Part shown: positions 1 through 64,000 of the stretch, piece by piece | Layout: every line of letters begins with the position of its first letter | How positions within the stretch are numbered: position 1 is the first letter of the stretch | Assembly (NCBI RefSeq): GCF_000407165.1 | Contig: NZ_KE136479.1 | Location: 507,464-571,463 of the forward strand | Reading direction: 5' to 3' | Source: Enterococcus haemoperoxidus ATCC BAA-382 | Lineage (GTDB): Bacteria > Bacillota > Bacilli > Lactobacillales > Enterococcaceae | DNA length: 64,000 nt | Position numbers and translations under genes: made by a program | The notes under the pieces: generated by a model | Told to the model about the DNA's origin: nothing | The model's input: only the letters and a program-made list of their open reading frames with translations | Database searches by the model: none

Positions 1-314
1 ATTTTGTCAATATCTCTTTAGCACAGCAAGCACGTGGCTTTGAGATGTCTAAAAAAGGTAAACTAACACAACGATTGAAAGGAACAGCCCAAATTGTTTT
101 TCCATTGATACTCTCTAGCTTAGATCGAATTGAAACAATCAGCACAGCGATGGAATTGCGTCGTTTTGGGGAAAAAAAGAAAAGAACATGGTATGCTGAA
201 CGACCTTTTCATACCTCTGATTTTATTGTTATTGGATTCGCTATTTTATTGACTGTTTTAAGTTTTGCTTTATTCAAAGTCAATGGCGGTAGATTTTATA
301 ATCCTTTTAATTAA
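1..314 (+). CDS. ECF transporter transmembrane protein EcfT, C-terminal end (partial)
   Basis: Only the last 103 or so codons lie in the window; the reading frame is open from base 3 to the stop at 312-314. The first residues include an AQQARGFEMSKKGK stretch, which resembles the Ala-Arg-Gly coupling helix region of CbiQ/EcfT proteins that docks on the ATPases. A hydrophobic segment follows near the C-terminus (residues from about base 225 to 290). EcfT couples two ATPases to a substrate-binding S component for vitamin or metal uptake. The substrate cannot be told from this fragment. A hairpin and T-run after the stop suggest it ends its operon. Confidence 0.75.
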   Translation, partial: FVNISLAQQARGFEMSKKGKLTQRLKGTAQIVFPLILSSLDRIETISTAMELRRFGEKKKRTWYAERPFHTSDFIVIGFAILLTVLSFALFKVNGGRFYNPFN

Positions 315-382
315 CACTATTTGAAGAGATTGTGGCGAGAATCGTTGCTTTTGCTCCAATGTTTTATTCGAATTCTATATGG

Positions 383-430
383 TTGGGATATGACTCGCAG
401 AGTTATGGCCCAATCATTTTTTTATCTTTT
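383..430 (+). terminator. Intrinsic terminator after ecfT
   Basis: TTGGG (383-387) pairs with CCCAA (409-413), with a further ATGACTC/GAGTTAT stem around a GCA loop. A T-rich run follows from 416. Confidence 0.65.
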
Positions 431-467
431 TTTTGACTAGACCAATTTAGAGTTTTTGATAAAAGTG

Positions 468-497
468 TTGACACATATATAGGGTTCGTTGTATGAT
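468..497 (+). promoter_or_regulatory. Promoter of the glmS transcript
   Basis: TTGACA (468-473) and TATGAT (492-497) are separated by 18 bp. The start site would be near 504, about 50 nt upstream of the ribozyme cleavage site. Confidence 0.75.
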
Positions 498-544
498 TAA
501 TCCAGTTTCTATTTGAAAAAATATAAAGGAGGTTGGTTAGACCA

Positions 545-720
545 ATATGGAATAGCGCCAGGCCTGAGTATTCAGGTGACGAGGAAAGAGCTTATCGAAA
601 GATTCGGCGGATAGCTCTAGGGACTGCACTCTATAAGTTGGAAAGAAAAAATAATTGCAAAATTATAACAAAAATTCAACTATGCAGAATAGAAACCTAT
701 GATAAAGATTTGGGGAAATA
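545..720 (+). ncRNA. glmS self-cleaving ribozyme/riboswitch
   Basis: The segment carries the conserved glmS ribozyme core: AGCGCC at 554-559 (predicted cleavage between A554 and G555), GTGACGAGG, then TTATCGAA and TTCGGCGGAT flanked by a pairing AGAGCT/AGCTCT stem. It ends in the purine-rich GGGGAAA near 719. Known behaviour of the family is cleavage on binding glucosamine-6-phosphate, after which the glmS mRNA is degraded. Position just upstream of glmS agrees. A 62-codon open frame across it is not a gene. Confidence 0.93.
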
Positions 721-847
721 GAATGTGCTTGGAATAAAAAATACGAAGTCTGTTAAATAAAAATGACGAAAACATATTTTTTATCGATCCGCTTCTTTTT
801 TCTTGAGCAATGACCTAAGACAATTGAGAAAGTAGGAAATGAATAGT

Positions 848-2659
848 ATGTGTGGAATCGTAGGAATTATTGGTAAAGAGAATGCAACAGATATTTTAGT
901 CCAAGGATTAGAAAAATTGGAATATAGAGGATATGATTCTGCTGGAATTTTTGTAACTGGAAAAAATACAGAAGATCATTTAGTAAAATCGTTAGGAAGA
1001 ATCGCTGATCTACAGCGTAAACTCAGCCCAGAAGTTCAAGGTACAGTGGGAATTGGCCATACACGTTGGGCAACTCATGGAAAACCAAGTGAAAGAAATG
1101 CCCATCCTCATACATCAAGCAATCACCAATTTATTTTGGTACACAATGGTGTGATCGAAAATTTTGATGAAATAAAACAGGAATTTCTTCAAAATAAGCA
1201 ACTGGAGGGCGAGACTGATACGGAAATCGCGGTTCATTTGATCGAGTATTTTGCAGAAGCTGGAATGACAACCAAAGAAGCGTTTAAAAAAGCTTTAACA
1301 GTGATTAAAGGCTCGTATGCATTTGCGTTGATCGACAAAATTAATCCAGATACAATTTATGTCGCTAAAAATAAAAGTCCATTATTGATTGGTTTAGGTG
1401 ATGGGTTTAATGTTATTTGTAGTGATGCGATGGCGATGCTTGCGGAAACAAATCATTTTGTTGAAATTGCGGACGGTGAAATAGTGATCGTCAAAGCTGA
1501 TAAGATAGAGATCGAAGATGAACAAGGTAATTTAGTTTATCGTGAGTCATATGAAGCTCAATTAGATTTAAGTGACATTGAAAAAGGGACATATCCGTAT
1601 TATATGCTAAAAGAAATTGATGATCAGCCAACGGTTATGCGCCGAATTAGTCAGGAGTATACGAATACACTTGGCGATGCTGTAATTGATGAAAAAATCA
1701 TCGAAAAAATAACGGACAGTGATCGTATCTATATCGTTGCTTGTGGGACTAGCTATAATGCTGGTTGGGTTGGCAAAGCACTTCTTGAAAGGATGACTCA
1801 TATACCAGTTGAAGTTCATCTTTCAAGTGAATTTGGCTATAATATGCCGTTATTATCTGAAAAACCATTTTTTATTTTCTTAAGTCAAAGTGGAGAAACA
1901 GCTGACAGTCGTCAGGTATTGGTGCAAACCAATGAACTTGGTTTGCCATCACTGACACTAACAAATGTAGCCGGATCTACTTTATCTAGAGAAGCCGACT
2001 ATACATTACTTCTTCATGCAGGACCGGAAATTGCTGTTGCTTCAACAAAAGCTTATACTGCACAAATTGCTGTTTTAGCAGTTCTTGCCAAAGCAGTGGG
2101 AGATAATAAAGGAAATCAGTCATCGTTAGACTTTGACATCGCTCATGAATTAAGTGTGATTGCAGCGGTTATGGAAACGATCATTGATGAAAAAATGGTT
2201 ATCAGCCAATTAGTAGAAGACTATCTATCAACGACGAGAAATGCTTTTTATATTGGACGAGGTGTGGATTACTACGTATCAATGGAAGCTTCATTGAAGT
2301 TAAAAGAAATTTCATACATTCAAGCTGAAGGTTTTGCAGCTGGGGAGTTAAAGCATGGTACGATTGCACTGATTGAAGAAGGAACACCCGTTTTTGGTGT
2401 AATTACGGATCAAAAAACAGCGGCACATACTCGTGGAAATTTAAAAGAAGTTGAAAGTCGCGGCGCTCATAATTTTGTAATTGCCTTAGCATCATTAGCT
2501 AAAGTGACCGATCAATTGATCATACCAGATGTGTATCCATTACTAAGTCCTTTAGTTAGTATTATCCCGACACAATTGATTGCTTACTTTGCCACATTGC
2601 AAAGAGGCTATGATGTAGATAAACCACGTAATTTAGCCAAAAGTGTTACGGTAGAATAA
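848..2659 (+). CDS. glmS: Glutamine--fructose-6-phosphate aminotransferase (isomerizing)
   Basis: This enzyme makes glucosamine-6-phosphate from fructose-6-phosphate and glutamine, the first step to UDP-GlcNAc and peptidoglycan. The start at 848 gives a protein beginning Met-Cys-Gly-Ile-Val-Gly, and Cys must be residue 2 because it becomes the N-terminal nucleophile. An ATG at 839 sits almost on top of the AGGA site (834-837), so it is unlikely to be used. The N-terminal half is the glutaminase domain (HTRWATHG motif). The C-terminal half holds two SIS sugar isomerase domains (SQSGETADS, then [21 protein letters not shown] in part). The length of 603 residues is normal. Expression should be set by the upstream ribozyme. 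Confidence 0.97.
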
Positions 2660-2664
2660 AAACG

Positions 2665-2714
2665 AAAAGAAGTTGAGATACTAACTTTTAGAGTTAGAGT
2701 CCAACTTCTTTTTT
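2665..2714 (+). terminator. Bidirectional intrinsic terminator, glmS / kinase gene
   Basis: AAGAAGTTG pairs with CAACTTCTT, with an inner CTAACT/AGTTAG stem, followed by a T-run. The convergent kinase gene ends at 2715, so it probably serves both. Confidence 0.85.
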
Positions 2715-4208
2715 CTAATTTATTGGTATTTTAACGTAAAATGTTGTTCCACTCTTTTTATCACTACTGACATCTAAAGCAAAAAGATGTCGTTCAGCGA
2801 TTTCTTTAGCAATTGCTAAACCTAATCCTGTACCATCTATTTGATCATTCGAACGAGCTTGACGGAAACGTTGGAAGATTTCTTTTTGTTCTTTTGGAGA
2901 GATATAGGAGTCAGGATTATGAATGCTGATGACCATGTTGTTTGTTTCTACTTTAGACTGAATAGATATAATGGCTTGATTTGGCGAAAATTTGAGTGCA
3001 TTTTCGATCAAAATAACAAAAAGTTGGCGAATCCTGCCGTAATCACCATTGACAATAATAGGTCGACCTACTAAATCTTCCAATAGTAATTCTTGGTCTT
3101 TTTCTGATGATTTCAAACGCAAACTTCTTAAACTATCTGATAAAATATCGTTGATCGAAACTGGTTCCATTGTAATGCTAAATTCAGGATTTTCTAGTCT
3201 GGATAGTTCTAACAAATCATTGATTAACCGTTCTAAAACAATAGACTCTGCTAAAAGCTGCTGATAATACTGTTCAATTTTTTCTGGTTGATCGATCACC
3301 CCGTCATTTAGTGATTCAAGAGACCCACGAATGACGGTTACAGGTGTTCGTAATTCATGAGAAATTGTGGATAGAAAATTTTTCTGAGCCTGTTCGCGAT
3401 TTTCCCGTTGAGACTTGGCTATAGCAAGACGGTTCTTTAAAATAGTTAATTTTTCTCCCAATTGTCCTATTTCATCATTGGTATCAACGTTTAGTGTATC
3501 ATCATAGTTTTCGATAACAAGTTCTTCTGTGAAGTGACTCATTTTATTGATTGGTGCTATAAATTTTTTCGATAAAAGGATTGACAGTAAAAGTCCAATA
3601 ATCCAAGCGATTATAATACTGATAAATAGCAATAAAAACCCTTGATTTTCCTCTTTATGAACACTAGAAATCGCTGAATGAAGTAAAACAACGGCTAGAA
3701 CATCGCCACTGCTATTTTTAATTGGTGCACCTACTGTAACGGTTGGTTCTCCAATAAAGTTGCTGAAGGCATTGCTAGTAGTCGTTTTACCATTATAGAC
3801 TTTCTTGATGACATCCTGTGCATTGTCGGGTAATTCCTCATATTCTTTGCTGTGCATGCCGTGACCTACAGTGATGGTATCAGCATTTTCATCAACGATC
3901 CAAATATCATCTATTCCGAATTGATCCATAAATTTAAGGAACGAAGAATACCCCATACCCATTTTCATTGAGGTGCGAGAACCCATCATACCATGCATAG
4001 AACTGCTATTGTCCGTTGTTTCTTCTTCCGTAAAATAATCATTTAAAGCTTCTGCGATAACTGTTGCACGCCGAGTCATTTCTTCGGTATGGATAGTAAC
4101 CGTTTGTCTGGAAAATAATGTACTAAATGCGACACAGATCACCAATGAAAAAAGAAACAACGTAAGTGAAAAGTAAAGGATGAGTTTTCTAGTTAGTTTA
4201 TTTTTCAT
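2715..4208 (-). CDS. Sensor histidine kinase with Met-rich extracellular loop
   Basis: Numbered from the ATG at 4208 (GAGGG ribosome site; a TTG four codons upstream is less likely), the protein has 497 residues. It has a membrane segment near 9-31 and an extracellular domain to about 185. A second membrane segment lies at about 190-212, followed by a HAMP-like region, HisKA with SHELRTP (His284), and HATPase with an N box (ENALKFS) and GTGLGLAI. The G1 box is unusual: HNPDSYIS instead of a clear DxGxG. Residues about 71-86 are rich in Met (a MHGMM, then MKMGMG), an arrangement known to bind copper in other proteins, but ligand binding here is only a guess. The gene overlaps the response regulator by 11 bp. 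I do not recognise a characterised orthologue. Confidence 0.9.
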   Translation of the reverse strand: MKNKLTRKLILYFSLTLFLFSLVICVAFSTLFSRQTVTIHTEEMTRRATVIAEALNDYFTEEETTDNSSSMHGMMGSRTSMKMGMGYSSFLKFMDQFGIDDIWIVDENADTITVGHGMHSKEYEELPDNAQDVIKKVYNGKTTTSNAFSNFIGEPTVTVGAPIKNSSGDVLAVVLLHSAISSVHKEENQGFLLLFISIIIAWIIGLLLSILLSKKFIAPINKMSHFTEELVIENYDDTLNVDTNDEIGQLGEKLTILKNRLAIAKSQRENREQAQKNFLSTISHELRTPVTVIRGSLESLNDGVIDQPEKIEQYYQQLLAESIVLERLINDLLELSRLENPEFSITMEPVSINDILSDSLRSLRLKSSEKDQELLLEDLVGRPIIVNGDYGRIRQLFVILIENALKFSPNQAIISIQSKVETNNMVISIHNPDSYISPKEQKEIFQRFRQARSNDQIDGTGLGLAIAKEIAERHLFALDVSSDKKSGTTFYVKIPIN

Positions 4209-4896
4209 TTTTACCCTCAAATTTATACCCTTGGCCCCAAACTGTGGTGATTTCCCAGTTTGAATGAGCGACTTCGTCTAATTTTGCCCGTAAACGTTTG
4301 ATATGAGTATCCACAGTTCTCGCATCACCAAAATAATCGATGCCCCATAAACTGTCCAACAAATTATCTCTTGAAAATACTTTTTCTCGGTTATCTAAGA
4401 GTAACCACAGCAGTTCTAATTCCCTTTTTGTTAACATAATTTCTTGTTGTGCAATCGTGACTTTCTTTTCTTCTAAGTAAACGATCAAGTTATCATAAGT
4501 CAGTTGCTTCATTGTAAGCTGATTTTCATCTGTTCGTTCGATTCGTCTTAGAATTGCCCGAATTCGTGCCATCACTTCACTTGGGGAAAATGGTTTTACA
4601 ATATAATCATCTGCTCCGATATCTAATCCCATGATGCGATGATAGTCTTCACCTTTGGCTGTGACCATGATGATCGGCACATCTGATGTTTCTCGTATCT
4701 TTTTACAAACATCGAATCCATCGAGTTTTGGAAGCATGACGTCTAATAAAATCAATTCGATCGTATGGCTAAAAAATGCATCAAGGGCTGCTTGTCCATC
4801 GGAAGCAACGATTGGCGAAAATCCTTCTTTTATAACATATTCTTTTAAAACTTCTGTAATTTGTGAATGATCATCAACAATCAAAATAGTTTTCAT
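4198..4896 (-). CDS. OmpR-family response regulator
   Basis: The 232-residue protein has a receiver domain with Asp8/Asp9, the phospho-acceptor Asp52 (LLDVMLP) and Lys101 (VKPF). A winged-helix DNA-binding domain follows, with the typical TVDTHIKRLRAKL recognition helix and a GQGYKF end. An AGGAGG site lies just upstream of the ATG. It is the first gene of a two-gene unit with the overlapping kinase gene. GACACA direct repeats spaced 11 bp lie about 65-80 bp upstream (4962-4978) and are a natural candidate binding site, which would allow autoregulation and control of the divergent 97-residue secreted protein. That link is inferred. Confidence 0.94.
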   Translation of the reverse strand: MKTILIVDDHSQITEVLKEYVIKEGFSPIVASDGQAALDAFFSHTIELILLDVMLPKLDGFDVCKKIRETSDVPIIMVTAKGEDYHRIMGLDIGADDYIVKPFSPSEVMARIRAILRRIERTDENQLTMKQLTYDNLIVYLEEKKVTIAQQEIMLTKRELELLWLLLDNREKVFSRDNLLDSLWGIDYFGDARTVDTHIKRLRAKLDEVAHSNWEITTVWGQGYKFEGKNEK

Positions 4897-4922
4897 GAAA
4901 TATCCTCCTAGTTCATTCTTTT

Positions 4923-4993
4923 ATTATAGTCAATAATTATCTATTTTGGGAATTTATTTTCGACACATATTTGACACAATTATTCATTAAACT
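4923..4993. promoter_or_regulatory. Divergent control region with 11-bp spaced direct repeats
   Basis: GACACA occurs at 4962-4967 and again at 4973-4978, an 11-bp period typical of OmpR-family sites. On the minus strand a TATAAT (4928-4923) precedes the response regulator gene, putting the repeats at about -46 to -62. On the plus strand a weak TAAACT (4988-4993) lies 10 bp downstream of the repeats. Either or both promoters could be controlled by the regulator. Confidence 0.5.
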
Positions 4994-5013
4994 AAAGGAA
5001 AGTTAATGATATG

Positions 5014-5373
5014 TTATTGAGCTTCGCAGGCTAGCTCTTCGGAAAAAAGATAAAATCTGATTGTGGCAAAGAGCGCCACCCTCCTATTTTCCTATTTTTC
5101 TGTCAGAGCCGTACGAGCCTGATCAGCTTTTATATTATTGAGCTTCGCAGGCTAGCTCTTCGGAAAAAAGATAAAATCTGATTGTGGCAAAGAGCGCCAC
5201 CTTTCTATTTTCCTATTTCTCTGTCAGAGCTGTACGAGCCTGATCAGCTTTTATGTTATTGAGCTTCGCAGGCTAGCTCTTCGGAAAAAAGATAAAATCT
5301 GATTGTGGCAAAGAGCGCCACCTTTCTATTTTCTTATTTTTCTGTCAGAGCCGTACGAGCCTGATCAGCTTTA
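5014..5373 (+). repeat. Threefold 121-bp tandem repeat, hairpin-forming
   Basis: Three copies begin with TTATTGAGCTTCGCAGG at 5014, 5135 and 5256, an exact 121-bp period; the third stops at about 5373. Copies differ at only a few bases, mostly in the pyrimidine-rich middle. Each unit has ends that pair (AGCT, CAGGCT and GCTCT blocks against their complements near the far end), an A-rich arm against a T-rich arm, and a GTGGC/GCCAC hairpin in the centre. The period is not a multiple of three, so it does not encode a repeated peptide. It fills the leader of the 97-residue secreted protein gene. Confidence 0.95.
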
Positions 5374-5393
5374 AAATTAGGAGGAATCAAGAA

Positions 5394-5687
5394 ATGAAAA
5401 AGATAATTAGTGGATTATTTGTAGCAGTGTTTGTAGGAGGATTAAGTTTTGTTACTGTTAGTGAGGCAGTTAAAAGTCCAAATTCTAACCATAGGTATGA
5501 TAAAAAAATTGAACTAGAGCAGGAAATGGATGCAGATGAATTGAAGAAAAAAGAAGAGAACGAAATTAAAAAAAATAAAGAGGAATCTAGGGAATATTTC
5601 TATAGTAGAAAAGAAAATCATCGTGGAAATTATAGGGGAGAGATGAGACAAAGACATCATGGTGAAATGAATAATTCTTGTTGGTAA
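5394..5687 (+). CDS. Small secreted charged protein, His/Met-containing tail
   Basis: The 97-residue product starts after a strong AGGAGG (5379-5384). Residues 1-25 look like a signal peptide (MKK, a hydrophobic core, then SEA). The mature part is very charged, with a Glu/Lys-rich middle (DELKKKEENEIKKNKEES) and a tail holding HRG, RGEMRQRHHGEM and a final NNSCW. I do not recognise a family. The His, Met and Cys in the tail, and the Met-rich sensor of the nearby kinase, suggest a metal or envelope stress link, but this is inference. A long 5' leader made of three 121-bp repeats precedes it. It could instead be a short-lived peptide with a signalling role. Confidence 0.7.
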   Translation: MKKIISGLFVAVFVGGLSFVTVSEAVKSPNSNHRYDKKIELEQEMDADELKKKEENEIKKNKEESREYFYSRKENHRGNYRGEMRQRHHGEMNNSCW

Positions 5688-5716
5688 GACGTGAAAAAGT
5701 GCTGAATAAAAAAATA

Positions 5717-5742
5717 TTCCCCTATCTGAGAGATAGAGGGAA
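5717..5742. other. Perfect-stem hairpin without a downstream T-run
   Basis: TTCCC and CTATCT pair with AGATAG and GGGAA around a short loop. It lacks a T-run on the plus strand but has one (A-run on plus) on the minus side, so it may act as a second minus-strand terminator or as a 3' stabilising hairpin. Confidence 0.45.
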
Positions 5743-5885
5743 CACAAATCAAATTACACACAATAATAAAATACCATACTTTCTCATAATTCTCAACAAT
5801 TTCGATTTTTAGATAAAAAAATGAGAGATTTTAGATAGGAAAGATATTTTAGTAATGAGATTCTGTTTTCCTTTAAAATAGTTAG

Positions 5886-5925
5886 AAAAAATCATTGCTT
5901 TCGAAAAAGAAGCAATGATTTTTTC
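5886..5925. terminator. Bidirectional intrinsic terminator
   Basis: AAAAAATCATTGCTT pairs with AAGCAATGATTTTTT around a short loop. It lies between the convergent small secreted protein gene and the NlpC/P60 gene. Confidence 0.85.
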
Positions 5926-5937
5926 GGTAGTTCTATT

Positions 5938-6828
5938 TTATAAAACTTTTACAGCAAAGTCAGGAGAATAAGAAGCAATTGTTGCGACTTGTACAACATC
6001 GCCTGGAACAGGTGCATGAATGTATGAACCATCACCAGTCGAAATCCCTACGTGGTAAGTTCCGCCATGACTGCCCCAAAAAACTAAATCCCCAGCTTGG
6101 GCTTCTGCTACTGAAATTGTAACCCCAGCTGTTTCTTGGTCAACAGTGGTTCGACCGATAGTACGTCCAGCAGAGGCAAAAGCGACTTGAACTAAGCCTG
6201 AGCAATCAAATGCGTCAGGACCTGCTGCGCCGTAAACATATGGTTTACCTAAATGCGTTTTTGCTGCAGCGACGATAGCTGAACGTGTATCTGGTTGTTT
6301 TGCTTGCTCTGCTTTTTGTTTACTGACTTGAGCGATTTTTTCAGATAGCTGAGTTTCTTGTTTAGATCTTTCTGACTCTTGCTTTGAAATACTTTTGCTG
6401 TCTGATTCGAGTGAAAGTCGTTTTTGCTTTAATTCCGTTAATTGTGATTTTTTCTCGGTTGCGGAATTTTCTTTGACAGTTAGCGGTGAAAAGTGTGCCT
6501 TAAGTATCACGGTATGGTCATTATCAGGTTCTGATGTTTCAGAAATCGTACCAATTGGTTCAAGTTTCTCTAATTGATCAAGGTCGACTTGGATTTTTTG
6601 GATTTTTTTCTCTACGGTAGAAAGCTGATTATTATTCTCGATTTTTTGTTCTGATAATTTCTGTTTGGTTTCTTTTAATTGCGCTAATTTTTGTGAAGAT
6701 TCGGTAATCATGTTTTCTTGCTCGGATGCTTCCGTAGACGTTGCAAAAGCATGGTCACTGAGTAATAAACCAGCAGAAAGCGTTAAACAGCCGAGAAATA
6801 ATTTGGTTATGAATTTATTTTTTTTCAA
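5938..6828 (-). CDS. Secreted NlpC/P60 peptidoglycan endopeptidase
   Basis: The start is TTG at 6828 behind AAGGAGAG. The 296-residue product has a signal peptide ending near Ala-Phe-Ala (about 30), then a Gln/Lys/Glu-rich coiled coil (about 38-175), then an NlpC/P60 domain (about 183-296). The catalytic triad is visible: Cys209 in DAFDCSGLV, His259 in TYHVGIS and His271 in YIHAP. Family members cut the D-Glu to diamino acid bond of stem peptides in the wall. The plan resembles enterococcal SagA and lactobacillal P60 proteins with a coiled-coil targeting region. It stands alone, flanked by a terminator and a 360-bp gap. Confidence 0.92.
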   Translation of the reverse strand: MKKNKFITKLFLGCLTLSAGLLLSDHAFATSTEASEQENMITESSQKLAQLKETKQKLSEQKIENNNQLSTVEKKIQKIQVDLDQLEKLEPIGTISETSEPDNDHTVILKAHFSPLTVKENSATEKKSQLTELKQKRLSLESDSKSISKQESERSKQETQLSEKIAQVSKQKAEQAKQPDTRSAIVAAAKTHLGKPYVYGAAGPDAFDCSGLVQVAFASAGRTIGRTTVDQETAGVTISVAEAQAGDLVFWGSHGGTYHVGISTGDGSYIHAPVPGDVVQVATIASYSPDFAVKVL

Positions 6829-7194
6829 AAAAACTCTCCTTATGTATTCAATTTTTATATTAATTCGTCAAGATTACTTAAAATATTCTTTTACTATTTT
6901 AAGACCAGTTAACATTTAAACATAATAAGCATAAAAAGTATGTAAAAGGTGGGTTAAATGTTTGTTTCCTGATTTACAAAAAAAGTACTTTTATTTCAAT
7001 TAGGCAGATTGCTGTAATATAAGTAAGATTAGATTTCAATAATGTCTGTTTTTGAAATTTTATACTGCTGAAAACCAATTTCTTTATGTGGTAACACACG
7101 CTTCTTTTTTATTGACTATCTTTTTTCCTGATTTTGATTTAAAATAGTTCATACAGTAAAAGAGCATGAACATGTGGAAAATGGGGGCAGGGCA
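6829..7194. other. AT-rich intergenic region between divergent genes
   Basis: It contains the control regions of the minus-strand P60 gene and the plus-strand TetR gene. A TTGACG lies upstream of the P60 gene and a TTGACT near 7117 upstream of the TetR gene, but neither has a convincing -10 at correct spacing. I see no gene, repeat or RNA structure in it. Confidence 0.5.
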
Positions 7195-7776
7195 ATGAAA
7201 AAGGAAACAGTGTTTGAAATCACGCATCAATCGATTTTAGAAACCGCTAAGGAGCTTTTTTTAACAAACGGGTATAAAAATACGTCTACTCGTGACATTG
7301 CTAAGGCTGTAAATATCACACAGCCGGCTTTGTACTATCATTTTTCAAATAAAGAAGTTTTGTTTATTGAAATCAACAAACAAATTGGCAGTCAGCTGAA
7401 ACATGAAATGGGACAAATACAAGATGAGCCTGATTCACTTGAAAACAAATTGATAAAATGTACGAATGCATTGCTGAATGTTTACCATAGAGATATTTTT
7501 TCGTTTATCCATCAAAGCGCCGCTGAGATGGAACAAGAAAATAAACAGCAATTGTTTTATATACTGAATGACTATTATTTAAAACCATTACAAGCTATTT
7601 TCGAAACTAGTCAAACACCCTTAAACACTATGGTATCATCGAAAAAGGCCGCCCAGTTTTATCTTATGAGCCTGTCGTTATTATTTTCAACGATCCACCA
7701 AATTTCTACAGAAAAAGAGCGTTCAGAACAGATTTCTGAACTGATGAGTATGGTTTTGCATGGTGTTTTATCTTAA
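7195..7776 (+). CDS. TetR-family regulator, probable heme sensor (FhtR-like)
   Basis: The chosen ATG at 7195 gives 193 residues; a GTG at 7174 is possible but has a poor ribosome site. The N-terminal helix-turn-helix is clear (TSTRDIAKAVNITQPALYYHFSNK, seen in part at residues 30-53). The rest is the all-helical ligand domain. Gene order (TetR, then FtsX-type permease, then ATPase) and the operator sequence in front of the exporter match my recollection of the Enterococcus faecalis FhtR-HrtBA heme-responsive system. His70 and Tyr127/Tyr128 lie near the positions reported as heme ligands there, but I could not align them. It is expected to repress the exporter until heme binds. Confidence 0.8.
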   Translation: MKKETVFEITHQSILETAKELFLTNGYKNTSTRDIAKAVNITQPALYYHFSNKEVLFIEINKQIGSQLKHEMGQIQDEPDSLENKLIKCTNALLNVYHRDIFSFIHQSAAEMEQENKQQLFYILNDYYLKPLQAIFETSQTPLNTMVSSKKAAQFYLMSLSLLFSTIHQISTEKERSEQISELMSMVLHGVLS

Positions 7777-7788
7777 AGAATTAAAATG

Positions 7789-7907
7789 TTTTTTATCAAG
7801 AGATAAAAAAATATTGTTTAATTCTTTTTTTCATGGTAGAATTTTTATCAAGTGATAAAAATGTTTGTTTTATTTTTTTAAGCATTTTTTTATCAACTGA
7901 TAAAAAA
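7789..7907. promoter_or_regulatory. Three palindromic operators before hrtBA
   Basis: Three copies of TTTTATCA-NN-TGATAAAA occur, centred near 7799.5 (one mismatch, AGATAAAA), 7851.5 (perfect) and 7896.5 (perfect). They sit between the TetR gene and the ABC genes. The core TTATCANNTGATAA is the size and symmetry expected for a TetR dimer. The third copy ends just before the GAGGTGG ribosome site of hrtB, so bound repressor would block the promoter and early transcript region. Confidence 0.85.
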
Positions 7908-7919
7908 GAGGTGGAGTCA

Positions 7920-9011
7920 ATGTTTTTGGGTTTAGAAGAGATGAAGTATTTTAAGCTTAGGTACACATTAGTGATAGGTGTCATTGTATTGGTCGCGTAT
8001 GTGGCTTTTATGCTTTCTGGTTTAGCCAATGGGCTTGCTCAAGGTGTGAGACAAGGTGTTGATCAGTGGGATGCAACGAGTATTATTTTATCTGAAGATG
8101 CGAATAAGAGTTTGAATGCTTCAAGTTTGGTTATGGATGATTTAAATCAGGTGGAAGCAGATAAAAAAGAACCACTTGGACAATACGCAGGTGCTTTAAA
8201 TAAAGTCGGTCAAAACAAAGATGTGGATAAGATCAATATTTCTCTTTTTGGTGTGACTGAAAATAGTTCAATCAAACCTAAATTAGTTGAAGGACGATAT
8301 TTTAAGAATTCGGGTGAAATCATCATTCCACAAAACTTGGTGGACAAAGGAATTATGCTAGGAGATAACGTAAAAATCGGAAAGCTAGATAAAGAGTTGA
8401 AAGTTGTTGGTATCACGAAACAAAACAGCTTTAGTATCGTACCATTGATTTATACATCGTTAAATCAATGGCAAGAGCTTAAATTTGGCAAAATCATTGA
8501 AGGAACTAAAGCCCCTATCAATGGAATTGTTGTCCGTTCTACTAAAACAAATGATATCAAGTTGCAAGATACAGACGATCATTTGGCAAAATATGAAATT
8601 AACGCATTTATCGAAAAATTACCTGGCTATAGTGAGCAAAACCTTACATTAAACGCGATGATCTATTTCCTATTTGTGATTACTGCAGCAATCATTGGAA
8701 TTTTTATCTACGTGATGACTTTACAAAAAACAAGTTTATTCGGCGTAATGAAAGCGCAGGGAATCTCTAATGGGTATATTATCAAATCGATCATAGCTCA
8801 GACGTTCATTTTAGGCGTGATCGGTGTCTTGATTGGTGTGGTCTTGACCTTGCTGACAAACATTGTTTTACCTTCTGCGATGCCGTTTGAATTAGATAGT
8901 ATGAATTTACTGGTTTATAGTATAGTGTTGATTATCGTTGCTGTACTAGGCGGTGTTTTCTCGATCCGCACAGTGACTCACGTTGATCCAATGAAAGCGA
9001 TAGGAGGGTAA
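7920..9011 (+). CDS. hrtB: ABC exporter permease, HrtB-like (heme efflux)
   Basis: The start is ATG 7920 behind GAGGTGG; an in-frame ATG at 7833 lies inside the operators and is rejected. The 363-residue MacB/FtsX-type permease has one N-terminal membrane helix (about 15-37), an extracellular domain of about 200 residues, and three C-terminal helices (about 245-268, 290-315 and 328-348). It should work with the following ATPase. HrtB proteins of Gram-positive bacteria extrude heme from the membrane. The assignment rests on the family, gene order and operator, so the substrate is inferred. Confidence 0.82.
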   Translation: MFLGLEEMKYFKLRYTLVIGVIVLVAYVAFMLSGLANGLAQGVRQGVDQWDATSIILSEDANKSLNASSLVMDDLNQVEADKKEPLGQYAGALNKVGQNKDVDKINISLFGVTENSSIKPKLVEGRYFKNSGEIIIPQNLVDKGIMLGDNVKIGKLDKELKVVGITKQNSFSIVPLIYTSLNQWQELKFGKIIEGTKAPINGIVVRSTKTNDIKLQDTDDHLAKYEINAFIEKLPGYSEQNLTLNAMIYFLFVITAAIIGIFIYVMTLQKTSLFGVMKAQGISNGYIIKSIIAQTFILGVIGVLIGVVLTLLTNIVLPSAMPFELDSMNLLVYSIVLIIVAVLGGVFSIRTVTHVDPMKAIGG

Positions 9012-9015
9012 GAAA

Positions 9016-9687
9016 ATGACTGATATTTTATTAATGGATGATATTCGTAAAGATTTTGGTAAAGGTCATGCAAAAGTTGAAGCATTAAAAGGAATTGATT
9101 TAAACGTTAAAGCTGGAGAATTTGTCAGTATCATTGGCCCATCAGGTTCTGGTAAAAGTACCTTTTTGACAATTGCAGGTGGCTTACAAACACCTACGTC
9201 TGGAACTATTATGATCAACGGCAAAGATTTTACCCATTTAAATGAAAAAAAACGCTCGCGATTACGTTTTGAGGAAATAGGGTTTATTTTACAAACGTCT
9301 AATCTAATCCCGTTTTTAACGGTAGAAAATCAATTTAAATTAGTCGACAAAATTGAAAAGAAAAAGACTGAAACAAAGCGAATCAATGATTTATTAACCT
9401 CTTTAGATATTGCTGATTTAATTCACAAATTTCCAAGAGACTTGTCGGGAGGAGAACGACAACGTGTGGCTATTGCTCGCGCATTGTTCAATGAACCAAG
9501 TTTGATTTTAGCAGATGAACCAACAGCGAGTCTAGATACGGAACATGCATATGAAGTTGTAAAAATTTTGGCAAAAGAAGCACATGAAAAACAAAAAGCA
9601 ACGATCATGGTCACTCATGACCCTAGAATGATCGAATGGAGCGACAATGTTTATCGTATTGAAGATGGTGAACTGACAAAAGAGTAG
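9016..9687 (+). CDS. hrtA: ABC exporter ATPase, HrtA-like (heme efflux)
   Basis: The 223-residue ATPase has Walker A GPSGSGKST (41-49), Q-loop FILQTSN, signature LSGGERQR (143-150) and Walker B LILADEP (163-169). This is the LolD/MacB-type class that pairs with FtsX-like permeases. It begins 4 bp after hrtB, with an AGGAGGG site, and is the last gene before a terminator. It supplies energy for export by HrtB. The heme substrate is inferred from the TetR regulator and operator upstream. Confidence 0.85.
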   Translation: MTDILLMDDIRKDFGKGHAKVEALKGIDLNVKAGEFVSIIGPSGSGKSTFLTIAGGLQTPTSGTIMINGKDFTHLNEKKRSRLRFEEIGFILQTSNLIPFLTVENQFKLVDKIEKKKTETKRINDLLTSLDIADLIHKFPRDLSGGERQRVAIARALFNEPSLILADEPTASLDTEHAYEVVKILAKEAHEKQKATIMVTHDPRMIEWSDNVYRIEDGELTKE

Positions 9688-9698
9688 TAAAACAGTAG

Positions 9699-9742
9699 AA
9701 AAGAAGGGAAATAAACAAAAAAAGTTTATTTCCCTTCTTTTT
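9699..9742 (+). terminator. Intrinsic terminator of hrtBA
   Basis: AAGAAGGGAAATAAAC pairs perfectly with GTTTATTTCCCTTCTT, followed by T's. Confidence 0.9.
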
Positions 9743-9866
9743 AAATTTAAGTGTTATAAAATTTGATTTTAGGTTATGATGATAGTGGAGAAAAGTAAGT
9801 GGTTGAATATACATGTAATTGGTATAATAAAACACAGAGTCAAATAACAGAAAGTGAGGCAGCACA

Positions 9867-10157
9867 ATGGATAATCGAGTAGAAGTAATGACATTTTCAC
9901 AATTAAAAAAACTTGTGGAAGAATTGGAAGCCAATAGCGCGATTAATGATAATACCAAAGTATTTATCGATACTGGTTGGGATAGTGTTCAAGAAGTTGA
10001 GCCAAATGCTTTTCATGTAGAAGACGTTGTGGAATTCAAAGTACAAGATGAGTTGACAAAAGAATTCTATGTTGGCTATACGTTGGTAGAAAAGGCAGAA
10101 CGAATGCAAGCAGAAGGTCAAGCTGAAGTAGCTGTCATTATTAGAAATTTATATTAG
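9867..10157 (+). CDS. Conserved-looking small cytoplasmic protein, unknown function
   Basis: The 96-residue acidic product begins at an ATG preceded by AGTGAGG, and a TATAAT-like box lies about 40 bp upstream. It has no membrane segment or signal peptide. The sequence reads like a compact alpha/beta protein (MTFSQLKKLVEELE, then TKVFIDTGWDSVQEV, then a charged helix). I do not recognise a named family. It is transcribed alone. The single promoter, good ribosome site and normal codon use make a real gene likely. Confidence 0.7.
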   Translation: MDNRVEVMTFSQLKKLVEELEANSAINDNTKVFIDTGWDSVQEVEPNAFHVEDVVEFKVQDELTKEFYVGYTLVEKAERMQAEGQAEVAVIIRNLY

Positions 10158-10222
10158 AATTTTCGTGATTTTTAGTATATTTCGTTTCAAGCAAAATTTT
10201 TTCCTTTTTAAGGGATACACAC

Positions 10223-10274
10223 TATTTCCCATTTACTATCATTTATTTCGGTAAGTGTTAAAATATGGGAAATA
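10223..10274. promoter_or_regulatory. Separated 10-bp inverted repeat before the TPR gene
   Basis: TATTTCCCAT (10223-10232) is the exact reverse complement of ATGGGAAATA (10265-10274). The 32-bp interval contains a possible -10 (TTAAAAT). The repeat could be two operator halves looping the promoter, or a leader hairpin just before the ribosome site. Confidence 0.45.
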
Positions 10275-10298
10275 ATCATTAGGAAGGTGGCGTTTCTT

Positions 10299-11267
10299 TT
10301 GACGAATCAAATTCCATTTCCAAAAAACTATGAACGGTTTATTGAGCTGGGACAAGAAGCAGTAAAACAAGATAATTTGATTGAAGCAGTTGATTATTAT
10401 GAACAAGCTTACGCAATACGACAGGACTTTCCGTTGAATTTAGTGTTGGTAAACATGTATTTAGAAATAGGTGAAAACGAGCAAGCTTTATCGTTAGCTT
10501 CAGAAATGAAAGAAAAATATTTTGCTTATTTAGATTATTTGGAGATTTATATCCAAATTTTGATTCAAAATAATATGTTTATCCAAGCACATAGCATTAT
10601 TAATGAACGAATTTTAATGGAACAAAGCGGAGAAATGAGAAAATTGATTTCTTTAAAAAAGAAAATTCGTCATGTTGAATTGATGTATCAGCAATTTGAA
10701 GTTGGCAAAATCAAAGAATTAAAAGAAGAATTGAATCATTTGAACAGGCATAATTACTATGAACAATTAGCAATAGTAAAAAAAGCTGGACAGTTGCCGC
10801 ATGATGAATTTATTGTGATCGGGAAAAAAATCTTGTTAGATGAGCAAGTACATAATTTAGTTCGATCGTGGATACTGGAAGAACTTGTAAGCCTACACGT
10901 AAAAGAAGAAGTTGAATTTTTATGGAGGGATAACAAAAAATATACAGTTATTCCAGCAGCTGTAGGTGGACCGCTGGATTGTGCAGCCTATCAAAGAATT
11001 CTTCTTTTTTTAGAAAAAGAACTAATCAATGATAATCCAATTTTATTGGTGGATATCATGGAAGAAATACGGCTGCATTTTGCACTACTTTATCCGTTAG
11101 CAGATAAAATCATTGAGGACCCGAGGCTATGGGCTATAAGTTATATCATCTCGTATAATCATTCTATTGCCCAGAAATATCAAGTTGATAAAGACGGATC
11201 AGAAATCGAAAAAATTCAGATGATTCAAAGCAAGATTCGTTTTGAACTTGAAACGATGGTTTTGTAA
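10299..11267 (+). CDS. Tetratricopeptide-repeat protein
   Basis: The best start is TTG at 10299, 8 bases after AGGAAGGTGG; a GTG at 10287 lies inside that site. The 322-residue product begins with a TPR-like pair of helices (FIELGQEAVKQDNLIEAVDY, then YEQAYAIRQDFP, and LVNMYLEIGENEQALSLASE). The later part is helical and less regular. It has no signal peptide or membrane segment. TPR proteins are protein-binding scaffolds; a specific partner cannot be read from the sequence. It stands alone between its own promoter region and a terminator. Confidence 0.8.
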   Translation: MTNQIPFPKNYERFIELGQEAVKQDNLIEAVDYYEQAYAIRQDFPLNLVLVNMYLEIGENEQALSLASEMKEKYFAYLDYLEIYIQILIQNNMFIQAHSIINERILMEQSGEMRKLISLKKKIRHVELMYQQFEVGKIKELKEELNHLNRHNYYEQLAIVKKAGQLPHDEFIVIGKKILLDEQVHNLVRSWILEELVSLHVKEEVEFLWRDNKKYTVIPAAVGGPLDCAAYQRILLFLEKELINDNPILLVDIMEEIRLHFALLYPLADKIIEDPRLWAISYIISYNHSIAQKYQVDKDGSEIEKIQMIQSKIRFELETMVL

Positions 11268-11276
11268 AGATAAAAA

Positions 11277-11318
11277 GAAAAGAGTAAAGGGCGACTTCAA
11301 GCCTATTTACTCTTTTTT
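11277..11318 (+). terminator. Intrinsic terminator after the TPR gene
   Basis: AAAAGAGTAAA pairs with TTTACTCTTTT, followed by further T's. Confidence 0.85.
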
Positions 11319-11339
11319 AGATAGAAATCAGCTGCCTAT

Positions 11340-11546
11340 TTATTTTCTAGAGCTATAACTAATAAATAATAGCAGTAAAAATGAGAGCAGAAAATATAAA
11401 ATTATACCACCTTGAATAAAGGTGATGATTAAAAATAAGAGCTGATAATCAATAGCTGTAAATTGATTAAAATAACGGTTCAAAATAAATTCTGTGAGTG
11501 CTAAAAGAAGTGAAATAACTAATAGCCTTGTATGATGCTGACTCAA
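11340..11546 (-). CDS. Possible small membrane protein
   Basis: The 68-residue frame starts at TTG with TAGGTAG-type purines upstream but no ideal ribosome site. It contains two strongly hydrophobic segments (about 8-24 and 35-62) and a basic end. The convergent terminator of the TPR gene lies just downstream. No family is recognised. AT-rich noncoding DNA can give hydrophobic frames by chance, so this is a weak call. Confidence 0.4.
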   Translation of the reverse strand: MSQHHTRLLVISLLLALTEFILNRYFNQFTAIDYQLLFLIITFIQGGIILYFLLSFLLLLFISYSSRK

Positions 11547-11825
11547 TCCTATTCACTACCTAACTATGATATTTATCAAAGAACCATAATAACACAAAAA
11601 AATAGTCTTTTTTTATCAGATTTTAAATGGATTCAATAGATAAATGAGAGAATATAAAAAAATGTCCATAATTTGAATCTTATTGTTAAGTAGAGATTGT
11701 GACAAATAAAAAAACACTATTCACTTGTAGTGTTCAGGGGGATGTTATCTTGTTTATAGCGACATCTGATTTTAAATTATGCTATAATTCTACATGTAGC
11801 AGTAAATCAATGGTTCAAAAAATGA

Positions 11826-11897
11826 CGCGCCCTGAGGGAATCGAACCCCCGTCTCAAGAACCGGAATCTTACGTGATATCCACTACACTAAGGGCGC
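11826..11897 (-). tRNA. tRNA-Arg(CCG)
   Basis: Read on the minus strand, acceptor GCGCCCT pairs with AGGGCGC plus discriminator G. The anticodon arm is TAAGA-TTCCGGT-TCTTG with CCG at the anticodon and T33, and the T arm is GGGGTTCGATTCCC type. CCA is not encoded. Confidence 0.93.
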
Positions 11898-11904
11898 AAG
11901 CACG

Positions 11905-11939
11905 TTTACTAGTTTAGCTGATATTTTGATAAATTACAA
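11905..11939. promoter_or_regulatory. Overlapping divergent promoters, tRNA-Arg and rpoN
   Basis: On the minus strand TTGTAA (11939-11934) and TAAACT (11916-11911) are 17 bp apart and would start the tRNA. On the plus strand TTTACT (11905-11910) and GATAAA (11928-11933) are also 17 bp apart and would start rpoN with a very short leader. The two promoters occupy the same DNA. Confidence 0.55.
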
Positions 11940-11956
11940 GGGGGAGGACAAAAATA

Positions 11957-13282
11957 ATGAAATTTGAGCAACATCAATCACAACAACAAAAACAAGTCCA
12001 AAAACTTGCAATGACCCAACAATTACAACAATCGATTCAGATTTTACAATACAATTCAGAAGAACTTTATGCCTACATAGAAGCCAAGTCGCTAGAAAAT
12101 CCTTTGATCGACATTCAAACCGAGACAAATTATGGAGATTTCCCCAGCTCTAACAGCCGAACTTATACTAATGAAGAAAACAATTACTTAAATCAAATTC
12201 CTGATAACCACATGTCGCTTTTTGAATATTTGATTGATCAAATCCATTTAAATTATCGGGATACCTATCTACGAACACTGGTTTTATTTTTAGTTGAATA
12301 TATTGATTTAAATGGCTATTTGATGATTGATCTAGAGGAAGCGTCTCTAAAAACAGGAGCCAAAGCAATCGAAATGTTGGATGCTTTGACATTGATTCAG
12401 CAATTAGATCCAGCAGGAGTTGGTGCAAGCGATTTACGAGAATGTTTGTTACTGCAGGTAGAACGTGATGATACAGCGCCAGACCTAGCCTATATTGTAA
12501 TTGAAGAAGAGTTTGATCATTTGGCTAATCGTAAGTGGGGTTTGATCGCTAAAAAATTTGATGTAGAGCTGTCAGAGATTCAAACGATTTTTGATTACAT
12601 TCAGACCTTGACCCCAGCCCCTGGAAGTATGTTTGAATCAACTTCTGGCTTATATATACGCCCAGATTTAACATTACGAATCAAGGAGAATCAATTAAAG
12701 GTTCTTTCCAATAAAACAGGTACGCCAACAATCCAGTTCCAACAAGCTTATTTTGAACGAATGGAAGCAACAGATGATAAAGAAGTTCAAGAGTACATCA
12801 AGGAAAAGAAAAACGAATTTGAATGGTTAGAAAAAACGATCATTCAACGTGGTGATACTATTTTAAAAGTGGGCACAGAAATTGTCCAACGCCAACAGCA
12901 ATTCTTTTTTAAAGAAGATCGTCCGCTAAAACCGATGACCTTAAAAGAAATTGCAGAATCATTGAAAATTCATGAATCAACCGTTAGCCGAGCAGTCAAT
13001 GGCAAATATTTAGAAACAGAATTTGGTGTTTTTGAACTTCGCTCATTTTTTTCGCATGGCTTATCAAATGAAACCACAGGAGAAGAAACCTCAACAAGCA
13101 GCATCAAAAAACAATTGCAAGCTTTAGTTGATAATGAAAATAAAGCAAAACCACTTTCAGATCAGAAATTGGTAGATTTGTTGAAAAAACAAGAAATCGA
13201 AATTTCTCGTCGTACTGTAACCAAGTATCGGGAGGCTTTGGGAATCCCAGCTTCATCTAAACGAAAACGATATGATGATTAA
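11957..13282 (+). CDS. rpoN: RNA polymerase sigma-54 factor
   Basis: The 441-residue protein has the Gln-rich N-terminal activator-contact region (QKLAMTQQLQQSIQILQYNSEELYAYI in part), the core-binding middle, and a helix-turn-helix (LKEIAESLKIHESTVSRAVNGKY). The C-terminal RpoN box reads SRRTVTKYRE (about 417-426) instead of the usual ARRTVAKYRE. It directs transcription from -24/-12 promoters with bacterial enhancer-binding proteins; in enterococci these mostly control sugar phosphotransferase systems. A GGGGGAGG site precedes the ATG. It is a single-gene unit closed by a terminator. Confidence 0.96.
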   Translation: MKFEQHQSQQQKQVQKLAMTQQLQQSIQILQYNSEELYAYIEAKSLENPLIDIQTETNYGDFPSSNSRTYTNEENNYLNQIPDNHMSLFEYLIDQIHLNYRDTYLRTLVLFLVEYIDLNGYLMIDLEEASLKTGAKAIEMLDALTLIQQLDPAGVGASDLRECLLLQVERDDTAPDLAYIVIEEEFDHLANRKWGLIAKKFDVELSEIQTIFDYIQTLTPAPGSMFESTSGLYIRPDLTLRIKENQLKVLSNKTGTPTIQFQQAYFERMEATDDKEVQEYIKEKKNEFEWLEKTIIQRGDTILKVGTEIVQRQQQFFFKEDRPLKPMTLKEIAESLKIHESTVSRAVNGKYLETEFGVFELRSFFSHGLSNETTGEETSTSSIKKQLQALVDNENKAKPLSDQKLVDLLKKQEIEISRRTVTKYREALGIPASSKRKRYDD

Positions 13283-13331
13283 AAAAAGCATCTAACTTTT
13301 GAGGATAGCTCAAAGAGTTAGGCGCTTTTCT
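13281..13331. terminator. Terminator between rpoN and acetyltransferase gene
   Basis: AAAAGC, CTAACT and TGAG pair with CTCA, AGTTAG and GCTTTT, with A's and T's on the two flanks, so it can work in both directions. Confidence 0.8.
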
Positions 13332-13342
13332 TTTATCATAGA

Positions 13343-13837
13343 TTAAGGTTGCCAAACCAAATGTTCAGAAGGTAATCCATCTTCGACTCCTTGCCAAACA
13401 GAAACGAAATGATATTTTTCTAAAAGATGCTTTGATGCACCATTTTTTGGATCGATAATGGCATAAATCGTAGCAGCAGACAATGTTTTCGATTGTTCTA
13501 TAAAGTCCAATAATATCGCAATTATTTGTGTGGCATAACCTTTGCCCCAGTGTTCTGGCAACAACATATAACCGATTTCTATTTTATTTTCCTCATCCCA
13601 AGACAATTTACCAAAACCAATATAGGTTTCTTGATCAAAAATTTTGTAGTAACCAGTCTGGTCATTATGCGCTTTATTATAAGCTAAAATCTTTTTGAAA
13701 TTTTCAATGGCTTCATTTTCAGGTTCTGCTTTTTCAGTGATATAACGCATGACACGAATATCTTTTGTGAGAAGGGAGTAAAGTTGTTGATCGTTTTCTT
13801 GATAGAAATCGAATGTTAAATCTTTATGAATGGTCAT
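13343..13837 (-). CDS. GNAT-family N-acetyltransferase (RimJ-like)
   Basis: The ATG at 13837 has AGGTG eight bases upstream and is preferred over a GTG at 13846. The 164-residue product has the acetyl-CoA binding features of GNAT enzymes: IEIGYMLLPEHWGKGYATQI, with the R/Q-x-x-G-x-A-like GKGYAT loop, then a later ASKHLLEKYHF helix-strand. It resembles RimJ/RimL-type protein or small-molecule acetyltransferases. The substrate is unknown. It is a single-gene unit convergent with rpoN. Confidence 0.88.
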   Translation of the reverse strand: MTIHKDLTFDFYQENDQQLYSLLTKDIRVMRYITEKAEPENEAIENFKKILAYNKAHNDQTGYYKIFDQETYIGFGKLSWDEENKIEIGYMLLPEHWGKGYATQIIAILLDFIEQSKTLSAATIYAIIDPKNGASKHLLEKYHFVSVWQGVEDGLPSEHLVWQP

Positions 13838-13922
13838 TCTTTTCACCTATTTTCTTTGGATTTTTATCTAATCAATATAATAAAAAAACTATATCCAATA
13901 ATATTGGGTACAGTTTTCAGTA

Positions 13923-13995
13923 AGCCACCTGACGGATTCGAACCGTCGACCCCCACCTTACCATGGTGGTGCTCTACCAGCTGAGCTAAGGCGGC
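13923..13995 (-). tRNA. tRNA-Thr(GGT)
   Basis: On the minus strand acceptor GCCGCCT pairs with AGGTGGC (one G-U). The D arm is GCTCAGCTGGTAGAGC, the anticodon arm is CCACC-ATGGTAA-GGTGG with GGT as anticodon, and the T loop is GTTCGAATC. CCA is not encoded. Confidence 0.95.
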
Positions 13996-14016
13996 AATAT
14001 TAGTAATACAGATAAC

Positions 14017-14045
14017 AGATTACCGTAGATAGTAAGGTTTGTCAA
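14017..14045 (-). promoter_or_regulatory. Promoter of tRNA-Thr
   Basis: On the minus strand TTGACA (14045-14040) and TAATCT (14022-14017) are 17 bp apart, about 20 bp upstream of the tRNA. Confidence 0.8.
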
Positions 14046-14135
14046 TCAATTTCCACATCCAATAGCTGATCAAGATTTTTTCCAAAATTTGTTATATAAC
14101 GAAAGCACAATTTGAGTCTATATTTAATTATCTTA

Positions 14136-14163
14136 TTGACACAATTAAGCCCCTATTGATAAA
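14136..14163 (+). promoter_or_regulatory. Promoter of the zinc-ribbon gene
   Basis: TTGACA (14136-14141) is followed after 16 bp by GATAAA (14158-14163). Confidence 0.6.
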
Positions 14164-14188
14164 CTGAAACAAAGGGGAGAAAATAAAT

Positions 14189-14449
14189 ATGTTTATTGTT
14201 TGGGGTAGCAAAGGATTTGAAAAAGATTTAGGGGATACAGTGATTCAATGTGACTGTAGTCATTGTAACAACGAAGTAATCATGCAGGGAAAACAAATTG
14301 GACGAAAATTTACGTTATTTTGGATCCCAATTTTTAACACATCATCAAGTCATTACTTACTATGTCCAATTTGTGGATATGGAAAAGAAATGTCTAAAGA
14401 TGTCTTGGAGCAGTACCTAGTTAGTCCTAGAGAAACAATTACTGAGTAA
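14189..14449 (+). CDS. Small zinc-ribbon protein
   Basis: The 86-residue product starts behind AAAGGGGAG. It carries two Cys pairs, CDCSHC near residue 21-26 and CPIC near 59-62, arranged as a zinc ribbon, with a hydrophobic-aromatic strand between them (FTLFWIPIFNTSSSHYLLC). This layout is common in short zinc-ribbon-15-type proteins of Lactobacillales. Its function is unknown. It has its own promoter and lies just upstream of the methionine T-box operon, which has a separate promoter. Confidence 0.82.
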   Translation: MFIVWGSKGFEKDLGDTVIQCDCSHCNNEVIMQGKQIGRKFTLFWIPIFNTSSSHYLLCPICGYGKEMSKDVLEQYLVSPRETITE

Positions 14450-14464
14450 ATAATAAAAAAAGAT

Positions 14465-14493
14465 TTGACATGTAATTTATTTTCCAGTAGAAT
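14465..14493 (+). promoter_or_regulatory. Promoter of the methionine uptake operon
   Basis: TTGACA (14465-14470) and TAGAAT (14488-14493) are 17 bp apart. The start would be near 14500, giving a leader of about 660 nt that holds two T-boxes. Confidence 0.8.
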
Positions 14494-14499
14494 ACAACG

Positions 14500-14777
14500 T
14501 AACAACAAATGAATAACAGTCCGTTGAAGAGAAGAGTAAATTTGGACGTGCTTTTGTAGAGAGTCTCGGTTGGTGAAAAGAGATAAGCGCATAAGAGTTG
14601 AAGATGGTCTCAGGAGGATAAGCTGTTGATATGTAAGCAGCTTCGGGAAAGCATCCGTTATCAAAGCGACAAGTTATAAGACTTGGTCTAAGAAAAGTAA
14701 TCATGATTACTTTAAAACAAAGGTGGTACCGCGATTATTCGCCCTTTACTAGCAGCAGCTGGTAGAGGGCTATTTTT
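14500..14777 (+). ncRNA. T-box riboswitch 1, methionine specifier
   Basis: An AGAGAGTCTCGG stem I start and GGTTGGTGAAA distal motif are followed by the specifier context GAAG-ATG-G, with ATG at 14604-14606. The T-box AGGTGGTACCGCG lies at 14721-14733. A terminator (GCCCTTTACTAG against CTGGTAGAGGGC, 14741-14770) and T-run close it. Uncharged tRNA-Met should favour antitermination. Confidence 0.9.
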
Positions 14778-14845
14778 ATGTTCATCAAGATTAAAAGTAT
14801 AAGATTAACGGAGAAAATATTGATTCTTCAAACAACTAAATAATT

Positions 14846-15128
14846 AAAGCAATGAGATGGAAAGTACAGATAAGACGATATCTAACAGAGAGCTTGGGTA
14901 GCTGAAAACAAGCGGTAAACGAAATCTGGAAAATGGCCATTGAGCAGCGCTTCGAGTGAGAAATTCATAAGACAGCGACGGATGCACCCGTTAATGTGCT
15001 AGAGTATAATCGATCATTGATCGACGTACTTGATGAGGATATCTATGTGAGTGGATATCAAATAGAGGTGGTAGCACGCAAAAGCGTCCTCAAATGTATA
15101 ATTTTATACATTTGAGGACGCTTTTTTC
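14846..15128 (+). ncRNA. T-box riboswitch 2, methionine specifier
   Basis: A second complete T-box follows on the same transcript: AGAGAGCTTGGG start, specifier context GAAA-ATG-G with ATG at 14933-14935, and T-box AGAGGTGGTAGCACGC at 15064-15079, which departs from the usual GGTACCGCG. A strong terminator runs 15084-15121 (GCGTCCTCAAATGTATA against its complement) with a T-run. The 5' boundary is approximate. Confidence 0.88.
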
Positions 15129-15161
15129 TTTTTATAAATAATAATAATGGAGGAACGATGC

Positions 15162-16010
15162 ATGAGGAAAAAGTTTTTGAATATAGTGTTGATTTTGACG
15201 GGACTAGTCGCAATTACGGCATGCGGTCATGATGGAAATTCTGCTGTAAACAAAGAAAAAGAAGCAAAAATCATTCGAGTTGGGACTTCACCCGGTCCGT
15301 ATAGCGAATTATTTTTAGAAGCAGTCAAACCCATCTTAGAAAAGGAGGGTTATCGGATAGAGCAAACCGAATTTACAGAACTAATCCAAGCAGATGTAGC
15401 CTTAACAGAGGGAGCAATTGATGTAAATGTTGACCAACATACTGCTTATCTGAATAACTTCAATGAGAACAAAGGAACTCATTTGGTTGGAATTACAGCG
15501 ATTCCCACTGTTCCAGCAGGGGTGTTTCCGGGGAAAAGGGATACGTTAGATGAAGTAGAAGAAGGCGATAAAATAGGTATTCCTGATGATGCGTCAAATA
15601 CTGCACGAGCCTTCAATCTTTTGCAAAAAGCAGGTTGGATCAAATTGAGAACAGGAATTGATCCAGTCAAGGCAACGAAAGAAGATATTGTTAATAATCC
15701 TAAGAATCTAGAACTGATTCAAATGTCATCGGCTCAAATTCCTAGAAGTTTAGCAGATCTAGATTTTGCGGTGATTCCAGGAAGCATTGTCTATAGTGCC
15801 AAGCTTGATCCAAAAGACAGTCTACTTTCAGAAGATGTGTTAAAAGACTATGAGTTAGTCGCAACGGTCGATGAAAAAAATTCAGAGAGCGTTTGGGCAC
15901 AAGCTGTGGTGAAAGCCTATCATTCAGACGAGTTCAAAAAATACTTGAACGAACATAACCAAGGAAATTATTGGTTTATACCGAAAGAATTACAGGAGGA
16001 ACAAAAATGA
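15162..16010 (+). CDS. metQ: Methionine ABC transporter substrate-binding lipoprotein 1
   Basis: The start is ATG 15162, eight bases after GGAGG; an ATG at 15147 overlaps that site. The 282-residue NlpA/MetQ-family protein has a lipoprotein signal with lipobox Ile-Thr-Ala-Cys. Typical family stretches follow ([20 protein letters not shown], then [15 protein letters not shown] and [18 protein letters not shown]). It would capture methionine or a related compound outside the membrane for MetNI. Its stop overlaps the metN start (ATGA). Two methionine T-boxes upstream support the substrate. Confidence 0.92.
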
Positions 16011-17077
16011 TTGAATTAAAAAATATTAATGTCACCTTTTTTCAGAAAAAACAACAAATCGATGCAGTGAAAAATGTCTCCCTAACGATTGAAAAAGAAG
16101 ATGTATTCGGCATTGTTGGCTATTCAGGGGCAGGAAAAAGTACCTTAGTTCGAGTAATCAATTTGCTTCAAAGGCCAAGCTCAGGCGAAGTTATTATCAA
16201 CAATAAAAATATTCTTAGTTTTTCACCTAAAGAACTAAGAGCGCAGCGTAAAAATATCGGCATGATTTTCCAGCATTTTAATTTGATGAAGGAACGAACA
16301 ATTTTTGCCAATGTTGATTTTTCTCTAAAGTATTCTGGCCTTTCAAAAGAACAACGAAAAGAAAAAATTGAACGATTGCTTGAACTAGTAGGACTTTCAG
16401 AGAAAAAAGACGCTTATCCTAGCCAATTATCAGGCGGGCAAAAACAACGGGTTGCCATTGCTAGAGCATTAGCCAATGATCCGGAAATATTATTGTGTGA
16501 TGAAGCAACTAGCGCATTAGATCCTAAAACAACGATTCAAATTTTAGACTTATTAAAGAAGTTAAACAAAGAGTTAGGTTTGACGATTGTTCTGATCACG
16601 CATGAAATGCAAGTTGTGAAAGAAATTTGCAACAAAGTCGCTGTGATGGAAGATGGACAGGTGATCGAAGAAAATGATATTGTGTCGATTTTCAGTCAAC
16701 CTAAAGAAGCCTTGACGAAGGACTTTATCCGAACGGCAACACATATCGATCAAGCGCTAGAAACAATTATACAGCATCCAAGTTTGACAAATCTGAGTGG
16801 AAATGAAGTGTTGGTAGAATTTTCTTATGTAGGGGAGCAAACAAGCGAACCGCTGATTGCTCAACTTTATAGCAAATATCATGTGGTTACGAATATTTTA
16901 TATGGAAATGTAGAAATCTTGCAGCAAGTACCAATTGGCAATTTGATCGTCATTCTTTCGGGAGAAGAACACCAACGAGAAAAAGCATTGGACTTTTTAC
17001 AAAAACAAGGTGTAAAAATCAAAGTGTTGAAAAAGAAAGAACCAGAAGAAAACATCATACCTTTACATGTTATCTAA
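16007..17077 (+). CDS. metN: Methionine ABC transporter ATPase
   Basis: The ATG at 16007 overlaps the metQ stop and has AGGAGG upstream. The 356-residue protein has Walker [10 protein letters not shown], the signature LSGGQKQR and Walker [15 protein letters not shown]-terminal NIL/ACT-like domain of about 90 residues follows (from about 265), which in MetN binds methionine and gives feedback inhibition of transport. It energises MetI. The gene is the second of a five-gene operon. Confidence 0.95.
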
Positions 17078-17103
17078 ATTAAATATAAAAAGGAGCGAAT
17101 TAT

Positions 17104-17784
17104 ATGAAAGACGTTTTACAAAATTATTTTCCTAATGTCTTATTACTAAAACAAGAATTTATTGATAGCACGATCGAAACACTATACATGGTTTTTTGGA
17201 CAGCGATCATTGCTGGAATTTTAGGAACGCTACTTGGTGTTGTACTTGTTGCAACAGGGCCAGAAGGCATTTTAAAGAATAATGTTCTTTATAATATTTT
17301 AGAAAAAATTATCAACATCTGTAGATCCATTCCCTTTATCATCATGTTGGCATTGATCCAGCCGATCACTCGTTTTTTAACAGGAACAACGATTGGAACA
17401 ACGGCTGCTTTAGTCCCGTTGGTGATAGGGGTGATTCCATTTTTTGCACGTCAAATCGAAAACGCCTTATTAGAAGTTGATCCAGGTGTGATCGAAGCAG
17501 CGGAATCAATGGGAACAAGTCCTTTGGGAATTATTTTTAGAGTTTATTTAATTGAAGGCTTACCAAGTATTATCCGCGTTTCATCTGTTACAATCATCAA
17601 TTTAATTGGTTTAACCGCAATGGCTGGCGCAATTGGCGCTGGTGGGTTAGGCAACTTAGCAATTACCAGAGGTTACAACCGATTCCAAACGGATGTGACA
17701 GTTGTCGCAACATTGATTATCTTAGTTTTAGTATTTGCCAGTCAGTTTATAAGTAACACATTGATTAAGAAAACATCACATTAA
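17104..17784 (+). CDS. metI: Methionine ABC transporter permease
   Basis: The 226-residue protein has about five membrane helices. The permease coupling motif lies near IEAAESMGTSPLGIIFRV, the EAA loop that contacts MetN. The glycine-rich LTAMAGAIGAGGLGNLA segment is typical of MetI. AAGGAGCG precedes the ATG. It sits between metN and a second metQ and forms the channel of the importer. Confidence 0.95.
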   Translation: MKDVLQNYFPNVLLLKQEFIDSTIETLYMVFWTAIIAGILGTLLGVVLVATGPEGILKNNVLYNILEKIINICRSIPFIIMLALIQPITRFLTGTTIGTTAALVPLVIGVIPFFARQIENALLEVDPGVIEAAESMGTSPLGIIFRVYLIEGLPSIIRVSSVTIINLIGLTAMAGAIGAGGLGNLAITRGYNRFQTDVTVVATLIILVLVFASQFISNTLIKKTSH

Positions 17785-17807
17785 AAAAACGAAAAGAGGA
17801 AATTTAA

Positions 17808-18641
17808 ATGAAAAAAACAATTAAAATTATTGGATTAGTTTTAACAGTTGGGTTTGCATTAGCAGGATGTTCTGCGGGGAGTGCCAAAAGTGAAAAGAAT
17901 GAAGTCGTAAAATTAGGTGTTGTTGGTGCGAATAATGAAGTATTAGAATCAGTAAAGGAACGTTTGAAAGAGGATGGAATCGACCTTCAGCTTGTTGAAT
18001 TTTCTGATTATACGCAACCAAATGCTGCATTAGCAGAGAAAGAAATTGATTTGAACTCATTCCAGCATCAGATTTTCTTAGATAACTATAATGCAGAACA
18101 CAAAACAGAGCTTGTGTCGATTGGGAATACGGTTAGTGCGCCATTAGGTATTTATTCTTCTAAAATTAAAGATGTCAAAGAGTTAAAAAAGGGTGCTGAA
18201 ATCGCAATTCCAAATGATGCGACAAATGGCGGTCGAGCGTTATTGTTATTACAAAGTGCTGGGCTAATTAAAGTGGATCCTGCGAAGAAGCAAACACCAA
18301 CCGTAAGTGATGTTACAGAAAATAAATTAGATTTAAAAATAACAGAATTAGATGCATCACAAACGGCTAGAGCACTTCAAGATATCGATGCATCGGTGAT
18401 CAATAGTGGAATGGCTGTAGATGCTGGTTTTGTCCCAACAAAAGATGCGATTTTCTTAGAACCTGTGGATGAAACATCAAAACCTTATGTCAATATCATT
18501 GTTGCACGTAAAGCAGATAAAGAAAATAAAACATACAATAAAGTAGTCGACACCTATCAACAAGAAGAAACAAAAAAAGTCATCGAAGAAACATCAAAAG
18601 GGTCAAGTATTCCAGCATGGGAAACATTCGGCAGAAAATAA
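17808..18641 (+). CDS. metQ: Methionine ABC transporter substrate-binding lipoprotein 2
   Basis: This second MetQ/NlpA-family lipoprotein has 277 residues, with lipobox ALAGC at about 17-21. Family stretches include VKLGVVGANNEVLESV, EIDLNSFQHQIFLDNYN and IAIPNDATNGGRALLLLQ. It differs greatly from the first MetQ of the operon, so the two may bind different ligands, for example L- and D-methionine or methionine and a peptide or derivative. Both would deliver to the same MetNI. GAGG precedes the ATG. Confidence 0.92.
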   Translation: MKKTIKIIGLVLTVGFALAGCSAGSAKSEKNEVVKLGVVGANNEVLESVKERLKEDGIDLQLVEFSDYTQPNAALAEKEIDLNSFQHQIFLDNYNAEHKTELVSIGNTVSAPLGIYSSKIKDVKELKKGAEIAIPNDATNGGRALLLLQSAGLIKVDPAKKQTPTVSDVTENKLDLKITELDASQTARALQDIDASVINSGMAVDAGFVPTKDAIFLEPVDETSKPYVNIIVARKADKENKTYNKVVDTYQQEETKKVIEETSKGSSIPAWETFGRK

Positions 18642-18656
18642 GAGGAGGACGATAAA

Positions 18657-19853
18657 ATGACTATAGTAACGAAACAATCGATCAAAGAAGAAATTCAGCA
18701 AAATGCAGATGAAGTGATCGCTTTAAGACGTCATTTCCATCAATATCCGGAAGCTAGTTTAAAGGAATTTGAAACAATCAAACGAATCAAAGAAGAACTG
18801 AACAAGCTGTCTATTCCATTCGAAGAAGTAGGAGAAACTGGAGTACTTGGAACAATCGTCGGAGGAAAAGCTGGTAAAACAATCATTTTAAGAGCTGATA
18901 TTGATGCTTTAGAATTAGAAGATGCAACAGGGAAAAAATACCAATCTAAAAATCCTGGGTTAAATCATGCATGTGGTCATGATGGTCACGCTGCAGCATT
19001 GTTAGGCGCCGCAAAAGTTTTGAAAAATCATAAAGACGAGTTTGCTGGAACAATTAAATTAGCCTTTCAACCAGCAGAAGAAATTGGTGCTGGCGCTTGT
19101 CAATTTGTCGATGGTGGTTTTGTAGATAATATCGATCAAGTTTTTGGTATCCATTTAGATTCAAGTGTTCCTGTGGGGAAATTAGTCGCGACTAAAGGAG
19201 CCACAAATGCTTCTTGTGATATATTTAAAATTGAAGTTGAAGGCTTAAGCAGTCATGTGGCGCAACCAAATGTTGGACGGGATGCTGTATTAGCAGCGGC
19301 AAGTATTGTCGTAGAACTACAGAAAATAGCTGCAAGAGAAGTTAGTCCGTTAGATCCTATTGTCGTTGGAATCGGCGTACTTGATGCTGGAACTAGATAT
19401 AATATTGTGGCCAACCATGCTAAAATAGAAGGAACAGTCCGAGCATTTAGTCATGAGACACGTGCATTTGTTTTAAAACGTGTGGAAGAGATTGCAAATC
19501 AAATTGCGGAAGCCCATCGAACAAAAATTTCGTCTTTTACTATTCATGATGCAGCAGGACCTTTGATCAACGATGATGCTGCAACTGAATTAGCACAAAA
19601 AGTAGCAGCAGGAATAGTTGGAAATGAGAATGTCGTTACAGATCATACTAAGAGTTTAGGTGCAGATGATTTTGCTGATTTTTTACTCAAAGCACCTGGC
19701 GTTTATGGTCGAGTAGGAACACGAAATTTAGACAATCCGGATACACAATATGGCCATCATCATGAAAAATTTGATATCGATGAAGCTGGATTGGCGTTAG
19801 CAACAGAATTTCATGTGCGTTATGCACTGACGTATTTAAATTCAATCGGATAG
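18657..19853 (+). CDS. M20-family amidohydrolase (N-acyl amino acid hydrolase)
   Basis: The 398-residue M20D peptidase-family enzyme has the metal-binding HACGHDGH motif and PAEEIGAGA, plus a dimerisation lid domain (GLSSHVAQPNVGRDAV) and a later DHTKSLGADDFADFL. Relatives remove acyl groups from amino acids (aminoacylase, hippurate hydrolase, N-acetyl-diaminopimelate deacetylase). It starts 15 bp after metQ2 with AGAGGAGG and ends the methionine T-box operon. Its place suggests a substrate that releases methionine or another sulphur amino acid, such as an N-acyl-methionine; this is inference. Confidence 0.88.
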   Translation: MTIVTKQSIKEEIQQNADEVIALRRHFHQYPEASLKEFETIKRIKEELNKLSIPFEEVGETGVLGTIVGGKAGKTIILRADIDALELEDATGKKYQSKNPGLNHACGHDGHAAALLGAAKVLKNHKDEFAGTIKLAFQPAEEIGAGACQFVDGGFVDNIDQVFGIHLDSSVPVGKLVATKGATNASCDIFKIEVEGLSSHVAQPNVGRDAVLAAASIVVELQKIAAREVSPLDPIVVGIGVLDAGTRYNIVANHAKIEGTVRAFSHETRAFVLKRVEEIANQIAEAHRTKISSFTIHDAAGPLINDDAATELAQKVAAGIVGNENVVTDHTKSLGADDFADFLLKAPGVYGRVGTRNLDNPDTQYGHHHEKFDIDEAGLALATEFHVRYALTYLNSIG

Positions 19854-19866
19854 TAACATGTAAAAG

Positions 19867-19909
19867 CATAATTATTGAAGTATTATAGACTTTAATAATT
19901 ATGTTTTTT
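19867..19909 (+). terminator. Intrinsic terminator of the met operon
   Basis: CATAATTATT pairs with AATAATTATG, with an inner AAGT/ACTT stem, followed by T6. Confidence 0.85.
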
Positions 19910-19997
19910 ATTGCACTTGGAAAAAAGAAACGTCTAAAGATAAAAATAAAACGATTCAGCACATTGTACAAAGAGGATAGAAGATATAGCAACATTC

Positions 19998-20025
19998 TTG
20001 CTTTTCAAAACAATTATGTTAAACT
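19998..20025 (+). promoter_or_regulatory. Promoter of the ABC-F leader transcript
   Basis: TTGCTT (19998-20003) and TAAACT (20020-20025) are 16 bp apart. The start would be near 20032, just ahead of the leader ORF ribosome site. Confidence 0.6.
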
Positions 20026-20052
20026 ATTTTTTGTAAAGAAAGGTGATTAAGA

Positions 20053-20133
20053 ATGTTTTTTCTTTCAGATAAATTTGTGAAAAGAAGTAGCTCCCGACAA
20101 ATGAATGTGATGAAGCATTGTTGTGGAGCCTAA
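20053..20133 (+). CDS. 26-codon leader peptide upstream of the ABC-F gene
   Basis: A short ORF starts at ATG 20053, six bases after AGGTGA, and stops at TAA 20131. The peptide starts MFFLSDKFVKRSSS and ends MKHCCGA. Its last third overlaps the 5' arm of a stem (20109-20119). Leaders of this sort before antibiotic-resistance ABC-F genes sense stalled ribosomes and relieve transcription termination. The ribosome site, the position and the overlap with alternative structures support it. No matching described leader comes to mind. Confidence 0.7.
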   Translation: MFFLSDKFVKRSSSRQMNVMKHCCGA

Positions 20134-20325
20134 TAAAATGAATGCTTCATCGTCTAAATAAATACTGAATTTTTGAGACTAAGTTGTAGTCTTATTTAGT
20201 GTTGCTTTTGACGATGATCTTGATTTTTATAGTGCTAATCAAAGGACAACGTGTTTCGTGCGTTGTCCTTTGTTGATACTGACAAGGGATAGATAGGTGG
20301 GGCCTATTCGATCGCTTGTTTTTTT
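20109..20325 (+). promoter_or_regulatory. Candidate transcription attenuator of the ABC-F gene
   Basis: Several pairings exist. Stem A pairs 20109-20119 with 20141-20151 (GATGAAGCATT). Stem B pairs 20148-20154 with 20210-20216 (CATCGTC) and excludes the end of A; inside it CTAAATAA pairs with TTATTTAG. Stem C pairs 20240-20251 with 20261-20272 (CAAAGGACAACG). An alternative pairs CCTTTGT (20267-20273) with ACAAGGG (20282-20288), excluding both C and the base of a terminator-like hairpin (about 20283-20318, with CAAG/CTTG and ATAGG/CCTAT) that ends in T7 (20319-20325). This is the layout of a leader-peptide attenuator. Confidence 0.65.
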
Positions 20326-20484
20326 GATTTGATAAATAAACGACCTTTCAGCTAAACGTACGAAATTGATGTTTAAGCAGCTTTAACTATTGAATAGATA
20401 AAACAGATATTTACTATGATTTACAACGAATGAACAGCAAAGAGATCAAAAAAATCTTTGTGAAAACGGAAAAGAGGAAAAATT

Positions 20485-22023
20485 ATGAATCTATTAACAA
20501 TCGAACACTTAACACAACGATTTGGTGAAAAAATTCTTTATGAAGACGCATCGCTTCGCGTCAATAGAGGAGACCATATGGGGTTAACAGGTCAAAATGG
20601 TGTAGGAAAATCAACCTTAGTCAAGATTTTAACAGGTGAAATTTTGGCAGACGATGGAACGATCGTATGGCAAAATAATACAAAAATTGGTTACTTGGAT
20701 CAATATGTTGAAGTCATTGGGAACAGTACAATCAATGAATTTCTACATCAAGCATACAAACCGTTATACGAAATCGAAAGCAAAATCAATGAACTATACA
20801 CTGAATATGGTGAAACTGGTGCAGAGAAATTATTAGAACGAGCTGGGAATTTACAAACTCAGCTAGATGAAAGTGATTTTTATCAAATCGATACAATCAT
20901 CAATGATCTTGCCAATGGTCTGGGAATTGAAGCAATTGGATTAGACCGTCCAATGAATGAATTAAGTGGTGGGCAACGATCTAAAGTTATTTTAGCGAAG
21001 CTACTCTTAGAAGAACCAGATGTTTTACTATTAGATGAACCGACAAATTATTTAGATGATACTCATATTCAGTGGCTAATCAATTATTTAAATGGTTTTG
21101 ATGGAACCTTTATTTTGGTTTCTCATGATTTTCATTTTTTAAATGCTGTGACAAATTGCATCTGTGACATTGAATTTGGCAAATTAACGAAATATACAGG
21201 AAATGTGGAAAAATCATTTGCTCAAAAAGAACAAAACAAAGAAAGCTATTTAAAACAATACCATGCCCAACAAGCAAAAATAGAAAAGGCGGAGGCTTAT
21301 ATTCGAAAATACAAAGCAGGGAATCGTGCAACCATGGCGAAAAGTCGTCAAAAGCAATTAGACCGAGTGGAGCGTATGGCACCACCAGGTAGTTTAGTAA
21401 AACCACAAATTCAGTTTCCCTATCAACCGATCGTGGCAAGTTTAGCATTGATCACAGATGAATTAGTGATTGGGTATGCTGAACCTTTATTAGCACCGAT
21501 CAATCTATCTGTTCACAGTGGAGAAAAAGTGGCAATCAAGGGTTTTAATGGGATTGGTAAATCAACCTTGATCAAAACATTAACGGGTAAAATCAACCCA
21601 ATCAGTGGTGAATACCAATATCCATCAAATACAAGGGTTGCTTACTTCTCACAAGATTTGACGTGGGAAAATGATTATTTGACCCCTTTAGCTTATTTAA
21701 GTGATCGATTTCCTAAAAAAACAGTGAAAGAAATTCGCACATACTTAGCAAAATGTGGACTACCAGATAAGTTAGTAAATCAGCAATTGCGTTTATTAAG
21801 TGGCGGAGAGCAGACGAAAGTAAAACTAAGTGAATTGACGATGGATACAAGTAACATTATTTTCTTAGATGAACCAACGAATCATATCGATGCAGCAGCA
21901 AAAGAGAGCTTACGTCAAGCAATTCAACAATTTCAGGGAACGGTCATTATTGTTTCGCATGAAGAAGAATTTTATACAGATATTACAGATCGTGTAATCA
22001 ATATCGAAGAATTGATACAATGA
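20485..22023 (+). CDS. ABC-F family ATPase, YfmM-like
   Basis: The 512-residue protein has two ATPase domains and no membrane segment: Walker A GQNGVGKST (about 37-45), signature LSGGQRSK and Walker B VLLLDEPTNYLD, then Walker A GFNGIGKST, signature LSGGEQTK and Walker B IIFLDEPTNHID. A charged linker lies between (near GNRATMAKSRQKQ). Such proteins bind the ribosomal E site and act as translation factors or eject antibiotics. By memory it is closest to Bacillus YfmM rather than to Lsa, OptrA or PoxtA. A 450-nt leader with its own short ORF and terminator-like structure suggests it is induced by ribosome stalling. Resistance has not been shown by sequence alone. Confidence 0.88.
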   Translation: MNLLTIEHLTQRFGEKILYEDASLRVNRGDHMGLTGQNGVGKSTLVKILTGEILADDGTIVWQNNTKIGYLDQYVEVIGNSTINEFLHQAYKPLYEIESKINELYTEYGETGAEKLLERAGNLQTQLDESDFYQIDTIINDLANGLGIEAIGLDRPMNELSGGQRSKVILAKLLLEEPDVLLLDEPTNYLDDTHIQWLINYLNGFDGTFILVSHDFHFLNAVTNCICDIEFGKLTKYTGNVEKSFAQKEQNKESYLKQYHAQQAKIEKAEAYIRKYKAGNRATMAKSRQKQLDRVERMAPPGSLVKPQIQFPYQPIVASLALITDELVIGYAEPLLAPINLSVHSGEKVAIKGFNGIGKSTLIKTLTGKINPISGEYQYPSNTRVAYFSQDLTWENDYLTPLAYLSDRFPKKTVKEIRTYLAKCGLPDKLVNQQLRLLSGGEQTKVKLSELTMDTSNIIFLDEPTNHIDAAAKESLRQAIQQFQGTVIIVSHEEEFYTDITDRVINIEELIQ

Positions 22024-22069
22024 AAAAAACTGCTTCTGACCTTTTAAACAAGGTCAGAAGCAGTTTTTT
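22024..22069. terminator. Bidirectional terminator, ABC-F / efaA
   Basis: AAAAACTGCTTCTGACCTT pairs perfectly with AAGGTCAGAAGCAGTTTTT around TTAAAC. Confidence 0.92.
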
Positions 22070-22997
22070 ATTTCATCAATCCATCATGAATTTTATCTAA
22101 ATTCCATTTCATCATAGCGTAATAACTATCGCCATCTTCGCCTTTTTTAGCAATGGAATCAGTGAAAATCGTACTGTAAATTGGTAAATCTGTTTCTTTT
22201 GACACACGTTCCATGCTACGTTTGTCTACACTTGTTTCAACAAACAAAGCAGGGACTTTTGTTTTGTGGATTTGATCGATGATTTGTTTCATTTGATCAG
22301 GTGTTCCTTGGCTTTCTGTATTGATTTCCCAAATATAGGCAGCTGTTAATCCGTATGCTTTAGAGAAATATTTAAAGGCACCTTCACTTGTAACCAGTAG
22401 TTTTTTATTTTCTGGAATATCTGCGAACTTTTCTTTTGCTTCTTTGTCTAAAGCAGCTAGTTTTTCAATGTATTCTTTCGCATTTTTTTCATAGGTTTCT
22501 TTATTTTTAGGGTCTTTTTCACTTAATGTGTCCCTGATTGATTCCACATAAGAAATACCGTTTTGGATATCTAACCAAGCATGTGGATCTTGCTCATTTT
22601 CTTGCCCAGCACTGGTTAAATACATTGGTTCGACTTGTTTACTTACGGAGAAAAAGTCTTGATCTTCTTTTTTCTTAGCTGTTTCCATCAGCTTGTTGAA
22701 CCAACCATTTCCGCCTGTTTCTAAGTTAAGTCCGTTGAAGAATAAAACGTCTGCTTCAGAGGCTTTGGCAACATCTTCTGGCAATGGTTCATATTCATGC
22801 GGGTCTGTTCCAACAGGCACGATACTGTGTAGATTGACTAAATCTTTTCCAACATTATCGACCATATCGGCAAGAATCGAGTTCGTTGCAACAACATTGA
22901 TTTTTTCTTTGTCTGAGGTATCTGCAGACTTAGACTGACAAGCAGCTAGTAAAAATAAACTAGCGAGTGCTGTGATAAAAAGTATTTTTTTTCTCAT
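22068..22997 (-). CDS. efaA: Manganese ABC transporter substrate-binding lipoprotein
   Basis: The 309-residue cluster A-I (TroA/PsaA-type) metal-binding protein has a lipoprotein signal with LLAAC (Cys20). Metal-ligand stretches are visible: [16 protein letters not shown] and, later, the Glu region of LLVTSEGAF and the Asp of FTDSIA. Enterococcal EfaA delivers Mn2+ and is known as an endocarditis antigen. The gene is last in an efaC-efaB-efaA operon and overlaps efaB by 4 bp. Two DtxR-family boxes at the operon head support manganese control. Confidence 0.93.
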
Positions 22998-23851
22998 AAA
23001 GTTGGTTCCTCCGTTTTTAGTTTATTGACAAAAAATAGTCCTTTTTTAGGTGAAAATAGAAACGCGATAACGAAAAATGCTGCAGCGGTTAAAACGATTG
23101 TCGCACCTGATGCTAAGTTATACGAATAACTAAAGAATAAGCCGATGATTGAACTTAGAATTCCAAAAAGTGAAGCTAAGGTAATCATTGTAGGCAGGTG
23201 GTTGGTCAGCAAGTAGGCAGTAGCAGCAGGTGTGATCAACATGGCGATCACTAAAATTGTTCCAACTGTTTGTAAAGAAGAAACAGCAACTAATGTTAAT
23301 AAAAACATCAGAGCGTAATGGAAAAATTGAACATTTAATCCGTATGCTTGTGCCATTGTTGGATCAAAAGAAGTAATTTGCAATTCTTTATAGAATAATC
23401 CAACAAAAATCAACACGATGATCCCAACAATTGCGGTAATCAAAATATCAGAATCTCGAACCGCTAAAACATTTCCAAAGAGAATGTGATAAAGATCAGT
23501 CGAGCTTTTTGCGAAAGAGATCATAATGATTCCTAAAGCAAAAAATGAACTGAAAACGACACCGATCGCTGTATCATTTTTCAATTGACTTTTTTGCGTA
23601 ATAAACCCAATCAATAAAGCAGCTAAAATACCAAAGATCGAAGCGCCAAAGATATAATTGACACCAAACATATAAGAAGCCGCTACCCCAGGAAGTACAG
23701 CATGTGAAATTGCATCCCCCATCAAGGACATTCCTCGTAAAACAATAAATGAGCCAATGATTCCTGAAACCAATCCAACAATGATCGAAGTGATCAAAGC
23801 GTTTTGTAGAAATTGGTAACGAACCAACCCATCAATAAAATTTGCTATCAT
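22994..23851 (-). CDS. efaB: Manganese ABC transporter permease
   Basis: The 285-residue protein has eight or nine hydrophobic helices, as in the ZnuB/MntB family (ABC-3). The family stretch [18 protein letters not shown] is present. It overlaps the ATPase gene upstream and the binding-protein gene downstream by 4 bp each (ATGA), which indicates translational coupling. It forms the membrane channel for Mn2+ together with EfaC and EfaA. Confidence 0.94.
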
Positions 23852-24603
23852 GCGTCAGCCACTCCTTTGATAATAATATCGCCCATTGTGTCACCGTATG
23901 CTAATTGAATGTTTTTATTGGTAAAAGTTGTTACAACAGGGCCATTTGCGATTAGTTTTTTCTTCAAAATGATTACATCGTCAAAATAATGAGCCACTTT
24001 ATGAAGGTCATGATGTACGATCAAAATGGTTTTTCCAGCTTCTTTTAATTGTTTTAAAATATCCATGATGACTTTTTCACTCGTCATATCTATGCCTACA
24101 AATGGTTCATCTAAAATAATGATATCTGCTTTTTGTGCAAGTACTCGAGCGATGAATACTCGCTGTAATTGTCCACCTGATAATTCACCAATCTGACGCT
24201 TAGCAAATTCTTCTAATTGAACTGTTTTTAGTGACGCTAAAGCCTCTTCTTTTTCTTTTTTCCCAGGACGCTTCATGATTCCAAGTTTTGGATAAGTTCC
24301 TAAAAGAACGACCTCTAATACATTGATAGGGAAAGACAAATCTAATGCACTACGTTGTTCGACGTAAGCGATTCTTTTCTTTTGAGTATTAAGAGGTTGG
24401 TCTCCTATAAATACCGTTCTAGAATCTGCCTTAAGCAATCCTAGCATGCCTTTTAGAAAAGTAGATTTTCCTGCACCATTTGGACCGATGATTCCAGTGA
24501 TTTTCCCAGCAGGAACTTGTAAAGAAATATCGACTAAGGCTTTTTGACCTTGATAACTAACTGTTAAATGTTCGATTGTAAGATTATTATTATTTATAGA
24601 CAT
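23848..24603 (-). CDS. efaC: Manganese ABC transporter ATPase
   Basis: The 251-residue ATPase has Walker A GPNGAGKST, Q-loop YVEQR, signature LSGGQLQR and Walker B IIILDEP, followed by LIVHHDLH as the switch His region. This is the ZnuC/MntA-type class. It begins the operon, with AAGGAGG just upstream, and a promoter flanked by two metal-regulator boxes. It energises EfaB. Confidence 0.94.
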   Translation of the reverse strand: MSINNNNLTIEHLTVSYQGQKALVDISLQVPAGKITGIIGPNGAGKSTFLKGMLGLLKADSRTVFIGDQPLNTQKKRIAYVEQRSALDLSFPINVLEVVLLGTYPKLGIMKRPGKKEKEEALASLKTVQLEEFAKRQIGELSGGQLQRVFIARVLAQKADIIILDEPFVGIDMTSEKVIMDILKQLKEAGKTILIVHHDLHKVAHYFDDVIILKKKLIANGPVVTTFTNKNIQLAYGDTMGDIIIKGVADA

Positions 24604-24615
24604 AAAAAAACCTCC

Positions 24616-24691
24616 TTTTTAGGTTTGCCTTAAAATAAGTATATGATAAACTTAAATTAAAATCAATCCATTTTTTAGGTTTGCCTAAAAA
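24616..24691 (-). promoter_or_regulatory. efaCBA promoter with two DtxR-family operators
   Basis: On the minus strand TTGATT (24666-24661) and TATACT (24643-24638) are 17 bp apart. One inverted repeat, TTTAGG-TTTG-CCTAAA (24671-24691), lies just upstream of the -35. A second, with one altered half (AGGTTTGCCTTAAAA, 24616-24635), lies just downstream of the -10 and reaches the ribosome site. This is the pattern for EfaR/MntR-type repression by manganese. Confidence 0.85.
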
Positions 24692-24700
24692 CGATACGAA

Positions 24701-24738
24701 AAAAGCTAGGAAACAAGTATTGTCTCCCAGCTTTTGTC
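24701..24738 (-). terminator. Intrinsic terminator of the serine hydrolase gene
   Basis: On the minus strand AAAAGCTGGGAGACAA pairs with TTGTTTCCTAGCTTTT (two mismatches), followed by T's. Confidence 0.8.
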
Positions 24739-24748
24739 AGATCATTGA

Positions 24749-25933
24749 CTAATTATAAGGTCCTAATAAGTTAAAACTAGTACTCGCTAATTCTCCTTGA
24801 TTTTTACCTTTAGAGGGTTGATTTGAAAGGAGAATCACTGCATTTTTTCGATCTTTTGAAATCATTGCGGTTGATTCAAAACCTTCTTCTGCTCCATGTC
24901 CTTTGATATAATTAGGGTAATTATAAATACCGCCCATATATTTTTTTAATGTATCAGAAGTCCAGAGTTGATCTATCGTTTTTTGATCAATAAACGTTCC
25001 TTCAAGCAAGTTTGAGTAGAATAAGTAGAGATCGCCAACACTCATCCCGATATTTCCTGTACCAACTTCTTGGTCAAACAGTAAAGGGTCGTCGCTAATC
25101 TCAGATGTAACACCTGTTTCATCTGGTTTTTTATAGGCGTACGTTCGGTTTAGTGAGTTTAGGAAATCATCATAAAAAAATGTATTTCGCAACTGTAAAT
25201 TCTTGATAAAGGTTTGCTCAAAAAGTGTGCGATATGATATATTGGTTAATTTTTCTAAAATCCCAGCTAAAATTCGATAATTGACTGCCTCGTATTTGTA
25301 TTTACCATAAATACCCATTGCAGCATTTGAAATCGAAAAGCGAAGGAATTCATCATCAGACATTCGAACTTTAGGTTGTTCTTTTTGATACAATCCAGAA
25401 CACATAGAAAGTAACTGACGGATTGTTATTTTGAAACTATCTGCTATATCAGGATAGAATTTGTCTAGGGTATCATCAAGAGATAGTTTTCCTGCTTGAA
25501 CTTGCTGTAAAATTAAAACAGCAGTCATACCTTTTTGAATGGAACCAATTTGAAAATTCGATTGATACGTGTTTGGTAATTTTTTCGCTATATTTGCATC
25601 TCCAAATCCTTTTTGTAAAATAATTTGCCCGTTGTGAATAACTAAAGCAGATCCAACAAATTGATTTTCTGTTAACTTTTGATCAATCCCTTTAGCCAAA
25701 TCTGAATCAGGGCGTACCTCTTGATTGAAGTTTTCTGCTTGTTGGGCATCTTTAGTGAGTATAGCCGATGATTGCGTGGTTTTGCTTGTCGACTCATTTG
25801 TAGATTTAGTAGGACTGGTATGATTTTGAAAAAATAAAAGATATACTTCTAAGCCGACAAGAAAAATTAAAATAAATAAAACGATTGTTGGTATCAAGAG
25901 ATTACTTTTTTTGCGATGTTTGTTTTGATGCAT
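24749..25933 (-). CDS. Membrane-anchored serine hydrolase (class C beta-lactamase fold)
   Basis: The 394-residue protein has an N-terminal membrane anchor (about 12-34), a Ser/Thr-rich spacer, and a beta-lactamase-family domain. The SxxK motif is SIQK in FQIGSIQKGM. The second motif, usually YxN, appears as YEAVNY and is not canonical. The third is near GHGAEEGF. Relatives are penicillin-binding-protein-like carboxypeptidases, esterases and teichoic acid D-alanine hydrolases, and no precise activity can be assigned. GGAGGTGATC precedes the ATG. It is a single-gene unit. Confidence 0.85.
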   Translation of the reverse strand: MHQNKHRKKSNLLIPTIVLFILIFLVGLEVYLLFFQNHTSPTKSTNESTSKTTQSSAILTKDAQQAENFNQEVRPDSDLAKGIDQKLTENQFVGSALVIHNGQIILQKGFGDANIAKKLPNTYQSNFQIGSIQKGMTAVLILQQVQAGKLSLDDTLDKFYPDIADSFKITIRQLLSMCSGLYQKEQPKVRMSDDEFLRFSISNAAMGIYGKYKYEAVNYRILAGILEKLTNISYRTLFEQTFIKNLQLRNTFFYDDFLNSLNRTYAYKKPDETGVTSEISDDPLLFDQEVGTGNIGMSVGDLYLFYSNLLEGTFIDQKTIDQLWTSDTLKKYMGGIYNYPNYIKGHGAEEGFESTAMISKDRKNAVILLSNQPSKGKNQGELASTSFNLLGPYN

Positions 25934-26177
25934 GAGTCGATCACCTCCGAGTATCCTTTATTTTTGCTCATTGACTATAGAAAATCAAGGTGATCCTAAG
26001 CGATTTGACGAACAGTTTTGTAAGCACGAAATTTCTTCGTTTAATCGTCGAATTTTTTTCAACTATTTGTCACAAGTTAGAAAAAGATCCATGATTTTTT
26101 TTAGAATCAGTGGTAAAATAGAATATGAAGTTTCAAATTAGTAAGAATAGAAAAATATCTAGATCACGGAGGAAATC

Positions 26178-27143
26178 ATGACCCAAAAATACCAGGATAA
26201 AACATTACGAATCTTTAGTTTGAATGCCAATCGTCCTTTAGCAGAGAAAATTGCTGAAGTTGTCGGGACTGAACTGGGAAAAAGCACGGTACGCCAATTT
26301 AGTGATGGAGAGATTCAAATCAATATTGAAGAGAGTATTCGTGGGGACCATGTTTTTCTTGTTCAGTCGACCAATCTTCCAGTCAATGATAATTTGATGG
26401 AATTGTTGATCATGATTGATGCATTAAAACGAGCAAGTGCTAAAACAATTAATGTGGTGTTACCTTATTATGGATATGCCAGACAGGACCGAACAGCTAA
26501 ACCAAGAGAACCGATCACAGCGAAATTAGTTGCTAATCTATTGGAAGAAGCTGGTGCTACACGAGTGCTGACATTGGATTTACATACAGTTCAAGTCCAA
26601 GGATTCTTCGATATTCCAGTAGATAATTTATTTACGATGCCGCTATTTGCGCATAATTATCGCCAGCAACAATTGACAGGTGAAGACATCGTAGTCGTTT
26701 CACCTAAAAATAGTGGTGTACAGCGTGCCCGAAGTTTATCTGAGTATTTAGATGCAACACTAGCGATCATTGACCAAGATGAAGTTGATGGTGTGCGCTC
26801 AGGATATGTTATTGGAGAGGTCAAAGGCAAGACGTGTATTTTAGTTGATGATATTTTAAATTCAGGTAGTACGATGACAACTGCCGCTGAGATTTTAAAA
26901 GAGAATGGCGCAAAATGCATTTACGCCTGTGCTTCTCATGGTTTATTGTCTAAAGGTGCTAAAGAGACGTTAGATGCTTCACCAATTGAACAAATTTGTG
27001 TGACTGATTCTGTATTTATCTCTGAAGACCGTAAACCAGAAGCCTTGAATATCGTTTCTTGTGCTGAACTGATGGGTGAAGCAGTAAAAAGAATTCATGA
27101 AAATACACCAATGAGTCCGCTATTTCGTTTAGAAGAAAAATAA
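26178..27143 (+). CDS. prs: Ribose-phosphate pyrophosphokinase, divergent paralogue
   Basis: The 321-residue enzyme family makes PRPP from ribose-5-phosphate and ATP. The flexible loop [10 protein letters not shown] and the [11 protein letters not shown] region are kept. Two other conserved sites differ from the usual form: [14 protein letters not shown] in place of SPDHGGVTRAR, and [11 protein letters not shown] in place of VDDMIDTAGT at the PRPP loop. Lactobacillales often carry a second Prs like this. Whether it is fully active or regulatory cannot be told from sequence. GGAGG precedes the ATG, and the gene stands alone. Confidence 0.88.
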
Positions 27144-27167
27144 TAATAATAATCTGTTTAAACCAAG

Positions 27168-27207
27168 AAAGAAGTTCAGCTATTGCTTTAGACTGAACTT
27201 CTTTTTA
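27168..27207 (+). terminator. Intrinsic terminator after prs
   Basis: AAAGAAGTTCAG pairs with CTGAACTTCTTT, followed by T's. Confidence 0.88.
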
Positions 27208-27275
27208 GTATTTATTTTGATTGATTAAAACGTACTTATGACAAATGTTACGAGTAAAAGAAAGGGACTAAACAT

Positions 27276-28172
27276 ATGAACGAACAGAAAAAGGGTATTT
27301 TGTTAGGATTTATCGCTTATGTATTTTGGGGGATCATTCCAATTTATTGGAAGTTGCTGCCAACAGTTGATCCTTTAGATATCTTATGTTATCGGATTGT
27401 CTGGTCATTTTTATTTATGATCGTTTATATTTTGATTACAAAAAAATGGGCATTATTTTTAGCCGAAGTCAAAATTGTATTACAGGATAAGAAAAAATTA
27501 TTTGCTATTATTTGTGCAGCTATATTGATTTCAGTGAATTGGTTTACCTTTATTTACACAGTTAGTCAAGGACATGTTACTCAAGCTAGTTTGGGGTATT
27601 ATATGAATCCTCTAGTGAATGTTTTGCTAGCAACATTGATTTTGAAAGAAAAATTGAGTCGTTCAGGAATGATCGCTTGTGGACTAGCTTTGGCAGGTGT
27701 TCTTTTATTAACGATCCAAACGGGAGAAATTCCTATTGCCCCCTTAGTTATGGCTGTAACGTTTAGTTTTTATGGCTTGATCAAAAAAGGCGTGACGGTA
27801 AGCTCATATACTGGTTTGACGATTGAGACCTTTGTCATTTTTCCAGTTGCTCTGATTTATCTAGTTTTCTTTTCACGACAAGGGTTTATGAATTATGAAG
27901 TATCCACTAATGTATTGTTGATGGGAGCAGGTATCGTTACAGCGATTCCGTTATTACTTTTCGCACAAGCGGCAAAACAAATTTCTTATATTATTCTAGG
28001 ATTCATTCAATATGTAGGGCCAACATTAATGTTGATATCTGCACTATTTCTATACCACGAACCTTATTCAGTAGATCAATTTATCGCATTTGGTTTTATT
28101 TGGGCAGGGATAGCAGTCTTTACGTATGGCAATATTTATACGTATCGCAAGGAAAAACGCTTTGTTAAATAA
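27276..28172 (+). CDS. rarD: EamA-family transporter, RarD type
   Basis: The 298-residue protein has about ten hydrophobic helices in two EamA repeats. The RarD hallmark is clear: GFIAYVFWGIIPIYWKLL near the start, then a helix beginning CYRIVWSF, and NWFTFIYTVSQGHVTQASLGYY in part. RarD proteins are drug/metabolite-superfamily permeases of unproven substrate. AAAGGG precedes the ATG. The downstream desulfurase group has its own start region. Confidence 0.9.
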   Translation: MNEQKKGILLGFIAYVFWGIIPIYWKLLPTVDPLDILCYRIVWSFLFMIVYILITKKWALFLAEVKIVLQDKKKLFAIICAAILISVNWFTFIYTVSQGHVTQASLGYYMNPLVNVLLATLILKEKLSRSGMIACGLALAGVLLLTIQTGEIPIAPLVMAVTFSFYGLIKKGVTVSSYTGLTIETFVIFPVALIYLVFFSRQGFMNYEVSTNVLLMGAGIVTAIPLLLFAQAAKQISYIILGFIQYVGPTLMLISALFLYHEPYSVDQFIAFGFIWAGIAVFTYGNIYTYRKEKRFVK

Positions 28173-28256
28173 GTAGTGTAAGAACCAATCTTTGAGGAAC
28201 AGTGTGAGGTATGTTAAAATAATTCCAATTAAAATGATTCAGAAAGGACGAGTTCA

Positions 28257-29402
28257 GTGGAACCCATTTATTTAGATCACGCAGCAACAACTCCAACACA
28301 TCCAGCAGTTATTGAGATAATGGCCAGTGAATTGGCCAATACGTTTGGTAATCCGTCTAGTATCCATACATTTGGCAGAAAGGCGCATCGTGCATTAGAA
28401 GATATCCGGCAAGTGATTGCAACAAGCCTTAAAGTCAAACCTCATGAAATCATCTTTAATAGCGGTGGTACTGAAGGAGATAATACAGCAATCATTGAAA
28501 CAGCACTTTCTAGAAAAGCGCAAGGAATGCACCTGATCACAACGGCAATTGAGCACCCAGCTGTTTTGGAAACAATGAAGTATTTGGAAGGTCTAGGATT
28601 TGAAGTAACCTATCTGCCTGTTGATGAGCATGGAGAATTGGCAATGACAGATCTTGAAAATGCGTTACGAGAAGATACAACATTGGTTTCTGTGATGTAC
28701 GGCAATAATGAAATTGGCAATTTGTTACCAATCAAAGAAATTGGAGAATTACTAAAAATTCATCCAGCAGTTTTTCATACAGATGCTGTCCAAGCATATG
28801 GTTCTGAACTGATTTCACCTCATGAACTTGGGGTCGATTTGTTAAGTATTGCGGCTCATAAAATCAATGGGCCAAAAGGTGTCGGTTTCTTATTTAAAAA
28901 TGATGCTATTTCATTGCCTTCATTTTTACATGGTGGGGAGCAGGAAGAAAAACGTCGAGCTGGAACAGAAAATTTAGCTGGTATTGCAGGGATGGGCAAG
29001 GCGGTTGAGCTTTTGACTGAAAGTGAAAAACAACGACGACATGAAAAATATGCTGAGTTTGAACGTATTATTTTAACACAATTAGATAAAGCGCAAATTT
29101 CTTATCAAATCAATGGTAATCCTGAAAATAAGCTAGCTCATATTCTGAATTTACGATTTCTAGATGTTCCAAGTGATTTATTATTGATGCACTTAGATCT
29201 TCAAGGTGTAGCAATCTCGACAGGTTCAGCTTGTACTGCTGGAACAGTAGATCCTTCTCATGTTTTAGAAGCGATGTATGGTAAGAATCATCCTGCAATC
29301 AAGGAATCTGTTCGAATCAGTTTTGGATTAGGCAATGATGAAGAGCAAATTCAACGATTCACAGCAATATTAATTGAAACAATTCAAAAAATTAAGCAGT
29401 AA
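28257..29402 (+). CDS. Cysteine desulfurase (NifS/YrvO-like) for tRNA thiolation
   Basis: The start is GTG 28257 after AAAGGACG. The 381-residue PLP enzyme has the PLP lysine Lys202 (AAHKINGPKG) and the catalytic Cys326 in STGSACTAG. It removes sulphur from cysteine to form a persulfide. It is followed by a DUF1831 gene and mnmA, the same neighbourhood as the YrvO-MnmA pair of Bacillus, so delivery of sulphur to MnmA for 2-thiouridine is likely. The N-terminal YLDHAATTPTHP is standard for the family. Confidence 0.93.
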   Translation: MEPIYLDHAATTPTHPAVIEIMASELANTFGNPSSIHTFGRKAHRALEDIRQVIATSLKVKPHEIIFNSGGTEGDNTAIIETALSRKAQGMHLITTAIEHPAVLETMKYLEGLGFEVTYLPVDEHGELAMTDLENALREDTTLVSVMYGNNEIGNLLPIKEIGELLKIHPAVFHTDAVQAYGSELISPHELGVDLLSIAAHKINGPKGVGFLFKNDAISLPSFLHGGEQEEKRRAGTENLAGIAGMGKAVELLTESEKQRRHEKYAEFERIILTQLDKAQISYQINGNPENKLAHILNLRFLDVPSDLLLMHLDLQGVAISTGSACTAGTVDPSHVLEAMYGKNHPAIKESVRISFGLGNDEEQIQRFTAILIETIQKIKQ

Positions 29403-29484
29403 TTTAAGAAAAATAGGATTAGAACTAGTAAAAAGAAAGCGTACCAACTATAATAAAAGAGACAATAAATAAAGAGGTGGAGAA

Positions 29485-29826
29485 ATGGCATTTAAAGAAA
29501 AAGCAACAGTAGAAGGTTGTACGGTATTTTATAAGGTAAATGAACAAGCAAAAAAATACACATTAAAAGATAATGGTTTCACTGAAACGAATTCAGGAAA
29601 TTTTCAGTTGATTCGTCCCTTGGATGCAACACCCCAAAGTAAAGAAGGCTTTAAATTAAAAATTACGATCGCTGAAGATTTGAAAACACTGAAAATGTCA
29701 GTGACAACGGCAAATGGCTTGAAATCTATGAATATCTTTAAGAGCGACTCTCATGAAATGAGTCAGGAAAAGTTTTATTTCTTGATGGATGGTATGATTA
29801 GCCGTGATGTTTTGGAAAAAGCTTGA
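29485..29826 (+). CDS. DUF1831-family protein
   Basis: The 113-residue protein starts after AGAGGTGG. It resembles the DUF1831 family found in Lactobacillales between the desulfurase gene and mnmA. It reads as a small alpha/beta protein without membrane segments; stretches include FKEKATVEGCTVFYKV and KSDSHEMSQEKFYFLMDGMI. Its function is unknown; the fixed gene order suggests a helper in sulphur transfer or tRNA thiolation. One terminator follows, so mnmA is probably transcribed from its own promoter. Confidence 0.8.
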   Translation: MAFKEKATVEGCTVFYKVNEQAKKYTLKDNGFTETNSGNFQLIRPLDATPQSKEGFKLKITIAEDLKTLKMSVTTANGLKSMNIFKSDSHEMSQEKFYFLMDGMISRDVLEKA

Positions 29827-29831
29827 ATTTT

Positions 29832-29874
29832 GAAAATAAGACAAGATCGAAAAAGATCAAGTCTTATTTTTTTG
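29832..29874 (+). terminator. Intrinsic terminator after the DUF1831 gene
   Basis: AATAAGAC and GATC pair with GATC and GTCTTATT, followed by T7. Confidence 0.88.
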
Positions 29875-30014
29875 CTTTCAAAATGAAGAAAATTTTTGAA
29901 AAGAAGAAAGTTGTTCACTCTTAATGCCTTTACTTCTTCTAAAATACTAGTATAATAAGTATCACTGAAAAGTTACGACCTTCAAATCGTAGATGCATTC
30001 AGAATCTAAATTGA

Positions 30015-31154
<1,140 letters not shown>

Positions 31155-31193
31155 AAAAAAAACGAGTAGAGAGAATTCCTACTCGTTTTTTTG
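31155..31193. terminator. Bidirectional terminator after mnmA
   Basis: AAAACGAGTAG pairs with CTACTCGTTTT, with A's before and T's after. Confidence 0.88.
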
Positions 31194-31574
31194 ATTGGAA
31201 TGTTGTACATAAGCTCTAGATTCTGGTGAAACAACCAGATAAATCATCGAAACGAATTCAACCACACGAAATGCTAACATGATCATTTTAGGAAACATGC
31301 TGACCATCATCGGAGGGTAAAAATACATGAGAAAGATGAATGGGATAAAGAGTATTGAGGCTATATATCCTTTTTTACCACCAGTCATTAATCCGGCAAT
31401 CACAATAATATAAATGAGAAAAACAAAAATCTGATACCAAACATCCGCTCCAAAAGTTCCATTTCCTTCAACCACAGCTTTTAACGCCATGATCAATGAA
31501 ATGACAAGCAAAATATTATTATATAAAAGTAAATAAATCGCAATCGAGTTCCAAAATACAGGTTTTTTCATCAT
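31179..31574 (-). CDS. Four-helix small integral membrane protein, unknown
   Basis: The start at ATG 31574 (first of two ATGs, AGAAAGGA upstream) is better than a distant upstream start that lacks a ribosome site. The 131-residue product has about four hydrophobic helices (about 8-28, 45-63, 66-85 and 95-115) and a charged C-terminus. No family is recognised. It overlaps the mnmA terminator at its 3' end. It is probably a single-gene unit. Confidence 0.7.
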   Translation of the reverse strand: MMKKPVFWNSIAIYLLLYNNILLVISLIMALKAVVEGNGTFGADVWYQIFVFLIYIIVIAGLMTGGKKGYIASILFIPFIFLMYFYPPMMVSMFPKMIMLAFRVVEFVSMIYLVVSPESRAYVQHSNQKNE

Positions 31575-31796
31575 AAGAAACGTTCCTTTCTGTTCTTTCC
31601 ATATTTTAGCAAATGCTATTTCTATTCGCAATCAAATAAAAGAAAAACAACGTTTATTCTTTCACTTAGAATAACTTATGGTAAAATTAAAATAATGAAC
31701 GTTTAAACAAAAAACTATTTCACAAGCACTTAAGTTGAAAATTTTATACTAAGTGACTAGAATAGCTCTTGTAGAAAGAATTGGAGTGATCAAACA

Positions 31797-32162
31797 ATGT
31801 ACCAAGTTGTTACAATGTACGGCGATAATGAGCCTTGGTGGTTTTTTGAAGACTGGAAGGAAGATATCGAAGAAAATAAAACATTTAACTGTTTAGAAGA
31901 TGCGGAACGTTACTACATAAAAAAATGGCAAGAACTTTCTTCAACATATGAGTACATAAATACAAAAGTTAATTATTTAGCAGCTTTTTGGAGTGAAGGT
32001 GACGAGCGTTGGTGTGAAGAATGCGATGAAGATCTTCAACAATATAAGGGATTGGCTTTGCTGAAAGATTTGCAAGCTGTGACATTTGAAAGTGGCGATG
32101 ATTTTCATGAGCGCCATAATGATTGTGCAAAACCGAAATGTTGTAAATCTAGCCTTGTTTAG
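31797..32162 (+). CDS. DUF1033-family protein
   Basis: The 121-residue acidic protein starts after TTGGAGTG. It begins MYQVVTMYGDNEPWWFFEDW and holds a WCEECDED stretch and a C-terminal PKCCKS, which agrees with the DUF1033 family of Lactobacillales. The Cys residues might bind a metal. There is no signal peptide or membrane segment. The function is unknown. It has its own promoter region and a strong hairpin downstream. Confidence 0.8.
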   Translation: MYQVVTMYGDNEPWWFFEDWKEDIEENKTFNCLEDAERYYIKKWQELSSTYEYINTKVNYLAAFWSEGDERWCEECDEDLQQYKGLALLKDLQAVTFESGDDFHERHNDCAKPKCCKSSLV

Positions 32163-32180
32163 AACGCTGAGAGAAAGGTA

Positions 32181-32215
32181 AGAGATTAAGATACTAGAAT
32201 AGTATCTTAATCTCT
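32181..32215. terminator. Strong symmetric hairpin between convergent genes
   Basis: AGAGATTAAGATACT pairs perfectly with AGTATCTTAATCTCT around AGAAT. It holds the stop codon of the minus-strand membrane gene. The T-run is weak on both sides. Confidence 0.65.
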
Positions 32216-32584
32216 ATATTTTCGTTTTCTGAAAAAATAAATGATTGAAAAAATCAAGAAGTCGAAAAAGAGCGCTTCGAAATGCCAAGGGGAATTTCCC
32301 ATGACTTCCCTAAAAGGTAGTCCACCAGAAATAATTGGGTAGTAATGGAATTGACTATCTGGCATAAAATTGACTATCATTCCTAAAATAAATTGAATCA
32401 AATGCAAAAACAACAGAACGAACATAGTATAGACTAATGAATCTGAAACAGTTTTTTTCTCTAATTCATCTAGGTTTCCTTTTTTTACCTGAAGCAGTAC
32501 ACTGATAGCATTAAAAACAGATGCTATCGCAAATAATGCGGCAACTATAAAAATAATCATTATAAGTATTTGTATATATATCAT
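32207..32584 (-). CDS. Small membrane protein paired with an XRE regulator
   Basis: The 125-residue product has three hydrophobic helices (about 4-28, 52-72 and 104-119), a charged linker ([17 protein letters not shown]) and a basic end. Its ATG overlaps the stop of the regulator gene (ATGA), so the two are translated together. Regulator plus small membrane protein pairs of this type are common in Firmicutes; in some the membrane protein senses a signal or antagonises the repressor. No function is known for this one. Confidence 0.72.
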
Positions 32585-32790
32585 TTATTTTCCTCCTCTA
32601 ACTGAAAAATTTTTTCGACAGGCATATCAAAATATTTTGCTATTTTTAAAGACAATGCCAAACTTGGGTTATACTTCGTTTTTTCAATAGCATTCATTGT
32701 TTGTCTAGACACGCCTAAATCAGTGGCCATCTGAATTTGGGGTATCTTTTTACTTTCACGTATTTCTTTAATCTTATTATGAACGTTCAT
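32581..32790 (-). CDS. XRE-family repressor, YozG-like small regulator
   Basis: The 69-residue protein is almost only a helix-turn-helix ([20 protein letters not shown], about 17-36), followed by [23 protein letters not shown]. This is the short COG1476 type. TAGGAGC precedes the ATG. Two perfect 16-bp palindromes flank its promoter, so it probably represses itself and the membrane gene downstream. Confidence 0.88.
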
Positions 32791-32811
32791 GATTATAAGC
32801 TCCTAATTTAT

Positions 32812-32870
32812 GTAAAGATATCTTTACTTAATTGTAGCAGAGTCGAATTGAAGAGTAAAGATATCTTTAC
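32812..32870 (-). promoter_or_regulatory. Promoter flanked by two perfect palindromes GTAAAGATATCTTTAC
   Basis: The 16-bp palindrome occurs at 32812-32827 and 32855-32870, centre-to-centre 43 bp. On the minus strand a TTTACT -35 overlaps the upstream copy, TACAAT forms the -10 after 17 bp, and the second copy lies just beyond the -10. This is a strong candidate operator pair for the XRE repressor. Confidence 0.85.
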
Positions 32871-32937
32871 TTGTTTATCAAAAAAGAAAAGCAACAAAGA
32901 TTCTTTAGAAAGTTGCTTTTCTTTATGTTGGTATAAA

Positions 32938-33651
32938 TCAATCTTCACAAACCCATTTTCCATCTTCCATATTACAAGAGCCATTTCTTGAGTCATTATT
33001 TTCGATCACTTCAATGATCGGAGCTTCTTTTTCTTTGATTGACTGAATTGCTTGGATGATTTGCTCTATTGGCTGGGCACCGCTGATCAAGTATTTTCCA
33101 TTAACAATCAAGGCGGGGACGCCTGTAAGTTGGTAAGCATTTGCTAAACGAAAATCGTCTTCAACTAAAGCTAAAGTTGTGGGATCAGTAAAAGCTTGTT
33201 GCCATTTTTCAAAATCAATCGAACTATCTTTAACAATCGATTCAATCACAGTAATATCATCAATATTTTGACTATTAACGAATAAACCTGTTTGCAATGC
33301 ATCAAAAATAGCCCAATAACCAGTTTCCCCGCCAACGACACCCGCTGCCTTTGCAGCAAGTAAACCGTTCATAGAAGTTGGAAAAAGAAAATCAGCTTCT
33401 TGCATTCCTTCAATATTAAACCGATGAAGATCATCATTTTGATTAGCATGAACCCAATGCGATAAAATCTCGCTTTTCGCATTTTCTCTAGAACCAAACA
33501 TTCGCTCATGGTCTTCTTCATTTCTAGCTAAAGCAAAAGAGCGGTGAATAATCTTTATTTCGGGCATCTTTTTTTGGACTTGTCTCATTCTATAGGACAT
33601 GGGAAAACAAAAACTGCAGATAACGTCGTGAAAAAATTCAATTGTGATCAT
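32938..33651 (-). CDS. DsbA-family oxidoreductase, FrnE-like
   Basis: The 237-residue protein has a thioredoxin-fold CxxC (Cys12-Ser-Phe-Cys15), a helical insert, and a cis-proline loop TGVPALIV. There is no signal peptide, so it is cytoplasmic, like the FrnE group linked to thiol and oxidative stress. Two more Cys (NGSCNMEDGKWVCED) lie at the C-terminus. AAGGAG precedes the ATG. A perfect inverted repeat covers its promoter, so it is likely repressed by a regulator encoded elsewhere. Confidence 0.85.
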   Translation of the reverse strand: MITIEFFHDVICSFCFPMSYRMRQVQKKMPEIKIIHRSFALARNEEDHERMFGSRENAKSEILSHWVHANQNDDLHRFNIEGMQEADFLFPTSMNGLLAAKAAGVVGGETGYWAIFDALQTGLFVNSQNIDDITVIESIVKDSSIDFEKWQQAFTDPTTLALVEDDFRLANAYQLTGVPALIVNGKYLISGAQPIEQIIQAIQSIKEKEAPIIEVIENNDSRNGSCNMEDGKWVCED

Positions 33652-33677
33652 AGTTTCTCCTTGATAATCATTATTTT

Positions 33678-33725
33678 TTATACTTACAATTAGTAAGTAT
33701 AAAGTTCTTCTATTTACATTTCAAT
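33678..33725 (-). promoter_or_regulatory. Promoter with perfect 10-bp inverted repeat before FrnE-like gene
   Basis: Arms TTATACTTAC (33678-33687) and GTAAGTATAA (33693-33702) are separated by 5 bp. On the minus strand TTGAAA and TATACT are 17 bp apart, and the -10 lies inside the repeat. The TACTTAC/GTAAGTA half sites look like those of HxlR or MarR-type redox regulators. Confidence 0.75.
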
Positions 33726-33839
33726 TAAAAAGCTTAAATTAGAGGCGAAAAGAATATACAGAGTGTGGTAAAATCAACGTATTGACATTTTTGAGATGAA
33801 TACAATTTACATAAGGAATACAGAAGGTGAGTGAACGAA

Positions 33840-35921
33840 ATGGCAAACAAACAACTAATTATTGCTGAAAAACCTAGTGTTGCCAAAGATTTAAGTAAAG
33901 TACTAGGCGCAAATCAAAAAAATAAAAGTTATTATGAAGGACCTAATGTGATTGTGACTTGGGCATTAGGACACCTGTTAGGCTTAAAAATGCCAGAAGA
34001 TATCAACAAAGAATGGCAATCTTGGCAAATGGAAACTTTACCAATGGTGCCAAAAAATATAGGAATCAAACCATTACCAAAAACTGGCCATCAATTAAAA
34101 GCAATCAAACAATTAGCGAATAGAAAAGATGTTACAGAAGCGGTTATTGCAACAGATGCAGGACGTGAAGGAGAACTCGTCGCACGTTGGATCTTAGAGT
34201 ATGTTCATTTTAATAAACCAGTCAAACGTTTATGGATCTCTTCTCAAACAGACAAAGCAATCAAAGATGGTTTTAAAAAATTAAGACCAGCTAAAGAATA
34301 TGATAATCTGTACTATTCTGCTTTGGCTCGGGCAAAAGCTGACTGGTTAGTTGGATTGAACGTGACTAGAGCATTAACAGTGAAATACCAAGATAGCTTA
34401 TCGGCAGGACGTGTACAAACACCGACATTATCTTTAGTTCGTCAACAAGAAAAGAAAATCGAAAGCTTTAGACCACAAGCTTATTTTTCAGTGGATTTGC
34501 AAGTCCAAAAAGAAAAAGCTAAACTGGTTCAAAGTAACCCATACGCATTTAAAGAGCGAAACGATGTAGAAGCCTTTGTAAAAAAATTAAGTGAAGGCAA
34601 AGGAAAAGTAACGGATATTCAAGAAAAGAGTAAATCAGAACAAGCACCACTCCCTTATGATTTAACTGAAATCCAAAGAGAAGCCAATCAACGTTACCAA
34701 TTTTCAGCGAAGAAAACATTATCGCTCGTTCAAAGTCTCTACGAATTCCACAAAATTGTGACCTATCCAAGAACGGATAGCAAATATTTAACCACAGATA
34801 TGAGAGCAACGATGAAAGAGCGTCTGCAAGCAGTAAGTGATTTTGCACCAGAAGTCAAAACCTATATCAAAGACGGCGGACAAGTCAAACTGACTAAAGT
34901 CTTCCAAAATGAGAAGGTGACAGATCACCATGCGTTGATCCCAACAGAACAACGCCCACGTTATGAAAAATTAAGTGGCGATGAACAAAAAATCTATAAT
35001 ATGATTGTCACGCGTTTCTTAGGAATGTTTGCTGAATCCCATCGTACAAAACAAACAAAAGTAACCGTAAGCTTTGGCAAAGAACAATTTATCTTCCGTC
35101 AAAGTAAAGTTGAAGTTGCTGGTTGGAAACAAGAAAAAGAAGAGGTTGTTCCATCTGTTGACTGGACATTAGGAATGGTGATTCCACCAAATTTCACTAT
35201 CAATAAAGAACTAACTGCACCACCAAAACCATTGACTGAAGGAACTCTTTTAGGGTTGATGGAAAAACACAGCTTGGGAACTCCAGCTACACGAGCTGAA
35301 ATCATTGAAAAACTGATTAAATCAGAATTAATGGAGCGCAATACCAACGGTTTAAATGTGTCACCAAAAGGTAAGCAACTACTTGAACTAGTCAACCCAT
35401 CATTAGTAACCCCAGAGCTAACAGAAAAATGGGAAAAAACATTAGAAGCTATCGCTAAAGGAAAACAAAGCAGTACGGTTTTCTTAAAAGAAATCGAGCA
35501 AGACACTAAAAAGCTTGTCAATGAGATTAAACAAAGCGAAAGCAAATACCAAGATTTTTCTATCACGCAAAAGAAATGTCCAGATTGTGGTTCAAACTTA
35601 CGTGAGAAAAATACGAAAGACGGTAAAATCTATGTTTGTTCTAATAAAGATTGTAACTATCGCCGTAGAAAAGATCCAAAAGTTTCGAATCACCGTTGCT
35701 CACAGTGTCACCGAAAAATGGAAATCATCGATGGAAAAAATGGTTCATATTTCAAATGTAAATACTGCTCAATTACTGAAAAAATGCAAGACAAAAAAGA
35801 ACGCAACAAGAAGCTTACAAAACATGAAGAACGTAAGTTGATGAAGAAATATTCACAAAAAGAAGAACCAGAAGAAAGTGCATTGGCACAAGCATTGAAA
35901 GCGGCAATGAAGCAAGATTGA
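33840..35921 (+). CDS. topB: DNA topoisomerase III
   Basis: The ATG at 33840 (AAGGTGA nine bases upstream) gives 693 residues; a GTG at 33831 is too close to that site. The TOPRIM domain begins QLIIAEKPSVAKDL and has the acidic TDAGREGE. The active-site Tyr is in VTYPRTDSKYL. A C-terminal pair of zinc ribbons (CPDCGSN, CSNKDCNYRRR, CSQCHRK, CKYC) follows. It relaxes negative supercoils and decatenates replication intermediates. The gene stands alone with a terminator. Confidence 0.95.
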   Translation: MANKQLIIAEKPSVAKDLSKVLGANQKNKSYYEGPNVIVTWALGHLLGLKMPEDINKEWQSWQMETLPMVPKNIGIKPLPKTGHQLKAIKQLANRKDVTEAVIATDAGREGELVARWILEYVHFNKPVKRLWISSQTDKAIKDGFKKLRPAKEYDNLYYSALARAKADWLVGLNVTRALTVKYQDSLSAGRVQTPTLSLVRQQEKKIESFRPQAYFSVDLQVQKEKAKLVQSNPYAFKERNDVEAFVKKLSEGKGKVTDIQEKSKSEQAPLPYDLTEIQREANQRYQFSAKKTLSLVQSLYEFHKIVTYPRTDSKYLTTDMRATMKERLQAVSDFAPEVKTYIKDGGQVKLTKVFQNEKVTDHHALIPTEQRPRYEKLSGDEQKIYNMIVTRFLGMFAESHRTKQTKVTVSFGKEQFIFRQSKVEVAGWKQEKEEVVPSVDWTLGMVIPPNFTINKELTAPPKPLTEGTLLGLMEKHSLGTPATRAEIIEKLIKSELMERNTNGLNVSPKGKQLLELVNPSLVTPELTEKWEKTLEAIAKGKQSSTVFLKEIEQDTKKLVNEIKQSESKYQDFSITQKKCPDCGSNLREKNTKDGKIYVCSNKDCNYRRRKDPKVSNHRCSQCHRKMEIIDGKNGSYFKCKYCSITEKMQDKKERNKKLTKHEERKLMKKYSQKEEPEESALAQALKAAMKQD

Positions 35922-35931
35922 TTTTCAATTT

Positions 35932-35973
35932 GAAAACACTAGTCATCAATAAATTTGGTGATTGGTGTTTTTA
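35932..35973 (+). terminator. Intrinsic terminator after topB
   Basis: AAAACAC and TCATCA pair with TGATGA-like and GTGTTTT blocks around ATAAATT; T's follow. Confidence 0.7.
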
Positions 35974-36052
35974 ATTTAGTAGCAATCATGAAACCGTTTG
36001 AGTTCATGTTATAATTTAGAAAAAATACTAATCAGAGAAGAGTGAAAAGATC

Positions 36053-36529
36053 ATGGTTATTAATACTGAACAAGAAAAACGAGATACTAAATTCATGAAG
36101 CAAGTACTAGAACTTGCCAAAGAAGCGGCAAAACATGGAAATGAACCATTTGGTGCATTACTCGTAAAAGACAATAAAGTTGTTTTGACTGGCGAAAATC
36201 AAATTCACACTAAAAGTGATCCAACATATCATGCAGAATTAGGCATTATTCGCGATTTTTGTTCAAGCCAAAAGATAACAGATTTATCTGAGTACACACT
36301 TTATACAAGTTGCGAACCATGTTGTATGTGTGCAGGAGCGATGGTTTGGAGCTGTTTAGGAAGGATGGTCTATAGTTTAGCACACGATGAATTAGCTGAG
36401 ATTGCAGGATTTAATATTATGATCGGCAGCGAAGAGATTTTTTCAAAAAGCCCAAATAGACCAGAAGTTGTTACAGGTGTGTTAAAAGAAGAGGCAGTGC
36501 CGGTTTATGTCGATTATTTTCAAAAATAA
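36053..36529 (+). CDS. Nucleoside/nucleobase deaminase (CDA fold)
   Basis: The 158-residue protein has the zinc site of the cytidine deaminase superfamily: HAELG (zinc His and catalytic Glu) and CEPCCMCAGAM (PCxxC). It is closer to the guanine/adenosine deaminase group (TadA, GuaD) than to cytidine deaminase, but a substrate cannot be assigned. It overlaps by one base the reading frame that holds the next gene, so the two are probably cotranscribed. A GAGAAGAG site precedes the ATG. Confidence 0.87.
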   Translation: MVINTEQEKRDTKFMKQVLELAKEAAKHGNEPFGALLVKDNKVVLTGENQIHTKSDPTYHAELGIIRDFCSSQKITDLSEYTLYTSCEPCCMCAGAMVWSCLGRMVYSLAHDELAEIAGFNIMIGSEEIFSKSPNRPEVVTGVLKEEAVPVYVDYFQK

Positions 36530-36555
36530 TGATAAGAAGAGGAAGGAACATAAAC

Positions 36556-36855
36556 ATGAGAAAAAATGAATATCTAACCCTAGTTGCGATGGAAGAGTGT
36601 GCAGAAATCCAGCAAGCATTGTCAAAGGCAATCAGATTCGGTTTTGACGATCATCATCCATCCAGAGCAGATGAAACCAATGAAGAACAAATGTTGACAG
36701 AATTCTATCAATTGACTGCGATGATCGAAGAAATGCAGAATAAGGGAATTATTGCAGACTTTCCTCAGGAAAAAATAAAGAAAGTGAAGCAAGATAAGAT
36801 TGAAAAAGTTTATAAATATCTGGATTATTCTGAGAAAAAAGGGTTGTTAGAATAA
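36556..36855 (+). CDS. MazG-like nucleotide pyrophosphohydrolase domain protein
   Basis: The ATG at 36556 is preceded by GAGGAAGGAA and is preferred to a start 27 bp upstream. The 99-residue helical protein has EECAEIQQALSKA, followed by DETNEEQMLTEFYQL, which fits the ExxE...ExxD-type metal site of all-alpha NTP pyrophosphatases. Such enzymes clear noncanonical NTPs. Cotranscription with a deaminase gene suggests nucleotide salvage or housecleaning. Confidence 0.72.
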   Translation: MRKNEYLTLVAMEECAEIQQALSKAIRFGFDDHHPSRADETNEEQMLTEFYQLTAMIEEMQNKGIIADFPQEKIKKVKQDKIEKVYKYLDYSEKKGLLE

Positions 36856-36938
36856 AGGATAAATTTTAACTCAATAATAGTAGGAATGAAACAAAAAAAC
36901 AGTTTTACTGTAATAATAGTTGCATTGGAGTGTTGTTG

Positions 36939-37376
36939 GTGGAAAAGAAAGTATGGATTGGTTTATTGTTGATTCTTATTATTGTCTATAGTATGTCCAT
37001 AAGTGGTAAAAAAGGATCAATTGAAAATGCTGTTATGACAGTTGAGAAGTCTGAAAAATTTAAAACTACTGAAATTGAAACGGCGATTGCTCGTGTGGAG
37101 AAGGAGTTTAAAGGATTTACTAACTGTGAGATGACCAAACTCTATTATGATGAAGAAAAATCGAATATAGAAATCAACCATTACTTAATAGAGAATAAAA
37201 ATGTAAAAAATGCAGACAAAAAAGATTTCATTGTTTTGTATTCTGATTTTGATGTTGGAGAAGAAAATGATCAAAATTCTGGTTTTATGCCAGGCTCTCA
37301 TCACAAAGATTGGATGTGGTTATTAAAAAGAGATGAATTTTGGAAGTCCTGGGAAGTCGTATCTTTCGGAGTTTAA
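36939..37376 (+). CDS. Membrane-anchored or secreted hypothetical protein
   Basis: The likely start is GTG 36939, eight bases after TTGGAG. The 145-residue product has a single N-terminal hydrophobic helix (about 4-20) and then a charged soluble domain with ETAIARVEKEFKGF, then SHHKDWMWLLKRDEFWKSWE and a VVSFGV end. Similar short exported proteins occur in Lactobacillales; the family name is not known to me. It could be a lipid-independent membrane anchor protein. No function is assigned. Confidence 0.65.
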   Translation: MEKKVWIGLLLILIIVYSMSISGKKGSIENAVMTVEKSEKFKTTEIETAIARVEKEFKGFTNCEMTKLYYDEEKSNIEINHYLIENKNVKNADKKDFIVLYSDFDVGEENDQNSGFMPGSHHKDWMWLLKRDEFWKSWEVVSFGV

Positions 37377-37783
37377 GCTAGTACTCATTTGATACATAAT
37401 ACTAATATGTGCGATAACGTATATATTTTTAATACAGTCCTAAACTAAAATTTTAAATTTAAGAAAAAACACTTTACTCAATGTGTTTTTCCATATTTCA
37501 TCCACTAAACCCACATTTCTTATTTTTCCATCAGAATAAAGGAATATTTTAATGAAAAAAGGGCAGAAACATTTGTAATTTACAATAAAAGGAGTATACT
37601 CTAAATTGGAATCATTCTAAATTTATTAAAAAGAGTTTCCACACACATATTGTCTTTAGGTTTATTTTATTCTAGGTTTTGATTCATTTTGACAGCGCCA
37701 ACCAACTGTGCAAATGAATAATTATTTTGAATGAAATCAGCTTATTCTTTTTGTGGAGACAGTAAAAACAAGGGGGATTATTG
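37377..37783 (+). promoter_or_regulatory. cydABCD control region
   Basis: This 407-bp gap holds a weak terminator (AAAAACAC/GTGTTTTT, 37464-37490) and a likely promoter: TTGTAA (37573-37578), 16 bp, TATACT (37595-37600). TTGTAA-T-TTACAA (37573-37585) is a perfect inverted repeat over the -35. TTGGAAT-C-ATTCTAA (37606-37620), a 7-1-7 near-palindrome of the Fur/PerR kind, lies at the start site. About 165 nt of AT-rich leader follow, with no gene. Confidence 0.6.
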
Positions 37784-39202
37784 ATGTTTGATATTGTAAC
37801 ATTAGCAAGATTCCAATTTGCAATGACGACAGTCTTTCATTACTTCTTCGTACCGTTTTCAATAGGATTAGCACTTGTAGTCGCAGTCATGGAAACGATG
37901 TATGTCGTGAAAAAAGATGAACGTTATCGCAAAATGGCGAAGTTTTGGGGCAACATTTTTCTATTAAGTTTTGCAGTCGGAGTCGTAACAGGAATTATTC
38001 AAGAGTTCCAGTTCGGGATGAACTGGTCAGATTATTCACGCTTTGTTGGAGATATTTTTGGTGCTCCACTTGCGATTGAAGCGTTACTTGCATTCTTTTT
38101 AGAATCAACGTTCTTAGGTTTATGGATTTTTACTTGGGATAAAGTAAGTCCTAAATTACATTTAACATTTATTTGGTTGGTTGTATTTGGTTCAATGATG
38201 TCAGCTTTCTGGATCTTAGCGGCAAATAGTTTTATGCAACATCCAGTTGGTTATACATTAAACAATGGTCGTGCAGAGTTAATTGATTTTGGGGCCGTAA
38301 TTGGGAATCCAAAAGTTTGGTATGAGTTTACCCACGTGCTATCCGGTGCGATTGTAATGGGCGGAATGATTGTTGCAGGTCTTGCAGCGTTCCAAATTTT
38401 GAAAAAACGTGATATGAATTTCCACAAAACGTCTATGCGTATTGGTTTATGGATTGCTTTATTTGGATCATTATCTGTTTTATTCACAGGTGACTTACAA
38501 ATGAAAGCTTTAATCAATGATCAACCAATGAAATTTGCAGCAATGGAAGGCGATTATGAAGATTCTGGTGATCCGGCCGCTTGGACATTGATTGCGTGGG
38601 CAGACGAAGCCCAACATAAACAAGTATTTGGGATTCAAATTCCTTATATGCTAAGTATTCTTTCTTATAACAGTTTATCTGGATCCGTTGATGGAATGGA
38701 CACAGTGAATGAACGTTTGAAAGAACAATATGGTGACGATAAGAACTATTATCCACCAGTAAACACATTATTTTGGAGCTTTAGAGTCATGGCTGGATTT
38801 GGCGCATTGATGCTTCTAGTTTCAGCGTTAGGTTTATTCTTTAGTCGTAAGAAAAAACCATCACTTTATGAAAAACGCTGGATGGTTTGGATCGTGGCAT
38901 TATGTACGTTTGCACCATTCTTGGCCAATACAACAGGTTGGTTGATCACTGAACTTGGTCGTTATCCTTGGACTGTTTATGGTCTATTTACGATTGAAGA
39001 TAGTGTCTCACCAAACGTATCAGTGGCTTCATTATTAACATCAAACATTATTTACTTTATTCTTTTTGCAGGTCTAGGCTCAGTAATGGTTTACTTGATT
39101 ACTGTAGAACTTAAAAAAGGCCCAGATTATGAAGAAAAGAAATTAGCAGAGGCGAACTCTACTGATGTAGATCCATTTGATAAGGAGGTCTTTGGCGAAT
39201 GA
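37784..39202 (+). CDS. cydA: Cytochrome bd quinol oxidase subunit I
   Basis: The ATG at 37784 follows AGGGGG; a TTG one codon upstream is unlikely. The 472-residue protein has about nine membrane helices, with the heme-ligand His in TVFHYFFVPFSIG and the later WKNS-like and Q-loop regions of CydA. The Q-loop is short, as in other Firmicutes. With CydB it oxidises menaquinol and reduces oxygen to water. The operon continues with cydB, which overlaps the stop. Heme must come from outside, as no heme synthesis genes are seen. Confidence 0.96.
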   Translation: MFDIVTLARFQFAMTTVFHYFFVPFSIGLALVVAVMETMYVVKKDERYRKMAKFWGNIFLLSFAVGVVTGIIQEFQFGMNWSDYSRFVGDIFGAPLAIEALLAFFLESTFLGLWIFTWDKVSPKLHLTFIWLVVFGSMMSAFWILAANSFMQHPVGYTLNNGRAELIDFGAVIGNPKVWYEFTHVLSGAIVMGGMIVAGLAAFQILKKRDMNFHKTSMRIGLWIALFGSLSVLFTGDLQMKALINDQPMKFAAMEGDYEDSGDPAAWTLIAWADEAQHKQVFGIQIPYMLSILSYNSLSGSVDGMDTVNERLKEQYGDDKNYYPPVNTLFWSFRVMAGFGALMLLVSALGLFFSRKKKPSLYEKRWMVWIVALCTFAPFLANTTGWLITELGRYPWTVYGLFTIEDSVSPNVSVASLLTSNIIYFILFAGLGSVMVYLITVELKKGPDYEEKKLAEANSTDVDPFDKEVFGE

Positions 39203-40224
39203 GTACGTTGCAATTACTTTGGTTTGTACTAATTGGTATTTTATTCTCAGGCTTCTTCTTCTTAGAAGGTTTTGACTTTGGCGTGGGTATGTCGGTTCAA
39301 ACGTTAGCGCACGATGAAGAAGAAAAAGAACAAATCATCCAAACGATTGGACCGGTTTGGGATGGTAATGAAGTATGGCTATTAACAGCAGGTGGAGCAA
39401 TGTTTGCATCTTTTCCATACTGGTATGCTTCATTGTTTAGCGGATTTTACTTGATTTTATTTATTATTTTAGTTGGTTTGATCATTCGTGGTGTTTCATT
39501 TGAATTCCGTCACCGTATGCCAGACGGCAAACGTCGTAGAATGTGGAACTGGACATTATCGATCGGTAGTTTTATTGTTCCATTTTTCTTTGGGGTTTTA
39601 TTCATTGATTTAGTTCAAGGAATGCCGCTTGATGTTGATGGGAATATGATGGCTTCATTTACAGATTATATTAATGTATTTTCTGTTGTAGGTGGTGTTG
39701 CGTTGTCATTATTATGCTACTTGCATGGATTGAACTACATTGCACTGAAAACAGAAGGTCCTGTCAGAGAACGTGCGCGTAATTATGCGTCATTCTTCTA
39801 TTGGATTTTATATGTTGGCTTAGTTGTATTTGCTGCATTGTTGTACTTTAAAACAGATTTCTTTGATAATAACTTCTTAGTAACGTTATTATTAGTATTA
39901 GGAATCGTAGTATTGACAGTGGTTGCTAATGTAAGTGTCTTTAAGAAAAAAGAAATGGTGGCTTTTCTTGCTAGCGGCTTAACATTGATTCTTTTAGTTG
40001 CTTTATTATTTAGTGGTCTATTCCCACGTGTCATGATTGGTAGTGAGGGTTACTATGACATCTTGATCAAAGATGCTTCAAGTTCTCCTTATACATTGAA
40101 AACAATGACATGGTTATCATTAACGATTTTACCATTTGTATTAGCATATACAGGTTGGTCTTATTATGTCTTTAGAAAACGTATCAAACATCCAGCGATT
40201 GCTGCTGTGGGGTATGAAGGATGA
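39199..40224 (+). CDS. cydB: Cytochrome bd quinol oxidase subunit II
   Basis: The 341-residue membrane protein begins LLWFVLIGILFSGFFFLEGFDFGVGM in part, a hallmark of CydB. The ATG overlaps the cydA stop by 4 bp, and its own stop overlaps the next gene by 4 bp. It is the structural partner of CydA and carries about eight or nine helices. Confidence 0.96.
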   Translation: MSTLQLLWFVLIGILFSGFFFLEGFDFGVGMSVQTLAHDEEEKEQIIQTIGPVWDGNEVWLLTAGGAMFASFPYWYASLFSGFYLILFIILVGLIIRGVSFEFRHRMPDGKRRRMWNWTLSIGSFIVPFFFGVLFIDLVQGMPLDVDGNMMASFTDYINVFSVVGGVALSLLCYLHGLNYIALKTEGPVRERARNYASFFYWILYVGLVVFAALLYFKTDFFDNNFLVTLLLVLGIVVLTVVANVSVFKKKEMVAFLASGLTLILLVALLFSGLFPRVMIGSEGYYDILIKDASSSPYTLKTMTWLSLTILPFVLAYTGWSYYVFRKRIKHPAIAAVGYEG

Positions 40225-41951
40225 TCGATAAAGCCATCTTAAAAATGCCGAAAATCAAAAATATCATGATCTTGCTTGCAGGTTTTTCTTTCCTGCAAGC
40301 AGTATTTATTATAGGACAAGCATTTTATTTATCTAAAGCCGTTGTTGGGTTATGGGAAGGTGGTCAGTTACGTGACCAGCTGTTGAATATTTTGGTGTTC
40401 TTTTTGTTTTATACTGGCAGACATGTAGTGACCTACCTTCGTGAGAAAATGTTGGACACCTTTAGTTATGATCGTTCTCGTGAATTAAGAGAAGCCTTGT
40501 TGCAAAAAGTTTTCCGTTTAGGTCCAACAGTGGTTCAAAAAAATGGTACGGGAAATATGATTACAATGGCGCTAGAAGGAATCAGTCAGGCAGAAAATTA
40601 TCTGCATTTGATCTTGATGAAAATCATGAATATGATGATCATTCCGTGGATTATTTTGATTTTTGTGTTTACCTTAGATGTTCGTTCAGGTGTCGTTTTA
40701 TTGGTTGTATTTCCTATGATTATTATTTTTATGATTATTCTTGGGTATGCGGCTCAAAGTAAAGCCGATAAACAATACAAAGCCTTTCAGATTTTATCTA
40801 ATCACTTTATTGATTCATTAAGAGGATTAGATACGTTGAAGTTATTTGGCTTAAGTAAAAAATATGCAGGTAGTATTTATAATACCAGTGAACGATTTAG
40901 AGAAGCGACAATGAGTACATTGAAAATCGCAATTTTATCAACATTTGCTTTGGACTTTTTTACCACTTTATCCGTAGCTGTTGTGGCAGTGTTTCTAGGA
41001 TTAAGCTTATTGGAAGGTGGAATTTTATTATTTCCAGCTTTGACGACGTTGATTTTAGCACCTGAGTTTTTCTTACCCGTTCGTGATTTTGCTAGTGACT
41101 ATCATGCGACATTGGATGGAAAAAATTCATTCCAGGCAATTCAAGCTGTATTGGATTTACCGGAAATGACTGAAACAGATCGTCTTACTTTAGAGGATTG
41201 GACAGCGTTAAGTGAATTGTCAGCTGAACAATTGACGTTCCAATATGAAGAAGCCACACAGCCTGCTTTAAAAGGCTTGGATTTCACAGCAAAAGGGTAT
41301 CAAAAAATTGGGGTCATCGGTGCTAGCGGTTCTGGAAAATCAACCTTGATCAATGTGCTGAGTGGATTTTTAGCACCTGATGCTGAAACGACAAAAATCG
41401 AAGTCGATGGACAATCGATCCCACATTTTCTGCAAAAAGATTGGCAAAAGCAAGTACTTTATATTCCGCAGTCGCCTTATATTTTCCAAGATACATTAGC
41501 GAACAATGTTCGTTTTTACACGCCTGAAGCGACAGATGAGCAAATAATAGCTGCTGTTCAGTTGGTAGGATTAGAAACGCTTGTAGCAGAGCTTACAGAC
41601 GGTTTAAACACGGTGATTGGGGAAAGCGGGAGAATGTTAAGCGGCGGTCAAGCACAGCGTGTAGCGCTTGCTAGAGCCTTTCTAGACAAAACGCGCCGAA
41701 TTCTATTATTTGATGAACCAACTGCTCACTTAGATATCGAAACAGAAGTGGAGTTAAAAGAAAGAATGCTACCGTTGATGGAAGATCATCTTGTCTTTTT
41801 TGCTACTCATCGATTACACTGGATGGCAGAAATGGATTATATTTTAGTGATGGATAAAGGGCAACTGGTTGAAGCAGGAACATTAGCTGAATTGACCGAG
41901 AAAAATGGTTACTATGTGAAATTAGTTAATCAAATGAGGGGGACAGAATAA
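40221..41951 (+). CDS. cydD: ABC exporter subunit CydD, cytochrome bd assembly
   Basis: The 576-residue half-transporter has six N-terminal helices and an ATPase domain with Walker A GASGSGKST, signature LSGGQAQR and Walker B RILLFDEPTAHLD. It forms a heterodimer with the next gene product. The pair exports thiols (cysteine, glutathione) and/or binds heme and is needed for cytochrome bd assembly. Overlaps with both neighbours show translational coupling. In some enterococcal annotation it is called CydC. Confidence 0.93.
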   Translation: MIDKAILKMPKIKNIMILLAGFSFLQAVFIIGQAFYLSKAVVGLWEGGQLRDQLLNILVFFLFYTGRHVVTYLREKMLDTFSYDRSRELREALLQKVFRLGPTVVQKNGTGNMITMALEGISQAENYLHLILMKIMNMMIIPWIILIFVFTLDVRSGVVLLVVFPMIIIFMIILGYAAQSKADKQYKAFQILSNHFIDSLRGLDTLKLFGLSKKYAGSIYNTSERFREATMSTLKIAILSTFALDFFTTLSVAVVAVFLGLSLLEGGILLFPALTTLILAPEFFLPVRDFASDYHATLDGKNSFQAIQAVLDLPEMTETDRLTLEDWTALSELSAEQLTFQYEEATQPALKGLDFTAKGYQKIGVIGASGSGKSTLINVLSGFLAPDAETTKIEVDGQSIPHFLQKDWQKQVLYIPQSPYIFQDTLANNVRFYTPEATDEQIIAAVQLVGLETLVAELTDGLNTVIGESGRMLSGGQAQRVALARAFLDKTRRILLFDEPTAHLDIETEVELKERMLPLMEDHLVFFATHRLHWMAEMDYILVMDKGQLVEAGTLAELTEKNGYYVKLVNQMRGTE

Positions 41952-43711
41952 TGGAAAATACCCCAACAAATAAAGAATTATATGAAAAGGATCAATGGGT
42001 CAAACCATTCTTGAAAAAGTATAAAGGTTTATTGTACTTAGCATTGATTTTAGGTTTTTTAACCTTTTTTAGTGCAGGAGCCTTAATGTTTAATTCAGGT
42101 TATTTAATTAGCCGAGCAGCGTCACTGCCAGAAAATATTTTGATGATTTATATTCCAATCGTATTAACGCGTGCCTTTGGAATTAGTCGTCCAGTTTTCC
42201 GATATATTGAGCGTCTAGTTAGTCATAATTGGGTTTTGAAAATGACGTCCGACTTGCGTTTGAAGCTTTATATGGTTTTAGAAAAAGATGCAATTTTCTT
42301 TAAATCAAAATACCAAACAGGGGATATTTTAGGTTTGTTGTCTGAAGATATCAATCACTTGCAGAATTTATATTTGCGTACGATTTTCCCAACAGTGATT
42401 GCTTGGTTATTATATATTTTTATTATTATTGGACTGGGCTTGTTTTCATGGTGGTTTGGCTTGTGCATGTTATTGATGTTAGGTGTAGTGATTTTTCTAT
42501 TGCCCTTGATTTCAGTATTAGTGAATGGCGCCAGACAAGAAAAGCAAAAAGTCTCTAAAAATGAATTATATAAAACACTGACAGATAACATTTTAGGTGT
42601 TTCTGATTGGGTGTTTAGCCAACGGGGACAGGAATTTGTTCATTCTTATGAAAAAGAAGAAGCGAAGTTACGCCAGCTGGATGAACAAATCAAACGCTTT
42701 AATCGTTTTCGTGATTTTGTGTTGCAGGTTGCATTTGGTGTGATCACTGTCGCGATTTTAGCTTGGACCAGTGTTCGTTTTCCTGGTAATCATGGTGGGG
42801 CAGCTAACTGGATCGCTGCATTTACGTTGACGGTATTCCCGTTGATCGATGCTTTTGCACCGCTACCTGATGCGGCACAAGAAACAAATATCTATAAAGA
42901 TTCAATCAAGCGTTTAAATGATTTACCTGAAGTGGAAGAAGTAAAGAGTATGTCAAAAGATCTAACGATCACAGATTCAGAAATTAGAATCAGTAATATG
43001 TCCTTTTCTTATGAGGGAACTTCAAAGCTTGTTTTGGAAGACTTGAATTTGACGATTCACTCAAAAGAAAAATTGGCAATTTTAGGACGTAGCGGTTCTG
43101 GGAAAAGTACTTTAGCAACATTGATTCGTGGTGATTTACAACCTGATAAAGGAACGATCACGTTAAGCGGCATTAAAACTGCTGAGTTTGGCGATCAGAT
43201 CACGAAATCAATCGGTGTGATTCATCAAACACCTTATCTATTCAGAACAACGATTTTAAATAATGTCCGAATCGGACGAGAAGAAGCCTCAGAAGAAGAG
43301 GTTTGGCAAGTGTTGGATAAGGTTGGGTTAAAAGAAATGATCGAGGAATTGCCAGAAGGATTATTAACGATGGTGGATGAAGCTGGTTTGCGTTTTTCTG
43401 GTGGTGAACGTCATCGTTTGGCATTAGCTCGTATTTTACTTCAAGATACGCCGGTGGTATTGCTAGATGAACCAACGACAGGTCTTGATCCAATTACGGA
43501 ACAGCAATTACTAGATACATTCTTTGAGACATTAGCAGATAAAACCATCATTTGGATCACTCATCATTTGCAAGGTGTGCATATGATGGATCGAGTGATT
43601 TTCATTGAAGACGGCCAATTGGAAATGAGCGGTTCGCCGCAAGAACTATTAGCGACGAATCTTCATTATCAACAATTGTATGCAATCGATCGAGGAATGA
43701 ACCAAAATTGA
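41951..43711 (+). CDS. cydC: ABC exporter subunit CydC, cytochrome bd assembly
   Basis: The 586-residue half-transporter starts one base before the end of the previous gene. It has six helices, Walker A GRSGSGKST, signature FSGGERHR (a Phe in place of the usual Leu) and Walker B VVLLDEPTTGLD. It is the partner of CydD in the heterodimer used for cytochrome bd maturation. It is the last gene of the cyd operon and is followed by a terminator. In some enterococcal annotation it is called CydD. Confidence 0.93.
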   Translation: MENTPTNKELYEKDQWVKPFLKKYKGLLYLALILGFLTFFSAGALMFNSGYLISRAASLPENILMIYIPIVLTRAFGISRPVFRYIERLVSHNWVLKMTSDLRLKLYMVLEKDAIFFKSKYQTGDILGLLSEDINHLQNLYLRTIFPTVIAWLLYIFIIIGLGLFSWWFGLCMLLMLGVVIFLLPLISVLVNGARQEKQKVSKNELYKTLTDNILGVSDWVFSQRGQEFVHSYEKEEAKLRQLDEQIKRFNRFRDFVLQVAFGVITVAILAWTSVRFPGNHGGAANWIAAFTLTVFPLIDAFAPLPDAAQETNIYKDSIKRLNDLPEVEEVKSMSKDLTITDSEIRISNMSFSYEGTSKLVLEDLNLTIHSKEKLAILGRSGSGKSTLATLIRGDLQPDKGTITLSGIKTAEFGDQITKSIGVIHQTPYLFRTTILNNVRIGREEASEEEVWQVLDKVGLKEMIEELPEGLLTMVDEAGLRFSGGERHRLALARILLQDTPVVLLDEPTTGLDPITEQQLLDTFFETLADKTIIWITHHLQGVHMMDRVIFIEDGQLEMSGSPQELLATNLHYQQLYAIDRGMNQN

Positions 43712-43740
43712 TTGGTTAACGAAAGCATTTTAAAATAAAA

Positions 43741-43780
43741 AAGTTGAGGCAAAACTCTATGAGCTTTGCCTCAAGCTTTT
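43741..43780. terminator. Bidirectional terminator after cydC
   Basis: GTTGAGGCAAA pairs with TTTGCCTCAAG around a short loop, and T's follow. Confidence 0.82.
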
Positions 43781-43797
43781 AAAAGCTGAGTAATGGA

Positions 43798-44778
43798 TTA
43801 GTATGAACGCTGTAGCAACATTTCTGTCAGTAAAGTTAGTTGCTCTTTGCCTAAACAATCAGGTAATTTTTCGATATCGGCCAATGCTTTTTGGGTGACA
43901 CGTTTCGCAAATGATTTGGCGTCGTTAACACCGTCTAGCTCGTGAACCAGTTTGGCAGTTTCAGCAGCTTGTACGTCTGTGATATCAGCACCTTTATCTA
44001 GATAAACAGCGAATCGTTCTGGTGCTTTTTGCATCGCAAAAATCAGTGGTAACGTATAGACACCTTGCGCTAGATCTTCCAGAATAGGTTTTTTCAGAGT
44101 TTTTACGTCTGCGGTATAATCTAGGATGTCATCATAGACTTGAAAGGCAATACCAATGTGGCGACCAATCCGTTTTGCTAAGCGTTGAACCTCAGAGGAA
44201 GTATGACCGAAATGAGCACCTTCCAGACAGCTTAAAGAAAATAACTCAGCTGTTTTTCCATTAACGCTGCGCAAGTAATCAGAGATGGACATATCCTTTT
44301 TATAGCGTGTATGCATTTGATCTAATTCACCCAGAAGTAATCGTTTCATCGCAGAAGCGTTTGTATGTAGAAAATCTGAACCATTCATCGTTTCAGCAAG
44401 TAATTCAAAGAATTCTGTGAATAATAAATCTCCTGTGTAGACGGCAATATCTTTACCATAGCGGGATTGGATCGTGATAGCTCCTCTGCGAAGAGGGGAA
44501 TCATCGATGATATCATCGTGTATCAGTGTTGCCATATGCAGAATTTCGATCGAAGCGGCGATTTTGATCAATTGTGTGTGATCTTGTTTTTGTTCATCAC
44601 CGATTTGAGCAAATAAAAAAAAGAAAGCAGGACGTAGTAATTTGCCGCCGGAACTTGTTAATTCGATCAAAGCTGCTTCAATTTCTTTGTTTCTTATTTT
44701 AACTTGGTGTTTGATCAATACACAAGTTTCATTTAATTGTTGTTGGATAATAGGAAATTCTTTCCAAAAATCATTCAT
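43798..44778 (-). CDS. Polyprenyl diphosphate synthase (menaquinone side chain)
   Basis: The ATG at 44778 follows AAAGGA and gives 326 residues. The two aspartate-rich motifs of trans-prenyltransferases are present: DDIIDDSPLRRG and YDDILDYT, along with GGKLLRP and GKTAELFS. It probably makes the long isoprenoid chain (heptaprenyl or octaprenyl diphosphate) for demethylmenaquinone. A single-subunit type is inferred because no second subunit gene is near. It is divergent from menA. Confidence 0.9.
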   Translation of the reverse strand: MNDFWKEFPIIQQQLNETCVLIKHQVKIRNKEIEAALIELTSSGGKLLRPAFFFLFAQIGDEQKQDHTQLIKIAASIEILHMATLIHDDIIDDSPLRRGAITIQSRYGKDIAVYTGDLLFTEFFELLAETMNGSDFLHTNASAMKRLLLGELDQMHTRYKKDMSISDYLRSVNGKTAELFSLSCLEGAHFGHTSSEVQRLAKRIGRHIGIAFQVYDDILDYTADVKTLKKPILEDLAQGVYTLPLIFAMQKAPERFAVYLDKGADITDVQAAETAKLVHELDGVNDAKSFAKRVTQKALADIEKLPDCLGKEQLTLLTEMLLQRSY

Positions 44779-44896
44779 AACCAATATTCCTTTCAGTAAT
44801 TCAATACTATTGATTGTATACGATGTTGGTAAAGAAATACAAGCAAATTATTCTGTGAGCATAAAACTAAATATTGTTAGGAGAGAAGAGTATAAT

Positions 44897-45802
44897 TTGA
44901 ATAAAGAAGTTTTTTTTGAATTAGTTGAACTAAAAGCAAAGACAGCCAGTGTTTTACCCTTTCTTTTAGGAATTTGTTTTAGTTGGTATCATTATGGAAG
45001 TTTACATTTAGTTTATGTTCTTATTTATTTTATTGCGATGTTTATTTTTAATATGGCTGTTGATATTTTAGATAACTATAATGACTACCATCATGCCAAA
45101 GAAGGGCATGATTATAAAGAGAAGACAAATATTATTGGGCGGGAAAATTTATCCTTACCGATGATCCGTCGCTGGATTATTTGGATGGTGGCAATTTCTG
45201 CATTGATGGGTATTGGCTTGTCTCAGATTGTCGGCTGGCCATTATTGTGGTTAGGGCTTTATTGCTACTTGATCGGAATCTTTTATTCTTCTGGGCCTAA
45301 ACCATTATCAAGTTTGCCGTTGGGGGAATTCTTTTCAGGATTTACGATGGGATTTATGATCATGTTGATTTGTGTCTATATCAACACATTTGATTCTTTT
45401 CAGTGGACAGTGAGTAATATTGGCAGTATCTTTTTAGTGTCGTTACCTAACACTTGTTTGATTGCTAATTTAATGTTAGCCAATAATATTTGTGATTTAG
45501 AAGAAGATGAAATGAATCATCGCTTTACCTTAGTTCACTATTTAGGGAAGAAAGCATCGATTGGTTTGTTTGTCGGATTGATCTTGATTGCATTTACTTC
45601 GATCATTTTGAGTGTTGCTTTAGGTTTAACGCCGATTACGATGTTATTGACGTTACTTGTTTTGCCATTTATTTGGAAGCAAACGAAGTTATTTTTAAAG
45701 GAGCAAGTCAAAACAAAGACATTTATTTGCGCTGTTAGAATTTTAGCAGTCGGAGCACTTGCACAAGTTGTATTTTTTGCCATAGGATTGTGGCTTAAAT
45801 AA
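44897..45802 (+). CDS. menA: UbiA-family prenyltransferase, MenA-like
   Basis: A TTG start at 44897, with AGGAGAG 10 bases upstream, is preferred; the open frame extends further upstream only because it lies antisense to the prenyl synthase gene. The 301-residue protein has about eight or nine helices and the two Asp-rich motifs: NYNDYHHAKEG and NICDLEEDEMNHR. It should join a prenyl chain to 1,4-dihydroxy-2-naphthoate to give demethylmenaquinone. The divergent prenyl synthase and the ndh gene downstream fit this role. Confidence 0.9.
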   Translation: MNKEVFFELVELKAKTASVLPFLLGICFSWYHYGSLHLVYVLIYFIAMFIFNMAVDILDNYNDYHHAKEGHDYKEKTNIIGRENLSLPMIRRWIIWMVAISALMGIGLSQIVGWPLLWLGLYCYLIGIFYSSGPKPLSSLPLGEFFSGFTMGFMIMLICVYINTFDSFQWTVSNIGSIFLVSLPNTCLIANLMLANNICDLEEDEMNHRFTLVHYLGKKASIGLFVGLILIAFTSIILSVALGLTPITMLLTLLVLPFIWKQTKLFLKEQVKTKTFICAVRILAVGALAQVVFFAIGLWLK

Positions 45803-45833
45803 TAAATAAAAAGGTTAAGAGGGGATTTTAAAA

Positions 45834-47045
45834 ATGAGTAAGCACGTCGTTATTTTAGGCGCTGGCTATGCCGGTTTAAGAGCGTTACATGAATTACAAA
45901 AAGGCAACAATGATCTAAAAATCACATTGGTTGATCAAAATGATTACCACTTTGAAGCAACAGATATCCACGAAGTTGCAGCAGGAATCCAAACGTCAGA
46001 AAGAATTACTTATCCAATCAAAGATGTTGTAAAATCAGCATGTACGACGTTTGTACAAGGTAGAGTGGAAAAAATCGATAGTGAAAACCAACTGGTTCAT
46101 TTGAAAGATCAAGAAGAGATTTCTTACGATTATTTGATCGTAGCATTAGGGTATGAATCAGAATCATTCGGCATACCTGGTGTTGAAGAGTTTTCATTAA
46201 AAATGGTTGATATCCCAACTTCAGAAAAAGTGTATCAACATTTAACTGAGCAAATGGAAGCTTATAAAGAAACCAAAGACGAAAATTGTCTGAAAATCGT
46301 TGTCTGCGGTGCTGGTTTTACTGGGATCGAATTATTAGGTTCATTACATGAAGGGAAGAAAAAACTAGCTGAAATTGCTGGTGTTGATCCTGAGAAAATC
46401 CAATTATATTGTGTTGAAGCGGTCACTCGTTTATTACCAATGTTTAGTGAGAAACTTGGCGGCTATGGTATCGATCACTTGAAAAAATGGGGTGTCAATT
46501 TCTTAGTTGGAAAACCAATCAAAGAAATCAAACAAGATACTGTTGTTTATTTAGATAACGCAGAAACAAATGAACTAAATGAACTGAACGCTAAAACAAT
46601 CATTTGGACGACAGGTGTTAGTGGAAGTCACGTTGTGGGTGATTCTGGTTTTGCAGCCAAACGTGGACGTGTGATGGTTAATCCTGATTTAACAGATGCA
46701 GGTCACAACAACGTTTATATCATTGGTGACTGTTCTGCTGTTATGGATAAAGAGTCAAATCGTCCTTATCCAACAACTGCACAAATTTCACTTAAAATGG
46801 GTGAGCATGCAGGGAAAAACATCAAAGCACAATTAAAAGGGGAACCGACGAAAGAATTTACCTTTAAATCATTAGGTTCAGTTGCTTCTATCGGTAACAG
46901 CCACGCTTTTGGTGAAGTTGGAAAAATGGAAGTTAAAGGCTATCCTGCTTCTGTGATCAAAAAAGTAATCATGGATCGTTCATTATTTGAAACAGGCGGT
47001 ATTAAAGAAATGTTAGCTAAAGGCCGTTTTGATTTTTATCGTTAA
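45834..47045 (+). CDS. ndh: Type II NADH dehydrogenase
   Basis: The 403-residue flavoprotein has an N-terminal FAD-binding GAGYAGL (8-14), a second nucleotide-binding CGAGFTG, and IIGDCSAV near the C-terminal end (FAD-contact Asp). It oxidises NADH and passes electrons to demethylmenaquinone at the membrane face without pumping ions. It lies 31 bp after menA and may be cotranscribed. Together with cytochrome bd it forms a short aerobic chain. Confidence 0.92.
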   Translation: MSKHVVILGAGYAGLRALHELQKGNNDLKITLVDQNDYHFEATDIHEVAAGIQTSERITYPIKDVVKSACTTFVQGRVEKIDSENQLVHLKDQEEISYDYLIVALGYESESFGIPGVEEFSLKMVDIPTSEKVYQHLTEQMEAYKETKDENCLKIVVCGAGFTGIELLGSLHEGKKKLAEIAGVDPEKIQLYCVEAVTRLLPMFSEKLGGYGIDHLKKWGVNFLVGKPIKEIKQDTVVYLDNAETNELNELNAKTIIWTTGVSGSHVVGDSGFAAKRGRVMVNPDLTDAGHNNVYIIGDCSAVMDKESNRPYPTTAQISLKMGEHAGKNIKAQLKGEPTKEFTFKSLGSVASIGNSHAFGEVGKMEVKGYPASVIKKVIMDRSLFETGGIKEMLAKGRFDFYR

Positions 47046-47059
47046 AAATTAAGAATACA

Positions 47060-47337
47060 AATAAAAGCTATGAAAGATTCGCAGTAGAGAGTTGTTTTGA
47101 AATGACAGAAAGTCAACGGCTGATGGAAGTTGACCAAAATAACGACTTGAATTACAAATCTGGAGCGAAATATTCTATTCGGGTGAGATCCGTTAGCGTC
47201 TTTTGAGTGGAAATTATTTTTAATTTCAACCATGGGTGGTACCGCGTGTATGTATGCGTATGAGACAAAATAAAATGTTTGTTTCCAACGTTTATTCGTC
47301 CCTGACAGTCTTTTTCAGATTGTCAGGGACTTTTTTT
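47060..47337 (+). ncRNA. T-box riboswitch, tyrosine specifier
   Basis: The stem I start (AGTAGAGAG), the distal GGCTGATGGAAG motif, the specifier context GAAT-TAC-A with TAC at 47153-47155 (tyrosine), and T-box GGGTGGTACCGCG (47234-47246) are all present. A terminator follows (GTCCCTGACA/TGTCAGGGAC, 47298-47330) with T7. It precedes the nhaC-family gene. Confidence 0.9.
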
Positions 47338-47379
47338 ATGTTCAATAAATTAAATTTATAAGAAAAATGAGGAAAGTAA

Positions 47380-48768
47380 ATGAAGAAAGAATTAAGTGTA
47401 AAAGAAGCTTTACTTGTATTTGTGTCATTATTGTTGATTATTAGTATTTGTGTGATCGGTGTTGGAATGAGCCCGATTTTTCCAGTATTATGTGCGCTAG
47501 GTTTATTGATTGGCTGGAGTAAATGGCGGGGAGCCTCTTGGGATAAAATCCATGAAGGCATCATCGAAGGGGTGAAAACCGGTATCGTACCGATGGTTAT
47601 TTTTATATTGATCGGTGCTTTGATTGCAGTTTGGATTGCAAGTGGTGTAATCCCTACGATGATGTATGTAGGATTTTCAGTTATCAGTACTAAGATATTT
47701 TTGCCTTCTGCTTTTGTTAGTTGTGCGTTAGTCGGAATTTCAATAGGTAGTGCATTTACAACCGTTTCAACGATTGGTTTAGCTTTGATGGGAATGGGGA
47801 TATCGATGGGATTCAACTCTGCTATCTTGGCAGGCGCAATTATTTCAGGGGCAGTTTTTGGGGATAAAATGTCGCCACTTTCTGATACGACTAATTTAGC
47901 GTCGGCTGTTGCAGGTTCAGATCTCTTTAAACATATTAGAAATATGATGTGGACAACCGTACCAGCTTTTGTTATTTCCTTTATTTTATACGCAGTCATT
48001 GGCTTTCAAACAAAGATTGGACAAACTGAATTGGAAACAAAACAGTTTTTAGAAGTGCTGCAAGATAACTTTGCCATTAGTTGGTGGGCGATTTTACCGA
48101 TTCTATTACTTGTTTTATGTTCAATTAAACGTGTGCCAGCAATCGCTTCATTGCTGGTTACGATTTTAGTTTCTAGTGTGATGTATATGTTCCAAATAAA
48201 AAATGTTGATTTGAAACAATTAAGTACAATTTTAGAAAATGGCTTTGTTTCAAAAACAGGGATGGAACAAATTGATGCTTTGCTAACTAGAGGTGGCATC
48301 CAAAGTATGATGTGGTCGGTATCGTTGATTCTTTTAACCTTGTCATTAGGTGGTTTATTAATGAAAATGGATGTGATCAGCGTCCTAATGACGCCACTTG
48401 CTCATAAACTGAAATCAACAGGCAGTTTGGTTGCGGCTACAGTGTTTAGTGGAGCACTGGCTAATTTGATGATTGGAGAGCAGTATCTATCGATCATATT
48501 GCCAGGTCGTGCGTTTAAAGAAAGTTATGATAAAGCCGGTCTTGCACCAGAAGTTCTTTCCAGAGCCTTGGAAGATTCTGGAACTGTCTTAAATTCACTG
48601 ATTCCTTGGGGCGTAAGTGGTGTGTTTATGGCGAGTACGTTACAAGTTTCTACGTTGGATTATGCACCATTTAGTTTCTTTATTTTACTGTGCCCGATAC
48701 TGTCGATTCTTTCTGGTATCATTGGAATTGGGATTAATAGATTGGCATCAAATGAAAAAGTCAATTAA
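47380..48768 (+). CDS. NhaC-family transporter, predicted tyrosine transporter
   Basis: The 462-residue membrane protein has about eleven or twelve helices and NhaC-family stretches (GKMSPLSDTTNLAS-like GDKMSPLSDTTNLASA, EDSGTVLNSLIPWGVSG). NhaC proteins are known as Na+/H+ antiporters. The T-box in front responds to tyrosine starvation, and NhaC members under Tyr T-boxes have been proposed as tyrosine transporters (TyrT). I therefore favour tyrosine uptake or Na+-coupled exchange; this is inference. GAGGAAAG precedes the ATG. Confidence 0.85.
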   Translation: MKKELSVKEALLVFVSLLLIISICVIGVGMSPIFPVLCALGLLIGWSKWRGASWDKIHEGIIEGVKTGIVPMVIFILIGALIAVWIASGVIPTMMYVGFSVISTKIFLPSAFVSCALVGISIGSAFTTVSTIGLALMGMGISMGFNSAILAGAIISGAVFGDKMSPLSDTTNLASAVAGSDLFKHIRNMMWTTVPAFVISFILYAVIGFQTKIGQTELETKQFLEVLQDNFAISWWAILPILLLVLCSIKRVPAIASLLVTILVSSVMYMFQIKNVDLKQLSTILENGFVSKTGMEQIDALLTRGGIQSMMWSVSLILLTLSLGGLLMKMDVISVLMTPLAHKLKSTGSLVAATVFSGALANLMIGEQYLSIILPGRAFKESYDKAGLAPEVLSRALEDSGTVLNSLIPWGVSGVFMASTLQVSTLDYAPFSFFILLCPILSILSGIIGIGINRLASNEKVN

Positions 48769-48879
48769 CATAGAGAAAGCCGGTCAAAATCATTAAAATT
48801 TTAAGAGAAACAATGGGGGTACTTTTGTTCGGCTCGTTTTTTAGGTATAATGGATACTGATTGAAAAGAGGGATGTTAC

Positions 48880-51249
48880 ATGGCACAAAAACGGAAAAGT
48901 GCAAAAAAGAAAAAGACAAAAAAACAACAACAACAGCAAGAACATCTTAATTTCATTTTTCTTGGTATCTTTTTTATCTTCTTTGGATTATTTGGACTCT
49001 TAAAATTAGGATTTCTTGGCACCTTGATTGCCAATGGGTTACGCGTAGTTATAGGAAATACTTTTCCAGTAGCAGCTATTTTACTGATGCTTTATGGACT
49101 TTCTCTAGTTATTTTTGGGAAAGAATTTCCGATTAAAAAGAGTCGACCGATGATTGGTGGAGTATTCATTTATTTGGGTGTTTTATTATTGCTACAAGCT
49201 TATATGTTTCGAAATGTCGGTACCCAGACACCTGATATCATGGGAACTACATGGGAGTTTCTTAGAATGGATCTAAAGGCGAGCACGGTAGCACAAAACG
49301 TTGGTGGCGGAATGATTGGTGCTGCGTTATATAGTCTAACGTTCTTTTTGGTTGCTCAATTTGGTAGTTATTTGATTTCAGCTTTACTGATAGCGATCGG
49401 TGTATTTTTGATAAGTATGCTGGATTTTCAGCAAGTGATGAATGGATTACAGATTATTCGGGAAAAACTTGGTAGCTTAACTGCTAAAAGTGCGCAACGT
49501 CAAGCCGATAAAGAAGCGAAACGGGCCGAAAAACGTGCAGCTAAACAAGCCGAAATGGAGAAACTCGCTCAAGAACGACTGAAAAATGATGTGAGAGAAT
49601 TAACGCCTGGTGAAAAGTTAGCGCAAGAGGCAAGGGAGCAAGAAGAAAAAGAAATACAAGAACCAGAACAGTTAACGTTGGTTCCAATCGATAGTTTCCA
49701 AAGCCAAGCTGAAGTGCAACCTATACAGCAAAAAGTAGCTGCTGAACCTGAAATGGATGAAGGCGGCGAGTTGGACTTTGAAATTTCAGAAGAAGCAGAA
49801 GATCGTGATTATGAGTTGCCACCATCAACTTTATTAGATTCGATTCCATCTGCAGATCAAAGCGGAGAATACCAAAAAATCGAAAAAAATATTGGTGTCT
49901 TGGAGCAAACCTTCAAAAGTTTTGGGGTTGATGCAAAAGTTGTGAAAGCAAGTCTTGGACCTGCTGTAACGAAGTTTGAAATTCAACCTGCTGTTGGTGT
50001 CAAAGTAAGTAAAATCGTTAGCTTGACTGATGACATTGCCTTAGCACTCGCTGCAAAAGATGTGCGAATGGAAGCTCCGATTCCAGGGAAATCATTGATT
50101 GGGATCGAAGTGCCAAATAGCACTGTAAGTACCGTTTCATTTAGAGATATCATTGAGGCACAACCAAGTCATCCGGATAAATTATTGGAAGTACCGCTTG
50201 GTCGAGATATTTCAGGCATGGTTCAATCAGCTGACTTAGCTAAAATGCCTCATTTACTGATTGCTGGTTCAACAGGTAGTGGTAAATCTGTTGCAATCAA
50301 TGGGATTATCTCAAGCCTTTTAATGAGAGCAAAACCACATGAAGTAAAACTAATGATGATCGATCCAAAAATGGTAGAATTGAATGTTTATAATGGTATT
50401 CCCCATTTATTGACGCCAGTAGTGACTAATCCGCGTAAGGCAGCTCAAGCATTGCAAAAAGTTGTACAAGAAATGGAATTCCGTTATGAGAAATTTGCAG
50501 CAACTGGAGTTCGAAATATTTCTGGATATAATGAATTAGTGATTCAAAAGAATTTAGAAGATGGCGAAAATCGTCCGATTTTACCGTTTATTGTAGTAAT
50601 TGTAGATGAGTTAGCAGACTTGATGATGGTTGCCAGTAATGAAGTGGAAGATGCAATCATTCGTTTAGCGCAAATGGCCCGAGCAGCTGGAATCCACATG
50701 ATTTTAGCAACACAGCGTCCTAGTGTGGATGTTATTACAGGAATCATCAAAGCAAATGTTCCATCTCGTATGGCTTTCGCTGTTTCAAGTGGAACGGATT
50801 CAAGGACTATTATTGATAGTAATGGGGCGGAGAAGCTTTTAGGTCGAGGGGATATGTTGTTCCTGCCAATGGGTGAAAACAAACCGATTCGAGTGCAAGG
50901 AGCCTTTATTTCCGATCATGAAGTTGAACGAATCGTTTCTTTTGTAACAGAACAACAAGAAGCAGATTATCAGGAAAGTATGATGCCAACAGAAGAAACA
51001 ACAGGTAGCAGTAATGAAGCATCTCAAGACGAACTATATGAAGAAGCAAAATCTTTAGTTGTAGAGATGCAGACTGCAAGTATTTCCTTATTGCAAAGAC
51101 GCTTTAGAATCGGTTATAATCGAGCAGCACGCTTAGTGGATGAATTAGAAGATCATGGGGTTATTGGCCCATCAGAAGGAAGTAAACCAAGAAAAGTTTT
51201 TCTTGAACCTATAGCGGATGAGGAACCGATAGATCATGGAACTGAATAA
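48880..51249 (+). CDS. ftsK: DNA translocase FtsK/SpoIIIE
   Basis: The 789-residue protein has a Lys-rich start ([19 protein letters not shown]), four N-terminal membrane helices (about 25-180), and a Glu/Arg/Lys-rich linker. The motor domain has Walker [10 protein letters not shown] (about 462) and Walker [15 protein letters not shown]-terminal winged helix gamma domain follows that reads KOPS/SRS-type DNA. It moves chromosome ends through the closing septum. A TATAAT box lies upstream, with an intrinsic terminator after it. Confidence 0.95.
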
Positions 51250-51257
51250 GATATCAA

Positions 51258-51299
51258 AAAAATGGGGTCAGATTAGAAGCTGGCTCCATTTTTTTTTTG
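51258..51299 (+). terminator. Intrinsic terminator after ftsK
   Basis: ATGGGGTCAG pairs with CTGGCTCCAT (with mismatches in the middle), followed by T10. Confidence 0.8.
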
Positions 51300-51530
51300 A
51301 TTGATTGAACAAGTGTTACTTAGAAGTAGAAAATAAAATTGGATACAAGACTTTATCAAAGAGGTTTTCCATAAATGCAATCTTTGGTATAATGTATGAA
51401 ATACTATCTGAAAATCGGATGACTAGTTGAATTAAATCATAAATACGATTAGAATTAGAGTAATCTAAACCAATAACAAATAAATTGAAATGAAACGATA
51501 AACTAAATAAAGATCATAAGGATGGATAAT

Positions 51531-52232
51531 ATGAGAAGAAAAAGCGTATTGTATTTAGATGTCGCAGAACAAATCAAAGCAGATATTATGAATGGGACAT
51601 ATCCTGTCGGTTCATTATTACCAACAGAAGCCGAACTTGAACAGTTATTTGATGTCAGTAAAATCACAGTTCGTCGTGCAATCGAATTATTATCATCAGA
51701 AGAATTAGTAGAGAAAAAAAGCGGAAAAGGAACGACTGTCTTAAGCAATCGTCCCTATAATAAATTGTCCAAAGCAGGCACGTTTACAGAGTATTTAAAT
51801 GATTCAGGTCAAAAAGTTTCAAAAAAGATTTTGAATTTAGAAAAAATGACATTTACACCTGATTCTCCTGTTTATCAAAACTTAGGCGAAAAAGGTGTGA
51901 AAGTTTCTCGTTTATACACACTAGATGACCAACCGTACATCTATTTTAACTATTTTCTACCTGTCAGCCTGAGTGATGTGCCATTAGAGGCGTTTGAAAA
52001 AGAATCGTTATATCGCCTGATGGATCAGCATGGAATCGAGATCATAAAGTTTGAAGATAGTTTTCAAATAGTGGAATTGACCGCAGATCAGCAAAAAATT
52101 CTAGCTACTTCTGAAAAAAGCGGACTAAAAAGAATTCGTAAATCAATTGGTCTTTCTGGAAAAATTGTTGAGTTCTCTGAAGCAATCTATAATACAGCTC
52201 TTCATCCTTATGTGATTGAATATGAAGCTTAA
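51531..52232 (+). CDS. GntR-family regulator with UTRA domain
   Basis: The ATG at 51531 (AAGGA upstream) gives 233 residues. A GntR winged helix (PVGSLLPTEAELEQLFDVSK, then ITVRRAIELLSSEELVEKK) is followed by a UTRA effector domain (from about 85), as in the HutC/TreR subfamily that bind phosphosugars or similar ligands. No sugar operon is adjacent, so the target is unknown. TTTCCA and TATAAT (about 51372-51400) may be its promoter. It is a single-gene unit with a terminator. Confidence 0.88.
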   Translation: MRRKSVLYLDVAEQIKADIMNGTYPVGSLLPTEAELEQLFDVSKITVRRAIELLSSEELVEKKSGKGTTVLSNRPYNKLSKAGTFTEYLNDSGQKVSKKILNLEKMTFTPDSPVYQNLGEKGVKVSRLYTLDDQPYIYFNYFLPVSLSDVPLEAFEKESLYRLMDQHGIEIIKFEDSFQIVELTADQQKILATSEKSGLKRIRKSIGLSGKIVEFSEAIYNTALHPYVIEYEA

Positions 52233-52235
52233 AAA

Positions 52236-52277
52236 AATAACAGGTTACTTACAAAAGTGTAAGCAATCTGTTATTTT
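52236..52277 (+). terminator. Intrinsic terminator after the GntR gene
   Basis: AATAACAG and CTTAC pair with GTAAG and TCTGTTATT, followed by T's. Confidence 0.82.
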
Positions 52278-52340
52278 TTTCTATGGTACGTTTTGTAAAA
52301 TTGGAATAGACTATTAAAGTAGAGAAAAGGAGCGATAAAC

Positions 52341-53090
52341 ATGTTACAAGTAGAAAATTTATCCAAAACGTACGGACAAGAAATTAAATATGAAGCCTTA
52401 AAAAAGTTGAATTTAACCGTTAATGACAGTGAATTTATTGGAATCATGGGACCTTCCGGAAGTGGGAAAAGTACTTTTTTGAACCTTTTAGCAACGATCG
52501 ATCAACCCACATCTGGGCATATATTAATGAATGGAAAAGATCCGAATCAGCTGAATCAAGAAGAAATCGCTAAATTCAGACGAAGAGAGTTAGGATTTAT
52601 TTTTCAGAGCTTTAACTTAATGCCGACTTTAACTGTAGAAGAAAATATTGTTTTGCCGTTAACGTTGGATGGTGAAAAAATTTCCGTGATGAAAAAAAAG
52701 CTCAATCTTTTAGCTGATCGTTTAGGAATTGCGAGTTTGCTAAAAAAACGAATCGCAGAAATTTCTGGTGGTCAAGCACAACGTGTCGCCGTAGCTCGTG
52801 CAATGATCCATCAACCGCAATTATTATTGGCGGACGAACCAACAGGAAACTTAGATACAAAATCGTCAAAAGATGTAATGCAGTTATTGCAACAACTAAA
52901 TGAAGAAGAAAAAGCAACGATTTTAATGGTGACCCACGATCCTTTAGCAGCAAGTTATTGTAAACGAATCGTGTTTATTAAAGATGGTGAATTGATCGAT
53001 GAAATCCATCATAATGGAAATCAAAAGATGTTTTACGATGAAATCATGGTGAAACTATCTGAGATTGAAGGTGTCGATAATGAGTTTTAG
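52341..53090 (+). CDS. ABC transporter ATPase, BceA type (bacitracin/lantibiotic resistance)
   Basis: The 249-residue ATPase has Walker A GPSGSGKST, Q-loop FIFQSFNLMPTLT, signature ISGGQAQR (Ile in place of Leu) and Walker B LLLADEPTGNLD. The C-terminus runs beyond the usual end by about 30 residues (IHHNGNQKMFYDEIMVKLSE). With the next gene it forms a BceAB-type transporter. By memory this matches the E. faecalis detoxification transporter (RapAB/EF2050-EF2049). AAAGGAGCG precedes the ATG. Confidence 0.87.
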   Translation: MLQVENLSKTYGQEIKYEALKKLNLTVNDSEFIGIMGPSGSGKSTFLNLLATIDQPTSGHILMNGKDPNQLNQEEIAKFRRRELGFIFQSFNLMPTLTVEENIVLPLTLDGEKISVMKKKLNLLADRLGIASLLKKRIAEISGGQAQRVAVARAMIHQPQLLLADEPTGNLDTKSSKDVMQLLQQLNEEEKATILMVTHDPLAASYCKRIVFIKDGELIDEIHHNGNQKMFYDEIMVKLSEIEGVDNEF

Positions 53091-54903
53091 TCAATTTGTT
53101 ATTCGAAACACCTTACGAAATAAGCATCTGTATATGGCTTATTTCCTAAGTACGCTATTTTCAGTAATGGTATTTTTCACGTTTACAGTATTTGCCTTTC
53201 ACCCAGCATTGTCTAATGGATTAAATCAAAAGGCTCAAATCGGTATGCTAGCAGCAGCGATCATTATTTACGGCTTTGCATTTTTCTTTGTCCTGTACTC
53301 GATGGATGTCTTTATTCAATCTAGGAAAAAAGAATTTGGTTTGTTAATGATACAAGGGATGAGTCCAAAGCAACTTAAAAAAATGGTTTTTATTGAAAAT
53401 TTAGTGATTGGTTTTTTTGCTACAATTATCGGAAGTATTGCTGGAATCGGTTTTTCTCAAGTGATTTTATGGTTAAGTAATAAATTGATGCATGTGGATT
53501 TTGGATTCTATTTCCCAGCACAAGCACTTGCGTTAACGATGGTTTCATTTGCAGTTCTCTTTTTAGCTATTTCTTTTTTCATTCAATTCCGTTTACCGAA
53601 GTTAACCTTACAGGAATTACTAAAAGCAGGCGATCTTGGAAAAGGGACAATCAAAAGCTCACATATTAAAACGATCTTAGCTATCTTATTGATTGGCGTA
53701 GGTTATGCTGTGGCATTGTTAGTTAAAGGGATGCTAGTACCATTTGTTATGATTCCTGTGATTTTCTTAGTTGTGGTAGGTACACGTTTTTTATTCAATC
53801 AGTTAAGTGTTACAGTTATTGAACGTTTAAAGAAGAAAGAAACGATTTTTTGGAAAAAAACGAATATGGTCGTTTTCTCTGATTTAGCTTTCCGAATGAA
53901 GGATAATGCGCGATCGTTCTTCTTAGTATCCATTATTTCAACTGTAGCTTTTGCTGCTATTGGTACGCTATATGGTTTTCAAAATATGATTTTAGATGGT
54001 ATGAAGCAAATTCCTTATGAGTTCCAAATATCTGGAAAAGCAGAAGACACAGACTCTATAAAACAGAACTTTACTCAATTGTTGGCGGATAAAGGGATTC
54101 AAGTGGATGAAGGTCAATTAACGACATATACAAATGCAGATCAAATTAGTTTTATTAAAGAATCTGAGTATAATCATCTCGCAGAATTGATTAAAAAACC
54201 AACGATTCAAACGCAAGGTAAAGCTGTTCAATTACTACCTACGGGTGTTATGGGCGTAAAAGAAGGTACAATAAATGAAGTGAAACTTCCGGATGAAGAG
54301 ACATTATCTGTCGCTAAAACAGAAAAAACGAATGTTGTCTCAGCTTATGGCACAACAGTAGTCGTACCAGATGCTACTAATCTACAAAATTTGGAAAGTT
54401 CAACAATGACTGTTTGGCAGCCTAAAAATGCTAGCTACGAGAAGCTAGTTTCTGTTGGTAAATTTCAAGATAAGAACATGCTTTTAATGGCAAAAAGTTA
54501 TTCGCAACAAATGATTACAAATGAATATGCACCTATTTTATTCGTGGGTATCTTTATCGGAATCGTCTTCTTTGTTTCAGCTGGAAGCTTCCTATATTTC
54601 AGATTGTATAGTGATATGGATGTCGATGTAGAGAAATTTAAGATGATTTATAAGATGGGATTAGCGAAGAAAGAATTGAAAAAAATGATTTATCAGCAAG
54701 TTGGAATTCTGTTCTTTACACCAATCATTGTTTCTGTGATTCACGGAGCAGTAGCATTAACCGCGATGTATCATATGTTCAATCAAGGAATGCAACTGGC
54801 AGGTTGGCAAGTATTAGGTGTGTTTATTCTGATTCAAATCGTTTATTATCTTATTGCTCGTATGTTCTATTTCAATAAAGTTTACCGTTTAGTACAGGCA
54901 TAA
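53080..54903 (+). CDS. ABC transporter permease, BceB type
   Basis: The ATG at 53080 lies within the end of the ATPase gene (11-bp overlap) and gives 607 residues. It has ten predicted helices. A large extracellular domain (about 300-500) sits between helices 7 and 8, and an FtsX-like domain lies near both ends, which is the BceB plan. Such permeases remove bacitracin or other antimicrobial peptides from the lipid II cycle. No two-component system is beside it, so it must be regulated by a remote sensor. Substrate is inferred. Confidence 0.87.
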   Translation: MSFSQFVIRNTLRNKHLYMAYFLSTLFSVMVFFTFTVFAFHPALSNGLNQKAQIGMLAAAIIIYGFAFFFVLYSMDVFIQSRKKEFGLLMIQGMSPKQLKKMVFIENLVIGFFATIIGSIAGIGFSQVILWLSNKLMHVDFGFYFPAQALALTMVSFAVLFLAISFFIQFRLPKLTLQELLKAGDLGKGTIKSSHIKTILAILLIGVGYAVALLVKGMLVPFVMIPVIFLVVVGTRFLFNQLSVTVIERLKKKETIFWKKTNMVVFSDLAFRMKDNARSFFLVSIISTVAFAAIGTLYGFQNMILDGMKQIPYEFQISGKAEDTDSIKQNFTQLLADKGIQVDEGQLTTYTNADQISFIKESEYNHLAELIKKPTIQTQGKAVQLLPTGVMGVKEGTINEVKLPDEETLSVAKTEKTNVVSAYGTTVVVPDATNLQNLESSTMTVWQPKNASYEKLVSVGKFQDKNMLLMAKSYSQQMITNEYAPILFVGIFIGIVFFVSAGSFLYFRLYSDMDVDVEKFKMIYKMGLAKKELKKMIYQQVGILFFTPIIVSVIHGAVALTAMYHMFNQGMQLAGWQVLGVFILIQIVYYLIARMFYFNKVYRLVQA

Positions 54904-54912
54904 TGAAGAGAA

Positions 54913-55076
54913 GAGCGTGGGACAAAACTAAAAAACAGTTTTGTTTCGCGCTCTAAACCCGAATAAACGGCGAGAAAAAAGCAGATCCTTCGGAAATAAG
55001 TTGAAATTCACAAAAATTTGAAAAGCAATTTTCGTGAATTCCCTCTTATTTCTCGGAGCTAAACGCTTTTGTCTCG
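54913..55076. repeat. Intergenic palindromic element with two nested hairpins
   Basis: Hairpin one pairs GAGCG and ACAAAACT with AGTTTTGT and CGCTC (54913-54953). Hairpin two is long: CGAGA (54971) to TCTCG (55076), with AAATAAG against CTTATTT and AAATTCAC against GTGAATT inside. No coding frame explains it. It fills the gap between the ABC permease gene and the convergent gene and may end both transcripts. The layout resembles a short mobile or processed intergenic repeat. Confidence 0.75.
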
Positions 55077-55094
55077 ACCTCCTTCTCCGATTAA

Positions 55095-55601
55095 TTATGG
55101 TTCCACGATTCCTTGGTCGTCAATTCGCCCAGAAATTTCAACATCATTTTCAGCGTAAAATGATAACGGTGTATCAAGAGTTTCGGGAGACTTTACAGCT
55201 TCCAACATATCTTTTTTGAACTGATTTATACCCTCGTCAGTTGTCGAATCATATAAGACCGTGGCATGGCCTAAATCAAATGGCAAAGAATCGAGATGGC
55301 TGTTTTGGAGTTGGATTACTTTTTTATTCAGCGCTTTAGCATAACCTAATTCATAATAGATATTTGGATCGTGACTAGATAAATCAATAATAACCAAGTT
55401 CGCTTTTTCTAAACCATCATGAATGTTTTGCTCAATTTGATGGTGATCTTTACTCATTTCAACTTTTAGCAAGTTAAATCCTAGTTGATTTTTGGCAAAA
55501 GTATCTTGGATATAACCAAAGAGTAGATCATCATGACCTTTAAAATTGCTGGTATTTTCATTGATTGGTGTCGCGAAAAAACATACGTCAGTGTTCATCA
55601 T
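55095..55601 (-). CDS. TIR-like / nucleoside deoxyribosyltransferase-like protein
   Basis: The 168-residue protein starts at ATG 55601 with GAGG upstream. It contains ANLVIIDLSSHDPN, then IYYELGYAKALNKKVIQL, which matches the DLS..NPNxxYELGYAxAL pattern of the TIR-like/nucleoside 2-deoxyribosyltransferase-related fold. Such domains bind nucleotides and in some systems cleave NAD+. Whether this one is an enzyme is not known. There is no signal peptide or membrane segment. It is convergent with the BceAB-type genes and ends beside a palindromic element. Confidence 0.7.
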   Translation of the reverse strand: MMNTDVCFFATPINENTSNFKGHDDLLFGYIQDTFAKNQLGFNLLKVEMSKDHHQIEQNIHDGLEKANLVIIDLSSHDPNIYYELGYAKALNKKVIQLQNSHLDSLPFDLGHATVLYDSTTDEGINQFKKDMLEAVKSPETLDTPLSFYAENDVEISGRIDDQGIVEP

Positions 55602-55801
55602 AAAAAACCTCTTTTCTTAATTTTAATTATAGCAACGATATGAGTGTAGAACAAACAATAGGAATGAATGCTGCTGAAAGTGGAATCAGGGAGATAAGAA
55701 ATGTCTAATTGTACTGACTAACCTAGATAACATATAGACAAATCGGGTACAATAAGTTATAGTATGAAGCGAATGTTTAGAAGAAATGAGGCAGAAAACT
55801 A

Positions 55802-56872
55802 GTGGAAAAAGCATCCATTTATGGTTTAACAAAAGAAGAACTAATCGCATGGTTCATTGAACATGACGAGAGAAAGTTCCGGGCCACTCAAGTATGGGAA
55901 TGGCTTTATATCAAACGTGTCATGGCATTTAGCGACATGACGAATTTATCAAAAGATGTCATTGAATTATTAGAAGAAAACTTTATTATCAATCCATTGC
56001 GCCAAGTAATCATCCAAGAAGCAAAAGATGGCACAGTGAAATATCTTTTTGAATTACCAGATAAAAACATGATTGAAACAGTCTTGATGCGCCAAGAATA
56101 TGGTATGTCTGTTTGTGTGACAACGCAAGTGGGTTGTAATATTGGCTGTACCTTCTGTGCAAGTGGTTTGCTTAAAAAGCAACGCGATTTAACTGCCGGT
56201 GAAATCGTCGCTCAAATCATGCTCGTGCAACATTATTTTGATGAACGTGGTGAAGGTGAGCGTGTAAGTCATATTGTGGTGATGGGAATCGGTGAGCCGT
56301 TTGATAACTACGATAATTTAATGAATTTCCTACATACGATCAATGATCCAAAAGGGTTGGCAATTGGTGCTCGCCACATTACTGTGTCAACAAGTGGCTT
56401 AGTTCCTAAAATCAAAGAGTTTGCTAATAATGGACTGCAAGTCAACTTAGCGATTTCTCTGCATGCACCAAATAATGACGTTCGAACATCGATCATGCGA
56501 ATCAATCGTAGTTTCCCGATTGAAAAATTAATGGAGGCTGTTGATGAGTATTTGGAAAAAACGAATCGTAGAATCACGTTTGAATATATCATGTTGAGTC
56601 ATGTGAACGATCTACCTGAACATGCACAACAATTAGCTGATTTATTGAAGGATAAGAAGAAATTAACTTTTGTTAACTTGATTCCGTATAATCCAGTTAG
56701 TGAACATGATCAATATAGCCGCAGTGAAAAAGCGGATGTGTTGAAATTCTATGATATTTTGAAGAAAAACGGTGTGAACTGTGTTATTAGAAAAGAATAT
56801 GGTACAGATATCGATGCAGCTTGCGGACAATTGAGAAGTAAGCAAATCAAAAAAGCTGATAAAGTTAGATAA
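55802..56872 (+). CDS. rlmN: 23S rRNA/tRNA adenine C2-methyltransferase
   Basis: The start is GTG 55802 with GAGG upstream. The 356-residue radical SAM enzyme has the cluster cysteines Cys112-x3-Cys116-x2-Cys119 (GCNIGCTFC), a [11 protein letters not shown] region, and a C-terminal Cys near CGQLRS that takes part in methyl transfer. It methylates A2503 of 23S rRNA and A37 of some tRNAs. It is not Cfr: the family length and gene setting are those of housekeeping RlmN. A terminator follows. Confidence 0.95.
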
Positions 56873-56924
56873 GCCTAAAAAATCCTGATAAACCAAAATG
56901 GTTTTATCAGGATTTTTTTTAGGC
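56873..56924. terminator. Bidirectional terminator, rlmN / LysR gene
   Basis: GCCTAAAAAATCCTGATAAA pairs with a matching complement ending in TTTAGGC around AACCAAAATGG. Confidence 0.92.
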
Positions 56925-57848
56925 TTCATCTAAAATAGTAAACCCGTAATCAATAATATGTTCTTTTAAATAGCGTAAATATTCTTCCCCCATTATAGAT
57001 AAAGACATCTGAGCAGGATGAATCCAGCCAATCTCCATTGTTTCATCAACTTCAAGAGGCAGTGCAACGATATTCTCGTCGTTCAATTCTCGACTTAATA
57101 CACCTGAACTAATCGTATAACCATCAAGGCCAATCAAAAAATTGAACAATGTTGCTCGATCGCTGACACGGATACTTTTCTTATGATAGCGTGTGCTTAA
57201 AATTTCTTCTGAAAAATGAAAGGAATTAAATTGTCCTTGTTCAAATGAAAGATAAGGATAATCCTCTAAATCTGCTAAAGTTACTGATTTCTTTCCAACT
57301 AAAGGGTTCTTTTTACTAATAAAAACATGCGGGTGAGCTGTAAATAAAGGATGAAAGATCAGTTTTTTCTCTTTTAATAATTTGCGAATTACTTTTTCGT
57401 TAAATGTATTCAAGTATAAAATGCCTAACTCACTTTGAAACGTACTGACATCCTCAATAATATTATTTGTTTGCGTTTCTCGAAAAGTAAATTCATATTC
57501 ATTTTTTTCATAGGATCTAATCAATTGTACAAACGCATGAACGGCAAAAGCATAGTGTTGAGCTGAGACAGAAAATAATCTGCGGCGAGTTTCCATTCCT
57601 TTATATTTCTCTTCCATCAAATCGACTTGCTCCAATATCTGGCGGGCGTATGATAAAAACTCAGTTCCTTCAGTTGTTAGAACCATTCCTTTTTGTGTCC
57701 GTTGAAAAATTTGAATATTCATTTCTTGTTCTAGTTCTTTGATGGCAGTTGAAAGGCTTGGCTGAGTGATAAAGAGATGTTTGGCCGCTTCATTAACTGA
57801 ACCCAATTCAACGACTTTCACGATATAATCCAACTGTTTGATTCGCAT
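56919..57848 (-). CDS. LysR-family transcriptional regulator
   Basis: The 309-residue protein has the N-terminal winged helix (LDYIVKVVELGSVNEAAKHL, then ITQPSLSTAIKELEQEM) and a C-terminal type 2 periplasmic-binding-like effector domain. Its target genes are not evident; the neighbours are rlmN (convergent) and the DeoR gene (same strand, separated by a terminator). AGGAGG precedes the ATG. The plan suggests a regulator of amino acid or virulence-related genes in streptococci-like species (CpsY/MetR type), but that is only a resemblance. Confidence 0.9.
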   Translation of the reverse strand: MRIKQLDYIVKVVELGSVNEAAKHLFITQPSLSTAIKELEQEMNIQIFQRTQKGMVLTTEGTEFLSYARQILEQVDLMEEKYKGMETRRRLFSVSAQHYAFAVHAFVQLIRSYEKNEYEFTFRETQTNNIIEDVSTFQSELGILYLNTFNEKVIRKLLKEKKLIFHPLFTAHPHVFISKKNPLVGKKSVTLADLEDYPYLSFEQGQFNSFHFSEEILSTRYHKKSIRVSDRATLFNFLIGLDGYTISSGVLSRELNDENIVALPLEVDETMEIGWIHPAQMSLSIMGEEYLRYLKEHIIDYGFTILDEA

Positions 57849-57968
57849 GAAACCAATCCTCCTTCTACTAAAAAAACGGTACTAATTTTCCTAGCTTTAA
57901 CAATAAAAAATTGTAATTTATTTCTAACTGAAGTATATCATACATCATAAATGTTTATAAAATAAAAA

Positions 57969-58000
57969 ACTATGAAAAAAAGAACTATTTTTTCATAGTA
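57969..58000 (-). terminator. Intrinsic terminator of the DeoR gene
   Basis: ACTATGAAAAAA pairs with TTTTTTCATAGT around a short loop; it works for the minus-strand DeoR transcript ending at 58042. Confidence 0.8.
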
Positions 58001-58041
58001 GAATATCGATTTTTTGAACTTAACTGAATGAACTATTTACG

Positions 58042-58809
58042 TTAAAATTCAACTTGAATCACTTGTACGCCTTGCTTTTCGATTTCTCGAATCACTTCAG
58101 GAGAAGCAAACGTGTCCGTTATCAAGTAATTGATATCTTTGATTTTCCCGCTAGTAAAGTTAGAAGAAAAACCAATTTTACGATAGTCTGCAACAACGAT
58201 TACTAAACCATTTGTTCGTTCAATAATCAGCGAATTTATTTTAGATTCATGTAAGACAGGTGTCGTGATACCATTTTCAATACTGAGTCCAGAACATCCA
58301 ATAATTGAAATGTCAGAAGACATTTTTGAAAAGGAGTCAATGGCAATATCACCAACCAATGCTTCTTTAGGAAAACGAATTTCACCACCAGATAAAATCA
58401 CCGTTGAATTTGGATTATGATCAAGATTAGCGACTTTAACATTGTTAGTAACGATTGTCACACGTTTATCTTCTAAATTTTTTAAAGAAGACAATGCAGT
58501 TGACCCAGTATTAATAAATAAGGTATCGCCGTCTTTTACAAATTCAGCGGCTTTTTTTGCGATTGCGCTTTTTAAAATTTCGATTTCTTCATTGTAATCT
58601 TCCGTTCCAGTTTTTTGAACGATTTGAGCCTTCCCATGGGCGCGACGGACTAACCCCATTTTTTCTAAAGCAGTTAGATCACGACGGACCGTTATCTCTG
58701 ATACTGCAAGATTTTGGCTTATTTCTTTTACGAGTAGACTTGTCTCGTTCTTTAATAATTCAAGCAGATCATCTCGGCGAGCTTTGATCGTTTTGTGCGA
58801 ACTTTTCAT
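58042..58809 (-). CDS. DeoR-family regulator (UlaR-like candidate)
   Basis: The 255-residue protein has an N-terminal winged helix (VKEISQNLAVSEITVRRDLT, then ALEKMGLVRRAHG) and a DeoR sugar-phosphate sensor domain (DTLFINTGSTALSSL, then VTNNVKVA, LSGGEIRF and IIGCSGLS). The neighbouring ascorbate operon makes it a candidate regulator of the ula genes, as UlaR is in enterobacteria. AAGGAGG precedes the ATG. It follows a 254-residue membrane-protein gene by 15 bp. Confidence 0.88.
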   Translation of the reverse strand: MKSSHKTIKARRDDLLELLKNETSLLVKEISQNLAVSEITVRRDLTALEKMGLVRRAHGKAQIVQKTGTEDYNEEIEILKSAIAKKAAEFVKDGDTLFINTGSTALSSLKNLEDKRVTIVTNNVKVANLDHNPNSTVILSGGEIRFPKEALVGDIAIDSFSKMSSDISIIGCSGLSIENGITTPVLHESKINSLIIERTNGLVIVVADYRKIGFSSNFTSGKIKDINYLITDTFASPEVIREIEKQGVQVIQVEF

Positions 58810-58824
58810 TTAAAATCCTCCTTT

Positions 58825-59589
58825 CTAAATCCTTTGTACAATTGCAAGTGTATTTCCTAGTGCTTTTGCTTCTTTTAATAAACGATAACCTTCAGATGTT
58901 TCATTGAGTTTAAGTAGACATTGTCCTTTTAGGTGTAAAAGATAAGTCAGTTCTCGATTATTTAGTCGATTTTTATCAATTAATTCCAATTCACTTAAAC
59001 ACTTTATATTTCTATTTTGATGGAAATAGTTCATTCCTGCAATTTCGTTCCATGAAAATAAACCACGCATTTGTTTCTTTTTAACATTTTTTAACTTGAA
59101 CAAGTTTTTCAAGCAATTATTTAAATTTTCTTCGTCTTTTAAAAAAGAATAGCAATACAATTGCGTATGATAATAAATGAAGAGGTAATCCAATGTGGAA
59201 TGAAAGAACTTCTGATTATTATCTAAATGGTTCAAACAACGTTTATAATTTCCTTCGTCCAATAAGAGTAAGCTATCAAAAATAATAATAGACTGTTTGA
59301 AGCCATTAAACAAATCTTTTTTTTGTAGAGTCTCTTTTAAAGCGGCAGCTTTATTTAGGTCACAGTCAACAGTTAAAGCATAAATCATTTTTTCATAGAT
59401 ACTTTTTAAATACTCAAAGAGAATAACAATGATTAGCACAATACCTCCTAAGCAGCCGAAAATAAGCTTAGAACCTAATTCTTGAGAACTAGTGACTAGA
59501 TAGTAAATATAGATGGCAAATAACAAGTAAATAACCCATAAAAATATTTTTTTTCCAAAGTAAATGCTTTTCCAAACTAAATTCTTCAT
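58825..59589 (-). CDS. Membrane protein with helical repeat-like domain, unknown
   Basis: The ATG at 59589 (GAGGTG nine bases upstream) gives 254 residues; a GTG at 59598 overlaps that site. Two hydrophobic helices lie at about 10-30 and 38-60, followed by a soluble all-helical region with TPR/SEL1-like spacing (KETLQKKDLFNGFKQS, then LLDEGNYKRCLNHLDNN, and a later YLLHLKGQCLLKLNETSEGY). It ends only 15 bp from the DeoR gene. Nothing known connects it to ascorbate metabolism; it may be a membrane-bound protein-interaction factor. Confidence 0.75.
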   Translation of the reverse strand: MKNLVWKSIYFGKKIFLWVIYLLFAIYIYYLVTSSQELGSKLIFGCLGGIVLIIVILFEYLKSIYEKMIYALTVDCDLNKAAALKETLQKKDLFNGFKQSIIIFDSLLLLDEGNYKRCLNHLDNNQKFFHSTLDYLFIYYHTQLYCYSFLKDEENLNNCLKNLFKLKNVKKKQMRGLFSWNEIAGMNYFHQNRNIKCLSELELIDKNRLNNRELTYLLHLKGQCLLKLNETSEGYRLLKEAKALGNTLAIVQRI

Positions 59590-59676
59590 ATTCTTCACCT
59601 CATCGAAACTATATCATAAAAAAAGTGATATGAACATAAAAAAAGACGTTATGATCTATAATAAATGCATTTTTTA

Positions 59677-59746
59677 TGAAAACGTTCTTAAAACGAATTA
59701 AACGATCTTATAAATAGATTGAAAACGGTTTAAAATATTGTAGAAT
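59677..59746 (+). promoter_or_regulatory. ula operon promoter with two cre-like boxes
   Basis: TTGAAA (59719-59724) and TAGAAT (59741-59746) are 16 bp apart. TGAAAACGTTCTTA (59677-59690) and TGAAAACGGTTTAA (59720-59733) each match the catabolite-responsive element TGWAANCGNTNWCA at all but one position. The second overlaps the -35, so CcpA should repress the operon on preferred sugars. Confidence 0.7.
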
Positions 59747-59786
59747 GAAAAGTGTAATTGAGATTGAAACAATATGGAGGGATCAT

Positions 59787-60851
59787 ATGGCAACAATTCA
59801 TGATGTAACAAAAGAAAGTTGGATTTTAAGTACTTTTCCTGAATGGGGAACCTATTTAAATGAGGAGATTGAACAAGAAAAAGTCGAGGTAGGAACGGTT
59901 TCTATGTGGTGGTTAGGTTGTACCGGAATTTGGTTGAAATCACATGAAGAAACGAACATTTTATGTGATCTATGGTGTGGAACTGGAAAAAGAGCGCATG
60001 GAAATGGAAAAATGAAAAAAGGCCATCAGATGATGCGGATGAGTGGATGCGAAAATATGCAGCCAAACCTCAGAACACAGCCTTTTGTTATCGACCCATT
60101 TGAAGTTAAAGACGTGGATGCTTTGGTGGTTACCCATATCCATTCAGATCATTTGGATATTAATACAGCTGCTGCAGTTCATCAAAATTGCCCAAATGCA
60201 CGTTTTATTGGTCCAAAAGAAGTTGTTGATACTTGGTTAAGGTGGGGAATTCCAGAAGAAAAAACGACAATTGTAAAACCTGGTGATCGTGTTTCAATCA
60301 AGGATGTAGACATCGTAGCATTAGAAGCTTTTGACAGAACGGCCTTAGTAACTTGTGAAGATCCGGAAATAACATTAAAAGGAAAATTACCTCAAGATAT
60401 GGATGAAATTGCTGTTAATTATTTATTTGAAACAAGTGGCGGTAATATTTATCATGCTGGGGATTCTCATTATTCCAATATGTTTGCTAAACATGGTAAT
60501 GAACACAAAATCGATGTTTGTCTAGGAGCTTATGGAGAAAATCCACGAGGAATTACTGACAAAGTGACGTCAGTCGACATGTTGCGTATGGCGGAATCAT
60601 TAAATGCGAACGTTGTTATCCCGGTTCATTACGATATTTGGGCAAACTTTATGGCTGATCCAAAAGAAATAACGGAAATCTGGAAATTCAAAAAAGATCG
60701 TTTGAATTATCAATTTAAACCTTTTATCTGGCAGGTTGGTGGCAAATTCACCTATCCAAACGATAAAGATAAATTAGAATTTAACTTTTATCGTGGGTTT
60801 GATGATGTCTTTACAATAGATAATGATACACCGTTCCCATCATTTTTATAA
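59787..60851 (+). CDS. ulaG: L-ascorbate-6-phosphate lactonase
   Basis: The ATG at 59787, eight bases after GGAGG, gives 354 residues. It is a metallo-beta-lactamase-fold enzyme: [10 protein letters not shown] carries the HxHxDH zinc site, with later HAGDSHYS and PVHYD. UlaG opens the lactone ring of L-ascorbate-6-phosphate to give 3-keto-L-gulonate-6-phosphate. It is the first gene of the operon. The upstream cre-like boxes predict catabolite repression. Confidence 0.94.
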
Positions 60852-60866
60852 GAAAGGAGAAAACGA

Positions 60867-61325
60867 ATGCTAAAGTATTTTTATGATAATGATTTGATTC
60901 GGTTTTGTGATAAAACACCTGATAATTGGGAAGATGCTGTGATGCTTAGTTGCCAGACATTGCTGGAAAAAGAAGTTATTACACAGCAGTATGTAGATGA
61001 AATCGTGGCGTGTGTTCAAAAATATGGACCTTATATCGTGATAGTTCCAGGTGTCGCTATGCCACATTCTTCAGAAGATAGCCAAGGTGTTTTAGGAACA
61101 GCCATTTCATTTACAAAAATGAGTCATGATGTAATTTTTGAAGAAGGAAATAGTGAAAAAAATGCACGTCTGTTTTTCACATTAGCAGCTAAAAACAGTG
61201 AAGAGCATGTAGAAAATATTTCAAAATTATCAGAAATGTTGATGACTGACGGGTTGATCGAAGCATTGATGACAGTAAATACAATGGAGGATTATCAAAA
61301 CGTAATGGCAACTTTTGATCTATAG
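60867..61325 (+). CDS. ulaC: Ascorbate PTS EIIA component
   Basis: The 152-residue protein belongs to the mannitol/fructose-type EIIA family. The phosphorylated His is His67 in GVAMPHSSE. AAAGGAG precedes the ATG. It receives phosphate from HPr and passes it to UlaB. It lies between the lactonase gene and the transporter UlaA. Confidence 0.92.
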   Translation: MLKYFYDNDLIRFCDKTPDNWEDAVMLSCQTLLEKEVITQQYVDEIVACVQKYGPYIVIVPGVAMPHSSEDSQGVLGTAISFTKMSHDVIFEEGNSEKNARLFFTLAAKNSEEHVENISKLSEMLMTDGLIEALMTVNTMEDYQNVMATFDL

Positions 61326-61340
61326 AAAGAAGGGGAGTAA

Positions 61341-62819
61341 ATGACACAAGTATTAGATTTTCTAATGGGAATTTGGGATTATTTTGCGGCGAATATTTTG
61401 ACACAGCCAGCATTTTTAATTGGTTTTATTGTTCTATTAGGGTATGTTTTACTCAAAAAACCATTGTATGAAAGTATTGCTGGTTTCTTAAAAGCAACTG
61501 TCGGCTATTTGATCTTAACTGTTGGTTCAGGTGGTTTAGTGAATAATTTTCGGCCAATTCTAGTGGGATTAAAGGAACGCTTTAATTTAGATGCGATGGT
61601 CATTGACCCTTACTTTGGTCAAAATGCTGTAACTGCAGGAATTGAAGAGACCTTTGGACGAACGTTTAGTGACACGATGATTTTATTATTGATTGCATTT
61701 GTCATGAATATTTTATTAGTTCGTTTCAAAAAATATACAAAATTGCGTGCGGTTTTTACAACGGGAAATGTTCAAATTCAACAGGCGGCAACAGCATTTT
61801 GGATTTTATTATTTTGTTTTCCTAATTTAGGACAAATTCAAATACTATTGATCATGGGACTTATTTTGGGCTGTTATTGGGCAGTTGGATCGAATTTAAC
61901 AGTTGACATTACACAAGATTTGACTGAAGGTGCGGGCTTTGCGATTGCTCATCAACAGATGTTTGGTGTTTATATCTTTGCTCGATTAGCTGAAAAAATG
62001 AAAAAAGATAAAAATAATCGAAAGCTGGAAGATGTCCAATTACCTGGTTTCTTATCGATTTTCAATGAAAACATGGTTGCAACGTCAATTCTGATGCTAT
62101 TTTTCTTTGGAATTATTTTAGTTGTGTTAGGCCCCGCTTATTTAATTGAGGCAGGATTCATGGTGGAAGGACAAAGTTTCTTATTTTACATTTTACAAAC
62201 AGCGTTATACTTTGCCGTTTATCTGGCCATTTTACAATTAGGGGTTCGGACATTCGTTTCAGAGTTAACAGAATCATTCCAAGGAATTTCAAATACATTA
62301 TTACCAGGTGCAGTGCCTGGAATCGATGTTGCTGCAACTTTTGGTTTTGGTTCACCGAATGCTGTGACGATTGGGTTTTTATTCGGTGCTTTAGGACAAT
62401 TCATAACGATTGGCTTATTGATTCTATTTAAATCACCAGTGATTGTCATTGCAGGATTTATTCCATTATTCTTTGATAATGCGGTGATCGCTGTTTATGC
62501 GAATAATCGTGGCGGATTCAAAGCAGCATGTATTTTCCCATTTATTTCTGGTGTGATTCAAGTACTAGGATCTGCTTTAATAGCGGCATTTATCGGGTTA
62601 TCACAGTATGGTGGATATATTGGTATGTTTGATTGGGCAACCGTTTGGCCTGTGATGACATTATTAATGAAATATTTAGGTTATTTTGGTGTTGCACTAG
62701 TGGTGATTGCACTGCTAGCAATTCCACAATTACAGTACCGAGCAAATCCAGAAGGATATTTCTTGATTGCTGAAGATTATGATGAATACGTAAAAAAAAT
62801 GACAGCAAAAAAAGTTTAA
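61341..62819 (+). CDS. ulaA: Ascorbate PTS permease EIIC component
   Basis: The 492-residue membrane protein has about eleven helices, with the UlaA stretches PAFLIGFIVLLGYVLLKKP and VGGSGGLVNNFRP-like VGSGGLVNNFRPIL near the start. UlaA brings in L-ascorbate and, with UlaB and UlaC, releases ascorbate-6-phosphate. AGGGGAG precedes the ATG. A hairpin-forming repeat lies between it and ulaB. Confidence 0.94.
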   Translation: MTQVLDFLMGIWDYFAANILTQPAFLIGFIVLLGYVLLKKPLYESIAGFLKATVGYLILTVGSGGLVNNFRPILVGLKERFNLDAMVIDPYFGQNAVTAGIEETFGRTFSDTMILLLIAFVMNILLVRFKKYTKLRAVFTTGNVQIQQAATAFWILLFCFPNLGQIQILLIMGLILGCYWAVGSNLTVDITQDLTEGAGFAIAHQQMFGVYIFARLAEKMKKDKNNRKLEDVQLPGFLSIFNENMVATSILMLFFFGIILVVLGPAYLIEAGFMVEGQSFLFYILQTALYFAVYLAILQLGVRTFVSELTESFQGISNTLLPGAVPGIDVAATFGFGSPNAVTIGFLFGALGQFITIGLLILFKSPVIVIAGFIPLFFDNAVIAVYANNRGGFKAACIFPFISGVIQVLGSALIAAFIGLSQYGGYIGMFDWATVWPVMTLLMKYLGYFGVALVVIALLAIPQLQYRANPEGYFLIAEDYDEYVKKMTAKKV

Positions 62820-62835
62820 TATTAGTTAGTTTCAA

Positions 62836-62974
62836 GAGCTAGCACTGTGCCTTGCTTCGAGCGTATCAGTTCAAGTTTTAAGGATTGATGGATTCGAGAA
62901 AAATAGAAAAAATAAATGAGACAAAGAACGTCGGGGTCATTTTTTCTATTTTCCTTTCAAGGCTGAATCAGCTC
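62836..62974 (+). repeat. Long hairpin-forming element between ulaA and ulaB
   Basis: GAGCT (62836-62840) and GCCTT pair with AAGGC and AGCTC (62970-62974). Inside, GAAAAATAGAAAAAAT (62898-62913) pairs with ATTTTTTCTATTTTC (62939-62953) with one bulge, plus ATGA/TCAT. The architecture (short GC-rich ends, an A-rich arm against a T-rich arm, a short central hairpin region) is like that of the 121-bp units at 5014-5373, though the sequence has diverged. Confidence 0.8.
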
Positions 62975-63009
62975 TTTAAGTTTTGAAATTATATGAGGAG
63001 GAAATTAAG

Positions 63010-63309
63010 ATGAGAGTATTAGTATCTTGTGCAAATGGATCAGGAACCAGTTTAATGATGAAAAAAAGTGTGGAAAAGGCGTTGAAAGAATTAGGATTTA
63101 ATATTACCAATATTCACCATTGTGCCATTTCTGAAGGAAAAAGTACGGCAGGACAATATGATGTTGTATTTTGTCCAATGAATTTTTTGAATATGTTTGA
63201 TGATGCTAAGAAAAAAGGGATTACAGTTGTTGGTGTAAGAAATGTCATGTCTGCTAAAGAAATCAGTGAGCGTGTGCAAGAAACTGAGTTAGCTGCGAAA
63301 TTTAAATAG
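63010..63309 (+). CDS. ulaB: Ascorbate PTS EIIB component
   Basis: The ATG at 63010 follows GAGGAGG; a start 27 bp upstream lacks a good site. The 99-residue protein begins MRVLVSCANGSGTSLMMKKS, with the phospho-accepting Cys7. It takes phosphate from UlaC and gives it to the substrate at UlaA. It belongs to the lactose/cellobiose-like P-loop EIIB group. Confidence 0.92.
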   Translation: MRVLVSCANGSGTSLMMKKSVEKALKELGFNITNIHHCAISEGKSTAGQYDVVFCPMNFLNMFDDAKKKGITVVGVRNVMSAKEISERVQETELAAKFK

Positions 63310-63322
63310 GGATAGTAAAGAT

Positions 63323-63354
63323 GAGGCTGGGGAACATTATAATGTCCTAGCCTC
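63323..63354 (+). other. Intercistronic hairpin between ulaB and ulaD
   Basis: GAGGCT pairs with AGCCTC, and ACATT with AATGT inside. There is no T-run, so it probably sets mRNA processing or stability rather than stopping transcription. Confidence 0.6.
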
Positions 63355-63384
63355 TTGAAAAATGAAAGTAAGGAGAGCGAAAAA

Positions 63385-64000
63385 ATGAGTAGACCTAATT
63401 TACAAGTAGCGTTAGATCATTCTGATTTACCTAGTGCAATCAAAGATGTGGTTGCAGTTGGCGAAATTGTAGATATCGTAGAAGTCGGGACGATTCTTTG
63501 CTTGCAGGCAGGAGCAGAAGCAGTACGCTGTATTCGTGCATTATACCCTGATAAAAAAGTAGTTGCAGATACAAAATGTGCAGATGCTGGTGGAACTGTT
63601 GCAAAAAATTGCCGAGAATCTGGGGCAGATTGGATGACGGTCATTTGTTGTGCAACGATACCAACAATGAAAGCTGCTGCAAAAGAAGTAGAAGAAATCC
63701 AAGTTGAATTATATGGAGATTGGACATATGAGCAAGCACAAAAGTGGTTGGATGCAGGGATTTCTCAAGCTATTTATCATCAAAGCAGAGATGCACTTTT
63801 AGCAGGTGAAACTTGGGGAGACAAAGATTTGACCAAAGTAAGAAAATTGATTGAGATGGGATTTAGAGTTTCGGTTACGGGTGGATTGGATATAGAAACA
63901 TTAAAACTATTCAAAGATCTCGATGTCTATACGTTTATTACTGGTCGAGGGATCACAGCTTCTGAAAATCCTAAAAAAGCTGCACAAGATTTTCAAGCAG
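63385..64000 (+). CDS. ulaD: 3-keto-L-gulonate-6-phosphate decarboxylase, partial
   Basis: Translated here as a frame open to the window edge (205 codons), so only about ten C-terminal residues are missing if the length is the usual 216. The (beta/alpha)8 OMPDC-suite fold is evident: LQVALDHSDL, EVGTIL, then VVADTKCADAGG (catalytic Asp/Lys). It converts 3-keto-L-gulonate-6-phosphate to L-xylulose-5-phosphate. AAGGAGAG precedes the ATG. UlaE and UlaF would be expected next. Confidence 0.92.
   Translation, partial: MSRPNLQVALDHSDLPSAIKDVVAVGEIVDIVEVGTILCLQAGAEAVRCIRALYPDKKVVADTKCADAGGTVAKNCRESGADWMTVICCATIPTMKAAAKEVEEIQVELYGDWTYEQAQKWLDAGISQAIYHQSRDALLAGETWGDKDLTKVRKLIEMGFRVSVTGGLDIETLKLFKDLDVYTFITGRGITASENPKKAAQDFQA

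What the first reader, a model, noticed from the sequence alone, without database searches (positions are those of the whole stretch)
20032..20484. A 26-codon leader ORF and alternative stems before a YfmM-like ABC-F gene
A good ribosome site and a 26-codon ORF are followed by at least four mutually exclusive pairings, and by a terminator-like hairpin with T7 (20283-20325), about 160 bp before the ABC-F start. The leader's last third lies inside the first stem, as in stalled-ribosome attenuators of Vga, Lsa and VmlR-type genes. I know of no described leader for this ABC-F subgroup. It may be an antibiotic- or stress-responsive switch.
Basis: partly seen in the sequence, partly recalled or inferred. 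Interest (0 to 1): 0.75.

Follow-up and report, generated by a model that had tools for sequence, protein, structure and literature searches.

The report
Leader-peptide switch before a ribosome-protection gene
The DNA in front of this enterococcal ribosome-protection-like gene carries a short translated leader and an RNA switch, shared by related bacteria in front of several kinds of resistance-type genes, and it probably turns the gene on when ribosomes stall; it gives a likely function to an RNA motif (uup) listed as of unknown function.

Summary
Window 20081-20129 is Rfam RF03060 'uup RNA' (46.6 bits, cut-off 36.8), an orphan cis-element. The 26-codon leader (20053-20133) runs through that hairpin. 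Of 99 sequence-distinct loci (at least one counted twice), 90 have a Shine-Dalgarno plus start in a frame open into the hairpin, against 5.2% of shuffles, with codon-level constraint. Masking the hairpin's 5' arm, as a stalled ribosome would, lets its 3' half pair with T1's 5' arm (10 or more pairs in 80 of 84; about 21% of shuffles); T1's 3' arm can then take T2's 5' arm. Downstream genes: ABC-F, MATE, Mef-like, Vat-like, GNAT. Best explanation: ribosome-stalling transcription attenuation, probably antibiotic-induced, working like vmlR. Stalling, inducer and read-through are inferred.

The parts
19998..20025 (+). Candidate promoter TTGCTT-N16-TAAACT with TG before the -10
   Evidence: Read. 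In one search the best box ends 22-34 nt before the leader start in 81 of 98 loci (recount; no shuffled control). For L001 itself the automatic pick was another, weaker box, and one search did not list this one.
20039..20047 (+). Shine-Dalgarno of the leader (AAAGGTGAT)
   Evidence: scored as a 7-nt match.
20053..20133 (+). Leader ORF, 26 codons; basic motif K-F-V-K-R at codons 7-11 (20071-20085) just before P1
   Evidence: conserved in relatives.
20081..20129 (+). Rfam RF03060 uup RNA match; P1 hairpin (anti-antiterminator) 20090-20129; switch strand GAUGAAGCAUUGU from 20109
   Evidence: 46.6 bits, gathering 36.8; coordinates.
20130..20138 (+). S1, 5' strand of the outer antiterminator helix (CUAAUAAAA)
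   Evidence: Cognate S1:S2 stronger than the median of non-cognate in 60 of 84 loci.
20146..20151 (+). B element UUCAUC, complementary to GAUGAA in the P1 loop and to C
   Evidence: UUCAUC or UCAUCG in 97 of 97 loci against 97 of 4900 base-shuffled windows.
20175..20197 (+). Pause-like hairpin followed by TTATTT (20192-20197)
   Evidence: TTNTTT with a hairpin before it in 58 of 94 distinct regions against 67 of 940 shuffles; the NusG pause motif of vmlR is TTATTT (PMC9226507 passages).
20210..20217 (+). C element GACGAUGA, pairs with B
   Evidence: Minimum-energy folds; coordinates.
20225..20232 (+). S2, 3' strand of the outer antiterminator helix (UUUUAUAG)
20244..20268 (+). T1 hairpin; its 5' arm is the target of the switch strand, its 3' arm can pair with the T2 5' arm
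   Evidence: A T1 was assigned in 96 of 99 loci; the others are L034 and two truncated stretches.
20283..20325 (+). T2, intrinsic terminator with T7
   Evidence: -13.9 kcal/mol; T1+T2 assigned in 60 loci, 50 distinct.
20485..22023 (+). ABC-F ATPase, 512 aa, regulated gene
   Evidence: (NF000355 369.6 bits, cut-off 380).

Best explanation
A ribosome-controlled transcription attenuator. When the leader is translated freely, P1 (the uup hairpin) re-forms behind the ribosome, T1 folds, T2 with its T7 tract folds and transcription ends near 20325. When a ribosome stalls at about codons 10-12 (at the basic stretch), it covers the 5' arm of P1. The freed 3' half of P1 plus S1 pairs with S2 and the 5' arm of T1 (antiterminator); the freed 3' arm of T1 pairs with the 5' arm of T2, so neither hairpin forms and the ABC-F gene is transcribed. 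A pause site between B and C probably gives the ribosome time. The inducer is most likely a ribosome-targeting antibiotic. Shown by sequence: leader, its codon constraint, conserved elements, complementarity. Inferred: stalling, inducer, order of folding, read-through.
For: SD+start open into P1 in 90 of 99 loci against 258 of 4950 shuffles. Synonymous fraction of single-base codon differences in the leader frame: 0.42 (expected 0.23; frames +1/+2 0.20 and 0.11) for the 40-nt class, 0.73 (0.23) for the paralogue type, 0.41 (0.26) for the window type, 0.40 (0.20) for the second group. After the ACAA of P1, indels put the same RNA into different reading frames (...TMKRCTELNQEA...NDETLSGA...MKHCCGA), so the 3' half is kept as RNA, not as peptide. 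Masking 12 nt of the P1 5' arm raises antiterminator pairs from a mean of 5.5 to 15.5, at least 6 in 93 of 96; at least 10 pairs in 80 of 84 distinct loci against 109 of 504 and 102 of 504 shuffles. T1 3' arm:T2 5' arm cognate -15.0 against non-cognate -10.8 kcal/mol, 44 of 50. Downstream genes are of resistance type or could be. Same logic demonstrated for vmlR (passages).
Against: In the equilibrium model 35 of 96 loci already have at least 6 of the counted pairs with P1 free (some may be S1:S2 pairs compatible with P1), and in some Paenibacillus loci (L054, L077, L081, L107) the antiterminator wins even with P1 free. The T1:T2 hand-over reaches 5 pairs in only 29 of 50 loci when masked, and in 12 when not. 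S1:S2 favours its own partner in only 60 of 84. RNAalifold on 29 aligned sequences found only the near-invariant GAUGA:UCAUC pairing and no covariation. The synonymous signal is weak against frame +1 in the window type (0.31, expected 0.25) and above expectation in frame +2 of the paralogue type (0.32, expected 0.19). 9 of 99 loci fail the leader test, and 30 of 94 regions lack TTNTTT. The paralogue type lacks the basic motif. T1 of the window has only a weak U tract. The loci have GCTCC, ACA, GATGAA, TTGT and GGAGC fixed by construction. Related species are not independent. No expression data were available.
Confidence: 0.83

Rival explanations
1. uup RNA is a ligand-binding riboswitch; the ORF through it is incidental.
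For: Discussed beside riboswitches in a review of C. difficile, which notes several highly conserved nucleotides and no evidence of riboswitch function (passages); GAUGAA in the P1 loop is conserved in the covariance-model hits printed.
Against: ORF with SD at fixed spacing and synonymous bias; conserved nucleotides of the 3' half are accounted for by complementarity to T1 and B.
Confidence: 0.07
2. Homeostatic sensor: ribosomes slow at the basic leader motif when the ABC-F (or translation in general) is insufficient, so the ABC-F tunes its own synthesis without any drug.
For: Basic stretch in many of the ABC-F leaders; an ABC-F (YkpA/YbiT) helps translation of basic stretches in B. subtilis (PMC11381351 passages).
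Against: The same RNA element precedes MATE, Mef-like, Vat-like and GNAT genes, whose products are not expected to act on stalled ribosomes.
Confidence: 0.08
3. Mainly translational control or mRNA stability, with the hairpins acting after transcription.
For: cplR and vmlR combine translational and transcriptional attenuation (passages).
Against: Within 330 nt of P1, 97 of the 97 loci long enough have at least one hairpin followed by a T-rich stretch (no shuffled control for that rule).
Confidence: 0.02

Closest known systems
Rfam RF03060, uup RNA
   Same: Score above the gathering threshold; hairpin; placed before an ABC-F gene.
   Different: The Rfam model (48 positions, alignment) covers P1 and ten bases before it; the full leader ORF, S1/S2, B/C, pause and terminators are not in it. 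No function was found in the papers searched.
B. subtilis vmlR leader (PMC9226507)
   Same: uORF inside an anti-antiterminator, pause hairpin + TTATTT, antiterminator and terminator (passages).
   Different: vmlR uORF is the tripeptide MIN; here a longer leader (26 codons; 13 to 48 among the automatic picks), often with a basic motif; often a second terminator with a possible hand-over; also before MATE, MFS and other genes.
C. difficile cplR leader (PMC10201436)
   Same: uORF-dependent attenuation of an ABC-F (passages).
   Different: uORF MR[I/M]; the terminator stem sequesters the SD; no uup hairpin mentioned in the passages seen.
tlrB, msrD and erm leaders
   Same: Elongation-stage stalling on a leader peptide (tlrB RYR motif passages; msrD and erm from starts of abstracts).
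   Different: No sequence relation was tested here.

Membership tests
Rfam uup RNA | Covariance-model score at or above gathering | tested here: met
   46.6 against 36.8 bits.
Rfam uup RNA | Upstream of an ABC-F (uup-type ATPase) gene | tested here: met
   ABC-F start 355 nt after P1; 33 of 34 such genes in the genus carry it, one of them below threshold.
Ribosome-mediated attenuators of ARE ABC-F genes | Translated uORF with SD overlapping the anti-antiterminator | tested here: met
   (sequence evidence only).
Ribosome-mediated attenuators of ARE ABC-F genes | Intrinsic terminator and competing antiterminator | tested here: met
   in silico only.
Ribosome-mediated attenuators of ARE ABC-F genes | Drug-induced stalling on the uORF and read-through | not testable with these tools
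   No expression or toeprint data.
Ribosomal-protection-like ABC-F (NF000355) | Score above the curated cut-off of 380 | tested here: not met
   369.6 bits, paralogue 377; relatives L095 401.7 and L118 411.5 pass.
YfmM subfamily of ABC-F | Grouping with YfmM in a tree | not tested
   No YfmM sequence at hand; the genome has 6 ABC-F matches; the window gene and its closest paralogue (45% identical) are the two behind the genome's two uup matches.
Riboswitch | Binds a small ligand | not testable with these tools
   -

The most novel reading that the evidence does not exclude
uup RNA is a modular attenuator family, mainly of Bacillota, in which one RNA switch (P1 - T1 - often T2, a two-step hand-over) is combined with leader peptides whose arrest motif follows the resistance gene it controls: a basic [KR]-phi-[VIT]-[RK]-[KRE] stretch before many ABC-F genes, C-I-[EKR] before MATE genes, so that the peptide sets the inducing drug class.
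Probability: 0.4. Interest if true: 0.8.

Novelty: new variant of a known kind. Interest (0 to 1): 0.68.

Why it matters
It turns an orphan Rfam motif into a testable, probably drug-sensing leader found in Enterococcus, Paenibacillus, Bacillaceae and several Clostridia before several kinds of resistance-type genes. A gene behind a uup leader becomes a candidate inducible resistance gene, including unstudied MATE and ABC-F genes, and the leader peptides offer new possible stalling sequences to match with drugs.

Tried and rejected
Reading the conserved 3' half of P1 as peptide (frame ...YDEALYGA) was considered and dropped: of 99 loci the SD-supported frame into P1 was the xGC TCC frame in 82, the GCT frame in 13 (12 of them the second group; the 13th, L048, is a wrong automatic pick), the third frame in 3 and none in 1, and indels change the frame after the loop (whose output was cut in the middle). 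A pseudoknot or alternative helix GAUGAA:UUCAUC is conserved but its role was not settled; B is also paired with C (mean pairing probability 0.72, under 0.5 in 10 of 96). A crude count of differences by codon position showed no clear bias. Searches of plasmids with three leaders and of phages with one gave no match. RNAalifold on A1 was uninformative for the antiterminator. Other Rfam matches near the leader or in two relatives (mir-548 and other microRNAs, snR67, GibS, trpB, Xoo2, sRNA162) are below threshold and taken as chance. Weinberg 2017, which I recall as the source of uup, is not held.

Full report
What is there. The window lies in a genome of Enterococcus (inferred: contigs of same-genus genomes have the lengths of named E. 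quebecensis, E. caccae and other Enterococcus contigs). Between an amidohydrolase-type peptidase gene (18657-19853, named from recall) and an ABC-F gene (20485-22023) is a leader with SD (20039-20047) and a 26-codon ORF (20053-20133). Its second half lies in a hairpin P1 (20090-20129) that is Rfam RF03060, uup RNA, at 46.6 bits against a gathering score of 36.8. The region folds better than all 100 shuffles (z -4.95).

Distribution. In 22 genomes of the genus, 18 have uup matches (32 places). There are 34 genes like the window's at E up to 1e-100 (17 orthologues at 76-100% identity including the window's own, 17 paralogues at 42-46%). By genome and position, 32 have a uup match at E up to 0.001, one more (L146) has a complete leader at 27.6 bits, and one (G002) lacks the leader but keeps a T1-like remnant. 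The three genomes without these genes have no uup match. In the family 36 of 105 genomes match, in an even draw of the phylum 4 of 398 by the tool's tally, own genome included (stricter filters). A pattern scan of named genomes gave 70 stretches (Enterococcus, Vagococcus, Isobaculum, Paenibacillus, Cohnella, Cytobacillus and other Bacillaceae, Shimazuella, several Clostridia, Holdemania, a Shewanella, and four MAGs, one labelled Planctomycetota); IMG/VR gave one. Plasmid (three queries) and phage (one query) searches gave nothing.

The leader is translated, by sequence evidence. Of 119 loci with a core, 99 were distinct in sequence (L070 is a truncated copy of the locus L009, so at least one is counted twice). 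An SD (5 nt or more) and ATG/GTG, open into P1, 20-48 nt before it, occurs in 90 of 99 (68 of 77 representatives, one per distinct leader, the locus without a call included) against 258 of 4950 shuffled upstreams; the start-to-P1 distance is 40 nt in 33, 37 in 23 and 28 in 17. Single-base codon differences between distinct leaders are synonymous more often than expected in the leader frame in all four sets: 40-nt class (34 sequences) 0.42 against 0.23, with 0.20 and 0.11 in frames +1 and +2; paralogue type (6 sequences) 0.73 against 0.23, with 0.16 and 0.32 (expected 0.23 and 0.19); window type (8 sequences) 0.41 against 0.26, with 0.31 and 0.08 (expected 0.25 and 0.19); second group (9 sequences) 0.40 against 0.20, with 0.31 and 0.25 (expected 0.25 and 0.26). 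The large class carries most of the weight. In the 40-nt class Lys is at codon 8 in 27 of 30 distinct peptides and Lys/Arg at codon 12 in 23 of 30; the window type has K-F-V-K-R at codons 7-11; a second group (L033-L045) mostly reads YYFKF[IV]RK or close. A basic stretch of the form [KRH]-phi-[VIT]-[RK]-[KRED] just before P1 is in 42 of 78 ABC-F loci, 31 of 55 distinct; the paralogue type lacks it. A crude count by codon position alone showed no clear bias.

RNA, not peptide, explains the 3' half of P1. Indels (cores of 36-44 nt) put the conserved GAUGAAGCAUUGU into different frames, giving different C-termini. That stretch was partly fixed by my pattern, but the covariance-model hits show it as well (printed).

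The switch. At least one hairpin followed by a T-rich stretch lies within 330 nt of P1 in 97 of 97 loci long enough (no shuffled control); a T1 was assigned in 96. In nascent RNA ending at the T1 5' arm, masking 12 nt of the P1 5' arm raises pairs between (P1 3' half + S1) and (S2 + T1 5' arm) from 5.5 to 15.5 on average; 93 of 96 reach 6 when masked, 35 when not. At least 10 pairs form in 80 of 84 distinct loci against 109 of 504 with the T1 side shuffled and 102 of 504 with the P1 side shuffled. S1:S2 pairs better with its own partner than with the median foreign one in 60 of 84; pairing types differ among clades (UUAAUC:GAUUAA; UACAAU:AUUGUA; AUAUACA:UGUAUAU; in the window CUA-UAAAA:UUUUAUAG). 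T1's 3' arm pairs with T2's 5' arm better than with the median foreign one in 44 of 50; the window's masked folds show both antiterminator pairings. Against: the Paenibacillus exceptions, the modest hand-over count (29 of 50 masked, 12 of 50 free) and the uninformative RNAalifold.

Other conserved parts. UUCAUC/UCAUCG is within 50 nt of P1 in 97 of 97 loci (97 of 4900 base-shuffled windows). TTNTTT (N not T) is in 64 of 94 distinct regions between B and T1 (274 of 940 shuffles), with a hairpin before it in 58 (67 of 940); 60 of the 64 are TTATTT. vmlR has TTATTT, shown to work with NusG (PMC9226507, passages only).

Downstream genes. A rough motif classing of 99 loci gave ABC-F 78, MATE 7, MFS 4, ABC-F start followed by MFS 1, Vat-like 1, methyltransferase 1, GNAT 1, unclassed 6. 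Of the six, L049 and L103 look like MATE by their first residues, L070 and L105 run off the stored stretch, and L101 and L108 stay unclassed. Library scans confirmed MATE in the 3 tested; the 3 MFS tested match Mef models best among drug-named models but below their cut-offs; the 40-residue Vat-like fragment, the GNAT and the methyltransferase behind the Shewanella copy match their families (the fragment only in NCBIfam, below cut-off). C-I-[EKR] stands before P1 in 8 of 9 MATE loci (counting L049 and L103) and C-I in none of the 78 ABC-F loci; some of these MATE loci are near-copies of one another (L031/L032, L046/L063).

Literature. Searches (listings of up to 20 papers each) found one held paper naming uup RNA (PMC11477304, passages seen), with no function. 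Of PMC10201436, PMC9226507, PMC11381351, PMC6723617 and PMC10219788 I saw passages only. The original description, as I recall it, is not held, so a prior note of the leader ORF cannot be excluded.

Verdict. A new variant of ribosome-mediated attenuation that gives a likely function to an orphan RNA family; mechanism inferred from sequence, no experiment on this element seen.

Noticed in passing
window 14515-14749 and 14843-15094: Two tandem T-box leaders (99.1 and 111.5 bits) ahead of what looks like a methionine-type ABC transporter operon (operon named from recall).
   Followed up: no
window 543-691: glmS ribozyme, 91 bits.
   Followed up: no
L002 1482-1553 (G000:C2): A paralogous ABC-F (45% identical) in the same genome has its own uup leader, with a leader peptide lacking the basic motif (MYVLYISTLSSLQ...).
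   Followed up: partly
L055, L066, L081, L102, L114: uup leaders before Mef-like efflux genes; in L055 an ABC-F start lies between leader and MFS gene, as if the leader had been re-used.
   Followed up: partly
L143 (G002): Paralogue without the leader that keeps a T1-like hairpin with a T run.
   Followed up: partly
L099 and L119: The same uup-GNAT stretch occurs in a Peptostreptococcus genome and in an IMG/VR contig; its SD-supported leader reads in a different frame from the others.
   Followed up: no
L065 (Shewanella salipaludis): uup leader with a terminator-like hairpin in a record named as a gammaproteobacterium, ahead of a methyltransferase.
   Followed up: partly
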